This document shows, in pieces, positions 1-64,000 of a stretch of 64,000 nucleotides of DNA. The position numbers and the translations under genes were made by a program. Under the pieces are notes generated by a model. That model ran no database searches. It was not told the origin of the DNA and saw nothing but the letters and a program-made list of their open reading frames with translations. Position 1 is the stretch's first letter, and every line of letters starts with the position of its first letter. Source of the stretch: an uncultured Sphingomonadales bacterium (GTDB lineage: Bacteria > Pseudomonadota > Alphaproteobacteria > Sphingomonadales > Sphingomonadaceae). The stretch spans positions 1 to 64,000 of the forward strand of contig CAIJLW010000086.1 in the NCBI GenBank assembly GCA_903821685.1, given 5' to 3'.

Positions 1-94
1 AAGACGTTGGCAATCAAGGGATAGACTTGCCCTACGCTTGGAAAGCATGGAATAGCGATACAAGGAATCGCGAAAAAGTTCAATGAGGGATCAG

Positions 95-841
95 ATGCGC
101 AAGCTTATCGTCGGAAATTGGAAAATGAACGGCACATCGCGCGATGTGTCTGAGATCATCGCCATTGCAGAATTATCGGGGATGCACGCGGCCGTGGACG
201 CGGCGTTATGCTTACCCGCAACACTCATTGATAGAGCAAGCCAAGCAGCGGGTGGTTTTGCCATCGGTGGGCAGGATTGCCACATGATGGAGGCTGGCGC
301 ACACACCGGCTGCCTATCGGCGGAAATGTTACTAGATGCCGGTGCAGTGCTCACAATTATTGGTCACAGCGAACGCCGCGCCGCGCAGCATGAACAAGAT
401 TCAGATATTCGCGCAAAGGCCGAAGCCGCGCAGGTGGCTGGCTTACAGGTTATTGTATGTGTCGGCGAAACTCTTGATGAACGCGAGAGCAAGAAAGCCT
501 TAAATGTGGTGCTCGGTCAGCTGCATCAGTCTTTACCCGAAACGGCTGCAAGCAAATGGCTGAGCGTTGCATATGAACCGGTATGGGCAATTGGAACCGG
601 CCGCGTCGCAGACACAAACGACGTTGCAGAAATGCATGGAGCTATGCGCGCTGCGTTGGTGGAGCGCTTTGGCGAGGACGGCCGCAAAATTCGGATTTTA
701 TATGGCGGGTCGATGAATGGCGATAACGCAGCTCAGCTTTTGGCGGTTCCCAATGTTGACGGTGGGTTAATTGGCGGAGCCAGCCTCACGGCTGCGAAAT
801 TTCGGCCAATTTTATCTGCAGCAGCAGCTTTGAGCAAATAA
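95..841 (+). CDS. tpiA: Triosephosphate isomerase
   Basis: Interconverts dihydroxyacetone phosphate and glyceraldehyde 3-phosphate in cytosolic glycolysis and gluconeogenesis. The 248-residue product has the usual TIM length. The N-terminus reads GNWKMNG with Lys10; the catalytic His is His91 in IGHSERR and the catalytic Glu is Glu161 in YEPVWAIGTGR; the phosphate loop GGS lies near residue 210. I chose the ATG at 95 over the in-frame ATG at 83 because GAGGGA (85-90) sits 4 bases before it and the protein then begins MRKLIVGNWK, as is typical. It is first of tpiA-secG-pyrG, all on plus. The 82 bases before it show no convincing promoter. Confidence 0.97.
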   Translation: MRKLIVGNWKMNGTSRDVSEIIAIAELSGMHAAVDAALCLPATLIDRASQAAGGFAIGGQDCHMMEAGAHTGCLSAEMLLDAGAVLTIIGHSERRAAQHEQDSDIRAKAEAAQVAGLQVIVCVGETLDERESKKALNVVLGQLHQSLPETAASKWLSVAYEPVWAIGTGRVADTNDVAEMHGAMRAALVERFGEDGRKIRILYGGSMNGDNAAQLLAVPNVDGGLIGGASLTAAKFRPILSAAAALSK

Positions 842-919
842 CATTGAAGATTGGCCGTGCGCTCGCTATGTGGGCGGCTCAACCATTACTGCGCTGCCAT
901 TTATATTCGGAATTCTCTC

Positions 920-1273
920 ATGGGTCTGTTTCATTTTCTTATCGTCGTTCAGGCAATCATCGCGGCTTCGCTTGTGGGCGTGGTTTTGATGCAGCGCTCC
1001 GAAGGCGGTGGTTTGGGGATGGGGGGCAGCCCATCGGGCCTGATGTCCGCACGCGGCGCTACTGACTTTTTGACGCGCACAACGGCAATATTGGCAACTA
1101 TGTTCATCTTGTTGTCCATTTCGCTTGCTTTTGTGGCCGCGAAAAAAGGCGGCACTGGTGAAATTGATAGCAGTTTGCAGCGCACAGAGGTTCCAACTGC
1201 ACCAGCAGCGCCCGTAACAACGGCGCCAGCGAACGCCGCGGCACCTGCAACCGAGGTTCCCCTCGACAAATAA
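920..1273 (+). CDS. secG: Preprotein translocase subunit SecG
   Basis: Small inner-membrane subunit of the SecYEG channel. The 117-residue product starts MGLFHFLIVVQAIIA, giving the first membrane helix (about 3-24). A loop rich in Gly and Ser follows (GGGLGMGGSPSGL), then a second helix (about 55-74) and a low-complexity Ala/Pro/Thr tail common in alphaproteobacterial SecG. An in-frame start at 851 would add 23 residues with no hydrophobic or family resemblance; the ATG at 920 has GGAA 7 bases upstream. It lies 78 bases after tpiA and 99 bases before pyrG. Confidence 0.93.
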   Translation: MGLFHFLIVVQAIIAASLVGVVLMQRSEGGGLGMGGSPSGLMSARGATDFLTRTTAILATMFILLSISLAFVAAKKGGTGEIDSSLQRTEVPTAPAAPVTTAPANAAAPATEVPLDK

Positions 1274-1288
1274 GCGCTGTTGGTGAAA

Positions 1289-1312
1289 AAACTGTTTTAC
1301 ACAGTTTATTTT
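1289..1312 (+). terminator. Weak terminator or attenuator-like hairpin between secG and pyrG
   Basis: A 7-bp AT-rich inverted repeat, AAACTGT (1289-1295) and ACAGTTT (1301-1307) around a 5-base loop, is followed by ATTTTC. It could end part of the tpiA-secG transcription or modulate pyrG. The stem is weak (two G-C pairs), so termination would be partial at best. Confidence 0.3.
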
Positions 1313-1372
1313 CTATCTGACGGATTCGTTCGCTTGTGTTTTTATGAAAAGGTAGCTTAACCCTTTTCTCCC

Positions 1373-3007
1373 ATGACACGGTTTATTTTTATCACCGGTG
1401 GCGTGGTCTCCTCGCTTGGCAAAGGTCTTATGGCAGCATCGCTTGCGGCCCTTTTGCAAGCGCGTGGGTACCGCGTTCGTATCCGCAAGTTTGATCCCTA
1501 TCTCAATGTTGATCCAGGCACGATGTCGCCGTATCAGCATGGCGAGGTATATGTCACAGACGACGGGGCGGAAACCGACCTAGACCTTGGGCATTATGAA
1601 CGCTTTACCGGCGTTTCGGCGCGGCAGTCTGACAATGTTACGTCTGGACGCATTTATCAAACTATTATTCAGAAAGAACGTCGCGGAGATTATCTCGGCG
1701 CGACCGTTCAGGTCATTCCGCACGTAACCGATGCGATCATGGAATTTGCTAAGGCGGAGACGCAAGATCTGGATTTTGTCTTGTGCGAAATTGGCGGCAC
1801 TGTGGGTGATATTGAATCCCTGCCGTTCATTGAGGCCATTCGTCAGTTGCGCAACGAGCTTGGTCGTGAACGGACCTTGTCTGTGCACGTCACCCTAGTT
1901 CCTTATATAGCCGCCGCGGGTGAACTGAAGACCAAGCCAACACAGCACAGTGTGCGCGAGCTGACGTCCTTGGGTATTCAACCCGATCTTTTGCTGTGCC
2001 GCTGCGAACATCCATTGCCGGAGACAGAGCGCGCTAAGATTGCCGCATTCTGTAATGTCCGTAAAGAGGCGGTTATTCCAGCGTTGGATGCGAAAAGCAT
2101 ATACGCCGTGCCGCTGCAATATCATGCAGAAGGGCTTGATAATGAAGTGCTCCGGGCATTCGGCCTTGCATCCGATGGCGAGCCCGATCTTAGCCGTTGG
2201 GACGACATCATTGATCGTCAATCCAACCCTGAAGGCGAAGTGACTATTGGCGTGGTTGGCAAATATGTAGGTCTTGCAGACGCGTATAAGTCCCTCAACG
2301 AGGCGTTGACGCATGGTGGATTAGCCAACCGGGTAAAGGTGAATATCAAATGGATTGATGCCGAGCTGTTTGAGCAATCCGAAGACGAAATTGCTACGGC
2401 GCTTGAACCCATGAATGCGATTTTGGTCCCCGGCGGCTTTGGAGAGCGTGGATCTGAGGGCAAAATTGCCGCGGTAAAATTTGCGCGGGAACGTCACGTG
2501 CCATTCTTTGGCATCTGCCTTGGTATGCAAATGGCCTGCATTGAAGGTGCGCGGAATACTGCGGGTGTCGTTGGCGCCTCAAGCACGGAATTTGGACCAA
2601 CGACTGAACCGGTAGTCGGCATCATCACCGAATGGATGAGCCAAGAGGGTATCCAGAAGCGCGAAACGGGTGGCGACATGGGCGGTACAATGCGTCTTGG
2701 CGCTTATGATGCAGTGCTTGATGGCAACAGCCATGTGGCATCGATTTACGGCAGTGAGGAAATCTCTGAGCGCCATCGCCATCGGTATGAAGTAAACGTC
2801 CATTACAAGGACGCACTTGAACAAGGGGGACTGTTTTTTAGCGGAATGTCACCCGATGGTGAATTGCCGGAAATTGTTGAGCGCCCAGACCATCCCTGGT
2901 TTATTGGTGTGCAGTTCCATCCGGAGTTAAAATCACGACCATTTGCGCCGCATCCGTTATTCGCGAGCTTCGTAAAAGCGGCATTAAAGCAAAGCCGCCT
3001 TGTATAA
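1373..3007 (+). CDS. pyrG: CTP synthase (glutamine-hydrolysing)
   Basis: Makes CTP from UTP, ATP and glutamine in the cytosol. The 544-residue product has the usual length. The N-terminal synthetase domain opens [17 protein letters not shown], with the P-loop-like segment. The C-terminal class I glutamine amidotransferase domain carries the nucleophile Cys382 in FGICLGMQ and the His/Glu pair in FHPELKSRP near the C-terminus. Start ATG at 1373 has only a weak AAGG upstream, but the N-terminus matches the family exactly. The 12-bp hairpin at 3051-3081 follows, shared with the convergent hsp20 gene. Confidence 0.98.
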
Positions 3008-3049
3008 TTCGGCCATTTCGGGCCAATTGGAGTTAAGTTAAAAATCATG

Positions 3050-3082
3050 TCGGGGCAGTCGATTTTTTTTCGGCTGCCCCGA
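3050..3082. terminator. Bidirectional hairpin between convergent pyrG and hsp20
   Basis: CGGGGCAG (3051-3058) pairs perfectly with CTGCCCCG (3074-3081). The stem extends inward through TCGA/TCGG (one U-G pair) to about 12 bp, closing on a loop of seven T. On the minus strand a T5 run follows about 6 bases after the stem; the plus side has no clear T tract. Its place between two convergent stops supports a terminator role. Confidence 0.55.
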
Positions 3083-3092
3083 TGTTCAATGC

Positions 3093-3578
3093 TTAAGCAG
3101 CAGGCGCGCCTTTTTTCTTGGGTGCGTCTTCATGGTCAATGACTGTTGGTGCAGCTTTCGCACCAATCGTGATCTTTCGCGGCTTTAAAGCCTCAGGCAC
3201 TTCACGCACCAAGGTGATAATGAGAAGCCCGTCAGCCATATGCGCACTCGTGATATTGATGTGGTCGGCAAGCTGGAACCGCCGTTCGAAATTACGGGTT
3301 GCAATACCCATATGCAAAAAGTCCCGATTGTCATTGCTTTCGGACTGCTTGCTGCCGGTGACGATAAGCAGGTTCTGCTGGGCAATAATATCGATCTCTT
3401 CGGTTTTGAAACCGGCGACGGCGACGGTGATCTGATAATCATTCTCGCCGGTCCGCTCGATGTTAAACGGGGGATAATTTTCATTCTGCGCAGAACGGCC
3501 TGTGGTTTCGAGCAGCTCAAAAAGGCGGTCAAAGCCAACGGTGTTTCGGCGATATGGGGTAAAATCAAAACGGTTCAT
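3093..3578 (-). CDS. hsp20: Hsp20/alpha-crystallin small heat-shock protein (IbpA type)
   Basis: ATP-independent holdase that binds unfolding proteins in the cytosol. The 161-residue product has an IbpA-like N-terminus (MNRFDFTPYRRNTVGFDRLF), the alpha-crystallin domain at about 38-130 with the YQITVAVAGF and VTGSK strands, and a C-terminal VREVPEALKPRKI stretch holding the expected IxI/V-like anchor region. The tail ends KKKGAPAA. Start ATG at 3578 is preceded by AAGGAG. The leader has a sigma-32-like promoter and an RNA-thermometer-like hairpin (annotated separately), so both transcription and translation are probably heat-induced. It is a single-gene unit, convergent with pyrG. Confidence 0.95.
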   Translation of the reverse strand: MNRFDFTPYRRNTVGFDRLFELLETTGRSAQNENYPPFNIERTGENDYQITVAVAGFKTEEIDIIAQQNLLIVTGSKQSESNDNRDFLHMGIATRNFERRFQLADHINITSAHMADGLLIITLVREVPEALKPRKITIGAKAAPTVIDHEDAPKKKGAPAA

Positions 3579-3666
3579 GCAAATTCTCCTTCAAGCAATT
3601 TGGTTCGTTGCCAGCCCCGCAAATGCAGCGGCCAGCATGTTCGTTTTGGAGCCTTTCGGCCTCCGA
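3579..3666 (-). promoter_or_regulatory. Candidate ROSE-type RNA thermometer in the hsp20 leader
   Basis: The predicted ~88-base leader ends in a hairpin at 3580-3602. The minus-strand arms CAAATT and AATTTG pair perfectly; inside them TTGCT faces AGGAG across a 3-base loop. The Shine-Dalgarno is thus buried one base before the start codon. TTGCT opposite AGGAG reproduces the U(U/C)GCU-to-SD pairing with a central G-G pair that defines ROSE elements. A second hairpin lies at the 5' end (3648-3664, GNRA loop GAAA) and a possible third, CCGC/GCGG, between them. Multi-hairpin leaders of 60-110 bases upstream of hsp20 are known in alphaproteobacteria. Melting was not tested. Confidence 0.7.
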
Positions 3667-3672
3667 GAAGCA

Positions 3673-3700
3673 AGATGGGTTGCATCCGCAAAATTGCAAG
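3673..3700 (-). promoter_or_regulatory. Sigma-32 (RpoH)-like heat-shock promoter for hsp20
   Basis: On the minus strand, CTTGCAA (3700-3694) is followed after exactly 14 bases by CCCATCT (3679-3673). This matches the RpoH consensus CTTG...CCCATnT with normal spacing. It would start transcription near 3666, giving the ~88-base leader described above. Confidence 0.7.
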
Positions 3701-3729
3701 AGCCAAAAATTCTGGTGAAAGACGGAGGC

Positions 3730-3768
3730 AATAAAGAAACAAGGCCGCTCGGATGTTCCGAACGGCCT
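3730..3768 (-). terminator. Rho-independent terminator of a minus-strand RNA
   Basis: The hairpin at 3742-3768 has arms of AGGCCG-C-TCGG and CCGA-A-CGGCCT on the plus strand, with one C/A mismatch and a 5-base loop. On the minus strand it is followed by TTGTTTCTTTAT. The T tract is on the minus side only, so the RNA it ends comes from 3769 upward. No protein gene lies there, and the hsp20 promoter begins 30 bases beyond it. Confidence 0.65.
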
Positions 3769-3903
3769 CGCTCTGCAGCTTTGCTAGCGCATAATTTCAG
3801 TCCTCTGCCGGTCCCCACCGGCGGGTCTGATTTTTCCCTGAACCATCGGCCACTAGTGACACGCGACGAATTCCAGTCCTTCTTGTTAGCTCCCGGCAAT
3901 GTT
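3735..3903 (-). ncRNA. Putative structured small RNA (about 170 nt), unidentified
   Basis: The 260 bases between the hsp20 promoter and lolC hold no convincing ORF, but they end in a clear minus-strand terminator. On the minus strand there is a perfect 6-bp hairpin GCCGGT-GGGG-ACCGGC. It is nested inside TCAG/CTGA and TTCAG/CTGAA outer pairings, and CTAG/CTAG further out. A TAAGAT -10-like box lies at 3914-3909, with no well-spaced -35. Size and shape would suit a housekeeping small RNA such as 6S, but I cannot match conserved 6S, tmRNA, SRP or RNase P signatures. The 5' end is a guess from the -10 box. Confidence 0.4.
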
Positions 3904-4030
3904 TGCAAATCTTACCGAACCAGCGCGAACGTTTTTTCAAAAGCTGTTGCCCGGCTGCAACAATACTTGCCAGATTTCTTGGCGGAACCTAAGAACACCC
4001 AATGCCGAAATTATGGATGAGTGTCCGCAC

Positions 4031-5281
4031 ATGATATTGTCGCGTTATGAACGCATGGTAGCGCGACGATATTTGCTTCCGGGCAAGGGCGAAGGGTTCA
4101 TTTTCCTTGTTGCCAGCATAAGTCTTGTCGCTGTTGCCCTTGGCGTAGCCGCTTTAATAATTGTGATGAGCGTTATGAATGGCTTCCGCGCGGAGTTGTT
4201 TGACAAGATCGTTGGGCTGAACGGGCATGCTGTGGTGCAAGGCTATGGCGGTCGCTTGCAGGATTGGCGTCAGATACTGAAGGACGTGAAAAATACTCCC
4301 GGTGTTACCGATGCCACTGCGCTGATTGAACAACCTTTGCTAACCACTTTCGATGGCCGCGTTGAAGCTATTTTGGCGCGTGGCATGTCGGTCAACGACA
4401 TACTCAAAAATGAAACTCTTAAAGGAAAGACCGTAGCAGGCGACCTCAATACGCTTAGCCCCGACGAAGATAAGGTGGCGATTGGGTCACGCCTCGCGCA
4501 AAATTTGGGAGTTAGAGTTGGTCAAAGTATCACCATAATCAACCCTGCAGGCCGGACAACGCCTTTTGGCACCGTTCCGCGCGAGATTTCATATGAAGTG
4601 GCTGCTATTTTTGAGGTCGGCGTCTATGATTATGATAAAGCATTTGTGATTATGCCCATTGAGCGTGCGCAATTGCTTATGCTGCTGGGCGACGAAATAG
4701 GCATGATTGAAATTAAGACCGAAAATCCGGACAAAGTGAATGAAATTCTCGCCCCGCTGTTGCCGAAGCTCGAGAATAGAGGGCTTATCGTCGACTGGAA
4801 GAGCATGAATGCCTCGCTGTTCGAGGCGCTGGCGGTCGAGCGGGTCGCCATGTTTGTAGTTTTGTCTATCATCGTCCTTGTTGCTGTCTTCAACATATTA
4901 TCATCCCTGATCATGTTGGTGCGCGCAAAAACCCGCGACATTGCGATATTGCGGACAATGGGGGCATCACGCAAATCACTGCTTCGCATTTTCATGACGG
5001 TAGGGTTGCTGATCGGCTCATCTGGCATTGTGCTTGGATTGATACTAGGCGCAATATTTCTGTATTTTAGACAGTCGGTTGTGAACTTTATCCAATTCGT
5101 TACTGGGCAGAATTTGTGGGACCCATCCATCCGCTTCCTCACCGAATTGCCCTCTCGGACTGATCCAGTTGAAGTGCTCGTTATCTGCGGGCTCGCTTTG
5201 CTATTCAGCTTCCTCGCAACCTTGTACCCGGCGCTCAAGGCAGCGAGTACCGACCCTGTTCAGGTGCTGCGCTATGAATAA
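4031..5281 (+). CDS. lolC: Lipoprotein-releasing ABC transporter permease (LolC/LolE family)
   Basis: Inner-membrane permease that, with LolD, extracts outer-membrane lipoproteins and hands them to LolA. The 416-residue product begins [15 protein letters not shown]. It has one N-terminal helix (about 20-46, ending VMSVMNGFR), a long periplasmic domain, then three C-terminal helices in the FtsX/MacB fold, with the coupling segment [16 protein letters not shown] near 295. I chose ATG 4031 (GGATGAG at 4016-4022) over ATG 4013 and an upstream start at 3899, whose extra residues are not family-like. Only one such permease is beside lolD; alphaproteobacteria usually use one LolC/E-type protein (LolF-like). 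It overlaps lolD by 8 bases. Confidence 0.93.
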
Positions 5282-5945
5282 CATATTAGAGCTTGTCGAT
5301 GTCCGCCGCAAATTTGTGCAGGGCGATGTCACGATAGAAGTCCTGCGCGGTATAGACCTTGTTATTGGTAAGGGAGAGCTGGTTGCCTTGCTGGGTCCAT
5401 CCGGCTCAGGCAAATCGACCATGCTGCAAGCGGTTGGTCTTTTAGAAGGCGGATTTTCTGGCTCCATCAAGCTTGATGGCGAGGAGGTAAGCGCAGCCGG
5501 TGTTGATCGTCAGACCGAAATTCGTAAGCAGAAGCTTGGTTTCGTCTATCAGTTCCACCATCTGCTGCCAGACTTTGACGCGCTGGAAAATGTGATTTTG
5601 CCACAATTGATTTCCGATGCCGCGCCTGACGTTGCTCTAGAACGTGCTACCTATCTATTGACGCAGCTTGGGCTTGCAGAGCGCCTCCACCATCGGCCGT
5701 CAAAGCTATCTGGAGGTGAGCAACAACGCGTTGCCGTGGCGCGGGCGTTGGCGAATCGTCCTAAGCTGGTGCTTGCGGATGAGCCAACAGGAAATCTGGA
5801 TGAGCACACTGCCGATATTGTGCTCGGCGAATTCATGGCGCTGGTGCGTCAAGAGGGCTCTTCGGCGATCGTGGCAACGCATAATGAGCGGTTGGCAGCC
5901 AAAATGGACCGCGTCGTGCGTCTGCAAGAAGGCAGATTGGGCTAA
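5274..5945 (+). CDS. lolD: Lipoprotein-releasing system ATP-binding protein LolD
   Basis: Cytosolic ATPase that powers lipoprotein release by the Lol permease. The 223-residue product has Walker [10 protein letters not shown], the Q-loop segment [10 protein letters not shown], the ABC signature [15 protein letters not shown], Walker [14 protein letters not shown] and the switch histidine in VATHNERL, all in order. LSGGEQQR and QFHHLLP are typical of the LolD/MacB/FtsE group. ATG 5274 lies inside the last codons of lolC (8-base overlap), so the two are translationally coupled and made in step. Confidence 0.96.
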
Positions 5946-5960
5946 GCAGGGAGAACATCA

Positions 5961-6449
5961 ATGTCGATTTATGATTTCACAGTAAAAATGCCTGGTGGCC
6001 AAGCCGAGGCCATGGAAGCCCATAAGGGTAAGGTTGTGTTGGTGGTGAACACCGCATCCAAATGTGGCTTCACGCCGCAGTATAAGGGGCTTGAGGCGTT
6101 GTATCGCCAGTATAAAGATCAGGGGCTGGAAATTCTGGCTTTTCCCTGCAACCAGTTCGGCGCGCAGGAGCCCGGTGACGCGCAAGAAATTCAGAATTTC
6201 TGTTCGCTAACTTATGATGTGTCATTCCCTCTGGCTGCAAAAATCGACGTTAACGGCGCGGATGAAGACCCGTTGTGGCATTATCTGAAGCAGCAGCAAG
6301 CCGGCCTTATGGGGTCACGTGGTATCAAGTGGAATTTCACGAAATTCCTGGTCGATCGTAAAGGTAATGTGGTTGCCCGCCATGGTCCGCAGGTCAAACC
6401 TGAAGCACTGGCGAAGGACATCGAGAAACTGCTCGCCGCAGCAGCCTGA
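5961..6449 (+). CDS. Glutathione peroxidase family protein (cysteine type)
   Basis: Thiol peroxidase of the glutathione peroxidase fold, probably reducing hydroperoxides with glutathione or thioredoxin. The 162-residue product has the peroxidatic Cys35 in SKCGFTPQY (a cysteine, not selenocysteine), the FPCNQFG motif with the likely resolving-loop cysteine, and WNFTKF, which supplies the tetrad Trp and Asn. No signal peptide, so cytosolic. AGGGAG lies 7 bases before the ATG. It sits 15 bases after lolD, possibly co-transcribed. Electron donor cannot be told from sequence. Confidence 0.92.
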   Translation: MSIYDFTVKMPGGQAEAMEAHKGKVVLVVNTASKCGFTPQYKGLEALYRQYKDQGLEILAFPCNQFGAQEPGDAQEIQNFCSLTYDVSFPLAAKIDVNGADEDPLWHYLKQQQAGLMGSRGIKWNFTKFLVDRKGNVVARHGPQVKPEALAKDIEKLLAAAA

Positions 6450-6511
6450 TTGTCCACAGCTTAGCCCAAAACTGGGTTTGTCGAATCATGCAGGTCATCT
6501 AACGTAGCCAG

Positions 6512-9500
6512 ATGGCCTACGTTCCCTTTGTTCCTCTGCGCGTGTATTCCGCTTACACAATATTGGAAGGTGCGATTGAGCCTAAGGCGATTGGCGAGAC
6601 TGCAAAAAAGCTCGGCTTTCCCGCTATTGCCATTTGCGATCGCAATGGTCTCTATGGCGTGATGCCATTTCAGGACGCGGCTAAATCCTATGGTGTGCAG
6701 CCGATCATTGGCGCGTTGCTTGGGATCCGGCGGCCATCCAGCGACGGTAAGTTCACACGCGACTGGTTGCCATTGTTTGCGCAGGATGAGAGCGGTTATA
6801 ATAATCTGTGTCGCTTGGTCTCGATGGCACATCTTGATCGTCCAGAAGACCTCGACGCGCATGTGACATTGGAGCAGCTGGCCGCGCATAAAGATGGCCT
6901 TATTGCTCTTACAGGCGGTGCAGAGGGTGCGCTGGCTCGGCTGTTGAGTGAAGGGCAGCATGAAGCGGCATCCAGCTACCTGACGCGTCTTCAGGCGCTG
7001 TTTTCCGAGCATCTGTATATCGAACTCAGCAGGCGCAGCGATGCGGTAGAAGACGCTGCAGAAGACGCGCTCATTGACCTTGCTTACGCCCGCGACATCC
7101 CCTTGGTCGCGACAAATCCTGCCTTTTTTGCTGAGCCTGATTTCTTCGATGCGCATGATGCCATGCTGTGCATATCGGACGGCGCCTATATCGAAAGCAC
7201 GGACCGCCGCCGCAGCAGTAAAGACACTTGGATCAAAACCGGCAAGCAAATGGGCGCGTTGTTCGCCGATGTCCCTGAAGCGTTAGCGAATACGCTCGTT
7301 ATCGCGCAACGGTGCGCCGCCCTCGCGCCGTACCGAAGCCCCATATTACCAAGCCTTGCGGGTGACCGGGCCGCCGAGGATGCGCAATTGCGCGAGGACG
7401 GACGGCTTGGCCTTGAAAAGCGGCTTGAGATTGCAGGGATTACCGATCCCGCGGAACGGCAGCTGTATTTTGATCGGTTGAATTTCGAGGCCGATGTTAT
7501 CTGCTCCATGGGCTTTCCTGGATATTTTTTGATCGTTGCCGATTTTATCAAATGGGCCAAGGAACAGGATATTGCGGTTGGGCCGGGCCGTGGGTCTGGT
7601 GCGGGTTCGCTTGTGGCGTGGGCGCTGACGATTACCGATCTTGATCCGATCAAACTTGGGCTTCTGTTCGAACGATTTTTGAATCCAGACCGTGTATCGA
7701 TGCCGGATTTTGATATCGATTTCTGCGAAACGCGGCGTGGCGAGGTTATCCGTTATGTACAGAAAAAATATGGCTCGCGTCAGGTTGCGCAGATCATCAC
7801 CTTTGGAAAATTGAAGGCACGCGCAGTTTTACGGGATACCGGACGCGTTTTGCAAATGAGCTATGGTCAAGTCGACCGACTGTGCAAGCAAGTGCCGAAC
7901 CTCCCGGTTGACCCTTGGGACTTGAAGCGCGCGCTATCGGGAGTTGCGGAACTGCGCGAAGAATATCGGCGTGACGCCGAGGTGAAGCGTCTGTTCGATC
8001 TTGCAATGAAGCTTGAAGGTCTGCCACGGCACAGTTCGACGCACGCAGCAGGCGTGGTCATTGGTGACCGGGAATTGTCGGAGCTGGCGCCCTTGTACCG
8101 CGAGCCACGTTCGGACATGCCCGTCACGCAATTCGACATGAAATATGTCGAAAGTGCTGGCTTAGTTAAATTCGATTTTCTGGGACTGAAGACACTTTCT
8201 GTCCTGCAAAAGGGCAGCCAAATGCTCGCTAAACGCGGAGTGGAGATAAACCTTGACCTGCTGCCGCATGACGACCCAGCGGTATATGAGCTGTTGCAAC
8301 GTGGCGATACCGTGGGTGTGTTTCAGCTTGAGTCCGAAGGGATGCGGCGCACACTAGCCGCGGTGAAGCCTACCAATTTTGGTGACATCATCGCGCTCGT
8401 GTCGCTCTATCGGCCCGGGCCAATGGACAATATCCCCATGTTCGGCCGCCGCAAAAACGGCGAGGAGAGTATTGAGTATCCGCATCCGTTGTTGGAACCG
8501 GTGTTAAACGAGACCTATGGTATTTTCGTCTACCAAGAACAGGTCATGCAAGCCGCGCAGATTCTTGCAGGCTACAGCCTTGGGGAAGCCGATTTGCTTC
8601 GCCGTGCGATGGGCAAGAAAATTCAGGCCGAAATGGATGCCCAGCGCGAACGGTTTGTCAGCGGTTGCGCCACCCACGCGATCACACCCAACCGCGCGAA
8701 CGAACTGTTCGATTTAATCGACAAATTTGCTGGCTATGGTTTTAACAAAAGTCACGCCGCAGCGTATGCTGTTCTCGCTTATCAAACCGCTTGGTTGAAG
8801 ACGCATCATCCTGAAGAATTTTATGCAGCATCGATGTGCTTTGACATGCATCAAACCGACAAGTTGGCCATTTTTATGGACGATATGCGACGGCTTGACG
8901 TTGTTTGTTTACCGCCTGAAATCAACCGAAGTGAGGCCGAGTTTATCGTCGAAACGAACGCACATGGCGAGCATGCCGTGCGCTACGCACTGGGCGGCAT
9001 TAAAAATGTTGGCGAACGGGCCATGGAGATTTTGGTCGCGGAGCGCATGTCATCTGGGCTGTTCAAAAGCCTTGATGACTTTGCCAACCGCGCAGACCCC
9101 AGCCAAATCAACCGCCGCAGTCTTGAAAATTTGGCAGCAGCAGGTGCGTTCGATGCGTTAGAGCCAAACCGCGCGGCCGCGCATGGAGCTGCAGAAACTC
9201 TGTTGGCTGCGGCGCAGTCCGCGCGGGATTCGCGCGAAAGCGGGCAGGGTGGTCTCTTTGGCGAGGGCGGGTCAGACATGGCTGTGCTTCGGATCGACAG
9301 CAGCCTGTGTTGGGCTCCTGCCGAGCAAATGAATCAGGAAAAGGACGCTTTCGGCTTCTACTTTTCTGCACATCCTTGCTCGCAATATGATGCGCTTGCC
9401 ATGAGCCATGGCGCAAAGCCCTATGCTGTTTGGCTCGAAAGCGGTCCAATACCAGAGGGCGTTCGGAGGGCCGCTACTATGTCGGCGCTTATCGAGGGAA

Positions 9501-9988
9501 TACGTTGGCGCGAATCCCGCAAAGGCAAGCGCTTCATGATTGCGGATTTTTCTGACAATAGCGGCCAGTTTTCGGTACGCTGCTTTGACGAAACTGTTGG
9601 AACCCAGCTGGCCGAATGGGCAAAGGATGCGGAGTGCCTTTTGCTCCACTGCGAAATGGATATGCGGCCAGGGGATGAAACTCCAAATTTTTCGGTGAAA
9701 AGCGTTAAGCCACTGAGCAGTCTGACGAGCTTATCGCGGCTGAAGATGCAGTTTGACGTTACGACAGAGGCCGCGTTGTTGCAGCTAGCGCAAATGGTTG
9801 CACCGCTTGACGGCGGCCGAAGCGAATTAGTTATAAAAACGCGCGCTGCAGATGGTCGGTGGGTGCAGATTGTCCTGGGCCGCCGATACCAGATTGATGC
9901 GTCCTTGCTCGATCAAATTCGGGCAATTGACGGCATTGAAAATGTAGAGCTTGCGCCCCTCGGCCCAGTTTTGGCATTAGTGCATTGA
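6512..9988 (+). CDS. dnaE: DNA polymerase III subunit alpha
   Basis: Replicative polymerase catalytic subunit, 1158 residues, normal for DnaE. Domains in order: degenerate PHP (1-270), palm/fingers with GPGRGSGAGSLVAWAL and catalytic aspartates Asp401 and Asp403 in MPDFDIDFCE and Asp555 in VKFDFLGL, thumb and HhH (about 780-900), internal clamp-binding motif QGGLF at 912-916, and a C-terminal OB fold near 990-1070. The aspartates fall at the same numbers as in E. coli. The N-terminal metal-binding signature is lost: E. coli-type HLRVH is PLRVY here, so Pro8 and Tyr12 replace two histidines. No strong Shine-Dalgarno is seen; the start is set by homology. Confidence 0.97.
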   Translation: MAYVPFVPLRVYSAYTILEGAIEPKAIGETAKKLGFPAIAICDRNGLYGVMPFQDAAKSYGVQPIIGALLGIRRPSSDGKFTRDWLPLFAQDESGYNNLCRLVSMAHLDRPEDLDAHVTLEQLAAHKDGLIALTGGAEGALARLLSEGQHEAASSYLTRLQALFSEHLYIELSRRSDAVEDAAEDALIDLAYARDIPLVATNPAFFAEPDFFDAHDAMLCISDGAYIESTDRRRSSKDTWIKTGKQMGALFADVPEALANTLVIAQRCAALAPYRSPILPSLAGDRAAEDAQLREDGRLGLEKRLEIAGITDPAERQLYFDRLNFEADVICSMGFPGYFLIVADFIKWAKEQDIAVGPGRGSGAGSLVAWALTITDLDPIKLGLLFERFLNPDRVSMPDFDIDFCETRRGEVIRYVQKKYGSRQVAQIITFGKLKARAVLRDTGRVLQMSYGQVDRLCKQVPNLPVDPWDLKRALSGVAELREEYRRDAEVKRLFDLAMKLEGLPRHSSTHAAGVVIGDRELSELAPLYREPRSDMPVTQFDMKYVESAGLVKFDFLGLKTLSVLQKGSQMLAKRGVEINLDLLPHDDPAVYELLQRGDTVGVFQLESEGMRRTLAAVKPTNFGDIIALVSLYRPGPMDNIPMFGRRKNGEESIEYPHPLLEPVLNETYGIFVYQEQVMQAAQILAGYSLGEADLLRRAMGKKIQAEMDAQRERFVSGCATHAITPNRANELFDLIDKFAGYGFNKSHAAAYAVLAYQTAWLKTHHPEEFYAASMCFDMHQTDKLAIFMDDMRRLDVVCLPPEINRSEAEFIVETNAHGEHAVRYALGGIKNVGERAMEILVAERMSSGLFKSLDDFANRADPSQINRRSLENLAAAGAFDALEPNRAAAHGAAETLLAAAQSARDSRESGQGGLFGEGGSDMAVLRIDSSLCWAPAEQMNQEKDAFGFYFSAHPCSQYDALAMSHGAKPYAVWLESGPIPEGVRRAATMSALIEGIRWRESRKGKRFMIADFSDNSGQFSVRCFDETVGTQLAEWAKDAECLLLHCEMDMRPGDETPNFSVKSVKPLSSLTSLSRLKMQFDVTTEAALLQLAQMVAPLDGGRSELVIKTRAADGRWVQIVLGRRYQIDASLLDQIRAIDGIENVELAPLGPVLALVH

Positions 9989-10058
9989 TTGCTAAATAAA
10001 CATTGAATAAAAAATGCGTCAGCTTCAATTGACGACGTAATGTGAGGGAGAGAATTTG

Positions 10059-11657
10059 ATGCGCGGCACCATGCAGGATTGGGACCTTCGCGTTCCCCAT
10101 TTGATTGACTACGCGGCGCGCGAGCATGGTACGCGCGAAATCGTTACCCGCTGGACCGATGGGACGATGGAGCGGACCAACTGGGCAGGTGTAGCGGGAG
10201 AGGCGCGTAAGCTGTCGCAAGCCTTTACCGCTCTTGGCCTTCAAAAGGGCGATCGCATTGCCACCTTTGCGATGAACCATCATCGGCATTTGGCGGCTTG
10301 GTATGGCGCGATTGGCTTTGGCGGTGTTATTCACACCGTTAACGTGCGGCTGTTCGACGAAGACCTAATCTATATTATGAACCATGCCGAAGATAAGGTG
10401 CTGATGTATGACGCGATGTTCCAGCCCATCATTGACAGGTTGAAACCGCATCTGAAGACCGTCGAGCATTACATCGTCTTTGATCGTGACGATAGTTATG
10501 GCGTCTTTATCGCTGCGCAAGATGGCAATTACGAATGGGCAACCGGTGACGAGCGGGATGCTTGCATGCTCTGCTACACCAGCGGCACGACGGGCAACCC
10601 CAAGGGGGTCTTATATCAGCACCGATCAACGGTGTTGCACGCAATGGCCGAAATCGCGCCAGCAATTTTTGACCTCAGCCCACAAGCAGTACTGCTGCCA
10701 ATCGTTCCAATGTTCCACGCCGCGAGCTGGGGACTGCCCTTCGCAGGCGCTGCGGCTGGCGTAAAATTTATGTTTTCAACTACCAATGATGCAGCGACCT
10801 TGCATGGCCTAATGCTTCAGGAAGGCGTCACGCATAGCGCAGGCGTGCCAACAGTCTGGCTTGCTATGTTCGCACATTTGGATGCAGAGGCTGCGGCGGG
10901 CCGCGATGCGACGCTTGGCAAACTGCGACTTGTTACCATTGGCGGTTCGGCTGCTCCGCGTGCTATGATCGAGCGCTTGATGAAATCTGGCGTTCGCGTA
11001 GCCCACGCATGGGGCATGACAGAAACGTCGCCTATTGGCACGATGGGTGCGCCAACGCCCAATTGGGATGATTTAACACTCGATGAACAGATTGATGTTG
11101 TATGCAAACAAGGCCGCACGCCATTTGGCGTTGAGCTGCGGGTGATTGACAAGGATGGCAATGTGGCGCCGCGCGATGGGGTGACATCTGGCGCCCTACA
11201 AATTCGGGGGCCTTGGGTGATTAAGCGTTATTTTAAGGCAGAAGCCGACGCTGTTGATGCCGACCAGTGGTTTGACACCGGCGACGTTTCGTTACTTCAC
11301 CCCGACGGCACGATGCAAATTACTGACCGAGTCAAGGATGTCATTAAGTCCGGTGGTGAGTGGATCAGTTCAGTCGAGCTTGAGAATATCGCGGTTGGCT
11401 GCCCAGGTATTGCAGAGGCAGGTGCCATTGGTATTGCGCACCCCAAATGGGACGAGCGGCCCGTTCTGATCGCCGTGAAGAAACCGGGTGCGGAGGTCGA
11501 CGAAGCAATGGTGAAGGCCTATCTGGCCGAGCGTATCGTCAAATGGTGGATGCCCGATCGGGTGCTTTTCGTAGACGAACTGCCGCATACGGGTACCGGT
11601 AAAATTCAGAAAGTGGCACTTCGCCAGCAATTTAAGGACTTTGTGCTGGGGGATTGA
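10059..11657 (+). CDS. Acyl-CoA synthetase (AMP-forming), medium/long-chain fatty acid type
   Basis: Activates a carboxylic acid to its CoA thioester by way of an acyl-adenylate. The 532-residue product has the P-loop [11 protein letters not shown] near 180, the A5 motif [12 protein letters not shown] near 325, the A7/A8 segment [12 protein letters not shown] and [15 protein letters not shown], and the catalytic Lys in [11 protein letters not shown] close to the end. The pattern is closest to AlkK/FadD-like ligases; the acyl chain cannot be fixed. ATG 10059, directly after an in-frame TTG, has GGGAGAG 6 bases upstream. Stand-alone gene; an inverted repeat CGTCA-N8-TGACG (10017-10034) lies upstream and might be an operator. 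Confidence 0.9.
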
Positions 11658-11771
11658 GGTAAAAACCACGTTGTCCTTTACCTAAAATAGGTTGAGATTT
11701 GGCGGCAGAAGCAGAGGCCTCATAGCCTTCATTTTGCCCGTTGCACATGAATGAGAACAAAAAGAAATAGA

Positions 11772-12299
11772 CTAAACTTCGCGCAATCGGGGCATGAGTT
11801 CGACAAAGTTGCAGGGGCGATGACGGCTATCTAGCTGGTGCACCAAAATCTGATCCCAACCGTCCTTTACCGCGCCGTTTGATCCGGGCAGCGCGAAAAT
11901 ATACGTACCCCGGGCAAGCACAGCGCAAGCTCTCGACTGAATGGTGGATGTGCCAATGCTTGCAAAGCTCAGCCAACGGAACAATTCCCCGAACCCAGGA
12001 ATTTCCTTAGTTTTAACGCGATCCAACGCCTCGGGTGTCACGTCCCGTCCGGTTAATCCCGTGCCGCCGGTCGAAATCACAACGTCGACTTGATCGTCAT
12101 CAATCCAATTGTGCAAGCGTGCGGTAATTAACGTGGTATCATCGCGTAAGATGGTTCGGTCGACGATGTTGTGGCCAGCGGCGATGATCCGTTCGGCCAA
12201 AATGTCGCCGCTGGTGTCATGGTCAATACCACGTGTATCGGAAACTGTTAGAAGCGCGATGTTCACGGGCCTGAACACCCTATCGTTATCGAGTGGCAA
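11772..12299 (-). CDS. moaB: Molybdenum cofactor biosynthesis protein B
   Basis: MoaB/MogA-fold protein of molybdopterin assembly (adenylylation family). The 175-residue product has [12 protein letters not shown] at the N-terminus, the nucleotide-binding [16 protein letters not shown] near 85, and [15 protein letters not shown] near 140. Start is TTG at 12299: a perfect AGGAGG (plus 12305-12310) lies 5 bases upstream and no ATG is better placed. It overlaps the end of the transglycosylase gene by 14 bases, so it is the last gene of a UDG-like/slt/moaB unit. No other molybdopterin gene is in the window. Confidence 0.92.
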
Positions 12300-14031
12300 T
12301 AGTGCCTCCTAAAATTCGGCGCGCAGTAACGTTGCCATTGGCGTCTGGAAATTTGGGCCACATATATTGAGCTAAGCCTTTCAAGCTTCCCGATGCTTTT
12401 TTCTCGCGCATCTCGTAAATCCAGTAATTACGTAATATTATCGATACGTAACCACGTGTTTCCCAATAGGGAATGGACTCAATAAACAACAAAGGATCAC
12501 CATTGTCCCTAATTTCGCTGTTCCAGCGTATAAGCGGCGAGGGGCCGGCATTATAAGCTGCTATCACTTTGGGAAGTAGGCCACCTGTCGCCGGCATATC
12601 ACGCAATTTTTCAAGGTAGGACTGCCCATACTCAAGGTTAACAGAGGGGCGGTCGAGTTCAGATGCAGTAAAGGCTGCGCCCCGCGCGCGCGCCATGTCT
12701 TGGGCTGTTCCTGGGCGTACTTGCATAAGGCCGCGCGCCCCAGCGGGGCTGATGACGTCTGTACGGAAATTGGATTCCTGCAGCGTATGTGCATAAACCA
12801 AAGCAGGCGTGACGCGCCAGCCGCCACTGGGTTCCCAATTGGGCATCGGATAGCGCGCCATGGCGTTACTTTGATCCCGCGACGGACCATAATGGCCAAG
12901 CCAAAATTGCGTTGATGCCAAGTTTAGCGTGCCAGCCAATTGCGCGAGGTTTGCGTGTTGCCGCGCGTCACCAATTCTCGCCTGATGGCGCAACGCCACG
13001 TCAGCCAATTTGTTTTGACCGATTTCTGCAAGCCCAACTGCTAGCGCAGCATTCTCTTGGTCTTTCAGGCTTGCCCAATCCAGCTTAGCAATTTTAGCCG
13101 CTTTACTTGCTATTGGGACCATGCCGAGCGTTTCACTCGCGAGTATCCCGTAGAATGTTTCTGGCAACTGCGCAGCTTTTTGCATTTTGGGCTGAAAATA
13201 TTGTGGTTGTTTTATCGCCATGGCCGCCCGTGCGCCCCAAAACAGCCCAGCCGCCTTCAAGTCGTCATTTACTGCCAGGCGCGATACATACCCAAATGCG
13301 TCAAAAGCTGCTGCATATTCACGCAGACGCCAAGAAGCGAGCCCTCGAACCCATGCAGCTTGTGTGCTCCAATCACCGCCTGCCAACTGGGCTTCGGACG
13401 CAACCCGCTTTGCAGCTGCGTCGTCATTTTCGATGTAATAGGACCAAGCGACGCGATACCGTAATTCGGTCAATGCTTCAGGCGATAACTCGGCAGCCTT
13501 GGTTCCCAAAAACTGTTCTGCGGCCAGCGACTGATCATTCTTTATAAAAATCTGCAATTCCGCGCGGATATCATCGCTCGCAATATTTGTCGGCAAATCG
13601 CGTTTTGGCGCGCCGCCAAGCCATGAAAAGCGCCGGATTCCTGGCCTACTTGGCAAAGCTTCTGCACCCCGTTTACGCGCCATGGCCCCCAACTGCTCCG
13701 CCTGTGGTAAATATGGCGCAATCTCAAGTAATGCTTGTAACTGGGTGGCTTCAACCTTTGGGCTATTTGGCGCGACATACAGTTCAGCGCGCGCCATTGC
13801 CGACATGGGGCCTCGCGGGGCGGCGTCAATCAGACGTGCGGCTTCATCCCATCTCTCTGTTCGGATGGCATTATAGATTGCGGAAAACAGAATTTTTTCT
13901 TTTGCGTTGAGAACATCAGGCGCGAGCTGAGGGGATAGGATAGCCCGAAATTCCTCACTATTATTCGCAACTGCTGCCGAAAAAGGGGATGCAGCCACAG
14001 CAATTGCTAGCCATTTCGCCCTGATACTCAT
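12286..14031 (-). CDS. slt: Soluble lytic murein transglycosylase (Slt70-like)
   Basis: Periplasmic enzyme cleaving peptidoglycan to 1,6-anhydro-muropeptides. The 581-residue product starts MSIRAKWLAIAVAASPF, a signal peptide of about 22 residues ending SAAVA. A long alpha-helical superhelix of TPR-like repeats follows (about 40-400). The C-terminal family 1 transglycosylase domain (about 420-560) carries the catalytic Glu in LQESNF, then GARGLMQVRPGTA and AAYNAGP. I chose the ATG at 14031 over an upstream in-frame start because it opens the signal peptide and forms an ATGA overlap with the preceding UDG-like gene. Confidence 0.93.
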   Translation of the reverse strand: MSIRAKWLAIAVAASPFSAAVANNSEEFRAILSPQLAPDVLNAKEKILFSAIYNAIRTERWDEAARLIDAAPRGPMSAMARAELYVAPNSPKVEATQLQALLEIAPYLPQAEQLGAMARKRGAEALPSRPGIRRFSWLGGAPKRDLPTNIASDDIRAELQIFIKNDQSLAAEQFLGTKAAELSPEALTELRYRVAWSYYIENDDAAAKRVASEAQLAGGDWSTQAAWVRGLASWRLREYAAAFDAFGYVSRLAVNDDLKAAGLFWGARAAMAIKQPQYFQPKMQKAAQLPETFYGILASETLGMVPIASKAAKIAKLDWASLKDQENAALAVGLAEIGQNKLADVALRHQARIGDARQHANLAQLAGTLNLASTQFWLGHYGPSRDQSNAMARYPMPNWEPSGGWRVTPALVYAHTLQESNFRTDVISPAGARGLMQVRPGTAQDMARARGAAFTASELDRPSVNLEYGQSYLEKLRDMPATGGLLPKVIAAYNAGPSPLIRWNSEIRDNGDPLLFIESIPYWETRGYVSIILRNYWIYEMREKKASGSLKGLAQYMWPKFPDANGNVTARRILGGTIATR

Positions 14032-14780
14032 TGAACTTGCCTTTTCCCAAACATCTGCAAATCTCTCCACGCCTCTGCCTTCATCGCAGGTCGCGCGACG
14101 AGGGTTCGCGGATGAAATGTCGCCAACACCGCTATGTTTAGGCCATCATGATTGATATTTCGCAACTCTGCCCGCGCATTCATTAGATTTTCGCTTAACA
14201 GAGCTTTGCATGCGGACGCACCGAGTATCACCACCGATTTGGGCCTAATCAGCTTTATCTGGTGCATCACAAACGCTGCCAGCTCGGGAAAGTCGTGCTC
14301 GGGGACTTCCGCTGTCGACGGCATACTCGTTGCCATCCATGTGCAGTAGCAGTCGCTACTTTCTATACCGATGGCCCCCATCATACGGCGCAGCAGAGCA
14401 GCGTTCGCTTCGCTTGAAGTGTCCGAGGAACCGATAATGTCTGGCAAGTCTGAAACAATCATGATGTCACAGCTGTCTGGACCAATCGGCGCATAACGCA
14501 AAGGACCATAGCCGTTGCCAGGGAGAGGAGCGCCATGTGCCACCAATTCGCGTAAAGACGAAATGTCTTCCGGCCAGGCGACAGACGGAGCAGTGGACGC
14601 AGAACGTATTTCTGGCGTGGCAGACGTTTTCATAGGCGGTATGGGGTTGTTAGAAGGCAATTCTTCTGCGAGCCAGTTGACGCTAGTTTCGCTAACAGCC
14701 GCGTCCAGTCCGGCAAGTTCCCACCAGCCAGTTAGCGATTCAACCACATTAAATGCAGTAATTTCTCCCCGAACCCCCAT
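14028..14780 (-). CDS. Divergent uracil-DNA glycosylase-fold protein
   Basis: The 250-residue product has a low-complexity N-terminal third (1-80) followed by a UDG superfamily domain (about 95-245). Recognisable are PKSVVILGASACKALL and the C-terminal ATFHPRTLVARPAMKAEAWRDL, matching the HP motif and tail of family 4/5 enzymes. The first active-site motif, normally GEAPGxxED with flanking iron-sulfur cysteines, reads SDLPDIIGSSDTSS here, and the four-cysteine pattern is absent. It may be a divergent glycosylase or may bind without cutting. AAGGGA precedes ATG 14780. It heads the UDG-like/slt/moaB operon and is coupled to slt by ATGA. Confidence 0.75.
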   Translation of the reverse strand: MGVRGEITAFNVVESLTGWWELAGLDAAVSETSVNWLAEELPSNNPIPPMKTSATPEIRSASTAPSVAWPEDISSLRELVAHGAPLPGNGYGPLRYAPIGPDSCDIMIVSDLPDIIGSSDTSSEANAALLRRMMGAIGIESSDCYCTWMATSMPSTAEVPEHDFPELAAFVMHQIKLIRPKSVVILGASACKALLSENLMNARAELRNINHDGLNIAVLATFHPRTLVARPAMKAEAWRDLQMFGKRQVQ

Positions 14781-14894
14781 AAATCCCTTCAGTCACCAGT
14801 TGACGGCGGGGTCAATTGCTTGGCATGGCAATTTCCACAAGCTGTTCGAATATCGGGATGGCCTGAATTACATGCCGGGTAAAGGATAAAGGCA

Positions 14895-16535
14895 ATGAGT
14901 GAACGCGAGTCGATGCCCTATGATGTTGTTATTGTTGGCGCGGGGCCAGCAGGCCTTTCGGCCGCGATACGCATAAAACAGCAATCGCGGGACACCAGTG
15001 TTTGCATTCTTGAAAAAGGATCAGAGGTTGGCGCACATATTCTTTCTGGTGCGGTCATCGACCCCAAGGCGCTTGATGAACTGCTCCCAGATTGGCGCAA
15101 TATGGGCTGTTCGCTGGCCGACACGCCGGTGAATGACAATCAGCATTGGATTCTTACTAAGACCGGCAAGTTCAACATGCCGCATTTTCTGACCCCGGGC
15201 TTTATGCATAATAAGGGCACCTACACCGGATCGCTGGGTAATCTGTGCCGCTGGCTTGCGGGGCAAGCTGAAAATCTTGGTGTAGAAATTTTCCCCGGCT
15301 TTTCGGGGGCAGAAATACTTTATAACAGCGACGGTTCGGTAAAGGGTGTAGCGACGGGCGACATGGGCATCGCCCGCGATGGCAGCCATAAAGACGATTA
15401 TATGCCCGGCATGGAATTACATGCAAAATATACTTTCTTTGCCGAAGGTGTGCGCGGTCATCTCACAAAATTGCTGAAGCCGCAATTTGCGCTCGATAAA
15501 GACTGCGAGCCACAGGTTTACGGAATTGGTATTAAAGAATTGTGGGACATTCCGCCCGAGCAGCATTCCGCGGGCCGCGTCATTCACAGCCAGGGCTGGC
15601 CTTTGACTGATGCAAATGGCGGCGCATTTTTGTACCATCATGCGAACAATCAAGTAGCCTTGGGCTTTGTCGTTTGGCTCAACTATTCGAACCCTTATCT
15701 GTCACCGTTCGAAGAATTTCAGCGTTGGAAAACGCATCCAGAGGTAAAGAAGATACTCGCTGGGGGGCGTCGCGTCTCTTATGGCGCGCGTGCGATCAGC
15801 GATGGTGGCTGGCAGTCGGTACCAAAGCTGGCTTTCCCTGGCGGCGCATTGATCGGGTGTTCAGCCGGTTTCGTAAATGTTCCGCGGATCAAGGGTTCGC
15901 ATACGGCGATGAAGTCCGGCATGTTGGCCGCTGATGCCGCTGTTGAGGCATTGGCCGCTGGCCGCGAACATGACGCGCTGACATCTTATCAGACAGCTTA
16001 TGAAAATAGCTGGATTTACAAAGAATTGCGAATGGTCCGCAACGTCCTACCGCTGGTGGAGAAATACGGCAATGTGGTCGGAACGGCGCTTGCCGGTATC
16101 AATATGTGGCTGGAGAATTTTGGTATTCGCATGCCGTTCACGATGAAGCATCATCCTGACCACAAGGCGCTTAAAAAGAAAGATACCGCCGAACGCATCG
16201 ACTATCCGAAGCCCGACGGCGTTTTCAGCTTTGACCGGTTGTCATCAGTGTTCCTGTCGAACACCAACCATGCCGAAGATCAGCCAATTCACCTGCAGGT
16301 CAAGGACATGGACCTTCAAAAAACCAGCGAGTTCATGGAATTTGCGGGCCCATCGACACGTTATTGCCCTGCGGGCGTGTATGAGTGGATTGAGGAAGAA
16401 GGCAAAGACGCGCGTTATCAGATCAACGCCCAGAATTGCGTGCATTGCAAAACATGCGACATCAAGGACCCTAACCAGAATATCAATTGGGTGACGCCAG
16501 AAGGCGGCGGAGGGCCGAACTACCCCAATATGTGA
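14895..16535 (+). CDS. etfD: Electron transfer flavoprotein-ubiquinone oxidoreductase
   Basis: Membrane-bound flavoprotein passing electrons from ETF (from acyl-CoA and other dehydrogenases) to ubiquinone. The 546-residue product has the FAD motif VVIVGAGPAGLSAA (about 10-23), a central ubiquinone/FAD domain with GGGALIGCSAGFVNVP-like second FAD segment near 315, and a C-terminal ferredoxin domain whose cysteines are in YCPAGVYEW and CVHCKTCDIKDP, binding one 4Fe-4S cluster. AAAGG lies upstream of ATG 14895. It is transcribed divergently from the UDG-like gene. ETF subunits are not in the window. Confidence 0.96.
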   Translation: MSERESMPYDVVIVGAGPAGLSAAIRIKQQSRDTSVCILEKGSEVGAHILSGAVIDPKALDELLPDWRNMGCSLADTPVNDNQHWILTKTGKFNMPHFLTPGFMHNKGTYTGSLGNLCRWLAGQAENLGVEIFPGFSGAEILYNSDGSVKGVATGDMGIARDGSHKDDYMPGMELHAKYTFFAEGVRGHLTKLLKPQFALDKDCEPQVYGIGIKELWDIPPEQHSAGRVIHSQGWPLTDANGGAFLYHHANNQVALGFVVWLNYSNPYLSPFEEFQRWKTHPEVKKILAGGRRVSYGARAISDGGWQSVPKLAFPGGALIGCSAGFVNVPRIKGSHTAMKSGMLAADAAVEALAAGREHDALTSYQTAYENSWIYKELRMVRNVLPLVEKYGNVVGTALAGINMWLENFGIRMPFTMKHHPDHKALKKKDTAERIDYPKPDGVFSFDRLSSVFLSNTNHAEDQPIHLQVKDMDLQKTSEFMEFAGPSTRYCPAGVYEWIEEEGKDARYQINAQNCVHCKTCDIKDPNQNINWVTPEGGGGPNYPNM

Positions 16536-16579
16536 TTGGGATAGCGTTTGGGCTGTTGGCCAGGGTTTAAAGGCGTTTT

Positions 16580-17407
16580 GTGGATCATTCTGAAGTTGCC
16601 TTCGCAAAAATCAATCTTGCCCTGCATGTTCGGCGGCGACGGGCAAATGGCTATCATGATATAGAGACGTTGTTTGCGTTTGCGCAAGGTGGCGATGTTT
16701 TACATGCACATGTTTCAGATGCATTGAGCCTTGAAATGGACGGGCCATTCGGGAGTGGTCTCGCTGCAGATGATACCAATCTGGTACTTCAGGTAGCCGC
16801 ATTGTTACAGTCGCATTTTGGAGTATCGCAAGGCGCAGCCATTCGGCTTGATAAGCAACTGCCGATTGCTTCGGGCATTGGTGGTGGTTCCGCAGACGCC
16901 GCGGCTACAGCACGGCTTCTGAACCGACTTTGGGGATTGAATTTATCCGAACCAGCAATGGCCGACATCCTCGCACCCTTGGGCGCAGATATTCCCGCTT
17001 GCGTATTTAGCCGGCCAAGCTTTGGCGTCGGCACTGGTACGGACCTTGAATTTTTGGATGATAGCAGCATCACTGCACGGCATCTGTTGCTGGTTAACCC
17101 GCTTGAATCAGTCTCAACAGAGGCGATATTCAAGGCGTGGGGTGGCTTGGACGGCGGTGCTGTCGGCCGCGGTGGTATCTGGGAAGCGGCAGTCGCCGGG
17201 CGCAATGACCTTGCACCGATGGCTTCGGACATTTGCCCGATGATTACAAACATTTTGGAACGGCTTTCGCAGGCGAACCCTGCGCTATCGCGTATGTCTG
17301 GGTCTGGAGCTACATGTTTTGCCTTGTTTGATGATGCAGCATCGCTGGACAGCGCAAGATCAAGGCTTGATCCACATTGGTGGACCATGGCCACTATGCT
17401 GCGATGA
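16580..17407 (+). CDS. ispE: 4-diphosphocytidyl-2-C-methyl-D-erythritol kinase
   Basis: GHMP kinase of the MEP isoprenoid pathway, phosphorylating CDP-ME at the 2-hydroxyl. The 275-residue product has AFAKINLALHV at the N-terminus, the ATP-binding motif PIASGIGGGSADAAA near 95 and the GHMP C-terminal motif RMSGSGATCFALF near 243. Start is GTG at 16580, with AAAGGCG (16569-16575) 4 bases upstream. Its stop overlaps the ATG of the next gene (ATGA), coupling it to an N-formylglutamate amidohydrolase-like gene. Confidence 0.95.
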   Translation: MDHSEVAFAKINLALHVRRRRANGYHDIETLFAFAQGGDVLHAHVSDALSLEMDGPFGSGLAADDTNLVLQVAALLQSHFGVSQGAAIRLDKQLPIASGIGGGSADAAATARLLNRLWGLNLSEPAMADILAPLGADIPACVFSRPSFGVGTGTDLEFLDDSSITARHLLLVNPLESVSTEAIFKAWGGLDGGAVGRGGIWEAAVAGRNDLAPMASDICPMITNILERLSQANPALSRMSGSGATCFALFDDAASLDSARSRLDPHWWTMATMLR

Positions 17408-18132
17408 AGGACCTGCCGTTTGAGATATTAGGGACACCGCGCAACGGTGGCTTCCTGATCATCGGTGATCACGCGTCAAATGATGTTCCTGACGATATTG
17501 TTCTTGGCATTGATCGACCGGTTCTCGACACCCACATTGCCTGGGACATTGGCGTTGCAGCAGTAGCGGGTTTGATAACGCAACATATGGCCTTTGCGGC
17601 CTATTTGGGGGGGTATTCTCGCCTCGTTGTCGACTTGAACCGTGATGAACTCGATCCTGCTGTGATGCCGCTTTCGAGTGATGGCATCGTCATCCCAGGC
17701 AATAACATCGCGCCAGATAACCGGAAAGCAAGGCTCTTGCGGTTCCACAGACCTTACCATGACTATTTGAAGGACTTGCTGTCGGAACACAGGCCATCAC
17801 TGATCTTGTCGTTGCATAGCTTTACACCAGCCTTAGAGAGCAAACCCAATGAGTTCCGGCCTTGGGAAGTCGGCGTGTTGTATAATAAACAGGAGGCGGC
17901 GTCTAAGCTTGCCATTCCGTTCCTTGAAAATGCAGGATATATTGTAGGCGACCAATTGCCTTATTCGGGCAAGCAGCTGAACGCGACGATGAACCGCCAT
18001 GCGGAGGCCAATGACATACCATATATCGGTATTGAGATGCGGCAAGATTTAGCCTGCACGCCTTCAGGCCAAGCAAGATTTGCACGTATATTGTCAGATA
18101 TGTGCCATTTTGTGTCGGAACGACTTGGCTAA
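17404..18132 (+). CDS. N-formylglutamate amidohydrolase family protein
   Basis: Zinc-dependent amidohydrolase fold (FGase family; HutG in histidine breakdown). The 242-residue product shows GDHASNDVP near 25, YSRLVVDLNRD near 75, the SLHSFTP segment near 140, and NRHAEANDIPYIGIEMRQDL near 215, which together hold the likely metal ligands and catalytic residues. No histidine-utilisation genes are nearby, and the gene is coupled to ispE, so the substrate may differ from N-formylglutamate. ATG 17404 gives an ATGA overlap; an in-frame ATG/GTG inside ispE would only add ispE-overlapping residues. Confidence 0.88.
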   Translation: MKDLPFEILGTPRNGGFLIIGDHASNDVPDDIVLGIDRPVLDTHIAWDIGVAAVAGLITQHMAFAAYLGGYSRLVVDLNRDELDPAVMPLSSDGIVIPGNNIAPDNRKARLLRFHRPYHDYLKDLLSEHRPSLILSLHSFTPALESKPNEFRPWEVGVLYNKQEAASKLAIPFLENAGYIVGDQLPYSGKQLNATMNRHAEANDIPYIGIEMRQDLACTPSGQARFARILSDMCHFVSERLG

Positions 18133-18177
18133 TCAGCACAAAAACGCTTAAAACACAGTCTTGAAACGGAGTGTACG

Positions 18178-19899
18178 ATGTCCAACCAGTTCGATAAGTC
18201 CAAATTGCCAAGCCGTCATGTGTCCGTAGGACCAGAGCGCGCGCCACATCGCAGCTATTATTACGCGATGGGTTTAACTGCCGAGGAAATTGCGCGGCCA
18301 TTTGTCGGTGTGGTATCCGCTGGTAATGACAGTGCTCCGTGTAACACGACGCTTGATGCCCAAGCGGATATAGCGCGTGTGGGTGTAGAACAAGGCGGCG
18401 GTATGCCCCGTCGTTTCAATACGATAACAGTGACTGATGGCATCGCCATGGGCCATCAAGGGATGAAGTCCTCCCTTGTCAGCCGTGAAGTCATTGCAGA
18501 CTCAGTCGAGCTGTCCGTGCGTGGGCATTGTTACGACGCGCTTGTCGGCTTTGCGGGCTGCGACAAGTCGTTGCCCGGCATTATGATGGCGATGTTGCGC
18601 CTGAACGTGCCATCCATATTCGTGTATGGCGGGTCCATATTGCCAGGTCGTCACAACAACAAAGATGTGACCGTCAAAGATGTGTTTGAAATTGTTGGAA
18701 AATATGCGGCAGGCGCCTGTCCTTTGTCAGAACTTGAAGAACTTGAGCGCGTTGCCTGTCCGGGCCATGGCGCGTGTGGTGGTCAATATACTGCGAATAC
18801 TATGGCGTGCGTTGGGGAAGCGATCGGCCTTTCGTTGCCCAACAGCAATATGGCGCCTGCGCCTTACTCCACGCGTGACCAGATTGCGCATGCGGCAGGC
18901 TTTCAAGTGATGGAATTGCTCGCGCGCAATATCAGGCCTCGTGACATTTGTACGCGCGAAGCCTTTGTAAATGCTGCAAGGATTGTTGCGGCAACGGGTG
19001 GATCGACCAATGGTGCATTGCATTTGCCCGCGATGGCGCATGAGGCAGGTATAGATTTTGACCTGTTCGATGTGGCGGAGGCATTCAAAACCACACCTTA
19101 TATGGCCGACCTTCAACCCGGTGGGCAATTCGTTGCGCGCGACATGTATGACGCCGGCGGTGTGTATATGCTGATGAAGTCGTTGTTGGGCGAAGGCCTT
19201 TTATTCGGTGACTGCATGACCGTCACGGGCAAAACGCTCGGTGAGAACATTGAAAAAATTACGTGGAACCCAGATCAAAAAGTGATTTATCCTGCAACAG
19301 CGCCGATAACGCCGACAGGCGGCGTTGTAGGGCTTCGCGGAACGCTTGCCCCCGATGGCGCAATTGTGAAGGTCGCTGGCATGGACCGGCTTACGTTCAC
19401 GGGACCTGCCCAAGTGTTTGATTGCGAGGAGGATTGCTTCGCCGCCGTCGAAGCACGGCAAATCCGTGAAGGGTCGGTTATTGTGATCCGTTACGAAGGG
19501 CCAAGGGGCGGCCCTGGCATGCGTGAGATGCTCTCTACGACAGCTGCATTATATGGGCAGGGCATGGGCGAGAAAGTTGCGCTCATCACCGATGGGCGTT
19601 TTTCCGGTGCAACGCGGGGCTTCTGCATTGGTCATGTTGGGCCTGAAGCAGCATTGGGCGGTCCCATTGCATTGATCGAAGATGGCGATGAAATAATGAT
19701 CGACGCCGAAACAGGTGTAATTGATCTGAATGTTGCCGCCGAAATACTTGAAAATAGGAAAAAAAGCTGGAAACCGCGCGAAACGGATTATCAGTCTGGT
19801 GCCATTTGGCGTTATGCGCAGAATGTTGGGCCGGCCTATAAGGGCGCAGTGACGCATCCCGGCGGTGCTGCCGAAACCCACGTTTACGCCGATATCTAA
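18178..19899 (+). CDS. ilvD: Dihydroxy-acid dehydratase (IlvD/Edd family)
   Basis: Dehydrates dihydroxy-isovalerate and its isoleucine homologue to the 2-oxo acids in branched-chain amino acid synthesis. The 573-residue product has three conserved cysteines in [18 protein letters not shown] and [16 protein letters not shown], as in the 2Fe-2S type, and the C-terminal [18 protein letters not shown]. Length is nearer the ~570-residue 2Fe-2S group than the ~615-residue 4Fe-4S E. coli enzyme. A sugar-acid dehydratase of the same family cannot be fully excluded. ATG 18178 follows a GGAG. A long inverted repeat follows the stop. Confidence 0.9.
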
Positions 19900-19905
19900 G
19901 TGCTT

Positions 19906-19955
19906 CGGCGTCACCTTGCTGCTGAATGCGTTGGCAGGCTGCTGAGGTGACGCCG
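19906..19955. repeat. 11-bp perfect inverted repeat after ilvD (REP-like)
   Basis: CGGCGTCACCT (19906-19916) and AGGTGACGCCG (19945-19955) pair perfectly around a 28-base spacer. No T tract follows on either strand, so a standard terminator is unlikely. The CGTCACC core resembles the arm of the REP-like hairpin at 43010-43034. It begins 6 bases after the ilvD stop, and the 187-base gap holds no supported gene. Confidence 0.6.
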
Positions 19956-20117
19956 GTTACCCGTCACCCCGATGGTGGGTTCCGGCGTTTCAGTATCCTC
20001 ACCGATGGCCGTGGCCTTGCAGCGGCGGATAGTTTTGATGCAACGGGTGTGGCTTACCAAACGCCGACGGCCAAAGACGCCAGTTGATTGCTTGGCCCTT
20101 CACGGGCATGGGGCGGT

Positions 20118-21317
20118 ATGGAAATTACCGAAGAGATTATCAGGGTTGCCGCACGCGGCGACGGTGTAACCGCAAATGGGCGTTATGTGGCGCTTGCGGC
20201 TCCTGGCGACAGTGTAGATCCATCCGGCGGCCTTATCCACGGCCCCCATCATGTGCCCCCACCATGCCAGCATTTTCCTTTATGTGGTGGTTGCCAATTA
20301 CAGCATCTAGACGAAGACAGCCTGCGACTGTTCATTGCCGAGCGTGTCACGCATGCTCTGGCCACGCAGCAGGTCGAGATCGGCGAGGTGATGCCTGTTC
20401 ATCTATCGCCGCCAAAAACCCGCCGTCGCATTGCGGTCCGTTCAGCTTGGGCTGGCAAGCAATTTCAGTTGGGTTTCAGTACCGAAAAAAGTCATCGCAT
20501 CATTGACGTCAGGCAATGTGACGTCATGGCGTCAGAGTTGTTTGCGTTGCTTGTGCCAATTCGGACATTACTTGAGCCACGGCTAAACCGTGCGCGTCAG
20601 GTGCAAATTAAATTGGCGATGGTTGACCAGGGCGTTGACGTTCTCATCGAAAACTGGATTGCAAATGATCTCGATACGCATGAATTGCTGTCCGAATTTG
20701 CCAAAACCCACAATCTCGCGCGGCTGTCGCTTGATGAAGGTTATGGCCCTGTTCCGTTTTATGAGCCTGAGCCCGTGACTGTAACGCTTGGCGGAGTTGC
20801 TGTCGGGTATCAGCCTTATGGCTTCCTTCAGGCCACCGTCGACGGCGAGGCTGCGTTGGTGAACGCCGTAAAAGAAATCGTCGGCAGCGATACTATCATC
20901 GCAGACCTTTTTGCTGGGTCAGGAACTTTTGCGCTGTCGATGGGTGCAGGTCGGAAGATTTATGCCGGTGAGGCCGATCTTCAGGCGAGCCTTGCTTTAA
21001 AGGCTGCTGCCGGGCGCAGTGGCAGGACGATATTTGCCGAACATAGAGATCTGTTCCGGCGGCCATTGACGCCTGAGGAATTGAATAAATTTCAGACTGT
21101 AGTCCTTGATCCGCCTCGTGCGGGCGCGAAGGAACAGGTTGCGCAACTTGCAGCGTCTAACGTGGCAAATATTGCCTATGTCAGTTGTAACCCAGCGAGC
21201 TTTGCGCGCGACGCCAAAACGCTGGTGGCCGCTGGATACAGGTTGCAGCGGATATGGCCCGTAGGACAATTTCGCTGGTCAACCCATATCGAGCTGGTTG
21301 GGCATTTTAGCCGTTAG
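20118..21317 (+). CDS. 23S rRNA (uracil-5-)-methyltransferase RumA/RlmD family
   Basis: SAM-dependent RNA m5U methyltransferase with an iron-sulfur cluster. The 399-residue product has an N-terminal TRAM domain (about 1-45, IIRVAARGDGVT and APGDSV), a cluster-binding cysteine set in CQHFPLCGGC plus a later Cys near 135, the SAM-binding LFAGSGTFALSMG, the DPPRAGAK motif, and the catalytic Cys in YVSCNPASFARD. Which uridine is modified cannot be fixed. ATG 20118 opens the TRAM domain; an in-frame TTG at 20088 is less likely. The stop overlaps the stop of the convergent MAPEG gene by 3 bases. Confidence 0.92.
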   Translation: MEITEEIIRVAARGDGVTANGRYVALAAPGDSVDPSGGLIHGPHHVPPPCQHFPLCGGCQLQHLDEDSLRLFIAERVTHALATQQVEIGEVMPVHLSPPKTRRRIAVRSAWAGKQFQLGFSTEKSHRIIDVRQCDVMASELFALLVPIRTLLEPRLNRARQVQIKLAMVDQGVDVLIENWIANDLDTHELLSEFAKTHNLARLSLDEGYGPVPFYEPEPVTVTLGGVAVGYQPYGFLQATVDGEAALVNAVKEIVGSDTIIADLFAGSGTFALSMGAGRKIYAGEADLQASLALKAAAGRSGRTIFAEHRDLFRRPLTPEELNKFQTVVLDPPRAGAKEQVAQLAASNVANIAYVSCNPASFARDAKTLVAAGYRLQRIWPVGQFRWSTHIELVGHFSR

Positions 21318-21757
21318 TTTAACAGCACCGCCATTACGGCATGTACTACAAGCATTATGAGCGCCAATGATGACAATGCAAACAGTGCAAAGCGGATAAC
21401 AACGCGGTTAGACAATATTTGAACGAGGCTGTGCGCCACACGTAGACCGACATAAACCCACGCAATGGTTGCATTCAGATTGTCGCCCTGACCTACCAAG
21501 GCAAGTGTCAAACATACTGCATAAAATACCGTAGGTGCTTCATGTAAGTGATTGTAATTATCTGCAACCCACGAAGCTTTTTCTTCGCCTTTAGCTATAA
21601 GAGCATCGCGCAAAGCTCCGCTCGAGGAACCAACAATTTTCGTTCCGTCAATCCCGGCGCGGTTCATGGCAGGTATGCGCGTGGCATACATCCATATCCA
21701 GATAATCATTGTCCATGCCGCAAGCGCGACGACTGGTCCTAAAATACTACTTTCCAT
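21314..21757 (-). CDS. MAPEG family membrane protein (distal copy)
   Basis: Small integral membrane protein of the eicosanoid/glutathione-metabolism (MAPEG) superfamily. The 147-residue product has four predicted helices (about 5-25, 65-85, 90-108, 122-145) and the family segment NYNHLHEAPTVFYA before helix 2, which carries the glutathione-site-like Asn and Glu. ATG 21757 follows a GGGGGA; in-frame codons further upstream overlap the previous gene and lack a membrane pattern. It lies 11 bases after a related MAPEG gene and is convergent with the RNA methyltransferase. Substrate is unknown. Confidence 0.85.
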   Translation of the reverse strand: MESSILGPVVALAAWTMIIWIWMYATRIPAMNRAGIDGTKIVGSSSGALRDALIAKGEEKASWVADNYNHLHEAPTVFYAVCLTLALVGQGDNLNATIAWVYVGLRVAHSLVQILSNRVVIRFALFALSSLALIMLVVHAVMAVLLN

Positions 21758-21768
21758 AAAATTCCCCC

Positions 21769-22197
21769 TTAAATAGTTGCGATCAAAGCCTGTATTGCCA
21801 AGATCGTTAGGCAAAGTGTTGATAATAAAAAGAACATGAAGCGGATGCTGACGGTATTAACCGTTGCCTGCCAGATGCTGTGAATGACACGTAGAACGGT
21901 GTAGCCCCATGCCAACGCGACCGACAGGTCCGTCGCTCCACCTGAAAGCGCCAATATCATAATGGTGGCGTAGAATATTGTCGGCTGTTCCATAAGATGC
22001 GCGTAATTGTGCGACTTCCACGCCACTGATGGCGGCACATTGGGGTCAATGTCTTGGCCTCGCCCACCCGGCGCAGCCTGTTTGAGATCCATACCGATCT
22101 TTGACATGGCAGGAAGGCGTGTACCCGCCATCCAGAACAACATTATGATTGACCAGACCACCAACGCGGCTGCTGGCGCCAATATATCCGTATTCAT
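21769..22197 (-). CDS. MAPEG family membrane protein (proximal copy)
   Basis: The 142-residue four-helix MAPEG protein has NYAHLMEQPTIFYA at the same place as its neighbour's motif, so the pair probably arose by tandem duplication, now well diverged. It carries an extra hydrophilic stretch with GGRGQDIDPNVPP (about 44-57). ATG 22197 is preceded by GGGGAGGG, but that Shine-Dalgarno is one arm of a perfect 8-bp hairpin followed by seven T. Expression may thus depend on read-through from odc and opening of that hairpin. Function is unknown; glutathione-linked or lipid roles are possible. Confidence 0.85.
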   Translation of the reverse strand: MNTDILAPAAALVVWSIIMLFWMAGTRLPAMSKIGMDLKQAAPGGRGQDIDPNVPPSVAWKSHNYAHLMEQPTIFYATIMILALSGGATDLSVALAWGYTVLRVIHSIWQATVNTVSIRFMFFLLSTLCLTILAIQALIATI

Positions 22198-22198
22198 G

Positions 22199-22231
22199 AA
22201 AAAAACCCTCCCCGTCGACTGATGGGGAGGG
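22199..22231 (-). terminator. odc terminator hairpin that also contains the MAPEG Shine-Dalgarno
   Basis: On the minus strand CCCTCCCC (22231-22224) and GGGGAGGG (22213-22206) pair perfectly over 8 bp around a 10-base loop, and seven T follow at once (22205-22199). That is a textbook rho-independent terminator 33 bases after the odc stop. The GGGGAGGG arm is the only Shine-Dalgarno for the MAPEG start codon at 22197, only 8 bases beyond the stem. Confidence 0.8.
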
Positions 22232-22263
22232 TGGTGCAGCTCTGGTAAATTGTCAAATGTAAC

Positions 22264-23469
22264 TTAGATTTTTGAGCTTTGTGAACGCTTTGCGCGGACC
22301 CCTGCGTCATTGGCTGGTGCCCAACCGTAAAGTGTGGCCATCGGCTGATCCTCAACGATAAGCGTTTCGGTTTCACCAAAGCCGTTAAACTCGGTACGCA
22401 TCGCGCAGCCATACGCGCCGATCATGCCAACTTCGATATAATCACCAGCTTGCACGTCATCAGGCAAGATGAACGGCCCTGCCATATGGTCCATATCGTC
22501 GCAGGTGGGCCCGTAGAAGCTGAATTCAGCCATCTGAGTACCAATTGAGGTCTCGGACCGCTGAAGGGCCACAGGGAAGCGCCAGCCGATATGTGCAGCA
22601 TCAAATAAGGAACCATAAGCGCCGTCGTTGATAAACAACTCTTTTCCGCGACGCTTCTCAACCTTCACCAATAACGACGCATATTCAGCGCATAATGCAC
22701 GGCCCGGTTCGCACCAAAGCTCCGCGGAGTAGCTGATCGGCAGGTCTTCAAAGCAGTTGTGAATGACGTCGAAATAGCCCTCAAGCGGCGGCGGCTCCAT
22801 TCCGGGGTAGACGGACGGAAACCCACCACCGATATCAACGATATCAACGGTAACAGAAGCCTCGACAATCGCGGCGCGGACATGCTCCATAGCCTCGGCA
22901 TAAGCGGTTGGCGCCATGGCTTGGCTACCTACATGAAAGCAGATCCCAAGGCTGTCTGCGACTTGACGCGTGGCAACCAGCAAGTCTGCGACTTCAGACG
23001 GATCAGTACCGAACTTTGAGGCAAGGCTCAACTTTGCGTGGTCGGAAGAGACGCGAATGCGCACGCACAATTCAAGATCTGTCGCGCCATTTGTGGCGCG
23101 CACGATCTTTTCCAGCTCGTCATGACTGTCGAGGCTGAATGTGCGAACATTATGGTTGTGATATGCCTGCGCGATAGCGCGCTCGCTTTTGACTGGGTGC
23201 ATGAAGCAAAGCTTCGCATCGGGGAGGAATTTGTGGACCAACCGCACTTCGCCCAGGGATGCAACGTCATAATGCGTTATGCCAGCTTCCCAAAGGGTCT
23301 CAAGCAGTGCAGGCGATGGATTGGCTTTTACGGCATAAAGCGACTGGCCCTGAAACTTCTCAACGAAGAAACGGGCAGCGCGCGTAGCGGCGTGCGGGCG
23401 GATTAGCGTGATTGGTTCGTCCGGGCGAAGCGCGCGGACTACAGCAAGTGCGTCAGTGTTCTCGTACAA
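22264..23469 (-). CDS. Ornithine decarboxylase-like PLP enzyme (fold III)
   Basis: Decarboxylates ornithine (or a related amino acid) to putrescine in the cytosol. The 401-residue product is of the alanine-racemase-fold group: PLP Lys in LYAVKANPSP near 47, the GGGFPS phosphate loop near 215, CEPGRAL near 255, and the catalytic Cys in YGPTCDDMD near 325. Start is uncertain. TTG 23469 has GGGGG upstream and gives the usual N-terminus before ALAVVRALRPDEP; TTG 23505 with AAGG is the alternative. Position after the two carboxyspermidine genes supports a polyamine role over diaminopimelate decarboxylation. Confidence 0.88.
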   Translation of the reverse strand: MYENTDALAVVRALRPDEPITLIRPHAATRAARFFVEKFQGQSLYAVKANPSPALLETLWEAGITHYDVASLGEVRLVHKFLPDAKLCFMHPVKSERAIAQAYHNHNVRTFSLDSHDELEKIVRATNGATDLELCVRIRVSSDHAKLSLASKFGTDPSEVADLLVATRQVADSLGICFHVGSQAMAPTAYAEAMEHVRAAIVEASVTVDIVDIGGGFPSVYPGMEPPPLEGYFDVIHNCFEDLPISYSAELWCEPGRALCAEYASLLVKVEKRRGKELFINDGAYGSLFDAAHIGWRFPVALQRSETSIGTQMAEFSFYGPTCDDMDHMAGPFILPDDVQAGDYIEVGMIGAYGCAMRTEFNGFGETETLIVEDQPMATLYGWAPANDAGVRAKRSQSSKI

Positions 23470-23595
23470 TTCAAGGGACCCCCAAAAGATGATATAAAAC
23501 AACAAGGCTGCCTTGCGGTTATTGGAAGTCCCCCTGGGGCAGCGGACGTGCGCATTATCAAAAATTGGTGGGTTGTAAAGTGATTCGTTCGGGTT

Positions 23596-24750
23596 TTAGC
23601 TCAGCCGGTCCCTAAACTCGGTCCACTCGAATGTACGGACGCATTCGAGCGTGTCTGTCTCGCTATTCCAGAGCCAGAGTGAGGGCAAAGGCACTCCGTT
23701 AAAGGTGTTCGTTTTTACCATCGAATAATGCGCTTGATCCAGAAATGCGAAGCGTGCTCCAGGCTCTGCAGGAACGGGAAGAACATAATCTCCTATAATG
23801 TCTCCAGCTAGGCAGGATGGCCCTCCTAGACGCACTGGAGTGCCTTCCGAGCGCTCTGCGAGCATTGCCGGGCGATAGGGTGCCTCGATCACGTCAGGCA
23901 TATGGCAGGTGGCACTAATATCAGTGATGCCGACCTGAATACCGTTCTCGAAAACATCGAGCAGTTCACCGATCAGTATCCCTGCATCAAGTGCAATCGC
24001 TTCACCAGGTTCAAGATAGACATCCAAACCCGTTTCTGCGCGTACATCTTTGATGAATGCGATAAGTTCGTCGCGCTGGTAATCTGCGCGCGTAATATGG
24101 TGGCCGCCACCAAAGTTCAGCCAGCGCAGTTGCCCGAAATAAGGAGCGATATGCGGCTTCAGTGCTTCCCATGTGCGCTTCAGCGGTTCGAAGTCTTGTT
24201 CGCACAGGCTGTGAAAATGAAGGCCCGAAACGCCTTCGATATGTTCTGCCTTTAACTGACTGATCGGAAAACCAAGCCGCGAACCCGGTGAGCAGGGGTC
24301 GTATTTAGGGACTTCGCCTTCCGCATGTTCGGGGTTAATCCGAAGGCCAACATCCACGCTATCATTCAGGAACGACACAAAGCGCCGATGCTGATGCGGA
24401 CTGTTAAAAATGACATGATCGGATATTTCGACGATCTCGGCCATGTCAGATTCTTTATAACCAGCACAATAGGTCGCGATTTCGCCCCTGTAATAATCTC
24501 GCGCGAGACGCGATTCCCAGAGGCCAGAACTGCATACGCCATCAAGATATTCGCCAATGATAGGCGCCACTTTCCACATGGAAAATGCCTTCATCGCACA
24601 CAATATCTTAGCACCGGACCGCTGTTTTACATCGGCCAATATGGAAAGGTTCCGCCGCAACGCAGCCTCATCCACCACAAAGGCCGGCGACGGCACGCGA
24701 TAAAGGTTAAAATGGGCAAAAGCTCCCGGATCGCCTGCTTTGGTTTCCAT
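23596..24750 (-). CDS. nspC: Carboxynorspermidine/carboxyspermidine decarboxylase
   Basis: PLP enzyme that decarboxylates carboxyspermidine (or carboxynorspermidine) to the triamine. The 384-residue product has PSPAFVVDEAALRRNL at the N-terminus, PLP Lys in LCAMKAFS near 54, the GLHFHSLCEQ segment near 196, LNFGGGHH near 232, EPGEAI near 265, and GPSCLAGD near 330. Its ATG overlaps the stop of the dehydrogenase gene by one base (TAATG), so the two consecutive pathway enzymes are coupled. Spermidine is the likelier product in an alphaproteobacterium making putrescine, but sequence cannot separate the two. Confidence 0.93.
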   Translation of the reverse strand: METKAGDPGAFAHFNLYRVPSPAFVVDEAALRRNLSILADVKQRSGAKILCAMKAFSMWKVAPIIGEYLDGVCSSGLWESRLARDYYRGEIATYCAGYKESDMAEIVEISDHVIFNSPHQHRRFVSFLNDSVDVGLRINPEHAEGEVPKYDPCSPGSRLGFPISQLKAEHIEGVSGLHFHSLCEQDFEPLKRTWEALKPHIAPYFGQLRWLNFGGGHHITRADYQRDELIAFIKDVRAETGLDVYLEPGEAIALDAGILIGELLDVFENGIQVGITDISATCHMPDVIEAPYRPAMLAERSEGTPVRLGGPSCLAGDIIGDYVLPVPAEPGARFAFLDQAHYSMVKTNTFNGVPLPSLWLWNSETDTLECVRTFEWTEFRDRLS

Positions 24751-25958
24751 TAGAACTGCAGCGGCCCATCAAGTTCCTTCACTTGCCAAGGGAGACCATG
24801 CAAATTGAGCATGTCCATGAATGGATCGGGGTCGAACTGTTCAATGTTCCACACGCCAGAGCCGGACCATTTGCCAGTTACCAACATCGCCGCGCCAATC
24901 ATCGCTGGTACCCCGGTGGTATAGCTGACAGCTTGGTTGCCGGTTTCGGCATACGCATCTTCATGGTCGCAGATATTGTAAATGTAGAGCGTCTTTTCCT
25001 TGCCATCCTTGCCAACGCCAGTGGCGATACAGCCAATGTTGGTCTTGCCCTTGGTCGTTGGACCAAGCGAAGCGGGTTCAGGCAACACAGCCTTCAGAAA
25101 CTGAAGCGGGACGATTTCCTTGCCTTCATACATCACAGGGTCGATACGAGTCATGCCGACCGCCTGAAGTACGTTCAGGTGGGTGATATAGGCGTCGCCA
25201 AAGGTCATCCAGAACCGAATGCGCTTGATTTCTGGTAGATGGGTTTTGAGGCTTTCGATTTCCTCATGATACATTAGATACATATTCTTCGGGCCGACCG
25301 CTTCAAAGTCGAAGCTTTGTTTCACTGACATCGCTGGTGTTTCCACCCATGCGCCATTTTCCCAGTGGCGCGCGACGGCAGTAACTTCGCGGATGTTGAT
25401 TTCGGGATTGAAGTTTGTGGCAAAGGCCTGGCCATGGTCTCCGCCATTGCAGTCGAGAATATCAAGCGTGTCGATGCGGTCGAAATGATGTTTTTTCAGA
25501 TAGGTTGTAAAAACGCTGGTCACGCCGGGGTCAAAACCTGAGCCCAACAATGCCGTAAGGCCAGCATTCTTATAACGATCCTGATAAGCCCACTGCCAAT
25601 GATATTCGAACTTGGCGACATCAAGTGGTTCGTAATTTGCCGTGTCCATGTAATGAACGCCAGCAGCCAAACACGCATCCATAATGTTAAGGTCTTGGTA
25701 AGGCAAAGCAAGGTTGACGACCAAGCTTGGCTTGATTTGGTTCAGCAGCGCAGTTGTCGCGAGGACATCATCGGCATCAAGGCCATAGGTGTCGATATCA
25801 ACGCCAGTGCGATCCTTGACTGACGCTGCGATCGCGTCGCATTTCGATTTGGTGCGGCTTGCAAGGCTGATATGACTAAAAATATCCGGGTTCATAGCCA
25901 TCTTGTGGACTGCAACCGACCCGACGCCGCCAGCGCCAATTACCAATATCTTGCTCAT
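24750..25958 (-). CDS. Carboxynorspermidine/carboxyspermidine dehydrogenase (saccharopine dehydrogenase family)
   Basis: Condenses aspartate semialdehyde with putrescine (or diaminopropane) and reduces the imine with NADPH. The 402-residue product begins MSKILVIGAGGVGSVAVHKM, a Rossmann motif, with NLALPYQDLNIMDACL near 95 and the family's LLGSGFDPGVTSVF near 150. ATG 25958 follows GAGGAAA; upstream in-frame codons overlap the divergent gene's region. It is first of the dehydrogenase-nspC-odc-MAPEG minus-strand cluster and diverges from a dehydratase with a 54-base gap. The cluster makes a polyamine role much likelier than lysine metabolism. Confidence 0.93.
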   Translation of the reverse strand: MSKILVIGAGGVGSVAVHKMAMNPDIFSHISLASRTKSKCDAIAASVKDRTGVDIDTYGLDADDVLATTALLNQIKPSLVVNLALPYQDLNIMDACLAAGVHYMDTANYEPLDVAKFEYHWQWAYQDRYKNAGLTALLGSGFDPGVTSVFTTYLKKHHFDRIDTLDILDCNGGDHGQAFATNFNPEINIREVTAVARHWENGAWVETPAMSVKQSFDFEAVGPKNMYLMYHEEIESLKTHLPEIKRIRFWMTFGDAYITHLNVLQAVGMTRIDPVMYEGKEIVPLQFLKAVLPEPASLGPTTKGKTNIGCIATGVGKDGKEKTLYIYNICDHEDAYAETGNQAVSYTTGVPAMIGAAMLVTGKWSGSGVWNIEQFDPDPFMDMLNLHGLPWQVKELDGPLQF

Positions 25959-26012
25959 CTGCAGTTTCCTCTTATCAGAGATTCGTTCAGCGCACGCATA
26001 TAGGGGCCTTTT

Positions 26013-26999
26013 ATGACAGGACAAGAATTGGCTGCGGCCATCAAGACGCCAACGCACGAAGGTGTGCAGCGGGCTATGACCAAAATTGCCGATATTCTGC
26101 CCAAGACACCGTTATTGCCGCTTGAGGTGGATGGCGTAACGCTTTGGTGCAAGGCCGAAATGCTACAACCCGTCGGCGCGTTTAAGATACGCGGCGCTTG
26201 GCATCGACTGTCCGATCTGAATGAAGAAGAATGCGCACGTGGCGTTGTTGGCGTGTCCAGTGGAAACCACGCCCAAGGCGTGGCGTGGGCGGCAAAGAAG
26301 CTTGGTATAGCCGCTACAATCGTCATGCCGTCCAATGCGCCGCAAATGAAACTGGAAGCTACAAAAGCACTGGGTGCTCAGGTTGTGCTGTACGACCGTG
26401 CGACTGAATCGCGTGATGAAGTTGCCGCCGGTTTGATCGCCCAAAATGGGGCGGCGCTGGTGCATGCCTTTGGTGATCCATGGGTCATTGAAGGGCAGGG
26501 TACTGCTGGTATTGAAATCGCAGAGCAGCTTGCAGCGTTTGGTTTGGGCGGTCCCGATATGATTGTCTCGTGCTGCGGCGGGGGTGGTCTGGCCTCCGGT
26601 CTAGCGTTGGCCTGTCCCGACGCAGACATTGCGATCGTTGAGCCCGAAGGCTGGGACGACATCATACGGTCGCTTGAGGCAGGCGAAATCCTACCCGTAA
26701 AAGACCTGACGCACCCAACCTATTGCGACGCACTGCAAACGCCGCAAACTTATCCTGTTAATTTTGAGATATTGCGCCGTCGCGTCTCCAACGGAGTGTC
26801 TGTTACAACGGACGAAGTCGTAACAGCCATGCGTGTGGTCTTTGAAAAGCTGCACCTGGTCGTTGAACCCGGCGGGGCAGTGGCGCTTGCTGCTGTGATT
26901 GCTGGTAAAATTCAACCGAAGGGCAACACCGCGATTACGCTGTCAGGCGGAAATGTCGATCTAAACGTATTTATGAAGTTACTTTCTCAAGCTGCCTGA
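26013..26999 (+). CDS. Threonine/serine dehydratase-like PLP enzyme
   Basis: Fold type II PLP enzyme that likely deaminates threonine or serine. The 328-residue product has the Schiff-base Lys58 in VGAFKIRGA, the [10 protein letters not shown] loop near 83, and the phosphate-binding CCGGGG near 188. It lacks the C-terminal ACT-like regulatory domain of biosynthetic IlvA, so it is of the catabolic/serine-racemase size. AGGGG lies upstream of ATG 26013. It diverges from the carboxyspermidine dehydrogenase gene, and its 3' end overlaps convergent hemA by 13 bases. Exact substrate is open. Confidence 0.88.
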
Positions 27000-28207
27000 G
27001 CGACAGGTATTTCCATCCGGCCCCAAATTTCAAGCAACGCCGAAGTCAAACCACGCATCATCTCCTCATTATGCTGAGGTCCAGGTGTGAAGCGCAACCG
27101 CTCGGTGCCGCGCGGCACTGTGGGGTAGTTAATTGGCTGCACATAAACGCCATATTCAGCGAGTAAAATGTCGCTGATCTTCTTGGCTTTAATAGGGTCG
27201 CCAACCATCAACGGCACGATGTGGGTGTTGCTCATCATCACAGGCAAGCCAGCATCGAAAAACAGTTTTTTGAGCATCGCTGCATTCGCTTGCTGTGCGT
27301 CGCGTTCTTCGCTTGAAGACTTTAAATGGCGCACTGCGGCCAACACACCGGCGACCAACACCGGCGACAATGACGTCGTAAAGATAAAACCAGGCGCATA
27401 AGAACGGATAACGTCGATGATATTCTGGTCAGCCGCGATATAGCCCCCCATAACTCCAAAAGCCTTACCCAGCGTACCTTCGATAATTGTTACGCGGTCA
27501 GCGACGGCATCCCGTTCCGAAATGCCACCGCCACGCGCTCCATACATACCAACGGCGTGCACTTCGTCACAATAGGTCAGCGCATTATACTTGTCTGCAA
27601 GGTCGCAAACCGCTCCAATAGGTGCTACATCTCCGTCCATGGAATAGACGCTTTCGAACGCAACCAGCTTTGGCACATCTGGATCGTCGGCCGCCAGTAA
27701 TTCTTCAAGATGGGCTAGGTCGTTGTGCCGCCACACGCGCTTTTCACAGCCTGCATTGCGGATGCCAGCAATCATCGATGCATGATTGAGTTCATCTGAG
27801 TAGATTATGCAACCCGGCAGAACCTTGGCGAGCGTGGATAAGGTCGCGTCGTTCGAAACATAGCCAGATGTGAACAACAAAGCCCCATCTTTGCCATGCA
27901 AATCTGCCAGCTCATGTTCCAGTTCGACATGATAGTGGGTGTTTCCGCCGATGTTACGTGTGCCGCCAGATCCAGCACCAACGTCGTGGAGCGCGTTTTC
28001 CATCGCGCTAATGACGTCCGGATGTTGCCCCATGCAAAGATAATCGTTCGAGCACCACACCGTTATGTCTTTGGGTCCGTTATGTCCGGCAAAGCACCGC
28101 GCGTTAGGGTAATTACCCTTGTTCCTCAGAATGTCGATAAAAACGCGATAGCGACCTTCGGAATGAAGCCGGTCAATCGCTTTTTCAAAAATTGCGTTAT
28201 AATTCAC
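26987..28207 (-). CDS. hemA: 5-aminolevulinate synthase
   Basis: Condenses glycine and succinyl-CoA to 5-aminolevulinate, the first haem step in alphaproteobacteria. The 406-residue product has [20 protein letters not shown] at the N-terminus, the HNDLAHLE and [12 protein letters not shown] segments, and the PLP Lys in [15 protein letters not shown] near 245. Start is GTG at 28207, set by the family N-terminus; its Shine-Dalgarno is weak. Succinyl-CoA made by the propionate operon at 41-48.5 kb is one of its substrates. Monocistronic on minus; no terminator is seen before the convergent overlap. Confidence 0.97.
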
Positions 28208-28337
28208 GGTTACTGACCCCGACGGTTGGACCGCGCACGCGGCTTATCGTTGCCCATTAATCGCGGAAAATGCAAAAATCTAGCGCGAACGACTTGCAAC
28301 AAGCGTCATTCCAGTTTTGTTATTGTAATAGTTGCGT

Positions 28338-29141
28338 TCAGAGTGATGAGATCCGTGTCAAACTAAAGCCAGACAATGCCGGAAGCAACGTGTTTAGACT
28401 AGCAACTGGCCCGGTTGTTACGAAAGTTCCATTCTCGGGGTCGCCGGGCCAAGTTTGGTCCTTTGTCAAATGGTGAATGCGCCGTGCGATGCCTGCTGCG
28501 CCGTCAACAAATTCTACATGCGGTGCGGCAGCGCGTAACTCATCTTCTATCAGAGGGAAATGCGTGCAACCAAGCACAACGACATCAAGTCGTGCCCCAT
28601 CTGGTTGGTCCATCAGCCCAGCCATGGCCCTTACATAAACAGCGGGATCAACTGGTTCACCGCGTATTTTTGCCTCGGCAGCACTTACAAGTTCAGGCGC
28701 AGCATGACGGAGCAACGCCATATCTGGCGCATGGTCCGCATAGAGTTTGTCAACGTAAGTTTGGCGGACTGTCGCATCGGTGCACAACAGCCCGATAACA
28801 GCGCTTTGCGTTGCTTCTGCCGCTGGTTTAATGGCCGGAACAGTACCCACCACCGGCACGTCTAACGCGGCTCGCACATGCGCCAGTGCGATTGTGCACG
28901 CGGTATTGCAGGCAATCGTGACAAGACGCGGCTTGTAACGTTCAACCAGGCGGCCGAGCAAAGCAGGCACCCGCGCCGAAACCTCCGCCTCGGTTTTGGT
29001 TCCGTAAGGCAGTCCTGCATAATCAGCTGCAAAAACAATCGGAGCGTTGGGCAAAGCGGCTTGGACGGCTTTCAGGACCGAAAGCCCGCCAATGCCGGAA
29101 TCAAAAAACAAAAGCGGCGCGCTGCTTGGAACAATCGACAT
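28338..29141 (-). CDS. murI: Glutamate racemase
   Basis: Makes D-glutamate for peptidoglycan. The 267-residue product has FDSGIGGLSVL near 15, the two catalytic cysteines in IACNTACTIALAH (about 75) and VVLGCTHFPL (about 185), and the YGTKTEAEV loop. ATG 29141 begins MSIVPSSAPLLFFDSGIGG; an in-frame extension to 29216 has no family likeness. No strong Shine-Dalgarno is visible. It diverges from plsY over a 97-base gap. Confidence 0.95.
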   Translation of the reverse strand: MSIVPSSAPLLFFDSGIGGLSVLKAVQAALPNAPIVFAADYAGLPYGTKTEAEVSARVPALLGRLVERYKPRLVTIACNTACTIALAHVRAALDVPVVGTVPAIKPAAEATQSAVIGLLCTDATVRQTYVDKLYADHAPDMALLRHAAPELVSAAEAKIRGEPVDPAVYVRAMAGLMDQPDGARLDVVVLGCTHFPLIEDELRAAAPHVEFVDGAAGIARRIHHLTKDQTWPGDPENGTFVTTGPVASLNTLLPALSGFSLTRISSL

Positions 29142-29238
29142 GCGGTATCGATAAACGGTAGCGGCTGTGCTGGCAAGCCGACAGCCTTGAGCATGCGGAA
29201 CGAAACAGCTACGCAATACAGATATTTAAAGGATTCGT

Positions 29239-29841
29239 GTGGTGAGTGATCTTTGGTTCAACATGGTTGTCGGTCTTGTGCTTGGCTATGCGCTTGGCGC
29301 CATCCCTTTCGGTTTGCTCCTGACGCGCTTGTCTGGTGGTGGCGACATCCGAACAATCGGCTCAGGGAACATAGGCGCCACCAACGTACTGCGCACAGGA
29401 CGCAAAGGTATGGCTGCACTCACATTGATCCTTGATATGCTCAAAGGATTTTGTGCGGTGTGGTTAGCCACCCATTATCTCCCTGGGGGCGAGATACTCG
29501 CAGCTGCAGGTGCGTTTTTCGGTCATCTGTACCCCGTGTGGCTTAGGTTTAAGGGTGGCAAAGGTTCTGCTACTTATGGCGGCATCTTGTTTGGCCTGTT
29601 CTGGCAGGGCGGGGTCATTTACGCGATCATTTGGTTCGGCGTTCTAATAATCTCACGCTTATCGTCTGGCGCGAGCCTAACAGCTGCCCTCTCGGCACCC
29701 ATTGCCGCCGTAATTCTTGGATATTATGATTTGGTGCCAATACTTTCCGCGTGCACGCTCATCATCTTTTGGAAGCACCGGGGTAACATCGAGCGTCTAA
29801 TCGCGGGCACAGAACCCCGCATCGGTAAAAGCAAAAGCTGA
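29239..29841 (+). CDS. plsY: Glycerol-3-phosphate acyltransferase PlsY
   Basis: Inner-membrane enzyme transferring an acyl group from acyl-phosphate to glycerol 3-phosphate, starting phospholipid synthesis. The 200-residue product has about five membrane helices and the three PlsY motifs: GSGNIGATNVLR near 42, GHLYPVWLRFKGGKGSAT near 95, and HRGNIERLIAGTE near the C-terminus. Start is GTG at 29239 (a second in-frame GTG follows at 29242), with AAAGGAT upstream. First of plsY-dprA-topA on plus. Confidence 0.95.
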   Translation: MVSDLWFNMVVGLVLGYALGAIPFGLLLTRLSGGGDIRTIGSGNIGATNVLRTGRKGMAALTLILDMLKGFCAVWLATHYLPGGEILAAAGAFFGHLYPVWLRFKGGKGSATYGGILFGLFWQGGVIYAIIWFGVLIISRLSSGASLTAALSAPIAAVILGYYDLVPILSACTLIIFWKHRGNIERLIAGTEPRIGKSKS

Positions 29842-29846
29842 CTGCG

Positions 29847-30944
29847 GTGACTTTTGGTAGCCAGATCCATTTTGATCAGCTCCTCTTGATAAGGTCACCC
29901 AATATTGGGCCTGTTAGTTATCGCCAGCTCATGTCGCGCTTCGGCAGTGCAAAGGCTGCTCTTGAGGCGTTGCCTGACCTTGTGCGGCGCCGTGGTGGCA
30001 AGCAAATGGTGCTGGCCAATGAGGCCGCTGTTGCAAGGGAGTTTCAAATAACGCGTGCTTTCGGTGCGCGACATGTCTTCGCGGGTGATACTGACTATCC
30101 GCTCCTGCTATCGCACCTCGACAATGCGCCGCCGGTAATGTGCGTGAAAGGAGATCTGGCTTTGTTAGCGCGTCCGGCAGTTGCACTTGTGGGCGCACGC
30201 AATGCGTCGGCAGGCGCTTGCCAGTTTGCGCGGCAATTGGCCTTTGAACTTAGCCAAATGGGGCTGTCTGTTGTATCTGGCCTAGCACGCGGCATTGATA
30301 CCGCCGCGCATATGGGGTCAATTGATAGCGGAACGATCGCGGTCATTGCTGGTGGGATAGACGTGGTTTACCCCCCAGAAAACCCGGCATTGCAGGACAG
30401 AATTGCCGACCGCGGGCTTCTTATCGCAGAGCAGCCCCCAGGCACTGAACCGAGAGCGCGGCACTTCCCCTATCGCAATCGCATTATCGATGGGTTATCT
30501 GCTGGAACCGTGGTGATTGAGGCTGCGCCAAAGTCGGGATCGCTCATTACCGCGCGGCTTGCAGCGGAGGCCGGGCGTGAGGTCATGGCTGTTCCAGGTT
30601 CGCCACTTGATCCGAGATCCCGCGGCTGCAATGAACTTATCCGTGAGGGCGCTACTCTTGTGCAAAATGCATCCGAGATTGCAGAGATGATCCATCCAAT
30701 CGACAATCGCATGCTTGGGCAGTCTGCATCCCACGCCAATCTAGCTCCAAAGATATCCGACGACGGCAGCAACGCCGAACGCAATGCCGTTATCGACCTG
30801 ATGGGCATGACCTATGTTTCGGTCGATGAATTGGTGCGGCAATCCGGAAGCAGTCCAGCAACTGTCCAGATGGTATTACTGGAATTTGAGTTGGCCGGAA
30901 AATTGGAGCGCGGGGCAGGCGGCAAGGTTCGTTTTACAGCATGA
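29847..30944 (+). CDS. dprA: DNA-processing protein DprA
   Basis: Binds incoming single-stranded DNA and loads RecA during natural transformation. The 365-residue product has an N-terminal SAM-like helical region (1-75), the Rossmann domain (about 80-290) with GARNASAGACQFARQ, SGLARGIDTAAHMG and EQPPGTEPRARHFPYRNR, and a C-terminal winged-helix (DML1-like) domain (about 310-365). Start is GTG at 29847, 5 bases after plsY, with a poor Shine-Dalgarno, so coupling to plsY is likely. No other competence gene is in the window. Confidence 0.94.
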   Translation: MTFGSQIHFDQLLLIRSPNIGPVSYRQLMSRFGSAKAALEALPDLVRRRGGKQMVLANEAAVAREFQITRAFGARHVFAGDTDYPLLLSHLDNAPPVMCVKGDLALLARPAVALVGARNASAGACQFARQLAFELSQMGLSVVSGLARGIDTAAHMGSIDSGTIAVIAGGIDVVYPPENPALQDRIADRGLLIAEQPPGTEPRARHFPYRNRIIDGLSAGTVVIEAAPKSGSLITARLAAEAGREVMAVPGSPLDPRSRGCNELIREGATLVQNASEIAEMIHPIDNRMLGQSASHANLAPKISDDGSNAERNAVIDLMGMTYVSVDELVRQSGSSPATVQMVLLEFELAGKLERGAGGKVRFTA

Positions 30945-31035
30945 AATAACATCGCATTTTTCATCTTGACGGGGGGCACCTTACCCCACCAGCCTATGCG
31001 CGTACGCGAGGGATTTTAGAAAAGCACAAAATATC

Positions 31036-33594
31036 ATGCAATTAGTTATTGTTGAATCACCTGCAAAAGCCAAGACGATCGAGAAATATTTGGGCCCCGG
31101 CTTTAAGGTGCTGGCCTCTTACGGCCATATCCGTGACCTGCCGCCCAAGGATGGATCGGTCGATCCCGACAATGGCTTTGAAATGCTATGGGATAACTAT
31201 GCTGACAAGGCCAAGCAGCTCAAGGCAATCACGGACGAGGCCAAGAAGGCAGATAGTTTAATCCTTGCGACCGACCCCGATCGCGAAGGTGAGGCAATCA
31301 GCTGGCATGTGCAGGAAGTGCTCGCGAAGAAAAAAGTGCTGCCGGCAAAGGTCGGCCGCGTAACCTTTAACGCCATTACCAAACAAGCCGTGACCGATGC
31401 GATGAAGCACCCACGCGCGTTGGATGTCGACCTCATCGATGCCTATCGCGCCCGCCGCGCACTCGATTATCTGGTCGGTTTCACTCTTTCGCCTGTCTTG
31501 TGGCGCAAATTGCCCGGCGCGAAATCTGCCGGGCGTGTGCAGTCGGTCGCGTTGCGCCTAATCGTTGAACGCGAACGCGAAATTGAGGCCTTCCGTGCGC
31601 AGGAATATTGGTCCGTCAAAGCCGGCATGGAGCATAAGGGGCAAAAATTTGATGCCCGTTTGATCCAGTATCTGGGCAAGAAGCTCGACAAGATGGATTT
31701 GAAAAATGAAGGGGATGCAGAGCAAGCGCGCCTTGCAGTGGAAGCCGGCAAATTTACCGTCGAGACCGTTGAGACCAAACCTGTAACTCGCAATCCACAA
31801 CCGCCCTTCACGACGTCCACTTTGCAGCAAGAAGCCGCGCGTAAGCTTGGTTTTTCCGCAAGCCATACGATGCGTATCGCCCAAGGCCTATATGAAGACG
31901 GCGCGATTACCTACATGCGGACCGATGGCGTCCAGATGGACCACAGCGCCATTTCCGCCGCGCGTAAATCGATCTCCGACCGCTTTGACAGCGGATATCT
32001 ACCGGAGAAACCGCGCGTTTATCAAACGAAGGCGAAGAATGCGCAGGAAGCGCATGAGGCAATACGTCCAACTGATTTCAATAAAAACAAAGCAGGTTCG
32101 GGGGATCATGACCGCCTGTATGACCTGATTTTTAAACGTGCAATGGCGAGCCAGATGGCCTCGGCGCTCATGGAACGCACCACAATCGATTTTCTTGATG
32201 GCACCGGACAAACAGGGTTGCGCGCGACCGGGCAGGTCATGAAATTCCCTGGTTTCCTTGCCGTATATGAAGAAGGCCGCGACGATAGTGACAGTGAAGA
32301 CAGCGCCATCTTGCCAGCCATGGCCGTTGGCGACGCGCCTGCGAAGCACGCTGCGGAAAAGATCCAGCACTTTACCCAGCCGCCACCGCGTTTCTCCGAA
32401 GCAACGTTGGTGAAGCGTCTTGAAGAGTTGGGGATCGGCCGCCCATCGACATACGCATCAACTATTCAGGTTCTAAAAGACCGCACATATGTACGAGTAG
32501 AAAAAAATCGTTTTTTTGCAGAAGAATCTGGGCGATTGCTTACAGCATTTCTTGAGCGGTTTTTTGAACGTTATGTCGCGTATGATTACACCGCTGGCCT
32601 AGAGGATCAGTTGGATGAAATTAGTGGTGGCCGTGCCAATTGGCAGTCATTTCTTGAGGCTTTTTGGCGTGATTTTAAGCCAAAGACGGCTGAGGTCATG
32701 GAGCAGAAACCGTCAGAGGTTACAGCCGAACTTGATATATTCTTATCACCATATCTCTTTCCCGAACGCGAAGACGGCGCTGATCCCAGACTTTGCCCCA
32801 AATGTGGGGAAGGCAGGCTTGCCTTGCGCGGTGGAAAATTTGGTGCGTTTGTTGCATGTTCAAATTATCCCGACTGCAAATATACCCGCAAATTCGCGCA
32901 GCCCGGCGGCGAAAATGGTGAAGATGCCGGCCCCGAGGTTCTAGGTCAGCATCCTGAAACCCAATTGGAAGTGACTCGGAAGTCTGGGCGCTTTGGGCCT
33001 TACTTTGAAACGGGCGAGGGCACTGATGTAAAGCGAGCCTCAATCCCGAAAGATATTCCGGCAGAAGATATTGGGTTAGAATGGGCTGTGAAGCTGCTGT
33101 CATTGCCCCGCACCATCGGAATACACCCCGAAAGCGGCGAACCAGTGATGGCAAGCATTGGTCGTTATGGGCCTTACCTTGCACATAATGGTAAATATGC
33201 CCGTTTGCAGTCAACCACCGAGGTGTTCGAAACCGGAATGAACAGCGCGGTTGTGAAGTTGGCCGAAGCTTTGGCTAACCCAGGCCGTGGGCGTGGTGCC
33301 GCACGCGCGCCGTTAAAGGAATTTGGCAAACATCCGCGCACCGATGCTGAAATCAAGCTCATGGAGGGCCGCTTTGGTCCTTATGTGACCGATGGCACCA
33401 CCAATGCAACATTGCCCAAATCCATTTCGCCTGATGCGCTCACGCTTGAAGAAGCCGCGCAGCTAATCGATGCACGTGCAGCTATGCCACCAAAGGGCAA
33501 GGTCAAGAAAAAGGCTGCGGCGAAAAAGAAAGCTGCCCCAAAGAAAGCAGCGGCAAAACCAAAGGCTGGGGCTAAGACAAAGAAAGCGGAATAA
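31036..33594 (+). CDS. topA: DNA topoisomerase I
   Basis: Type IA topoisomerase relaxing negative supercoils. The 852-residue product has the TOPRIM domain (LVIVESPAKAKTIEKYLG and DPDREGEAISWH), the catalytic Tyr293 in ITYMRTDG, one C-terminal zinc ribbon with CPKCGEG and CSNYPDC (about 590-620), further degenerate TopA C-terminal repeats, and a Lys/Ala-rich tail (about 815-852) that likely contacts DNA or RNA polymerase. ATG 31036 opens MQLVIVESPAK. It follows dprA by 91 bases with no clear promoter. Confidence 0.97.
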   Translation: MQLVIVESPAKAKTIEKYLGPGFKVLASYGHIRDLPPKDGSVDPDNGFEMLWDNYADKAKQLKAITDEAKKADSLILATDPDREGEAISWHVQEVLAKKKVLPAKVGRVTFNAITKQAVTDAMKHPRALDVDLIDAYRARRALDYLVGFTLSPVLWRKLPGAKSAGRVQSVALRLIVEREREIEAFRAQEYWSVKAGMEHKGQKFDARLIQYLGKKLDKMDLKNEGDAEQARLAVEAGKFTVETVETKPVTRNPQPPFTTSTLQQEAARKLGFSASHTMRIAQGLYEDGAITYMRTDGVQMDHSAISAARKSISDRFDSGYLPEKPRVYQTKAKNAQEAHEAIRPTDFNKNKAGSGDHDRLYDLIFKRAMASQMASALMERTTIDFLDGTGQTGLRATGQVMKFPGFLAVYEEGRDDSDSEDSAILPAMAVGDAPAKHAAEKIQHFTQPPPRFSEATLVKRLEELGIGRPSTYASTIQVLKDRTYVRVEKNRFFAEESGRLLTAFLERFFERYVAYDYTAGLEDQLDEISGGRANWQSFLEAFWRDFKPKTAEVMEQKPSEVTAELDIFLSPYLFPEREDGADPRLCPKCGEGRLALRGGKFGAFVACSNYPDCKYTRKFAQPGGENGEDAGPEVLGQHPETQLEVTRKSGRFGPYFETGEGTDVKRASIPKDIPAEDIGLEWAVKLLSLPRTIGIHPESGEPVMASIGRYGPYLAHNGKYARLQSTTEVFETGMNSAVVKLAEALANPGRGRGAARAPLKEFGKHPRTDAEIKLMEGRFGPYVTDGTTNATLPKSISPDALTLEEAAQLIDARAAMPPKGKVKKKAAAKKKAAPKKAAAKPKAGAKTKKAE

Positions 33595-33703
33595 CGAGAC
33601 CTACCTCAGACACACGGGACGTCCTTTGGGACTTGGGTTTGAGCTTTGGAGAGTAAGATACTGAAGCGCGTTCAGCGTGTTTATTGGCGCGTCAGGGCTT
33701 CTA

Positions 33704-34597
33704 TCACTCCACCCACTCAAGCCCAATATCGCGATATAGGCTGCGGTCTTCGTCCCATTTGGCATGCACTTTTACATGCAAATAAAGATGAACTTTAACA
33801 CCCATTAGCTTTGCCAGCTCAAGGCGTGCTGCTTCGCCAATCGCCTTAATGCGCGCGCCACCTTTGCCCAAGACAATGGCGCGCTGGGTCGGCCGGGCGA
33901 CGAGTATCTGCTGGTGAATTTCAAGCGACCCGTCTTCACGCTCGCTATACTTTTCGGTCTCAACCGCGCTGGCATAAGGTAGTTCTTCGTGCAATTGCAG
34001 ATAGAGCTGTTCCCGCGTGATTTCGGAGGCGATCAACCGGTCTGTGGCATCAGACACTTGATCCTCAGGGAAATGCCATTCTCCCTCAGGCATATTGTCG
34101 GCAAGCGCGGTTTTGAATTCTTCAAGGCCGTCACCCGTTGCCGCGCTGATATAATAGATCTGCTCAAACGCGCATTTGTCGGTCAATTTCGTTGTGAGCG
34201 CGAGCAGCTTATCCTTGGCTGCTATATCGACCTTGTTCAAAACTAGCCATTTACGTTCGGGCCGGTCTTTTAGGCCATCGAGGATTTTTTCAACCTTTGG
34301 TCCAGCGCCAGCCCGGCCATCGACAATCAATGCGATCATGTCGGCGTCACCCGCGCCATCCCATGCCGCCGCGACCATAGCGCGATCAAACCTACGCTGT
34401 GCCGCAAAGATTCCCGGTGTATCGACTAAAATGATCTGCGTTTCACCAGCCAGCGCCACTCCTAACATACGCGTACGGGTAGTTTGTGCCTTTGGACTGA
34501 CGATCGCTACCTTTTGCCCGACGAGAGCGTTGACCAAGGTCGACTTTCCGGCATTTGGCGCGCCGATAATGGCAACATGTCCGCATTTCTTGGTCAT
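33704..34597 (-). CDS. era: GTPase Era
   Basis: Ribosome-assembly GTPase binding the 3' end of 16S rRNA. The 297-residue product has G1 GAPNAGKST (12-20), G2 in AQTTRTRML, G3 DTPG near 59, G4 NKVD near 123, and a C-terminal KH domain with VLGKGGARIKAIGEAAR (about 240-256). Its ATG overlaps the stop of rnc (ATGA). lepB-rnc-era is a classic operon, here on minus. Confidence 0.97.
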   Translation of the reverse strand: MTKKCGHVAIIGAPNAGKSTLVNALVGQKVAIVSPKAQTTRTRMLGVALAGETQIILVDTPGIFAAQRRFDRAMVAAAWDGAGDADMIALIVDGRAGAGPKVEKILDGLKDRPERKWLVLNKVDIAAKDKLLALTTKLTDKCAFEQIYYISAATGDGLEEFKTALADNMPEGEWHFPEDQVSDATDRLIASEITREQLYLQLHEELPYASAVETEKYSEREDGSLEIHQQILVARPTQRAIVLGKGGARIKAIGEAARLELAKLMGVKVHLYLHVKVHAKWDEDRSLYRDIGLEWVE

Positions 34598-35262
34598 GCG
34601 TTGGTTTCCAAAAAGGCAAGTGCTGCAGCGGTTTCGGCGCCCTGTTTACTGTTCGCGCTTGCAGTGACGGGGGTAAAACCTTTCACGGTAACGGTGATTT
34701 CAAATATCATAGAGTGGGGAGGGCCTTCTTTTTTTGTGACAACATATTCTGGAACCTTGCGCCCATGGGCGGCGCACCATTCCTGTAATTCGGATTTAGG
34801 GTGCTTGGGGGCACCATTTGCGGTTTCAAGAAGTGGCGCCCAGAGTTGCTCTATAAACTTGCGCGCAGCATTTAGGCCGCGATCAAGATACAACGCGCCA
34901 ATAATTGCCTCCATGACGTCACCCAACACATTCTCACTTTGTTGAGCGCCATCGTCACGGGCCTGCTTTCCAAGCCGCAAATATGCAGCCAGGCCAATTT
35001 TTCGAGCAATTTCGGCGCATGTTGCACCGGATACAAGGGCGTTTAAACGGTGCGACAAGCGTCCTTCTGCTTCGTCGCTGAAGCGGTGATACAGCATGTC
35101 AGCTATGACGAGGCCCAATATTCGATCGCCCAAAAATTCGAGGCGCTGATAATCGGGTTGCCCAGTGCTTCCATGGGTTAATGCGCGGTTATACAGAGCC
35201 CAATCCGACGGCTGCTCAGGAAGTATCTCCGCCAGCCAAATCTCCTGATCGCTGCCAATCAA
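34594..35262 (-). CDS. rnc: Ribonuclease III
   Basis: Double-strand-specific endoribonuclease for rRNA maturation and RNA decay. The 222-residue product has the signature RLEFLGDRILGL near 47, the second catalytic Asp/Glu in LGDVMEAIIGALYLD near 115, and a C-terminal double-stranded-RNA-binding domain (about 150-220). Start is TTG at 35262, which forms a TTGA overlap with the lepB stop and gives a normal length; any earlier in-frame start would run far into lepB. Coupled to both lepB and era. Confidence 0.94.
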   Translation of the reverse strand: MIGSDQEIWLAEILPEQPSDWALYNRALTHGSTGQPDYQRLEFLGDRILGLVIADMLYHRFSDEAEGRLSHRLNALVSGATCAEIARKIGLAAYLRLGKQARDDGAQQSENVLGDVMEAIIGALYLDRGLNAARKFIEQLWAPLLETANGAPKHPKSELQEWCAAHGRKVPEYVVTKKEGPPHSMIFEITVTVKGFTPVTASANSKQGAETAAALAFLETNA

Positions 35263-36149
35263 AATCCACGTCCAATGCGTTCGGGGCGTATTGCAGTGAA
35301 CCAAGTCCACGGCAGCAACCAATGCGACGACCCATCGGTCGAGAAAACAGATACAAGCGCGCGGCCGACTAAGTTTTTCTGCGGTACAATTCCGATGGCG
35401 CCGGGCTTGTCTATGGGCGTCCACCGACTGTCTGCACTGCGGTCACGATTGTCGCCCATCAGGAATAGATCATCCTCGCCGACAACAAAGGCCTGGGTAT
35501 TGTCACCCTCAAGGCCGTTTTGCAGGTCCAATATCTCATAGCTTTTGCCCTCGGGCAACGTCTCGCGATATCGCGGATAACGACATTGTGAACCACCGTC
35601 GGCGCTGGGTTCCTCCATATCGGGCCGCCAGCAAGGGAAGGGATTACGGTCAACCTCTGCTGTGTCGCGCATATTTTGGGTGACAGGTATAACAAGGTCG
35701 GCAATGCGCTCCTTTTTTACCGCCACACCATTTATTTCCAATATGCCGTCGCGCAATTGAATAACGTCACCGGGAAGGCCAATGACGCGCTTAATATAGT
35801 CGGTGCCGTTCGACATAGGCGCTTTGAAAACAACGACATCACCACGCGTTGGTTGGCTGGCAAAAATACGGCCTGGAATGATTGGTAAGGATAGCGGCAG
35901 GCTATATTTTGAATAGCCATAAGGCCATTTTGCTACCAACAGATAATCCCCAATCAATAAGCGTGGTTGCATCGATTCAGACGGAATGTTGAAGGGCGAA
36001 ACGATGAAACTGCGTAACACAAACACGAACAAAGCGAGCTTTAAAAGGAAGCTTCCATATTCGCGCCATTCGGACGCTTGTGTTGGCGCAGCCTGTGTTT
36101 CAGACACTGCCGCGGCTAAATCGTCCGGCTTTTCGGTGGTTGAAGTCAC
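35259..36149 (-). CDS. lepB: Signal peptidase I
   Basis: Membrane protease that removes signal peptides. The 296-residue product has a hydrophilic N-terminus, a single helix (about 37-55), the catalytic Ser in IPSESMQPRLLIGDYLLV, the catalytic Lys in DYIKRVIGLPGD, and the box E GDNRDRSADSR. GTG 36149 has GAGA 5 bases upstream; an in-frame TTG at 36161 is possible. The region between the Lys motif and GDNRDRS is long and holds two cysteines (in PFPCWRP and SQCRYP), perhaps a periplasmic disulfide. First of lepB-rnc-era. Confidence 0.95.
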   Translation of the reverse strand: MTSTTEKPDDLAAAVSETQAAPTQASEWREYGSFLLKLALFVFVLRSFIVSPFNIPSESMQPRLLIGDYLLVAKWPYGYSKYSLPLSLPIIPGRIFASQPTRGDVVVFKAPMSNGTDYIKRVIGLPGDVIQLRDGILEINGVAVKKERIADLVIPVTQNMRDTAEVDRNPFPCWRPDMEEPSADGGSQCRYPRYRETLPEGKSYEILDLQNGLEGDNTQAFVVGEDDLFLMGDNRDRSADSRWTPIDKPGAIGIVPQKNLVGRALVSVFSTDGSSHWLLPWTWFTAIRPERIGRGF

Positions 36150-36271
36150 AAATTCTCGCAAATAAAAGGTCGGCTGGCGACGGATTGACTAGTCTTTTAC
36201 AGCGTAGGCGCGTTATTTGCCAGTGCCGAGATTCACTGTCGGCCGCGATGCCATAATTTAAGGGACAAAAA

Positions 36272-37774
36272 ATGACTGATACCCACTGGACACAACTGGA
36301 AAAGCATCAGCCACAATCGCTTGTCGATCTCTTCAAGTCGGACAAGGATCGCGTCGAGAAAATGACTATCCAGTTGTCAGGTTTACGGTTCGATTTGTCG
36401 AAGACGCATCTCGACAGCATCGCGCTTAGTCAATTTGAAAAGCTTGCGGCGGACATGGAGCTTGACGGCTTAAAAGCAGCTTTATTCGCTGGCGCCGCCA
36501 TCAACGTCACAGAGGGCCGCGCGGCAGAGCATCCAGCAGAACGCGGCAATGGTGATGCGGATGCCGTTGCGCATGCGCGTGCGCTTCAGGACAGAATGCG
36601 CGGATTAGTTGAGGCAATCGACGCTGGCTTTATGGGAGATATTCAGCACATATTGCATATTGGCATTGGCGGATCGGCGCTTGGCCCAAAATTACTCGTC
36701 GATGCGCTTGGACGCGATGGCGCGCGATATGATGTAAAGGTTGTGTCAAATGTTGATGGTGCGGCGCTTGCCGAGGCATTGAAAAACATGGACCCTCACA
36801 AGACCATTGTCGCTGTTGCATCAAAAACCTTCACCACGACCGAAACCTTGCTTAATGCCACAAGCGCCGTGGAGTGGATGCGTGAGGGTGGTGTTGCTGA
36901 CCCTTCTGCGCAGTTCGTGGCGCTTACCGCTTATCCTTACAAAGCCGTTGAATGGGGCATCGACGAAAGTCGCATATTACCTTTTAATGAAGCCGTTGGC
37001 GGACGGTACTCCTTGTGGTGCTCCATTGGCTTTCCAGTTGCACTTGGCCTTGGCTGGTCGGTGTATGCCGAATTGCTAGAGGGCGCGGACGCGATGGATC
37101 GGCATTTCCGTGATGCCCCTCCGTTGGAGAACGCACCAACGATGGCTGCATTTTCTGATCTTTATTATGCCCAGACGAAGTCGTGCCAGACACGGGCAGT
37201 GTTTGCTTACGATGAGCGCCTGCGGTTGTTGCCCGATTATCTGCAGCAGCTTGAAATGGAATCGAACGGTAAATCAGTTACCGCCGATGGCGTTCCGCTG
37301 GGCCGGAACAGCGCGCCAGTCACTTGGGGCGGCGTGGGCACCGATGCGCAACACGCCGTTTTCCAACTTCTTCATCAAGGAACGCACCTTATCCCCGTTG
37401 AATTCATCGCTAGCAAAACGCCGGGGCATGATTTCGATACCGCGCATCATGAAACCTTGCTGGTCAATTGCTTTGCCCAAGGCGCAGCCTTGATGGCGGG
37501 GCAGAAATCCGATGATCTAGCGCGCAATTATACCGGCAACCGGCCATCGACGACGATATTGTTGGATGACGTTACACCGTCAACGGTCGGCGCGTTGATC
37601 GCCTTTTACGAACACCGGACGTTCGTGAATGCGGTTTTGCTAGGGATTAACCCATTTGACCAATTCGGTGTTGAGCTCGGCAAGCATATTGCCAAAAGCA
37701 TCACGGACAACGGACCAAGCAGCTTTGATCCTTCCACTACAGCGCTGATAGAGGCGGCGCTTGGGGAGAACTAA
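36272..37774 (+). CDS. pgi: Glucose-6-phosphate isomerase
   Basis: Interconverts glucose 6-phosphate and fructose 6-phosphate. The 500-residue product has GIGGSALGPKLLVDAL near 131, the phosphate-binding SKTFTTTET near 190, the QQLEMESNGKS signature near 330, and a C-terminal Lys/His region ending in the last 70 residues (NPFDQFGVELGK). It is about 50 residues shorter than E. coli Pgi, as usual in alphaproteobacteria. AGGGAC precedes ATG 36272. It diverges from lepB over 122 bases. Confidence 0.96.
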   Translation: MTDTHWTQLEKHQPQSLVDLFKSDKDRVEKMTIQLSGLRFDLSKTHLDSIALSQFEKLAADMELDGLKAALFAGAAINVTEGRAAEHPAERGNGDADAVAHARALQDRMRGLVEAIDAGFMGDIQHILHIGIGGSALGPKLLVDALGRDGARYDVKVVSNVDGAALAEALKNMDPHKTIVAVASKTFTTTETLLNATSAVEWMREGGVADPSAQFVALTAYPYKAVEWGIDESRILPFNEAVGGRYSLWCSIGFPVALGLGWSVYAELLEGADAMDRHFRDAPPLENAPTMAAFSDLYYAQTKSCQTRAVFAYDERLRLLPDYLQQLEMESNGKSVTADGVPLGRNSAPVTWGGVGTDAQHAVFQLLHQGTHLIPVEFIASKTPGHDFDTAHHETLLVNCFAQGAALMAGQKSDDLARNYTGNRPSTTILLDDVTPSTVGALIAFYEHRTFVNAVLLGINPFDQFGVELGKHIAKSITDNGPSSFDPSTTALIEAALGEN

Positions 37775-37870
37775 GCAACGCGCATTTGTTCGATAAGACA
37801 GCTCGAGAATTCTCGTTGGTAAAAGCATGCGTGTGTGACCATATCGCGGGTATCTAGGAAAGAAATATAT

Positions 37871-39217
37871 ATGGCTCAGTTTGATTATGACCTTTTCGTC
37901 ATTGGCGCCGGCTCCGGCGGCGTCCGCGCCTCCCGGATCGCTGCATCGCACGGCGCGCGTGTTGCCGTGGCCGAAGAGCATCGCGTCGGAGGCACGTGCG
38001 TAATCCGAGGCTGCGTACCCAAAAAGCTGTTGGTATATGGTTCGCACTTCGCTGAAGATTTGAAGGACGCGCAACGTTTTGGCTGGGCCACAGAGGGGGC
38101 GACCTTCGATTGGAACATATTGCGAAACAATGTGGCCGCCGAGGTAAATCGATTGGAGGGCCTTTATGGCCAGACGCTGGGTAACAACAAGGTTGAGGTA
38201 TTCCACGAGCGAGCTGTGTTGACAGGTGCAAACAGCGTTCAGCTCTCCAGCGGGCGCATAATTTCGGCAGCAAATATTCTTATTGCGACCGGTGCGTGGC
38301 CTTCTGTACCGGATATTCCTGGCGCCGGCCATGGTATCACCTCGAACGAAGTATTTAGCCTACCGGAATTACCCAAGCGCGCAGTGATTGCTGGCGGCGG
38401 GTATATTGCGAATGAATTTGCAGGTATTTTCAATGAGCTGGGCGTCAAAGTTAATCTTGTAACGCATGGTGACCGCGTGTTGCGCAGCTATGATGATGAA
38501 ATTGTCGACAGGCTTGTTCAGATTAGTCGGCATAAGGGTATAGATATCCGTTTCAACTTTCGTTTCAAATCCATCATCAAGCAGGATGACGGCAGCTTGT
38601 TAATTGAAAGCACCGATGGAAGCACGATTGAAACCGATCTCTTGTTATGGGCCATCGGACGCACACCACACACTATCGGACTTGGGCTTGAGGACATTGG
38701 CGTTGATTTGGGCAAGGACGGCGCCGTGATGGTCGGAGACGACAACCGGACCAATGTGGCAAGCATTTATGCCGTTGGCGACGTTACCAACCGTGTGCAG
38801 CTAACGCCAATTGCCATTCGTGAAGGCCATGCTTTTGCCGACAGTGTATTTGGAAACAACCCGCGCACCGTTAACTATGAGTGCATTCCCACCGCCGTGT
38901 TCAGCAACCCGCCCATTGCTAGCGTTGGCCTGACCGAGGTAGAGGCGCGCGCGCAACATGCTGACGTCAAGGTGTATAAAAGCGATTTTCGGGCAATGAA
39001 AAATGTTCTTGCCGACCGGAACGAACGGGCATTGTACAAAATGGTGGTAGCCGGCCCCGAGGAACGCGTGGTTGGTCTTCACCTCATTGGCCCTGACAGC
39101 GGCGAAATTCTTCAAGCCGCTGCGATTGCGGTTAAGGCAAAACTGACCAAGCAGGATTTCGATGACACGGTGGCATTGCACCCAAGCATGTCTGAAGAAC
39201 TGGTGCTGATGAAATAG
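37871..39217 (+). CDS. gor: Glutathione-disulfide reductase
   Basis: FAD- and NADPH-dependent reduction of glutathione disulfide in the cytosol. The 448-residue product has the FAD motif DLFVIGAGSGGVRASR, the redox pair Cys43/Cys48 in GGTCVIRGCVPKK, the NAD(P)-binding VIAGGGYIANEFAG near 175, and the C-terminal catalytic His/Glu in HPSMSEELV. ATG 37871 follows AGGAAAG; an in-frame start at 37835 is less likely. It abuts the stop of the glutathione-transferase-like gene. A 12-base palindrome (37804-37815) lies in the gap after pgi. Confidence 0.95.
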   Translation: MAQFDYDLFVIGAGSGGVRASRIAASHGARVAVAEEHRVGGTCVIRGCVPKKLLVYGSHFAEDLKDAQRFGWATEGATFDWNILRNNVAAEVNRLEGLYGQTLGNNKVEVFHERAVLTGANSVQLSSGRIISAANILIATGAWPSVPDIPGAGHGITSNEVFSLPELPKRAVIAGGGYIANEFAGIFNELGVKVNLVTHGDRVLRSYDDEIVDRLVQISRHKGIDIRFNFRFKSIIKQDDGSLLIESTDGSTIETDLLLWAIGRTPHTIGLGLEDIGVDLGKDGAVMVGDDNRTNVASIYAVGDVTNRVQLTPIAIREGHAFADSVFGNNPRTVNYECIPTAVFSNPPIASVGLTEVEARAQHADVKVYKSDFRAMKNVLADRNERALYKMVVAGPEERVVGLHLIGPDSGEILQAAAIAVKAKLTKQDFDDTVALHPSMSEELVLMK

Positions 39218-39847
39218 TCAGGGGAAGCAGATGGGCGTGTCGCCCGCTTTCCATGGTTGATAGCGCGTCATGACGTGAGCGAACAGATCGCTGCGCACAA
39301 GTGAGGAAAGCCAGTTTTGCACAGCGGGTAGGGGCTGTGCCGTAAACCAGCCTGCGTCGGTAGCAGCGAATTGACGGACGAACGGAAATATGGCGATGTC
39401 CGTAAATCCACATTTTGACCCTGCTAAGTAAGGCGCAGCCAACAACCTATTTTCGAGCATCTCCAGTTGCGCACCTGCTGCATCGCGATGCACTATGCCA
39501 TCGGCAAGCCCGTAACGGTTCGGATATTTATACCGGTCGAGGGCTTGCTTAAAAGGGCCGTCATTGACTGTGATCAAGTCAGATGCCTCATGACCTAGCC
39601 AGCACTCGGGATCGCTCTGTACGAGCGCCCAGCGCATGATGTCGATGCTTTCTTCAACGACTTGGCCGTCGGGAAGTACGAGCACGGGAACGGTTCCCTT
39701 GGGTGAGGCTTCCAGCATTTCGTTTGGCTTGTCGCGTAACACGATCTCGCGCAGCTCGACTGTCACGCCGCTAACAGCGACAGCCATGCGGGCGCGCATG
39801 GCGTAGGGGCACCGGCGGAAGGTGTAGAGGATTGGAAGGTCAGTCAT
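39218..39847 (-). CDS. Glutathione S-transferase-like protein
   Basis: The 209-residue product has an N-terminal thioredoxin-fold domain (1-75) with [14 protein letters not shown], where a glutaredoxin-like Cys replaces the usual GST Ser or Tyr, and [12 protein letters not shown] as the cis-Pro segment. A helical C-terminal domain follows (about 90-205). The Cys suggests an omega- or glutaredoxin-like thiol transferase rather than a classical conjugating GST. ATG 39847 lies inside the end of trhO (8-base overlap), so they are coupled. The gene ends exactly where gor ends on the other strand. Confidence 0.85.
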
Positions 39848-40781
39848 CCGCTCGCGGGTTGACGCCGATATGTTGCTTGCCGCGTTTCTTAGCCAGAGCA
39901 ATCTGTCTTTGCCGTTCTGCAAAGCGTGCGCGGTCCTCTTCAGTACGTTCGGCAAAGCACGCCGGGCACGACACGCCCTCCTCAAAATGTCCTGATAGCT
40001 TGTCGTTTTGCGATATTGGCCGGCGACATGCGTGGCATAGCTCCATTTCGCCGAGCTCAAGCCCATGTGTGACGGAGACACGCTCGTCGAATACGAAGCA
40101 CTCGCCTTGCCATTTACTCTCCGCCTCGGGAATATTTTCGAGGTAGCGCAGTATGCCGCCCTCTAGATGGTAGACATCATCGATGCCCTCGGCCTTAAGG
40201 AAAGCTGTCGACTTTTCGCACCGGATGCCTCCAGTACAGAACATCGCAAACTTTGTTTTGCCTGCTGCAAGCTCTTCCCGATGTGCGCGAAACCACTCGG
40301 GGAATTCACTAAATGATTTGGTGCGCGGATCAATTGCGCCTTCAAACGTCCCAATCGCAACTTCATAATCGTTACGGGTATCAATCAACACGGTATCTGG
40401 ATCAGAGATTAAGGCGTTCCAATCCTCAGCTTGCACATAAGTACCCACCTCGCGTTTGGGATCAATACCGTCGACGCCCAGCGTTACGATTTCTTTCTTG
40501 AGACGCACCTTCATGCGGTAGAAGGGCATTTCCTTGGCGTGCGAATATTTTACATCAAGTTCGGCGCAGCCGGGAATTGCCCTCAAAAATGCAATAAGGG
40601 TATCGATAGCATCGGGATCGCCTGCGACTGTCCCGTTAATACCCTCCCGCGCGAGCAATATCGTGCCCGTGATGCCCCCCGCAACACATTTTTCATGAAT
40701 GCGTGGCTGCAATTCTTCCGGCGCTTCAAACGCTACAAAACGATACAATGCCGCGACTTTAATGGGATGCAAGAATTCCAT
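39840..40781 (-). CDS. trhO: tRNA uridine(34) hydroxylase, rhodanese-type
   Basis: Oxygen-dependent hydroxylase making 5-hydroxyuridine at position 34 of several tRNAs (YceA/UPF0176 family). The 313-residue product has the N-terminal UPF0176 domain (1-100), the rhodanese domain with the active Cys in [16 protein letters not shown] near 180, and a C-terminal extension with CHACRRP and SCPACF, a probable four-cysteine zinc site near 250-270. ATG 40781 opens [15 protein letters not shown]. It is upstream of, and coupled to, the glutathione-transferase-like gene, and diverges from pccB over 145 bases. Confidence 0.94.
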
Positions 40782-40926
40782 GATGCGGCCCTATAGCGTG
40801 CTTTTTGAATTATTGCAGCTTTCAATCTCGGGCTTTGCTCGCCGATTTTTAATCGCACGATTAATTTGCAATTTATACGGCAGGATGCCAAAGCTTTGTG
40901 CAACTTAATTGCTTATGGGGAATGCC

Positions 40927-42453
40927 ATGTCGGCCAATATTGCTGAACTGGAGGCACGTCGCGCGGCGTCGAAATTGGGTGGTGGGCAAAAGCGTATCGA
41001 TGCGCAGCACGCCAAGGGGCGCCTGACCGCCCGCGAACGGCTCGATATCTTGCTCGATGAAGGCAGCTTCGAAGAGCTTGACGCATATGTCACACATAAT
41101 TGCGCGGATTTCGGCATGGCCGATCAAAAGATACCGGGCGACGGCGTTGTCACCGGCAGCGGCACTATCAATGGCCGTTTGGTTTATGTCTACAGTCAGG
41201 ATTTCACTGTATTTGGTGGTTCGCTATCCGAAGCGCATGCCATGAAAATCTGCAAAGTCCTTGATAATGCAATGAAGGTCGGCGCACCAGTCATCGGTCT
41301 GAACGACAGTGGCGGCGCGCGCATTCAAGAGGGCGTTGCCTCGCTCGGCGGCTATGCCGAAGTGTTCCAACGCAACGTCTTGGCGAGCGGTGTTGTCCCG
41401 CAAATCAGCCTTATCATGGGTCCTTGCGCTGGCGGCGCGGTGTATAGCCCTGCGATAACCGACTTCATTTTCATGGTGAAGGACAGCTCCTACATGTTCG
41501 TCACTGGCCCTGATGTGGTCAAAACGGTGACCAACGAAGTGGTGACGCAGGAAGAACTTGGCGGAGCGGTATCGCACACAACGAAATCCGGCGTTGCCGA
41601 CAATGCGTTCGAAAATGACATTGAGGCGCTTCTTTCGGTTCGCGACTTCTTTGATTATTTGCCCGAGAATAACCGTGCTGGTGTGCCAGAGCGCCCAACG
41701 GAAGATGCGTGGGACCGCATCGAGCCCAGCCTTGATACGCTTATCCCGCCAAGCGCCAACCAGCCTTATGATATGCACGAGTTGATCCGCAAAACGGTCG
41801 ATGAGGCCGATTTCTTTGAGGTGCAGCCAACACACGCAGCAAATATTATCATCGGCTTTGGCCGTATTGAGGGCCGCACTGTGGGTATCGTTGCCAATCA
41901 ACCGATGGTATTGGCAGGCGTCCTTGACATCAACAGCTCAAAGAAAGCCGCACGTTTTGTGCGTTTCTGCGACGCGTTCGAAATTCCGATCATAAGCTTC
42001 GTCGACGTTCCTGGCTTTTTGCCAGGTACCGCGCAGGAATATGGCGGCATCATCAAACATGGCGCCAAACTGCTTTTTGCGTATGCCGAAGCGACTGTGC
42101 CTAAAATCACCGTCATTACCCGAAAGGCTTATGGCGGCGCCTATGACGTCATGGCGTCAAAGCATTTGCGCGGCGACCTCAATTACGCGTGGCCAACTGC
42201 TGAAATCGCAGTGATGGGCGCAAAGGGTGCGGTTGAAATTATCTTCCGTGGTCTTGGACCCGAAGAAATCGCTGAGAAGACCAAGGAATATGAAGACCGC
42301 TTCGCCAACCCATTTGTCGCGGCGAGTAAGGGCTTCATCGACGAGGTGATCTACCCGCACTCAACGCGCAAGCGGATTGCGCTGGGTTTGCGGAAATTGC
42401 GGAACAAGGATTTGGAAAACCCTTGGAAAAAGCATGATAATATTCCGTTGTGA
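40927..42453 (+). CDS. pccB: Propionyl-CoA carboxylase beta subunit (carboxyltransferase)
   Basis: Transfers CO2 from carboxybiotin to propionyl-CoA, giving (S)-methylmalonyl-CoA. The 508-residue product has N- and C-terminal crotonase-fold halves, with [19 protein letters not shown] and [13 protein letters not shown] in the first and [22 protein letters not shown] plus [16 protein letters not shown] in the second. ATG 40927 has GGGGAA close upstream; in-frame ATG 40915 and TTG 40909 are alternatives. First of pccB-mce-mcm-bioB-DUF1330-pccA. One TTTGCAAT half-site of the PccR type lies at 40865-40872 without a second half. Confidence 0.95.
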
Positions 42454-42462
42454 GGATGTAGT

Positions 42463-42903
42463 ATGAAACTCGGTCGTCTCAACCATATTGGTGTTGCAAC
42501 GCCTTCCATCGCTGACAGCGTCGTCTTTTACCGCGACGTGATGGGCGCGACAAAAATCCATGAACCGTTCGACTTGCCTGACCAAGGCGTTAAGGTCTGT
42601 TTCGTTGACACCCCCGGCGCTGACGGGGCGATGAATGGAACACAGATAGAGCTTATCGAGCCTTTGCCTGGGAATGCCTCCATCGCAGGGTTTCTTGAAA
42701 AGAACCCAGCAGGCGGGCAGCATCATATGTGTTACGAGGTGCCTGATATTCACGCCGCTAAGGCCGAATTTGAAAAGATGGGCAAGCGGGTGCTAGGCGA
42801 ACCACGGATTGGCGCGCACGGGACGCTCATATTCTTTGTGCATCCCAAGGATATGCAAGGTGTTTTGATCGAGATTATGGAGGTGGGTGTTAAAGCGCAC
42901 TGA
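42463..42903 (+). CDS. mce: Methylmalonyl-CoA epimerase
   Basis: Converts (S)- to (R)-methylmalonyl-CoA, linking the carboxylase to the mutase. The 146-residue product is a single vicinal-oxygen-chelate domain pair with metal ligands His8 in LNHIGVA, the His pair in GGQHHMCYEV near 86, and Glu near 138 in VLIEIMEV. It follows pccB by 9 bases. The 150-base gap after it is filled by a REP-like pair. Confidence 0.96.
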   Translation: MKLGRLNHIGVATPSIADSVVFYRDVMGATKIHEPFDLPDQGVKVCFVDTPGADGAMNGTQIELIEPLPGNASIAGFLEKNPAGGQHHMCYEVPDIHAAKAEFEKMGKRVLGEPRIGAHGTLIFFVHPKDMQGVLIEIMEVGVKAH

Positions 42904-42917
42904 CCGCGCATTAACCC

Positions 42918-43034
42918 CCATCGTCCTGCTGAACGTGTTTCACCCTTAGTGACTGACGTTCCAGCATCCATGATGCCACTCGGACCGATGAGGTGGGTGG
43001 CAAAATGGACCCTGAACCGAGTTCAGGGTGACGG
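42918..43034. repeat. REP-like inverted pair (BIME-like), one unit interrupted
   Basis: Unit B (43007-43034) is a perfect 8-bp hairpin CCCTGAAC-CGA-GTTCAGGG (43010-43028) ending in GTGACGG. Unit A (42920-42970) is inverted and similar: TCGTCCTGCTGAACGTGTTT at its left and CAGCATCCA at its right, separated by about 19 extra bases. Such CGTCAY-CTGAAC-GTTCAG palindromes are common between genes in sphingomonads. The pair lies inside the propionate operon, just before mcm. Confidence 0.7.
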
Positions 43035-43054
43035 AATAATGAATGGAAGTTTTT

Positions 43055-45178
43055 ATGACCAATATCGACCAGTGGAAAAAAGCGGCTGAAAAAGAGGTCA
43101 AGGGCAGGGACCTGACTTGGCATACGCCAGAGGGCATCGCCGTAAAACCGCTATACACGGCTGAGGATTCAGCTGACCCTGGTCTTCCGGGCTTTGCGCC
43201 GTTCACACGCGGCGTGCGCGCGTCCATGTATGCTGGACGGCCATGGACGATCCGCCAATATGCGGGTTTTTCGACCGCTGAGGAATCCAACGCTTTCTAT
43301 CGTCGCAATCTCGCCGCTGGGCAAAAAGGCCTTTCGGTAGCGTTCGATCTTGCAACGCACCGTGGCTATGACAGCGACCATCCACGCGTTGTCGGCGATG
43401 TTGGCAAGGCCGGCGTTGCGATTGATAGTGTTGAGGATATGAAAATCCTCTTCGACGGCATTCCGCTTGACCAGATGTCGGTGTCTATGACGATGAACGG
43501 CGCTGTCATTCCGATCCTCGCTTTCTTCATTGTTGCAGGTGAAGAGCAGGGCGTTGCTCAAGAGCAACTCGACGGCACTATCCAGAACGACATTCTTAAA
43601 GAGTTCATGGTCCGCAACACCTATATTTATCCGCCTGAGCCTTCCATGCGTATTGTGTCGGACATCATCGCCTACACCAGCGCGCATATGCCCAAGTTCA
43701 ACAGCATCTCAATATCGGGCTATCACATGCACGAGGCCGGCGCGACAGCAGTGCAGGAGCTGGCATTTACCATTGCCGACGGCAAGGAATATGTACAGCG
43801 CGCCATGGCCTCCGGGCTTGATATTGATGCCTTTGCGGGACGGCTGTCGTTCTTCTTTGGCATCGGCATGAACTTCTTCATGGAAGTGTCGAAACTGCGC
43901 GCTGCGCGAACATTGTGGCACCGCGTGATGGACGAGCTTGGCGCACAAGACGAGCGGTCCAAAATGCTGCGCACGCATTGCCAAACATCGGGCGTGTCGT
44001 TGCAGGAGCAAGATCCTTATAACAACGTGATCCGCACAACAATCGAGGCGTTGGCGGCTACCTTGGGCGGGACCCAGTCATTGCACACCAACGCCTTGGA
44101 TGAGGCAATAGCGCTTCCAACCGAGTTCTCGGCCCGCATAGCCCGCAACACGCAAATTGTGCTGACCGAAGAAACCGGCATTACAAAGGTAGTCGATCCT
44201 TTGGGCGGAAGCTATTATGTCGAAGCGCTAACTGCCGAGCTTGTGGATCAGGCGTGGAAGATTATCGGCGAGGTAGATGAGCTGGGCGGCATGACCAAAG
44301 CGGTAGCCTCCGGCATGCCCAAGCGCCTCATTGAAGAAGCTGCGGCTGCACGTCAGGCGCGGGTGGACAAGGGCGAAGATGTCATCGTTGGCGTCAATAA
44401 ATACAAGCTGGCAACCGAAGAGCAACTCGACACGCTGGAGGTCGATAATGATTTCGTTCGTCAGGGGCAGATTGTGCGTCTTGCCGCCACCCGCGCCGCG
44501 CGTAATGAGGCCGCATGTCAGGCGACGCTGAAAGCACTGACCGAAGGCGCAAAAGGTGGCGCAAACCTTTTGGCACTTGCTGTCGATGCGGCGCGTGCAC
44601 GCGCTACGCTTGGTGAAATTTCCGACGCGATGGAACTCGTGTTTGGGCGCTATGCGACTACCCCAGTGCCCGTTCAGGGCATCTACGGAAGTGCGCATGA
44701 GTTCGATAAACGCTGGGCGCAAGTCATTGATGGCGTTGCTTCGGTTGAACGCCGCTTGGGCCGTAAGCCGAAATTGCTCGTCGCAAAAATGGGGCAGGAT
44801 GGCCACGACCGTGGGGCGAACGTTATCGCTTCGGCTTTCTCGGACATGGGTTTTGACGTGATAAGCGGTCCCTTGTTTCAAACACCCGAAGAAACCGTTG
44901 TGCTTGCCCTGCAACATGATGTTGATGCAGTGGGTGCATCCAGCCTTGCCGCCGGACACAAGACATTGATCCCCGAGCTCGTCAAAGGCCTGCGCGAAGC
45001 AGGACGGGGTGATATTAAGGTGATCGCCGGTGGCGTAATCCCGCCGCAAGATTATGATTTTCTGCGCGAAGCGGGCGTTCAGGGCATTTATGGCCCCGGA
45101 AGTAATGTGGTTGAATGCGCAGCTGACGTTTTGACGCTATTGGGTCATAACATGCCGCCTTTGGGAGATATCTCTTGA
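43055..45178 (+). CDS. scpA: Methylmalonyl-CoA mutase (single-chain, B12-dependent)
   Basis: Rearranges (R)-methylmalonyl-CoA to succinyl-CoA with adenosylcobalamin. The 707-residue product joins the TIM-barrel substrate domain (1-550; [31 protein letters not shown]) and the C-terminal B12 domain with the cobalt-ligand His584 in [13 protein letters not shown]. It is the homodimeric type with both domains on one chain. ATG 43055 has GGAAG 5-6 bases upstream; in-frame ATG 43043 would add 4 residues. It ends in a TTGA overlap with bioB. Confidence 0.96.
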
Positions 45179-46182
45179 CCGTTCGCACCGACTGGACCCG
45201 TCCGGAAATAGCCGCCTTATTTGACCTGCCTTTCGACGAATTGGTTTATCAAGCCGCAACAGTTCACCGCGAAAACCATGCGGCGGGGCAAATTCAGCTT
45301 TGCACATTATTGTCTATCAAAACTGGCGGCTGCCCGGAAGATTGCGGCTATTGCAGCCAATCCGTGAAGGCCGATAGCGGGGTTGAGGCGACCAAGTTGA
45401 TGGACGTTAAAGCGGTGTTGCAAAAGGCTGCTGAGGCTGCAGATGCTGGCTCACGCCGTTTCTGCATGGGCGCTGCCTGGCGGAACCCGAAAGACCGCGA
45501 TATGCCAGCGATTGTTCAAATCGTTCAGGGCGTACGTGCCATGGGCATGGAAACCTGCATGACTTTGGGTATGCTCACGCCAAGCCAGGCGGACATGCTC
45601 GCCAACGCGGGCTTGGATTACTACAACCATAACATCGACACCTCGCCAGAGCGTTATAACGAGATCATCACCACGCGGACGATGGAAGACAGACTCGACA
45701 CGTTGGCCGAGGTCCGCCGTGCGGGCATCAATGTGTGCAGTGGCGGAATTGTTGGCATGGGTGAAACCCGCGCCGACCGGGTGGGCTTCATCCATACGCT
45801 GGCGACCCTACCGCACCATCCCGAAAGCGTGCCCGTCAACGCCTTGGTCCCCGTGAAGGGTACTGTGCTGGGCGACATGCTTGCCGACACACCGTTGGCG
45901 AAGATTGACGACATCGAATTCGTCCGCACTATTGCCGTGGCGCGGATAACCATGCCGATGAGCATGGTGCGGTTAAGTGCCGGGCGCGAGAGTATGAGCG
46001 AGGCAACGCAAGCCTTGTGCTTCATGGCAGGCGCAAACAGCATCTTCACGGGTGACAAGTTGCTGACTGCCGCCAATGCTGGCGACGATAAGGACGCGGC
46101 GATGCTGGCGAAACTGGGGCTTGTGCCAATGGAGGCCGAGGAGCCTCTTAGGGCGTGCAAGGCGTTGGAGCCGGCAGAGTGA
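45175..46182 (+). CDS. bioB: Biotin synthase
   Basis: Radical-SAM enzyme inserting sulfur into dethiobiotin. The 335-residue product has the cluster motif Cys53-x3-Cys57-x2-Cys60 in [10 protein letters not shown], the [10 protein letters not shown] segment, and Arg in [10 protein letters not shown] as ligand of the second 2Fe-2S cluster. Start is TTG at 45175, overlapping the mutase stop as TTGA, with GGGAGA 6 bases upstream. It lies between mcm and the biotin-carrying pccA, so cofactor supply is tied to its user. The rest of the bio pathway is not in the window. Confidence 0.95.
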
Positions 46183-46529
46183 GTATTGCTTCCGCATTCT
46201 TGCCGGAGATTTCGAGCGCTGATACGCAACAACTGCCCAAAGCGTATGTGATGGCCGAAATTGAAGTTGTCGATGCAAGCACATATGAAAGCTATAAGTC
46301 AGCGGCAGCGCCTATCGCAGCGCAGTATGGCGGTAGATACATCGTCAGAGGTGGAGAGATACATCTGGCTGAGGGCGATGCACCAAGCGGCAGAGTTGTG
46401 GTGCTAGAGTTCGCGAACTTGAAAGCGGCCCAAGCGTTTTTGAATTCCGATGAATATCGCCCGGTTGCCGAAATACGGCATAAGGCAGCAAAATCTCGAA
46501 TTATGATTGTCGAAGGGATCATTCCTTAA
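46179..46529 (+). CDS. DUF1330 family protein
   Basis: The 116-residue product holds a DUF1330 domain (about 18-115) of the dimeric alpha+beta barrel type: [25 protein letters not shown] and [20 protein letters not shown] are typical. Function is unknown; no cofactor motif is seen. GTG 46179 overlaps the bioB stop (GTGA) with GGAG upstream; ATG 46251 would cut the first strand. Its stop overlaps pccA (TAATG). Tight coupling on both sides puts it inside the propionate operon, so a role in acyl-CoA or biotin metabolism is possible but unproven. Confidence 0.85.
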
Positions 46530-48550
46530 TGTTCAAAAAAATCCTAATCGCAAACCGTGGCGAAATAGCTTGCCGGATTATCAAAACCGCGCGCCGGATG
46601 GGCATCGCGACGGTCGCGGTCTATTCCGATGCCGATGCGCGCGCGCCGTTTGTGCAAATGGCCGACGAGGCCGTGCATATTGGGCCTTCGCCAGCTGCAC
46701 AGTCGTATCTGATTGCCGATAAGATCATCGCTGCGTGCAAACAGACCGGCGCTGAGGCTGTCCATCCGGGCTACGGCTTTCTGTCGGAACGCACCAGTTT
46801 TGCCGAGGCACTTGCTAAGGAAAATATCGCCTTCATCGGCCCCCCTATAAACGCCATTGCCGCTATGGGTGACAAGATCGAATCCAAGAAGCTGGCCTTG
46901 AAAGCAGGCGTTAATGTCGTTCCCGGCTTTGTCGGCGAGATTGACGATACCGAACATGCGGTCCGGATTTCTGCTGAGATCGGCTATCCCGTCATGATGA
47001 AAGCTTCCGCCGGCGGCGGTGGCAAGGGGATGCGGCTTGCATATAATGAGCAAGATGTCCGCGAAGGCTTTGAGGCTACCAAGCGGGAAGGGCTGAACTC
47101 ATTCGGTGACGACCGCGTGTTTATCGAGAAGTTCATCCTCAACCCACGCCACATTGAAATCCAGATTTTGGGTGATCAGCACGGCAACATATTGTATTTA
47201 AACGAACGCGAATGCTCGATCCAGCGCCGTCATCAGAAAGTTGTAGAGGAAGCGCCTTCGCCCTTTGTTACACCCAAAATGCGCAAGGCGATGGGCGAAC
47301 AATGCGTCGCACTGTCTCGTGCCGTTGGCTATTATTCTGCTGGTACGGTCGAACTGATCGTGTCGGGAGCTGACCCAAGCGGTGAAAGCTTTTACTTCCT
47401 TGAGATGAACACGCGTTTGCAGGTTGAGCATCCTGTGACAGAATGCATCACTGGCATAGATCTTGTGGAACAAATGATCCGCGTCGCCGCTGGTGAAAAG
47501 CTTGCGATGACGCAGGAAGACATCAAAATAGACGGATGGGCTATCGAAAACCGTGTTTATGCAGAAGACCCCTATCGCGGATTTTTACCAAGCACGGGCA
47601 GGCTCACCCGCTACAGGCCACCCGTTGAAGGCTGGACAGACGATGGAACCGAGAATGGCCGCCGCGGCGTTGATGGCATCCGTGTAGACGACGGTGTCTA
47701 TGACGGCGGCGAAGTTAGCATGTTCTACGACCCCATGATTGCGAAACTCATCACCTGGGGACAAACCCGTGACGAAGCCGCCGACCTGCAAATCGCAGCG
47801 CTTGATCGTTTCGAGATTGAGGGTCTGGGCCATAATATCGATTTCGTTAGCGCCATTATGCAGCATCCGCGCTTCCGATCGGGGGAACTCACCACCGGTT
47901 TCATTGCGGAAGAATATCCCGATGGCTTCCAAGGTGCAGCATCCTCGCCTGAACTGGTTAAGTCATTGGCCGCTATTGCTGGGTTTGTGGCCACGGCAGA
48001 AGCAGATCGCGCGCGTAATGTTGATGGGCAATTGGGCGACACTTTGCCGCCGCCATCACGTTGGCAAGTTAAGATTGCCGATGCCGTGCATGATATCGAA
48101 ATGATCGATGGCGAAATGCACGTCGACGGCGCGTTGTTTGAACTTTCGATGGAATATGACCCCGGCGATCGCATCATTGAGGCGGAAGTTGACGGCGATG
48201 AACTTGCCGTCAAAATTACCAAAACCCGCAATGGTTTTAATATGAGCACCCGCGGCGCAAAGCATGTCGCCCGCGTGCTGCCTGGTCATATTGCACATCT
48301 CGCTACCCACATGATCGAAAAGATCCCTCCGGATTTGTCCAAGTTTCTCATTTGCCCAATGCCAGGCTTGCTCACGACGTTGCATGTCGGCGAAGGGGAC
48401 ATTGTCGAAGCCGGCCAACCGCTCGCCGTGGTGGAAGCAATGAAGATGGAGAACATTTTGCGTGCTGAGAAAACGGGAACGGTGAAGCTGGTGAATGCTA
48501 AGGCCGGAGATAGCTTGGCAGTAGACGCAGTAATTCTGGAGATGGAGTAA
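46529..48550 (+). CDS. pccA: Propionyl-CoA carboxylase alpha subunit (biotin carboxylase/carrier)
   Basis: Carboxylates its own biotin with ATP and bicarbonate. The 673-residue product has the biotin carboxylase domains (1-450; NRGEIACRIIKTARRMG, the glycine-rich KASAGGGGKGMR, EMNTRLQVEHPVTE), a BT linker region (about 480-595), and the C-terminal biotinyl domain with Lys639 in VEAMKMENIL. ATG 46529 shares one base with the DUF1330 stop. Last gene of the propionate operon; convergent with the cyclase-family gene 11 bases away. Confidence 0.96.
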   Translation: MFKKILIANRGEIACRIIKTARRMGIATVAVYSDADARAPFVQMADEAVHIGPSPAAQSYLIADKIIAACKQTGAEAVHPGYGFLSERTSFAEALAKENIAFIGPPINAIAAMGDKIESKKLALKAGVNVVPGFVGEIDDTEHAVRISAEIGYPVMMKASAGGGGKGMRLAYNEQDVREGFEATKREGLNSFGDDRVFIEKFILNPRHIEIQILGDQHGNILYLNERECSIQRRHQKVVEEAPSPFVTPKMRKAMGEQCVALSRAVGYYSAGTVELIVSGADPSGESFYFLEMNTRLQVEHPVTECITGIDLVEQMIRVAAGEKLAMTQEDIKIDGWAIENRVYAEDPYRGFLPSTGRLTRYRPPVEGWTDDGTENGRRGVDGIRVDDGVYDGGEVSMFYDPMIAKLITWGQTRDEAADLQIAALDRFEIEGLGHNIDFVSAIMQHPRFRSGELTTGFIAEEYPDGFQGAASSPELVKSLAAIAGFVATAEADRARNVDGQLGDTLPPPSRWQVKIADAVHDIEMIDGEMHVDGALFELSMEYDPGDRIIEAEVDGDELAVKITKTRNGFNMSTRGAKHVARVLPGHIAHLATHMIEKIPPDLSKFLICPMPGLLTTLHVGEGDIVEAGQPLAVVEAMKMENILRAEKTGTVKLVNAKAGDSLAVDAVILEME

Positions 48551-48561
48551 GGCGGAATTTC

Positions 48562-49329
48562 CTAAGCTAAAATGGCGACCGCCCTTATCCATCCGGCACT
48601 TGCGCGCTCAATTTTTACGGGGAAGCATGAGAGCGTAAATCCAAATGGTGGTAGGGCCTCCAAATTGGTCAGTTTCTCAATCTGGTAATAAGGCTGGATC
48701 CGGCCGGCCTTATGTCCTTCCCAGATGATCGAAGGATCGCGCTTTTCGGCCCAACGCTTTGCGGTGTGACTAAAGGGTGCATCCCAACTCCATGCGTCTG
48801 TGCCTACAACCTGAACCCCGCGTTCCGTGAGGTACAATGTGGCTTCAGCGCCCATGCCAATGCCTTGGTCCGTGAAATTATCAGTCCCATATACAGCGCC
48901 GGACTGCACCAATACGATATCACGCGGTTGAAGGGTGTAGCTGATCCGCTTTAACTCTGCCTCAACGTCCGCCGCGCTTATGACGTGGCCAGCGGGCATT
49001 TTAGAAAAATCGAGCTTCACAGCAGGCGCGAAAAATAGATCTAGCGGTGCTTCGTCAATCGACGGGGCAGGGGTCGACCCGTTGTCAGTGGTTGAATGAA
49101 AATGCCACGGCGCATCCATATGCGTCCCATTGTGCGTGGACAGGGTTAGGCTCTCCACTGCCCAGCCTTCGCCATCGGGAAGGTCCTCTTTGGTCAGCCC
49201 CGGGAAGAACATCGCGATTTGCTCCCACGTGTTTTCATGGGTCATGTAAGTGATTTGCGGCCGCATCACGGGCGGATCGGACACCACGTCGTTGGTAATA
49301 GGGATTGAGAGGTCTATAAATTGCGGCAT
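48562..49329 (-). CDS. Cyclase family protein (kynurenine formamidase-like fold)
   Basis: Metal-dependent hydrolase of the cyclase family (KynB, isatin hydrolase). The 255-residue product has the ligand motif STHNGTHMDAPWHF near 64-77, the PRDIVLVQSGA strand near 137, and VVGTDAWSWD near 178. It is longer than KynB (~210) and has a C-terminal extension (VKIERASAGWIRAVAIL), so substrate is unlikely to be set by homology alone. GGGAGGAG precedes ATG 49329. It diverges from the symporter gene, which may bring in its substrate or export its product. Confidence 0.88.
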   Translation of the reverse strand: MPQFIDLSIPITNDVVSDPPVMRPQITYMTHENTWEQIAMFFPGLTKEDLPDGEGWAVESLTLSTHNGTHMDAPWHFHSTTDNGSTPAPSIDEAPLDLFFAPAVKLDFSKMPAGHVISAADVEAELKRISYTLQPRDIVLVQSGAVYGTDNFTDQGIGMGAEATLYLTERGVQVVGTDAWSWDAPFSHTAKRWAEKRDPSIIWEGHKAGRIQPYYQIEKLTNLEALPPFGFTLSCFPVKIERASAGWIRAVAILA

Positions 49330-49386
49330 GAAGTGTCTCCTCCCGACATAGGCTAATGCCGCTTGTGGATAAGCGCAACATGCCGC

Positions 49387-49414
49387 TTGAACGCTTTAAC
49401 ATTGGCATTAAGAC
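49387..49414 (+). promoter_or_regulatory. Possible sigma-70 promoter of the symporter gene
   Basis: TTGAAC (49387-49392), a 16-base spacer and TAAGAC (49409-49414) lie 28 bases before the symporter start codon. The -35 is good and the -10 fair. No other promoter-like pair is seen in the 113-base divergent gap. Confidence 0.35.
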
Positions 49415-49442
49415 ACTCCTAAAGGGTTTATAGGGGAACATC

Positions 49443-51029
49443 ATGGCCAGTGCCGCCGATACCGAAGTCACACTTGATCCGCAGCGCGATCGCCTTGTTA
49501 TCACAGCATCATCGCTTGGTACTGTGTTCGAATGGTATGATTTCTTCGTATACGGCATATTGGCAGCGTTGATCGGAAAGCTGTTTTTTCCCGCAGACAA
49601 CCCCACCGCAGCGACATTGGCATCGCTTGCGATTTTTGGTGCAGGTTTTGGCGTGCGGCCGTTCGGTGCGATATTGTTTGGATATTTCGGCGACAAGATT
49701 GGCCGGAAATATACTTTTCTTGTCACAATTACCCTCATGGGCGTTGCCACTGCAGCAATCGGTTTGCTTCCAACCTTTGAAACTGCGGGTGTCTGGGCGG
49801 CAGGGTTGCTCTTGCTCATGCGCTGTCTTCAGGGACTGGCGCTTGGCGGGGAATATGGCGGAGCGGCCATCTATGTCGCCGAACATGCGCCTGATGGCAA
49901 ACGCGGGCAATATACCAGCTGGATTCAGGCATCTGTCGCGGGCGGTTTTCTACTCGCGGTCATTGTCGTGCTGATCACGCGGCAATCTATGAGCACGGAA
50001 GCGTTTGAAGCCTGGGGCTGGCGTGTGCCGTTCCTGACGTCGATAGGGCTGTTGGCGGTTTCTCTATACATGCGGCTCAAACTGTCGGAGAGCCCGGTTT
50101 TCAAGGCCATGAAAGCTGCTGGAACCACTTCTAAAAACCCGTTTTTGGAAAGCTTCCAATATCCAGGCAATATTGGCCGCCTCTTCGTCGCCTTGTTTGG
50201 CGTCGCAGCGGGTTTGACAGTCATTTATTACACCTCACAATTCGGCACCTTATACTTTCTTACTGGGACCGCGCGGGTTCCGGAAACGGATGCGCTGCTG
50301 TATATGGCTGTCGGCGCTGCCTTGGCTGCACCTACATATGTTGCCTGCGGCTGGCTGTCAGATAAATGGGGTCGGAAACGGCTCCTTCTCCTCGGTTATG
50401 GCCTATCGATTGTGGGTGTATTTCCGATTTTCTGGATGATGGCGGATGCAGCCAACCCTGCGCTTGCACGGGCCACAGCGAGCAACCCTGTTACCTTGTC
50501 GATGCCTGAATGTGATTTCAATGCGCTCAATCGCGTGCATGAAAGTGAATGCGCGCAGGCGCTTAACTTCCTTACGAAACGCGGCATTGCTTACAGCAAG
50601 CAGGCCGGAACGACTGTGTCGCTGAACGTCGGAGACGCCCAGTTGCAAGGTTTTGACGAAAAGGCGTATGTCGCGGCGTTGGAAAAGGCGGGCTATCCTG
50701 ATAAGTCCGACCCTGCGCAACGCCAGCCTTGGAAAATCATACTGGCGGTGTTCCTGATGGTGGCATTGTCCGGCATGACCTATGGACAAGTCGCCGCGAT
50801 CCTTGTTGAAATGTTTCCGGCGAAAATCCGTTACACGTCCATGTCGATACCCTATCATATTGGCGCAGGCTATTTTGGCGGGTTCTTGCCCTATATCTCG
50901 CAGTATATCGTCGCGCAGACGGGGCAACCATTCTCCGGGCTTTGGTACACAGTAGGGGTTACCGCCTTGGCGTTTGTTGTTGCGTTGATCTGGCTGCCGG
51001 AAACTTCGGGAAAGACCAAGCTGGATTGA
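49443..51029 (+). CDS. MFS transporter, metabolite:H+ symporter (MHS) family, with insertion
   Basis: Inner-membrane symporter, 528 residues against about 430 for typical MHS proteins. Twelve helices are predicted. The signature FEWYDFFVYG lies in helix 1, GDKIGRKYTF in loop 2-3, and LQGLALGGEYGGAAIYVAEH in helix 4. Between helix 9 and helix 10 (about residues 333-428) is a hydrophilic, periplasmic insertion of ~95 residues with two cysteines 13 residues apart, in MPECDF and ESECAQ. The solute is unknown. AGGGGAA precedes ATG 49443; alr follows after 31 bases. Confidence 0.9.
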   Translation: MASAADTEVTLDPQRDRLVITASSLGTVFEWYDFFVYGILAALIGKLFFPADNPTAATLASLAIFGAGFGVRPFGAILFGYFGDKIGRKYTFLVTITLMGVATAAIGLLPTFETAGVWAAGLLLLMRCLQGLALGGEYGGAAIYVAEHAPDGKRGQYTSWIQASVAGGFLLAVIVVLITRQSMSTEAFEAWGWRVPFLTSIGLLAVSLYMRLKLSESPVFKAMKAAGTTSKNPFLESFQYPGNIGRLFVALFGVAAGLTVIYYTSQFGTLYFLTGTARVPETDALLYMAVGAALAAPTYVACGWLSDKWGRKRLLLLGYGLSIVGVFPIFWMMADAANPALARATASNPVTLSMPECDFNALNRVHESECAQALNFLTKRGIAYSKQAGTTVSLNVGDAQLQGFDEKAYVAALEKAGYPDKSDPAQRQPWKIILAVFLMVALSGMTYGQVAAILVEMFPAKIRYTSMSIPYHIGAGYFGGFLPYISQYIVAQTGQPFSGLWYTVGVTALAFVVALIWLPETSGKTKLD

Positions 51030-51060
51030 CAGACAAAGGGGCAGGGGCGAGAGGCGGTTA

Positions 51061-52104
51061 ATGACGGATTTTGTGCCCCCCTTGCGCCTTACTCTTGACG
51101 GATCTGCGTTGGTTTCGAACTGGCGGGCGCTTGATAAGCGCAGCGGCGCGGCCCGTGCCGGAGCTGCTGTTAAGGCGGATGCTTATGGTCTTGGAGCGCG
51201 AGAAGTGGTTGCGCGGTTGCGTGATGCAGGGTGTCGCGACTTTTTTGTTGCACATTGGGGCGAAGCAGAAGCGATTGCAGATCTCATTCCACCCGAATGG
51301 ATAGCTGTTCTGAACGGTATATCATCAGCCGACGTTCCCGGCGCGCGCGCTTTGGGTGCAATCCCGGTTTTGAATACGGTTGAACAAGTGGAATTGTGGC
51401 GCACATCAGGCGGGGGGCGTTGCCACATCATGTTTGACAGCGGCATTAACCGCTTGGGGCTGGGGCCAGGGCAACTCACGGCCGCTGCAATTCACGGCGT
51501 TCAGGTTGATTTGCTGCTGTCGCATCTTGCGTCCGCCGATGCAGACGTGGCGCAGAACAGCGCACAGCTTTCAATGTTTCAGTTTGTTATGACAACCGTT
51601 GACGCCAAACGGCGTAGCTTCGCGAACAGCGCAGGTATCATGCTGGGCGATGACTATCATTTTGACCTAACCCGCCCAGGTCTAAGCCTGTACGGGGGGA
51701 TCGCACGTGCGGAAATGGCGAGCTTTATCAAACCTGTGGTCGCGCTTTCGGCAAGGCTGGTTCAGGCGCGGGTCGTATCCGCGGGGTCGCCCGTTGGCTA
51801 TAATGCGACCCATATCTGCAACGCGGATACGCGTGTGGGCACGATTTCGATTGGCTATGCCGATGGCTATTTGCGGGCTTTTTCCGGCAAGGGAACTGCA
51901 CGTGTAGGCGGACACAATGTCCCTGTTATCGGCCGCGTGTCGATGGACTTAGTCACGTTGGACCTAACTGGCATTCCCGACATAGGCGAAGGTGATTGGG
52001 TAGATTTAGATTATGATCTGATATCTACATCCGCGCTAACTGGCCTGTCACAATATGAACTGCTCACCAACTTGGGTTCAAGGTTCAAGCGCGTCTGGCG
52101 ATAA
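51061..52104 (+). CDS. alr: Alanine racemase
   Basis: PLP racemase supplying D-alanine for peptidoglycan. The 347-residue product has Lys38 in AVKADAYGLG, the catalytic Tyr in ISIGYADGYLRAF near 265, the RPGLSLYGG segment near 210, and GRVSMDLVTLD near 295. GAGG lies before ATG 51061. It is probably transcribed with the symporter gene and ends at the hairpin at 52167-52186. Confidence 0.95.
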   Translation: MTDFVPPLRLTLDGSALVSNWRALDKRSGAARAGAAVKADAYGLGAREVVARLRDAGCRDFFVAHWGEAEAIADLIPPEWIAVLNGISSADVPGARALGAIPVLNTVEQVELWRTSGGGRCHIMFDSGINRLGLGPGQLTAAAIHGVQVDLLLSHLASADADVAQNSAQLSMFQFVMTTVDAKRRSFANSAGIMLGDDYHFDLTRPGLSLYGGIARAEMASFIKPVVALSARLVQARVVSAGSPVGYNATHICNADTRVGTISIGYADGYLRAFSGKGTARVGGHNVPVIGRVSMDLVTLDLTGIPDIGEGDWVDLDYDLISTSALTGLSQYELLTNLGSRFKRVWR

Positions 52105-52160
52105 ATAATCGGTTAGTTTGCAGTCAACGGCCCACGATTGGTCAGCGCGCATAAAGACAT

Positions 52161-52190
52161 AAAAAAGGGCGCCACAATGGACGCCCTCTC
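52161..52190. terminator. Bidirectional terminator between alr and the TonB-dependent receptor
   Basis: GGGCG (52167-52171) pairs with CGCCC (52182-52186), extended inside by CCA/TGG after a bulge, with a 3-base loop. Six A precede it on plus, so the minus strand has a T6 tract for the receptor gene; on plus it is followed by TCTCTATT, a weaker tail for alr. Confidence 0.7.
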
Positions 52191-52214
52191 TATTAATTCT
52201 GATATTTTCTAACT

Positions 52215-55200
52215 TTAGAACGTCGCGCGCGCACTAAGCTGGAAACGCCGGCCGATGAGGTCGTTGTAGCTAGATGGATGAAGCTCACCAAAGTAATCCT
52301 CACCTTGTCGATTGAACAAGTTGGTTACCGAAAATGTCAGCCGTAAATCGTCTGTGGCTTCATAGAATATGCCGCCGCTAACAACGTAGTACGCTTTCAA
52401 CTTGTCAAGTGCACGGGCGTCGGCACCTGATCCTGCAACACCAGGAGCCCGGTTCAGCCTGCTGAAAAGCTGATCACCTGTGTAAGTTACCGTGGTTGTC
52501 ATACCAAATTCATTTTGAGCATAACGGAACCGCAGCTGACCCGAAAACTCAGGATCACCGATGACCCCATCACTGCGGCTGGGCGCAACACCGGTAATGT
52601 CGACCAAGCGGCGACGAACATACAGCATATCACCGCCAACCGTGAAGTCACCGCTGAACAGCGGGAAGTTGTAACCAATTGTTCCCTGAATCCCGCTAAA
52701 CTTGATATTGTTGCCGTTTACAAAACCGCTCCGTACGGCTGGATTTTGCGGATCACCCACCACGCGCCCATTGGGGCCGTAGTTGATTTGCTCGCAGAAA
52801 CCGTTTCCATTGGATGGGTCTGAAGTATTGAAATTAGGGTTATCGAAGCAGCCTGAAGCAATCTGCGCAATAGACAGGTTAGAAATTGGCTGGTTCAAAG
52901 ATATGCTTATATAATCGGCTGTGATCGACAGCCGCGGTATGAAAGTCGGACGCACAATTACACCAAAACTGTAGCTATCGGCCGCTTCGTTTTCCAGATT
53001 TGGATTTCCACCCGATTGAGCGGGCACACTTGCCGTCGACGCGGGGTCAGGCAGGTTAAAGTCAGTGCCTGGGAACGCCGCAATAAAAGCCGCGCAGTTT
53101 GCTGCACGGATCGTCGGGGCGGGGCCGGCATTACGAGCGGATGTCTGACAAAGATCCGGAACGAACGCAAACGTATTCACCTTAGGCAAAAACAGTTCTG
53201 TAATTGCAGGGGACCGGAACGAGCGCGTGAAGTTACCACGAAACTCTACGTCAGGGATCGGAGCCAAAGTACCACCGACCATGTACGAGAAAAAGCCGCC
53301 GTTCACTGTGTTGTCGGAGTAACGGCCACGACCAGTTACGGAAGCATTGTAAATGAAAGGAACGTTGTTTTCATCATTCACAAGTGGGATCACGAGTTCG
53401 CCAAACGCTTCATCGAGATTATATTTGCCTGCCAATGGCGTAATAGCAACGGAGCGTCCGCGACCTGCTTGTTGGAAATCACTAGGCGTAAAGCTAGCCT
53501 TTTCTTCACGGTGCTCATACCCAAAGTTAAAACCAACTGGGCCTGCCCAAAGGTCAAATAGCGAACCACCGATGTTGGCGTTAAATACTGTCTGCTCTTG
53601 CTCACTAATTGTGACAAAATCTTCGACCACGTAATCCCGCGCAGCTGCGGATGCGCGACCGTCACCAAACACATCGAGCGGTACACAATTTGGATCTGCA
53701 ATTGGCGTTCCACCAGGAGCAGCAAAACCAGTCAAAGCTGTGCCGACAAGGCGCGTGGGGTTGACTGTACACACAATCTGACCGGACGCATTGCGCGTTA
53801 CGTTTACAGCATTGATAAAGTTTTGGGCGTTGAGATCCTGCCCGTAGTCGCTGCTGCGCGTGTTTCCGTGGCTGCCATATGTTTCGAAGTTTAGAGTGCG
53901 GCCGAATATTTCTAAATCAGCCTTTAAACCACCAACCATGTTATAAAGTCGTGTTTTGTTAAATCCTGTGAGATCAGCATAGTCGTCTGATGCGCGCGAC
54001 AAGCTGAAAGACGTTACACCACGGGAAACCAACGCATCCCGGGCCTGAGTCGTGAGCATTGGGTTGTCAACCGAGAATGCGAGAGCGCCACTCAGCCCGC
54101 CAAACAACGAACTGTTAAAGGTTGGTTGTTGTGTCAGCTCATCAGCGCGTGATTCAAAATAGCTACCTTCGAAAAACAGCTCTACATTAGGTGTTACATC
54201 GAACGTAACGAAGGCATTTGCGCTCGTGCGGTTCAAATCAGACGTGATTTGAGTAAAGTCAGAGAAAACAAACCCATCACCGCCAGACCCAGATGTTCCC
54301 GGGAAGACTATGCCCTGATTGAAAGGAACGAGAAAACCACGCTCATCAAACTGAAGTCCTGTCGTCGTCCGAGTACCAAAAGGAACGGCTGGATTAAGGG
54401 GGTTCGTACCAGCACCGGTAAGGTTTGTGCTGGTTATCAGACCGCCCCGTGTCAGAAAGGGAATGTTTACGTTCCGGATCAATACCGACCCAGGCCAGCC
54501 ATCGGTCGCAGTATCGTTAAAGCCAATTCCGGGATCTAAGCGGCCGTCATTTGTCTGGTTTACTCCTGGGAGGCGCAACGAGCTGTTTTGGCTTGTCGAT
54601 GGATTGGTAGCGCTGCCAATACGGCGCTTTAGGAAATCACGACCGTTATATTCAACACCTGTAAGCTCATCGCGTGAAAAGGCCATGGTAACGTTCAAAC
54701 GCCCATCGAGGAAATCCTTACCCACAATTCCCGAGAAATTATAATTCTCATTATCGCTCTTTTCAGAAATACCTGTCGTAAACGAGAATTCCGCACCGTC
54801 GAAACGTGTGCGCTGGAAAATGTTGATAACACCAGAAATAGCGTCAGAACCGTAAATCGGCGCGCCGCCAACGCTTAACTGGTCAATTTTATCGGTAAGA
54901 ATGCTAGGCTGGGTGTTCAAATCTACCTGCGTCCCTGCACCGGCATTCGCAAAAATAGTTGCAACGTTCGAACTTACAAACCGGCGACCATTAATCAAAG
55001 TAAGCGTTCGGTTTGATCCCAAGCCGTAGCTATTCGCGAAGTTAACACCTTGACCAAATCCTTGACCGCCTTGTGGCGTAACACTGCCACGAATGCCGGG
55101 AAGCTCGTTGAGCGCATCTGCGATATTGGTAAAGTTACGTTCGCGCAATTGGCGATTATCAAGTGTCGTTGTTGGCTCGATCGATTCAAGATTAGGTAAA

Positions 55201-55358
55201 CGAATACGCGATCCAGTAACCGTAATTACTTTTTCATCTACTGCACTCTCCGCTGCAGGCTCATCGGCCGCTGGAGCATCCTGCGCGTAAGACGGCGCCG
55301 CTGTAAACAGTGCAAGGCTAATAGCAGAGCCAGCAATCAACAAATTGGTCTTTTTCAT
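52215..55358 (-). CDS. TonB-dependent receptor
   Basis: Outer-membrane active transporter. The 1047-residue product has a signal peptide cut after SYA (25/26), a TonB-box-like EKVITVTGSRI near 43-53, a plug domain (about 60-185; NIADALNELPGI, NGRRFV, YGSDAISGVINI), a 22-strand barrel, and a C-terminal Phe (LSARATF). AGGGATG lies upstream of ATG 55358. It stands alone, with no sigma/anti-sigma or substrate genes nearby, so the ligand cannot be told. The plug and length resemble the large sphingomonad receptor group, often for peptides or glycans. Confidence 0.94.
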   Translation of the reverse strand: MKKTNLLIAGSAISLALFTAAPSYAQDAPAADEPAAESAVDEKVITVTGSRIRLPNLESIEPTTTLDNRQLRERNFTNIADALNELPGIRGSVTPQGGQGFGQGVNFANSYGLGSNRTLTLINGRRFVSSNVATIFANAGAGTQVDLNTQPSILTDKIDQLSVGGAPIYGSDAISGVINIFQRTRFDGAEFSFTTGISEKSDNENYNFSGIVGKDFLDGRLNVTMAFSRDELTGVEYNGRDFLKRRIGSATNPSTSQNSSLRLPGVNQTNDGRLDPGIGFNDTATDGWPGSVLIRNVNIPFLTRGGLITSTNLTGAGTNPLNPAVPFGTRTTTGLQFDERGFLVPFNQGIVFPGTSGSGGDGFVFSDFTQITSDLNRTSANAFVTFDVTPNVELFFEGSYFESRADELTQQPTFNSSLFGGLSGALAFSVDNPMLTTQARDALVSRGVTSFSLSRASDDYADLTGFNKTRLYNMVGGLKADLEIFGRTLNFETYGSHGNTRSSDYGQDLNAQNFINAVNVTRNASGQIVCTVNPTRLVGTALTGFAAPGGTPIADPNCVPLDVFGDGRASAAARDYVVEDFVTISEQEQTVFNANIGGSLFDLWAGPVGFNFGYEHREEKASFTPSDFQQAGRGRSVAITPLAGKYNLDEAFGELVIPLVNDENNVPFIYNASVTGRGRYSDNTVNGGFFSYMVGGTLAPIPDVEFRGNFTRSFRSPAITELFLPKVNTFAFVPDLCQTSARNAGPAPTIRAANCAAFIAAFPGTDFNLPDPASTASVPAQSGGNPNLENEAADSYSFGVIVRPTFIPRLSITADYISISLNQPISNLSIAQIASGCFDNPNFNTSDPSNGNGFCEQINYGPNGRVVGDPQNPAVRSGFVNGNNIKFSGIQGTIGYNFPLFSGDFTVGGDMLYVRRRLVDITGVAPSRSDGVIGDPEFSGQLRFRYAQNEFGMTTTVTYTGDQLFSRLNRAPGVAGSGADARALDKLKAYYVVSGGIFYEATDDLRLTFSVTNLFNRQGEDYFGELHPSSYNDLIGRRFQLSARATF

Positions 55359-55810
55359 CGAAACATCCCTGAATTATCGTTCATATAGTATTCACACTGC
55401 CTCTAAAGCGCATGATTGCCATTAGTGCAATGACTTGAAGTGAAAAAGTCCAAATTCTGTCACAAAGTTGCCGTGAAACCACACCAGTGGATTGACTGCG
55501 TTTCGTAATTGTTATCACTATATTACAATAACTTGTGCGGATTTAAAGATGGTAATGCCCTGAAAATAGCTTTTAACATCAAGGCGCAAAAAAATTAAAA
55601 ATATGGACGAAGCAGCGCTTTGAACCTGTTGTCGCTTAGGATGCTTGATGCAAGACCGCTGCGTCGTTCATTTTATAAGCAATGCGTTTCTTGAAATAGG
55701 ATTACGAAAAGCGCTTTAACCGTACCCTCATGCGCGCCTTCACGCGCCAATGTTGCAGTGCACTATAAGTTGGTGCTAGTAGTGACGGAGTATTCGGGGA
55801 AGGACCAACT
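55359..55810. other. 452-bp AT-rich divergent intergenic region (TonB receptor / phaR)
   Basis: No ORF here looks coding. It should hold both promoters. A TACTAT -10-like box for the receptor lies on minus about 26 bases before its ATG (plus 55382-55387), with no good -35. An inverted repeat GTTAT-N12-ATAAC (55511-55532) may be an operator. Close to phaR, TATAAG (55764-55769) overlaps a TGC-AGT-GCA palindrome (55754-55762). The middle is A/T-rich and otherwise unremarkable. Confidence 0.5.
55754..55762. promoter_or_regulatory. Possible PhaR autoregulatory site
   Basis: TGC-AGT-GCA lies 48 bases before phaR and one base before a TATAAG box. PhaR of Paracoccus and Rhodobacter binds CTGC-N3/4-GCAG-type palindromes and represses its own gene. 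The outer C and G are T and C here, so the match is partial. Confidence 0.3.
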
Positions 55811-56377
55811 ATGGCACGTGCAGCCAGCAGAAACGGTGATGGGCCAATCATCATTAAAAAGTACGCAAATCGGCGGCTTTATAACACCCATTCGTCCAAA
55901 TATATCACGCTCGATTTCCTCGCAGAACTGACGCGCAAGGATATTGATTTTAAGGTCGTTGATGCAAAATCCAACGAAGATATAACCCACGGCGTCCTTA
56001 CGCAGATAATTATGGATGAGGAAAATAACGGACAGCAGATGCTGCCAGTAGGGTTCCTTAAGCAGCTTATCGCCATGTATGGGGATTCCATGCAGGGAAT
56101 GGTGCCGCAATTTCTCGAAACCTCAATGGATAACTTCCGCAAAAACCAACGACAGGTTCAGGACGTTATTGAAACCGCCATCACGTCAGGTCCCTTTGGC
56201 CATCTGGCAAAGCAGAACATCGAATTCCTGCGGACAGCGCGCGAGGCGCTTATGCCTAATTTGGGCAATTTGACCGGCAAAAAAAGCGAGCAGGAGGACA
56301 GCATTGCGGACCTTAAGCAACAAATCGCTGCGCTACAGGCCAAGATCGACAAGATTGCGACTGACAAAGCTTTATAA
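55811..56377 (+). CDS. phaR: Polyhydroxyalkanoate synthesis repressor PhaR
   Basis: DNA- and PHB-binding repressor of phasin and PHA genes. The 188-residue product has the N-terminal PHB/PHA accumulation regulator DNA-binding domain (about 10-75) with IIKKYANRRLYNT and SSKYITLDFLAEL, then the PHB-associated domain (about 80-125), and a C-terminal coiled coil (about 155-185). AAGGA precedes ATG 55811. No PHA synthase or phasin is in the window. Confidence 0.95.
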   Translation: MARAASRNGDGPIIIKKYANRRLYNTHSSKYITLDFLAELTRKDIDFKVVDAKSNEDITHGVLTQIIMDEENNGQQMLPVGFLKQLIAMYGDSMQGMVPQFLETSMDNFRKNQRQVQDVIETAITSGPFGHLAKQNIEFLRTAREALMPNLGNLTGKKSEQEDSIADLKQQIAALQAKIDKIATDKAL

Positions 56378-56403
56378 TCTCACATATAATTACAGGTAAG
56401 ATT

Positions 56404-57933
56404 TTGATAAAACATGCATTAAGCGTTACGCGCGCTCAAAATTTCGCGGGCTGGTATCAAGAAGTCATCTCTGAAGCCGATTTGGCCGAAGAATCGGGCG
56501 TGCGTGGCTGTATGGTCATTCGGCCCTGGGGCTATGGCATGTGGGAACGCATCCAGAAGCTGATGGATGCAGAAATCAAAGCCGCTGGCGTTGAAAATTG
56601 CTACTTTCCATTGTTCATTCCATTGTCCTTCTTCGAAAAAGAAGCCGACCATGTAGAGGGCTTTGCCAAAGAAATGGCAGTGGTCACGCACCATCGCCTT
56701 ATCAGCGACGGCAATGGCAAGCTTATCCCCGACCCGGGATCAAAGCTGGAAGAACCACTTGTCGTTCGCCCAACATCGGAAACGGTGATTGGCGCAGCCA
56801 TGAGCCGCTGGGTTCAAAGCTGGCGTGATTTGCCTTTGATGGTGAACCAATGGGCCAATGTTGTCCGCTGGGAAATGCGCACGCGTATGTTCCTGCGCAC
56901 AAGCGAGTTTTTGTGGCAGGAAGGGCATACCGCCCATGCAGACCGCGCAGATGCCATGCAGGAAACGATGCGCGCGCTCGAAATGTACCGTGCCTTTGCT
57001 GAAGGTCCGCTGGCGATGCCCGTTGTGGCTGGCGAAAAGCCGGAGAATGAGCGTTTTCCTGGTGCAGTAGCAACCTACAGCATCGAAGCGATGATGCAGG
57101 ATGGGAAAGCCCTGCAGGCCGGAACGTCGCATTATCTGGGCACGGGTTTTGCCGAGGCGTCGGGGATCAAATATCAGGACAAAGAGGGCAATCAGCAGTT
57201 CGCCCATACCACCAGCTGGGGTGTTTCCACCCGCATGATTGGCGGCGTCATCATGACGCATGGCGATGATGATGGCTTGCGTTGCCCGCCACAAATTGCG
57301 CCGCACCAAATTGTGATCATTCCTATGCTGCGCGACAATGACGAAGACGAAGCCGTCTTGGAATATTGCCGCAGCTTACGCGCCGAATTGCTTGCGCTCA
57401 GCGCGTTCGGCGAGCCACTGCGCGTGCTGCTCGACACCAAGGCTGCAAAGGCGTCAAACAAACGCTGGGCTTGGGTAAAGAAAGGCGCGCCTATCATTGT
57501 CGAAGTCGGCCCACGCGACATGAGCGAGGGCAAAGCCGCCGTCATTCGCCGCGACCAACTTTACAAGGAAGATGGCAAGCTTGCGACGGCATTTACCCCG
57601 CGCGATGCATTGGTTGCCTCAGCAGCCGCGATGCTGGAAGACATCCAAGGCGCCTTATACGCACAAGCAAAAGAACGTCTCGAAGCCAATATTCGCCGCG
57701 ACGTAACTGACCTTGCACAGCATTTTGCCGGCGATGAAGCCAAATTTGCTGGCTGGGTTGAAGTGCAATGGGCACGTCCAAGTGGCGCTGACCTCGACAA
57801 GATTGTCGCGCAGCTCAAAGCGCTAAAGCTGACCATGCGCAACAGTCCAGTAGACGCGGCACCTGCGGACGGCGCTTGCTTCTTTACAGGCGCGCCAGCG
57901 GTGGAGCGGATATTGATAGGGCGGACCTATTAG
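56404..57933 (+). CDS. proS: Prolyl-tRNA synthetase, archaeal/eukaryal type
   Basis: Class II synthetase charging tRNA-Pro. The 509-residue product is not the usual bacterial type. It lacks the editing insertion and has motif 2 VNQWANVVRWEMRTRMFLR, the EFLWQEGHTAHA segment, and a C-terminal extension ending in Tyr (RILIGRTY), all archaeal/eukaryal features; the extension's cysteine set is reduced. Motif 1 lies near 85 (LVVRPTSE) and motif 3 in GIASRMIGG-like GVSTRMIGGVIMTHGD near 280. Start is TTG at 56404, matching the family N-terminus. rnr follows after 3 bases. Confidence 0.94.
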   Translation: MIKHALSVTRAQNFAGWYQEVISEADLAEESGVRGCMVIRPWGYGMWERIQKLMDAEIKAAGVENCYFPLFIPLSFFEKEADHVEGFAKEMAVVTHHRLISDGNGKLIPDPGSKLEEPLVVRPTSETVIGAAMSRWVQSWRDLPLMVNQWANVVRWEMRTRMFLRTSEFLWQEGHTAHADRADAMQETMRALEMYRAFAEGPLAMPVVAGEKPENERFPGAVATYSIEAMMQDGKALQAGTSHYLGTGFAEASGIKYQDKEGNQQFAHTTSWGVSTRMIGGVIMTHGDDDGLRCPPQIAPHQIVIIPMLRDNDEDEAVLEYCRSLRAELLALSAFGEPLRVLLDTKAAKASNKRWAWVKKGAPIIVEVGPRDMSEGKAAVIRRDQLYKEDGKLATAFTPRDALVASAAAMLEDIQGALYAQAKERLEANIRRDVTDLAQHFAGDEAKFAGWVEVQWARPSGADLDKIVAQLKALKLTMRNSPVDAAPADGACFFTGAPAVERILIGRTY

Positions 57934-57936
57934 CAC

Positions 57937-60207
57937 ATGACCAAATACGCGCAATTTGAGGGGCTTCCCACCCGCGATCAGATATTGGAATTTATCAAGA
58001 CGTCGAAGGAGCCTGCGGGCAAGCGCGAAATTGCACGTGAGTTTGGTCTACGCGGCAATGAGAAAATTACCCTTAAGGCGTTGTTGAAGGACATGACCGA
58101 TGAAGGCCTGATCGACATGGCCCCGGGCCGCGCTTTTCACAAAATGGGCGGCGTACCGAAAGTTACGGTGCTGAAAATTGTTGCGATTGACGGTGACCAG
58201 GCGGTTGCCGTACCCGAACATTGGGAAGCCGAAGGCATTCCACTACCTAAAATTCGCGTGATTGAAGCCAAAGGTAAGCGCGGGGCCCTGGGTATTGGCG
58301 AGCGGATATTGGCACGCACAGAAGAACGCGGCAATGGCTTGGTTGCGCATATCATGAAAAAGCTCGCGAAGGGCAGCGAGCAAATATTGGGCGTGGTCGA
58401 GGGCGGCGAAAACGGCCGCTATTGGTTAAAGTCGGTCGACAAAAAGGCGCGTTTTGACACCCAAATTGGGGATGTTGGTGATGCGAAAGCTGGCGAGCTT
58501 GTGTTGGCCGAACTGACGGGCAACGCACACAAAAAATCTGCGCGGGTCACGCAAGTACTTGGCGACCCATTTGCACCCAAAAGCTTCAGCCTTATCGCCA
58601 TTCACAAATATGGCATTCCGTTTGAAATGCCGGAGGCGACCGAACGCGAGGCAGAGCGCGTGCGGGAATTGCCCGTTACCAATGACCATCGTGAAGACCT
58701 GCGCCATTTGCCTATAATTGCTATCGATCCACGCGATGCACGCGACTTTGACGATGCCATTTGGGCTACCGCCAATGCCGACACCGGCGGCTTTGACGCG
58801 ATCGTCGCGATTGCGGATGTTAGTTACTATGTCCGTCCGGGCAGCGCGCTTGACCATGAGGCATCAAAGCGTGGTAATAGCGTATATTTCCCCGACTTGG
58901 TCGTGCCCATGCTTCCGCATGCTTTGTCATCAGACAAATGTTCTTTGCGGGCAGGGGAGGACCGGGCGGTACTTGCCTGTCACTTGTCTATTGGCAAGAC
59001 AGGCCAAGTTGCGTCCTGGCGCTTCACCCGCGCTGTGGCGCGAATTGCCGCCAACATCCCATATCCCGACGCGCAAGCCGCAATTGATGGACAAATGGAA
59101 AACCCGTTGCTCGAAACGGCGCTTAAGCCGCTCTGGGCGTGTTGGCGGCTTCTCGCCAAGGCGCGGGATAAGCGCGGGCCATTGGAGCTTAACTTACCCG
59201 AGAAGCGAATTACGCTCGACGAAAAGGGCCGTGTCACTGGCGTGGCCGTACGCGAGCAGCTTGAGGCCCATCGCTTGGTGGAAGATTTCATGATCGCTGC
59301 AAATGTCGCTGCGGCCAAGGCATTGGAAGCCAAAAAATCGTCCTTAATTTACCGCGCCCATGAACCGCCAAGCCGCGAAAAGCTTGTTGCGCTGAAGGAA
59401 TATCTCAAGACCTTTGAAATCGACTTCGCGTTGGGCCAAGTGGTAAAGCCAGAAACATTCAACGCAATTCTTGGGAAAATCGTCGACGAAGAAGTTCGCC
59501 CGCAGATCATGGAGGCGGTGCTTCGCAGCCAGACGCAGGCTTATTATGGCCCCAATAATGTTGGACATTTTGGCCTGTCGCTTGGCAGTTACGCGCATTT
59601 CACGTCCCCAATCCGCCGTTATGCCGACCTTATCGTGCACAGGGCGCTAGTGAGTTCTTACGGGCTTGAGATGCCCAAACCCAAGTTGAAGGATGTTGAG
59701 CCGACGACTGGCCTCACCGAGGCAGCCATTACGAAGCTGGCGGCAACTGCCGAAGCCATTAGCCGCACCGAACGCCGCGCGATGGAAGCCGAGCGTGAGA
59801 CGACTGACCGCTATATCGCAGCGTATCTTTCCGCACAGGTCGGACAAATCATTCAAGCGCGCATCACGGGCGTGCAGAATTTTGGATTTTTTGCAACGGT
59901 TGAGGGGGTTGGCGGCGATGGCTTGGTTCCAGTCTCAACCTTGGGCAAAGACTATTTCCATTATGACGAGGCAAGCCAAACACTAATCGGTGAAAAAACG
60001 CGGCAGGAATATCGCCCAGGAATGCGACTGGAACTGCGTCTGGCGGAGGCAAACCCGATTTCAGGGTCTCTGCGGTTCGAGTTGCCAGAAGGCGGCAGCT
60101 ATTCGCCTGACCGGTTCAAGCATAAGGGCAAGCCAAAGACCGGAAAACATGACGCCGGAAAGCGGGGGCGTCCAGGCAATATTCGCCATCAAGGGAAAAA
60201 GCGCTAA
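57937..60207 (+). CDS. rnr: Ribonuclease R
   Basis: Processive 3'-5' exoribonuclease that degrades structured RNA. The 756-residue product has an N-terminal winged helix (about 10-65), cold-shock domains (about 70-230), the catalytic RNB domain (about 255-590) with the metal-binding aspartates in IDPRDARDFDDAIWA, the FTSPIRRYADLIVHR signature near 560, an S1 domain (about 625-715), and a basic Lys/Gly-rich tail. ATG 57937 lies 3 bases after proS; they are co-transcribed. Confidence 0.96.
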   Translation: MTKYAQFEGLPTRDQILEFIKTSKEPAGKREIAREFGLRGNEKITLKALLKDMTDEGLIDMAPGRAFHKMGGVPKVTVLKIVAIDGDQAVAVPEHWEAEGIPLPKIRVIEAKGKRGALGIGERILARTEERGNGLVAHIMKKLAKGSEQILGVVEGGENGRYWLKSVDKKARFDTQIGDVGDAKAGELVLAELTGNAHKKSARVTQVLGDPFAPKSFSLIAIHKYGIPFEMPEATEREAERVRELPVTNDHREDLRHLPIIAIDPRDARDFDDAIWATANADTGGFDAIVAIADVSYYVRPGSALDHEASKRGNSVYFPDLVVPMLPHALSSDKCSLRAGEDRAVLACHLSIGKTGQVASWRFTRAVARIAANIPYPDAQAAIDGQMENPLLETALKPLWACWRLLAKARDKRGPLELNLPEKRITLDEKGRVTGVAVREQLEAHRLVEDFMIAANVAAAKALEAKKSSLIYRAHEPPSREKLVALKEYLKTFEIDFALGQVVKPETFNAILGKIVDEEVRPQIMEAVLRSQTQAYYGPNNVGHFGLSLGSYAHFTSPIRRYADLIVHRALVSSYGLEMPKPKLKDVEPTTGLTEAAITKLAATAEAISRTERRAMEAERETTDRYIAAYLSAQVGQIIQARITGVQNFGFFATVEGVGGDGLVPVSTLGKDYFHYDEASQTLIGEKTRQEYRPGMRLELRLAEANPISGSLRFELPEGGSYSPDRFKHKGKPKTGKHDAGKRGRPGNIRHQGKKR

Positions 60208-60238
60208 TCTCCAACGCCGCCTTGCGCAATATTGGCAG

Positions 60239-60694
60239 TTAACTCAAATCATCCAGCTGCGCGTCGCTGAGCGACCCTGGGATCACCATGACCGGGCAGG
60301 GCAGTGTCCCGGCATTAACGCCGGTAAAGTGCGCTATCAACGGTCCTGGCGCGCCTTGGGCCGCGGCGCCAAGCACAAGCGCGGCAATGCCCGGATGCTC
60401 CTCAAGCATGACCTTCACCACGTCGATTGCTTCGCCGGGTTTGACGGTGATGGCAGGGCGAACGCCCATTTCGTCGAAAATTGAACCCGCCGCAGCCGTC
60501 ACAAGCTGCTCTGCCCGGTCGCGGGCATCTTCTTCCATGGTTGCCTGAACGCCGCCCCATGCGACAAAGTCAGCCTGCTCAACGAGAGCCAAGATATGCA
60601 CTTCACCTCCGGTTTTGGCAGCGCGACGTGACGCAAAACGCAGAGCGAGGCGCGCTTCTTCGGTTTCGTCGATGACCACCAAATATGTCCGCAT
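60239..60694 (-). CDS. Universal stress protein (UspA family)
   Basis: The 151-residue product has the alpha/beta Usp fold, beginning MRTYLVVIDETEEARLALRF. The ATP-binding type is suggested only weakly: the GxxG-x9-GS motif reads GAAAQGAPGPLIAHFTGVNAG with an imperfect second half, so nucleotide binding is uncertain. ATG 60694 follows GGGGGAA; an in-frame extension to 60847 is not family-like. Convergent with rnr and divergent from pdhC. Confidence 0.88.
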   Translation of the reverse strand: MRTYLVVIDETEEARLALRFASRRAAKTGGEVHILALVEQADFVAWGGVQATMEEDARDRAEQLVTAAAGSIFDEMGVRPAITVKPGEAIDVVKVMLEEHPGIAALVLGAAAQGAPGPLIAHFTGVNAGTLPCPVMVIPGSLSDAQLDDLS

Positions 60695-60846
60695 GCATTC
60701 CCCCGGCGCCAGCTTTGTCGCCAGCCATTTGTGATTTAAGATAGACTGCGCGAAAATTGCATGATTGGCAACCTTATCACGCTTGACGCTTGGGAAAGCT
60801 TGGCTATTCGGAGTTACCAACGAAGTCCAAAAAAGGCTATTACCCA

Positions 60847-62127
60847 ATGCCCATCGAACTCAAAATGCCCGCGCTTTCCCCCACCATGGAAGAAGGCACA
60901 TTGTCGCGCTGGCTTGTGAAGGAAGGCGACAGCGTTTCTTCAGGCGATTTGTTGGCAGAGATTGAGACCGACAAGGCGACTATGGAGTTCGAGGCGATTG
61001 ATGATGGGATCGTCACAAAACTGCTCGTGGCGGCAGGAACCGACGGCGTAAAGGTTGGCACGGTAATCGCGATGATTCAGGGTGAGGATGAGGACGCGGC
61101 ACCTGCGCCGAAATCAACCGCACCAGCAGCTGCGTTACCCGAAGCTTCAAAAACATTAGAGGTCGTGTCAAAGCCGATGGATACGCCGATAACAATATCA
61201 AAAGCTGATGTGCAGAAGCAATCCTCCGGTGACGAACGGATCATATCCAGCCCATTGGCCAAGCGGATAGCCGTAAACAAGGGGTTGGACCTTACATCAG
61301 TAAAGGGCAGCGGACCCAATGGCCGTATCGTTAAGGCTGACGTCGAAGCGTTTGCCGGCGGAGTATCTGCACCAAGTACCGTACATAACTCGCCGCCGTT
61401 GCCGTTGCTAGCTCCTCATGCTGCTATAGATACAGATATCCCGCACGAGGTTATCAAGCTCAGCAATATGCGCAAAACTATTGCGCGCCGCCTGACCGAG
61501 TCCAAGCAACAGGTGCCGCATATTTATTTGACCGTTGATGTTCGCCTTGACGCACTGCTTAAACTGCGCGGAGAGCTCAATGCGTCATTGGAGGCGCGTG
61601 GTATCAAGCTGTCGGTAAACGATATGCTGATCAAGGCACTGGCGTTGGCGCTGGTTCAGGTACCGAAGTGCAATGTCAGCTTTGCCGGTGACAATATGCT
61701 GCAATATGCGCGCGCCGACATCAGCGTTGCTGTCTCGGTACCCACTGGCCTTATAACGCCAATCATTACGGACGCTGCGAACAAGTCGTTGTCCAAAATC
61801 TCGACCGAAGTCGGCGAACTTGCTGCCCGCGCCAAAGAAGGCAAATTGCAGCCGCATGAATATCAGGGCGGCACCGCATCTATTTCCAACATGGGCATGA
61901 TGGGTATCAAGCAATTCGATGCAGTGATCAACCCGCCGCAGGGCATGATCCTAGCAGTCGGAGCAGGCGAAAAGCGCCCTTATATTGTCAATGACGCCCT
62001 CGCCATAGCGACGGTCATGAGCGCAACCGGTTCGTTCGACCACCGCGCCATCGACGGCGCAGACGGCGCGATGTTCATGAAGGTGTTCAAGGAACTAGTA
62101 GAGAAGCCTTTGGGCCTGGTGGCGTAG
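60847..62127 (+). CDS. pdhC: Pyruvate dehydrogenase E2 (dihydrolipoamide acetyltransferase)
   Basis: Core of the pyruvate dehydrogenase complex. The 426-residue product has one lipoyl domain (1-80) with Lys43 in [10 protein letters not shown], an Ala/Pro linker, the E1/E3-binding domain (about 130-170; [17 protein letters not shown]), and the acyltransferase domain (about 200-426) with the catalytic [23 protein letters not shown] at the N-terminus marks the pyruvate rather than the oxoglutarate complex. ATG 60847 opens the lipoyl domain, after AAGG. The E1 subunits are not in the window; lpd follows after 1 base. Confidence 0.95.
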
Positions 62128-62128
62128 A

Positions 62129-63520
62129 ATGGCTGATTATGATCTGGTCGTCCTCGGCTCGGGCCCGGGTGGATATGTTGCCGCAATTCGCGCAGCGCAG
62201 CTTGGGTTGAAAGTCGCGATTGTCGAACGTGAAAATCTTGGCGGGATTTGCCTCAACTGGGGATGCATTCCGACCAAGGCACTGCTGCGGTCGGCGGAGA
62301 TCTATCACTATATGCAGCATGCCAGCGATTACGGCCTGACTGCTGCGAGTATAAGCGCGGATATTGACGCCGTTGTGAAGCGGTCGCGTGGCGTTGCCAA
62401 GCAGTTGAACCAAGGCGTCACGCATCTGATGAAAAAGAACAAGATCACCGTTCATATGGGTGATGGAAAGTTGCTTGCGGCGAACACACTCTCGGTTACC
62501 AAGGATGGCAAGACCGAGGAACTGACTGCAAAGAACATTATCATAGCGACCGGCGCGCGCGCGCGCGATTTGCTCTTTGCGCCTGCAGACGGAAAGCGCA
62601 TCTGGACCTATCGCCACGCGATGGTGCCGCCCGAGATGCCGAAAAAGCTGCTCGTCATTGGCTCCGGTGCGATTGGTATAGAATTCGCAAGCTTTTACAA
62701 TGATATGGGGGCAGACGTAACTGTGGTTGAAATGCTCGACCGCATCGTGCCAGTCGAGGATGCTGATGTCTCAGCCTTCCTTGAAAAGTCGCTCACAAAA
62801 CAGGGCATGACCATCATGACCGGGGCGGGTGTCGAAAGCCTGCAGGCGACTGCTACTGGCGTATCGGCATCTATTAAGGGCAAGGACGGAAAAGTCGCGA
62901 CTTCTGAGTTCACACATTGCATCGTCGCCATTGGCATTGTTCCCAATACCGAGAATATCGGGTTGGAAGCGCTTGGCGTAGAGATGGATCGCGGTTTCCT
63001 CAAAACCGATACCAACTGCCGCACCAACGTGCCCGGCCTTTGGGCGATTGGCGACATCACCGCCCCGCCTTGGTTGGCGCATAAGGCAAGCCATGAAGGC
63101 GTGATTGCCGCCGAAACTATTGCTGGCGGGCATCCGCATGCGATGGACCCGCTGAACATCCCAGGCTGCACCTATTGCCATCCGCAGGTCGCAAGCGTCG
63201 GCCTCACCGAAGCCAAAGCCAAAGAGGCTGGCTTTGACGTCAAGGTCGGCAATTTTCCGTTCATGGGAAATGGCAAGGCGATTGCTTTGGGTGAGGCAGA
63301 AGGCTTCATCAAAACCGTGTTCGATGCCAGAACTGGTGAGTTACTTGGCGCGCATATGGTTGGCGCGGAGGTGACTGAGCTTATTCAAGGCTACACCATC
63401 GGTAAAACCGCTGAACTCGTTGAAGCCGATTTCATGCACACAGTCTTCCCGCATCCGACCTTGAGCGAGATGATGCACGAAAGCGTCTTGGGCGCTTATG
63501 GCAAGATGTTGCACATGTGA
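62129..63520 (+). CDS. lpdA: Dihydrolipoyl dehydrogenase (E3)
   Basis: Reoxidises dihydrolipoamide with FAD and NAD. The 463-residue product has the FAD motif DLVVLGSGPGGYVAAIRAAQ, the redox pair Cys41/Cys46 in GGICLNWGCIPTK, the NAD motif LLVIGSGAIGIEFASFY near 175, and the C-terminal His/Glu in VFPHPTLSEMMHE. It is 1 base after pdhC, so it most likely serves the pyruvate complex. Its stop overlaps the GTG of the next gene (GTGA). Confidence 0.96.
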   Translation: MADYDLVVLGSGPGGYVAAIRAAQLGLKVAIVERENLGGICLNWGCIPTKALLRSAEIYHYMQHASDYGLTAASISADIDAVVKRSRGVAKQLNQGVTHLMKKNKITVHMGDGKLLAANTLSVTKDGKTEELTAKNIIIATGARARDLLFAPADGKRIWTYRHAMVPPEMPKKLLVIGSGAIGIEFASFYNDMGADVTVVEMLDRIVPVEDADVSAFLEKSLTKQGMTIMTGAGVESLQATATGVSASIKGKDGKVATSEFTHCIVAIGIVPNTENIGLEALGVEMDRGFLKTDTNCRTNVPGLWAIGDITAPPWLAHKASHEGVIAAETIAGGHPHAMDPLNIPGCTYCHPQVASVGLTEAKAKEAGFDVKVGNFPFMGNGKAIALGEAEGFIKTVFDARTGELLGAHMVGAEVTELIQGYTIGKTAELVEADFMHTVFPHPTLSEMMHESVLGAYGKMLHM

Positions 63521-64000
63521 CTTTGTCCGCCCGCCTGTTTCTAACTGCCTTGCTGCTCTTTGCGGCGGTGATTGCTTTGGGCTTTGCTGTCACGGCAGGG
63601 CGTTTTCATGATTTTGACATTGCCGTATCACACGCCCTGAACCTGCAACGCGGCGTTTCTCATGATTGGCTCATCCTTGTCATGCAAGGCATTAGCTGGA
63701 TTGGCGGCGGTATTCAGCGCTATGTCATCGTTGGCATTCTTGCCCTTGCGCTGTGGCGCTGGCGTGGTTGGGGGGTAGCATCGGCAATGGCGGTTGCGAC
63801 CTTAGCCTCCGCACTTACGTCCGACATATTGAAAAGCTTTTTTGCGCGTGCTCGTCCTGATCTGGTCCCGCAACTTGACCTGATCAGCAGTCCGGCATTT
63901 CCAAGCGGCCATGCAACCAACGCAGCTGTGGTCTATTTGCTATTCATCATGCTTGTTCCGCAAGCGCGCCATCCTGCATGGCGATTGGCTGCTGCGGCTA
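63517..64000 (+). CDS. PAP2-family membrane phosphatase (partial, runs off the window)
   Basis: The first 161 codons are present. The product has an N-terminal helix (about 5-25), further helices near 70-88 and 92-112, then motif 1 KSFFARARP and motif 2 PSGHATN of the PAP2 superfamily. Motif 3 (SRxxxxxHxxxD) would lie past the window. It probably dephosphorylates undecaprenyl diphosphate, phosphatidic acid or a similar lipid phosphate. GTG 63517 overlaps the lpd stop (GTGA); TTG 63523 is an alternative. Confidence 0.88.
   Translation, partial: MTLSARLFLTALLLFAAVIALGFAVTAGRFHDFDIAVSHALNLQRGVSHDWLILVMQGISWIGGGIQRYVIVGILALALWRWRGWGVASAMAVATLASALTSDILKSFFARARPDLVPQLDLISSPAFPSGHATNAAVVYLLFIMLVPQARHPAWRLAAAA

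Follow-up and report, generated by a model that had tools for sequence, protein, structure and literature searches.

A predicted hairpin that masks the Shine-Dalgarno sequence of a MAPEG gene and overlaps its candidate promoter in Sphingomonadaceae

Introduction

Why should a hairpin that resembles the transcription terminator of one gene be built from the Shine-Dalgarno (SD) sequence of the next? This question is raised by a locus in the DNA of an uncultured Sphingomonadales bacterium, of which we analyzed a stretch of 64,000 nucleotides (contig CAIJLW010000086.1, positions 1 to 64,000; hereafter called the window) from a genome of 2.12 Mb in 148 contigs. The hairpin lies downstream of an ornithine/lysine-decarboxylase-like gene, odc, and upstream of two MAPEG genes. 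Tightly packed bacterial genes need boundaries, and if the reading favored below is correct, this hairpin would be a compact natural boundary part. No description of this locus was found among the titles and the beginnings of abstracts covered by our literature search, a statement that is confined to those texts.

Results and Discussion

Architecture of the locus

The odc gene, the hairpin and both MAPEG genes are on the minus strand. The upstream gene, odc (predicted span 22264..23505), is recognized by the Pfam model Orn_Arg_deC_N (E 1.2e-34), and the closest solved match of its product is the lysine/ornithine decarboxylase 5gjm (6e-48). Its stop codon, TAA (22266-22264), is followed by 32 nt and then by the hairpin, whose left or anti-SD arm CCCTCCCC (22231-22224; delineated by sequence, folding and covariation) is separated by a 10-nt loop (22223-22214) from the right arm GGGGAGGG (22213-22206; delineated by sequence and folding), which holds the SD sequence GGAGG (22211-22207). 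The stem comprises 9 bp when the closing A-U pair (A22232 with T22205) is counted, and folding also permits TC/GA pairing within the loop. A T7 tract (22205-22199), the predicted intrinsic-terminator tail for odc transcripts, comes next, and a single C separates it from the ATG (22197) of MAPEG1. A check of the sequence confirmed that the stem, the T7 tract and the MAPEG ATG are placed as an earlier note on this DNA had described.

MAPEG1 (21769..22197; Pfam MAPEG, PF01124, E 1.8e-27) is the gene whose SD is predicted to be masked, and alignments of its relatives begin mostly at residues 1-5. The second gene downstream of the hairpin, MAPEG2 (21314..21757), has its own SD, AAGGGGG, which folding predicts to be open (opening cost 1.0 kcal/mol). 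The closest MAPEG1 sequences come from loci that, where a genus name is given, are mostly labelled Sphingorhabdus.

Also upstream of the hairpin, at 23596-26057, are carboxynorspermidine decarboxylase-like and synthase-like genes. Their scores fall below the NCBIfam equivalog cut-offs (389.9 vs 409.05 and 423.9 vs 800). A threonine-dehydratase-like gene (26013-26999) points away from the polyamine genes in the window.

Predicted masking of the Shine-Dalgarno sequence

When RNA that reads through from odc is folded with 130 nt of upstream context, opening of the MAPEG1 SD is predicted to cost 15.6 kcal/mol, and seven 5′ ends, placed at 22231 or farther upstream, gave costs between 15.6 and 17.9 kcal/mol. 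This is beyond what chance would give. As a background we used 227 ORFs that have an SD and encode 200 aa or more, drawn from 164 kb of the window's own contig and 300 kb of a congener, whose starts were picked by rule and are uncurated; this set gave a median cost of 3.5 kcal/mol (95th percentile 8.5, 99th percentile 10.4), with 3/227 at 10 or more and 0/227 at 13.7 or more. Folding of the RNA from 22263 to 22160 gave z = -2.55, and the shorter RNA 22263-22175 only z = -1.63. For each of these two RNAs the minimum-energy structure includes the same hairpin, and the SD has no rival pairing there. By folding, therefore, the SD is predicted to be sequestered in upstream transcripts, as in SD hairpins of the phage T4 gene e type. 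The earlier proposal that the SD is masked in transcripts coming from odc is thus supported by prediction, and also by the comparisons presented below. Rfam returned no match up to E = 1 in 21000-25000, and a riboswitch or known leader family was rejected on that basis.

A candidate promoter running through the hairpin

The search covered 80 relatives and gave a match in 64, including 42 of 44 congeners. Our genus set comprises 42 of 43 loci, L012 having been dropped for its short upstream sequence (53 nt); L002, a second view of the window's own locus, was not counted. A second set holds 64 other family loci with 41 genus codes, which derive from 60 of 100 family genomes with a match, chosen as the best-scoring of those not already included, plus four more; L049-L051, from another family, were excluded from the family comparison. 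A third set consists of 43 further loci, these being the new ones among 77 usable of 80.

Directly 3′ of the odc stop is a conserved box, GTTACATTTGACAATTTA (22246..22263), which was examined by genome pattern matching. With up to two mismatches it matches 0-4 times per genome in 13 genomes (0-1 for the reversed pattern used as a control), and a match precedes MAPEG1 in the window's genome as well as in 6 of the 8 congeners. The region upstream of MAPEG1 carries GTTRCRWTTGACAATYTA or a close variant, with CANNNT 17 nt after TTGACA. As a separate matter, the box GTTRCRWTTGACAATYTA extends beyond the -35 and is more conserved in the genus than a normal -35, and a regulator of the MAPEG genes may act at the GTTGC that precedes the -35.

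The predicted -35, TTGACA (22251..22256), is invariant in the 36 genus loci that were aligned out of 41 distinct ones (L026, L044, L046, L047 and L048 were left out, and L037 had been removed as a duplicate); L044 has TTAACA in its place. The predicted -10 of this candidate promoter, CACCCT (22228..22233), follows after 17 nt and lies mostly within the left arm. Of its six bases, only the first is outside the hairpin, the other five being the closing A and the outer part of the left arm. With a 6-nt discriminator, our promoter rule puts the transcription start at 22221, which is in the loop.

Our first promoter rule favored 17-nt spacers and A/T at -11/-7, and its logos lean likewise. Because of this leaning, a spacer test without any spacer choice was run, in which spacers from 12 to 22 nt were scored at loci where TTGAC occurs once. 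Such a lone TTGAC, at -75..-35, is present at 38/42 genus loci and 53/64 other family loci; it is absent from 1/42 genus, 7/64 other family and 5/43 further loci, and several are present at 3, 4 and 0, respectively. At exactly 17 nt, an A occupies -11 at 38/38 genus loci, 48/53 loci of other genera and 38/38 further loci, compared with at most 31/38 (14 nt, genus), 14/53 and 15/38 at other spacers. When T at -7 is also required, the counts are 34, 35 and 34 at 17 nt versus at most 1, 4 and 1 elsewhere. TTGACA lies 47-62 nt before the ATG in genus loci, and the element keeps its distance to MAPEG rather than to odc, since it is present where odc is 183 nt away (L032) and where no odc was found upstream (L024, L038 and others).

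Mapped starts in Zymomonas are described as having mostly 17-nt spacers, 6-nt discriminators and -10 elements without a fixed T at -7 (PMC7566282), and more than 80% of Novosphingobium sigma-70 promoters are described as having no -7 T (PMC8407463). Mapped transcription starts have also been published for N. aromaticivorans (PMC7471390). What speaks against a promoter is that CACCCT is far from TATAAT, and its C at -12 departs from the TANNNN given for Zymomonas (PMC7566282). Judged from the sequence comparisons, the MAPEG promoter is nonetheless very probably real. The candidate -35 and -10 are conserved and stand where a local promoter encoded in the 5′ arm would be expected to have them, with a predicted start in the loop or at its edge, and it is probable, albeit with somewhat less assurance, that transcription of MAPEG begins in the loop.

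Predicted fates of read-through and locally initiated RNA

With the predicted start in the loop, the gene's own mRNA would be made without the left arm, which would leave its SD unmasked. In folded RNA that begins at 22221, the SD opens at a cost of 2.7 kcal/mol; nine start positions between 22225 and 22216 were tried, and each leaves the SD free at less than 3 kcal/mol. Across the genus, the median opening cost is 13.7 kcal/mol for read-through RNA (42 loci) versus 1.9 kcal/mol for own-start RNA (38 loci, highest 4.9; the latter value is not computable for L023, L026, L044 and L046). The predicted own transcript keeps only 0-4 bases of the 7- to 18-base left arm at 37/37 loci that have both a cost of at least 7 kcal/mol and a 17-nt promoter. 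Three hairpin loci are without a 17-nt promoter under the first rule (L007, L023 and L044), and at L023 that rule picked a second TTGAC closer to the gene. The promoter rule fails at L026 because the predicted own start there falls on the SD itself.

A promoter inside the hairpin had earlier been offered as an alternative to masking. The conserved -10, which lies in the left arm, and a start predicted in the loop favor such a promoter, but it is not necessarily an alternative. Likewise, a start within 22198-22230, which had been expected to speak against masking, is predicted to exist, and it would fit masking rather than abolish it.

From these observations, we propose that the hairpin might serve as an insulator built around the MAPEG promoter. 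Polymerase arriving from odc would transcribe both arms, the RNA would fold, and much of this transcription would stop at the T tract. In any RNA that continues past the T tract, the MAPEG1 SD would be held in a stem that costs about 16 kcal/mol to open. Polymerase that engages the MAPEG promoter, whose -10 is in left-arm DNA, would begin its RNA in the loop, and the resulting mRNA, with a leader of about 24 nt, would contain neither the left arm nor the terminator and would expose its SD. MAPEG1 output would then depend on the gene's own promoter and be protected from odc transcription. What the analysis shows directly is the sequence, its conservation, the covariation and the predicted folding; from these we infer promoter activity, start site, termination, an effect on translation and a purpose, and we hold this account as a whole to be moderately probable. 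That insulation is the purpose has a slightly better than even chance. More tentative, and perhaps somewhat short of even, is the notion of a chromosomal promoter-in-hairpin insulator in which one 26-nt element is terminator, anti-SD lock and promoter core.

The reading of the locus as coupled transcription and translation control, put forward in the earlier note, agrees with the masking and termination predicted here but is incomplete without the MAPEG promoter. The chief gap in the insulation logic is the open SD of MAPEG2. Read-through would therefore still permit MAPEG2 translation unless this gene is coupled to MAPEG1 or termination is good.

Conservation and covariation within the genus

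A stem that is not conserved in relatives would have spoken against masking. However, the stem is kept in relatives with compensatory changes. A hairpin that masks the SD (opening cost of at least 5 kcal/mol in read-through RNA) is present at 40/42 genus loci, the window included, and is absent at L046 and L048. Cultured relatives that have the hairpin include Sphingorhabdus rigui DSM 29050 and S. wooponensis (L146, L153). In 27 distinct arm-loop-arm rows, 89.4% of the cells are paired and 31 cells are changed on both sides, whereas shuffles average 11.6 (0/500 reach 31) and slid controls give at most 12; the covariation score is 0.297, compared with at most 0.148 in slid controls. These values are favored by the omission of L009, L018, L026, L032, L033 and L047, which have a different geometry. 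All 33 distinct rows, in an alignment that shifts some of them, still give 82.9% paired cells, 26 cells changed on both sides (shuffle mean 12.2, 0/500 as high; slid controls at most 14) and a covariation score of 0.223 (at most 0.167 when slid). Kinship between rows inflates all of these covariation counts, and for the 27 rows neither the number of pairs with a double change nor that of further pair types was better than in shuffles (174/500 and 444/500 as high). Pairing of the genus arms in a fixed register exceeds that of shuffled arms (0/2000 as high), and paired arm changes can be read directly among the rows, as in CCCTCCCTGT/ACAGGGAGGG, CCCTTCCAATT/AATTGGGAGGG and CCCTCCTCAAT/ATTGAGGAGGG.

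In the window, the GC-rich stem is followed immediately by a T-rich tract, as is characteristic of intrinsic terminators. The earlier claim of termination by the hairpin and T7 therefore stands as a prediction, in that T7 should terminate odc transcripts in the window's species. A terminator pattern scan did not list this hairpin because the scan allows loops of up to 8 nt and the loop here has 10. At least five T residues occur in the 8 nt after the SD arm at 26/42 genus loci, and termination at the T tract is accordingly likely both in the window and for the majority of the genus. Among the 16 genus loci with fewer than five T residues, 14 keep an opening cost of at least 7 kcal/mol. L030-L032 are examples of relatives that have no T tract. 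The T tract is less conserved than the masking hairpin, and thus masking outlasts termination and is the more constant property.

At L043, the region between odc and MAPEG contains, just before the promoter, a long and imperfect inverted repeat made up of CCAAAGAA-like units. Perhaps this is a mobile or repeat element.

Relationship to the upstream gene

Among the 64 other family loci, the median opening cost is 9.3 kcal/mol with odc upstream (n=13) versus 4.0 kcal/mol without it (n=51), and a comparison by genus code (8 vs 33) gives a one-sided p = 0.0004. The 43 further loci show medians of 15.5 (n=9) and 4.9 kcal/mol (n=34), respectively (p = 0.00025), although 6 of these 9 odc-linked loci form one Blastomonas-like group by sequence. 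When 149 rows are divided at 8.5 kcal/mol, 53 have both odc and the hairpin, 11 odc alone, 14 the hairpin alone and 71 neither, such that the hairpin accompanies 53/64 rows with odc and 14/85 without. On the MAPEG tree, odc and the hairpin yield 2 independent contrasts on well-supported branches and 11 on all branches. A tie between the masking hairpin and upstream odc is suggestive but short of established because there are too few independent lineages.

At 31/51 of the family loci without odc, a threonine-dehydratase-like match in the same orientation ends 43-121 nt upstream of MAPEG. Hence, the presence of just any co-directional neighbor is insufficient for the masking hairpin. The earlier idea of a polyamine cluster "feeding" the MAPEG genes is not supported: elsewhere in the family, MAPEG is commonly located behind the threonine-dehydratase-like gene. 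Nor is polyamine-specific control of MAPEG supported, because MAPEG genes that follow other genes have the same promoter. A rearrangement may have placed the polyamine block before MAPEG.

Fixed-register arm pairing at 12 usable odc-linked loci outside the genus was no better than in shuffles (1940/2000 as high), and both the register and the SD anchor differ there. The best outside check of the design is provided by the Blastomonas-type loci (L025, L053, L161-L163, L165, L167 and L174), which follow the same design with a different sequence, such as GCAGTTTCC...GGAAACTGC or GCAGTTTCCTCC...GGAGGAAACTGC, and have no T tract. Their opening cost is 14.4-18.1 kcal/mol, and the -10, CAGTTT, is entirely or mostly in the stem. 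This -10 differs from that of Sphingorhabdus, and the right arm differs to match. If the insulator is real, its sequence has turned over between the Sphingorhabdus and Blastomonas designs, yet the -10, the start and the anti-SD arm have continued to overlap.

Alternative explanations

Perhaps the hairpin is a plain intrinsic terminator or a 3′-stabilizing hairpin of odc that uses the SD as one arm for economy, with masking unimportant. The T7 tract and GC-rich stem of the window, the T-rich tracts at 26/42 genus loci and the company that strong hairpins keep with odc would all be explained in this way. However, the hairpin retains its strength at 14 of the 16 genus loci with few T residues, Blastomonas-type hairpins have no T tract, and the hairpin stays on the MAPEG SD where the odc stop is 118-183 nt away (L032, L078 and L089). 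We consider this explanation unlikely, although it deserves to be kept in mind, and continue to favor an insulator.

Another explanation places the start of the MAPEG mRNA ahead of the hairpin, which every copy would then contain as a conditional attenuator or thermometer that is opened by a signal. A sigma-70-like site that matches at 9 of 12 positions (22285-22256, TTCACA-18-TACATT) would give a start near 22249 and include the whole hairpin. We rejected it as the main promoter because its -10-like TACATT reads TGCATT or TGCAAT in many relatives, with loss of the key A; the conserved promoter is TTGACA-17-CANNNT. The lack of an Rfam match in 21000-25000, and the occurrence of the same hairpin in the folds of both RNAs, 22263-22160 and 22263-22175, with no competing SD pairing, also argue against a switch of this kind, which we regard as quite improbable.

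Least probable of all, and very doubtful, is that the inverted repeat is a repressor-bound DNA operator with the RNA hairpin as a by-product: operators often overlap the -10 and the start, as this repeat does, and the box beside the -35 is conserved in the genus beyond a normal -35, but a protein site would not be expected to change its arm sequences with pairing kept, to tolerate G-U pairs (7/27 rows at one pair) or to vary in inter-arm distance.

Comparison with known systems

The closest counterpart of the proposed insulator is in phage T4, where long upstream transcripts of gene e (and also of soc, 49 and I-TevI) are described as folding over the SD, and local promoters in the region of the hairpin's 5′ strand yield transcripts that are without the 5′ part and are well translated (PMC3014915). 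For gene e, the inhibitory structure in long early transcripts is reported to lower synthesis 100-fold (PMC3014915). The logic predicted here is the same, in that upstream RNA would mask the SD and RNA from a local promoter would escape. In T4, however, phage late promoters bring about temporal switching, whereas the present case involves a chromosomal gene and a sigma-70-like promoter. Also unlike the arrangement described for gene e, the -10 here is in the anti-SD arm, and a terminator tail is present in part of the genus.

In IS10, IS50 and IS200, incoming transcripts fold and hide the ribosome site of the transposase, and local transcripts do not. These are safeguards of mobile elements, whereas the genes considered here are an ordinary chromosomal pair. 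A further report concerns antisense RNA and Hfq control (PMC8450116). The rimP leader is described as having a terminator hairpin near the start codon that may include the ribosome-binding site (PMC2965389). As described, that terminator is placed in the leader of its own gene, whose transcripts read it, but here the own transcripts are predicted to be without the left arm. With intrinsic (Rho-independent) terminators, the hairpin shares a GC-rich stem and a T tract in the window's species, yet it differs from them in that, among the genus loci, the SD-masking stem is better conserved than the T tract.

Implications and divergent loci

If our interpretation is correct, an insulator with a promoter in its hairpin would allow a gene to sit behind an active operon and respond to its own promoter only. 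Because the -10 would be part of the anti-SD arm, promoter and arm could not evolve apart. It is reasonable to speculate that such insulators may arise where a gene with a transcription start near its SD moves behind a strong neighbor. A trick known from phage would thereby be extended to a chromosomal gene with broad comparative support, and the locus would offer a testable model of insulation that evolves after rearrangement, as well as an insulator design for synthetic operons.

Some loci depart from the arrangements discussed above. At L211, where odc is upstream, the SD is enclosed in a longer stem, CCCCTGTTGCGC/GCGCAACAGGGG, and the usual TTGACA promoter is missing. Four loci from metagenome-assembled genomes labelled Pseudomonadales or Gammaproteobacteria (L173, L176, L178 and L184) encode a MAPEG protein that is 60-63% identical over the best segment, and they have a different leader with a mostly open AAAAGGAA SD region.
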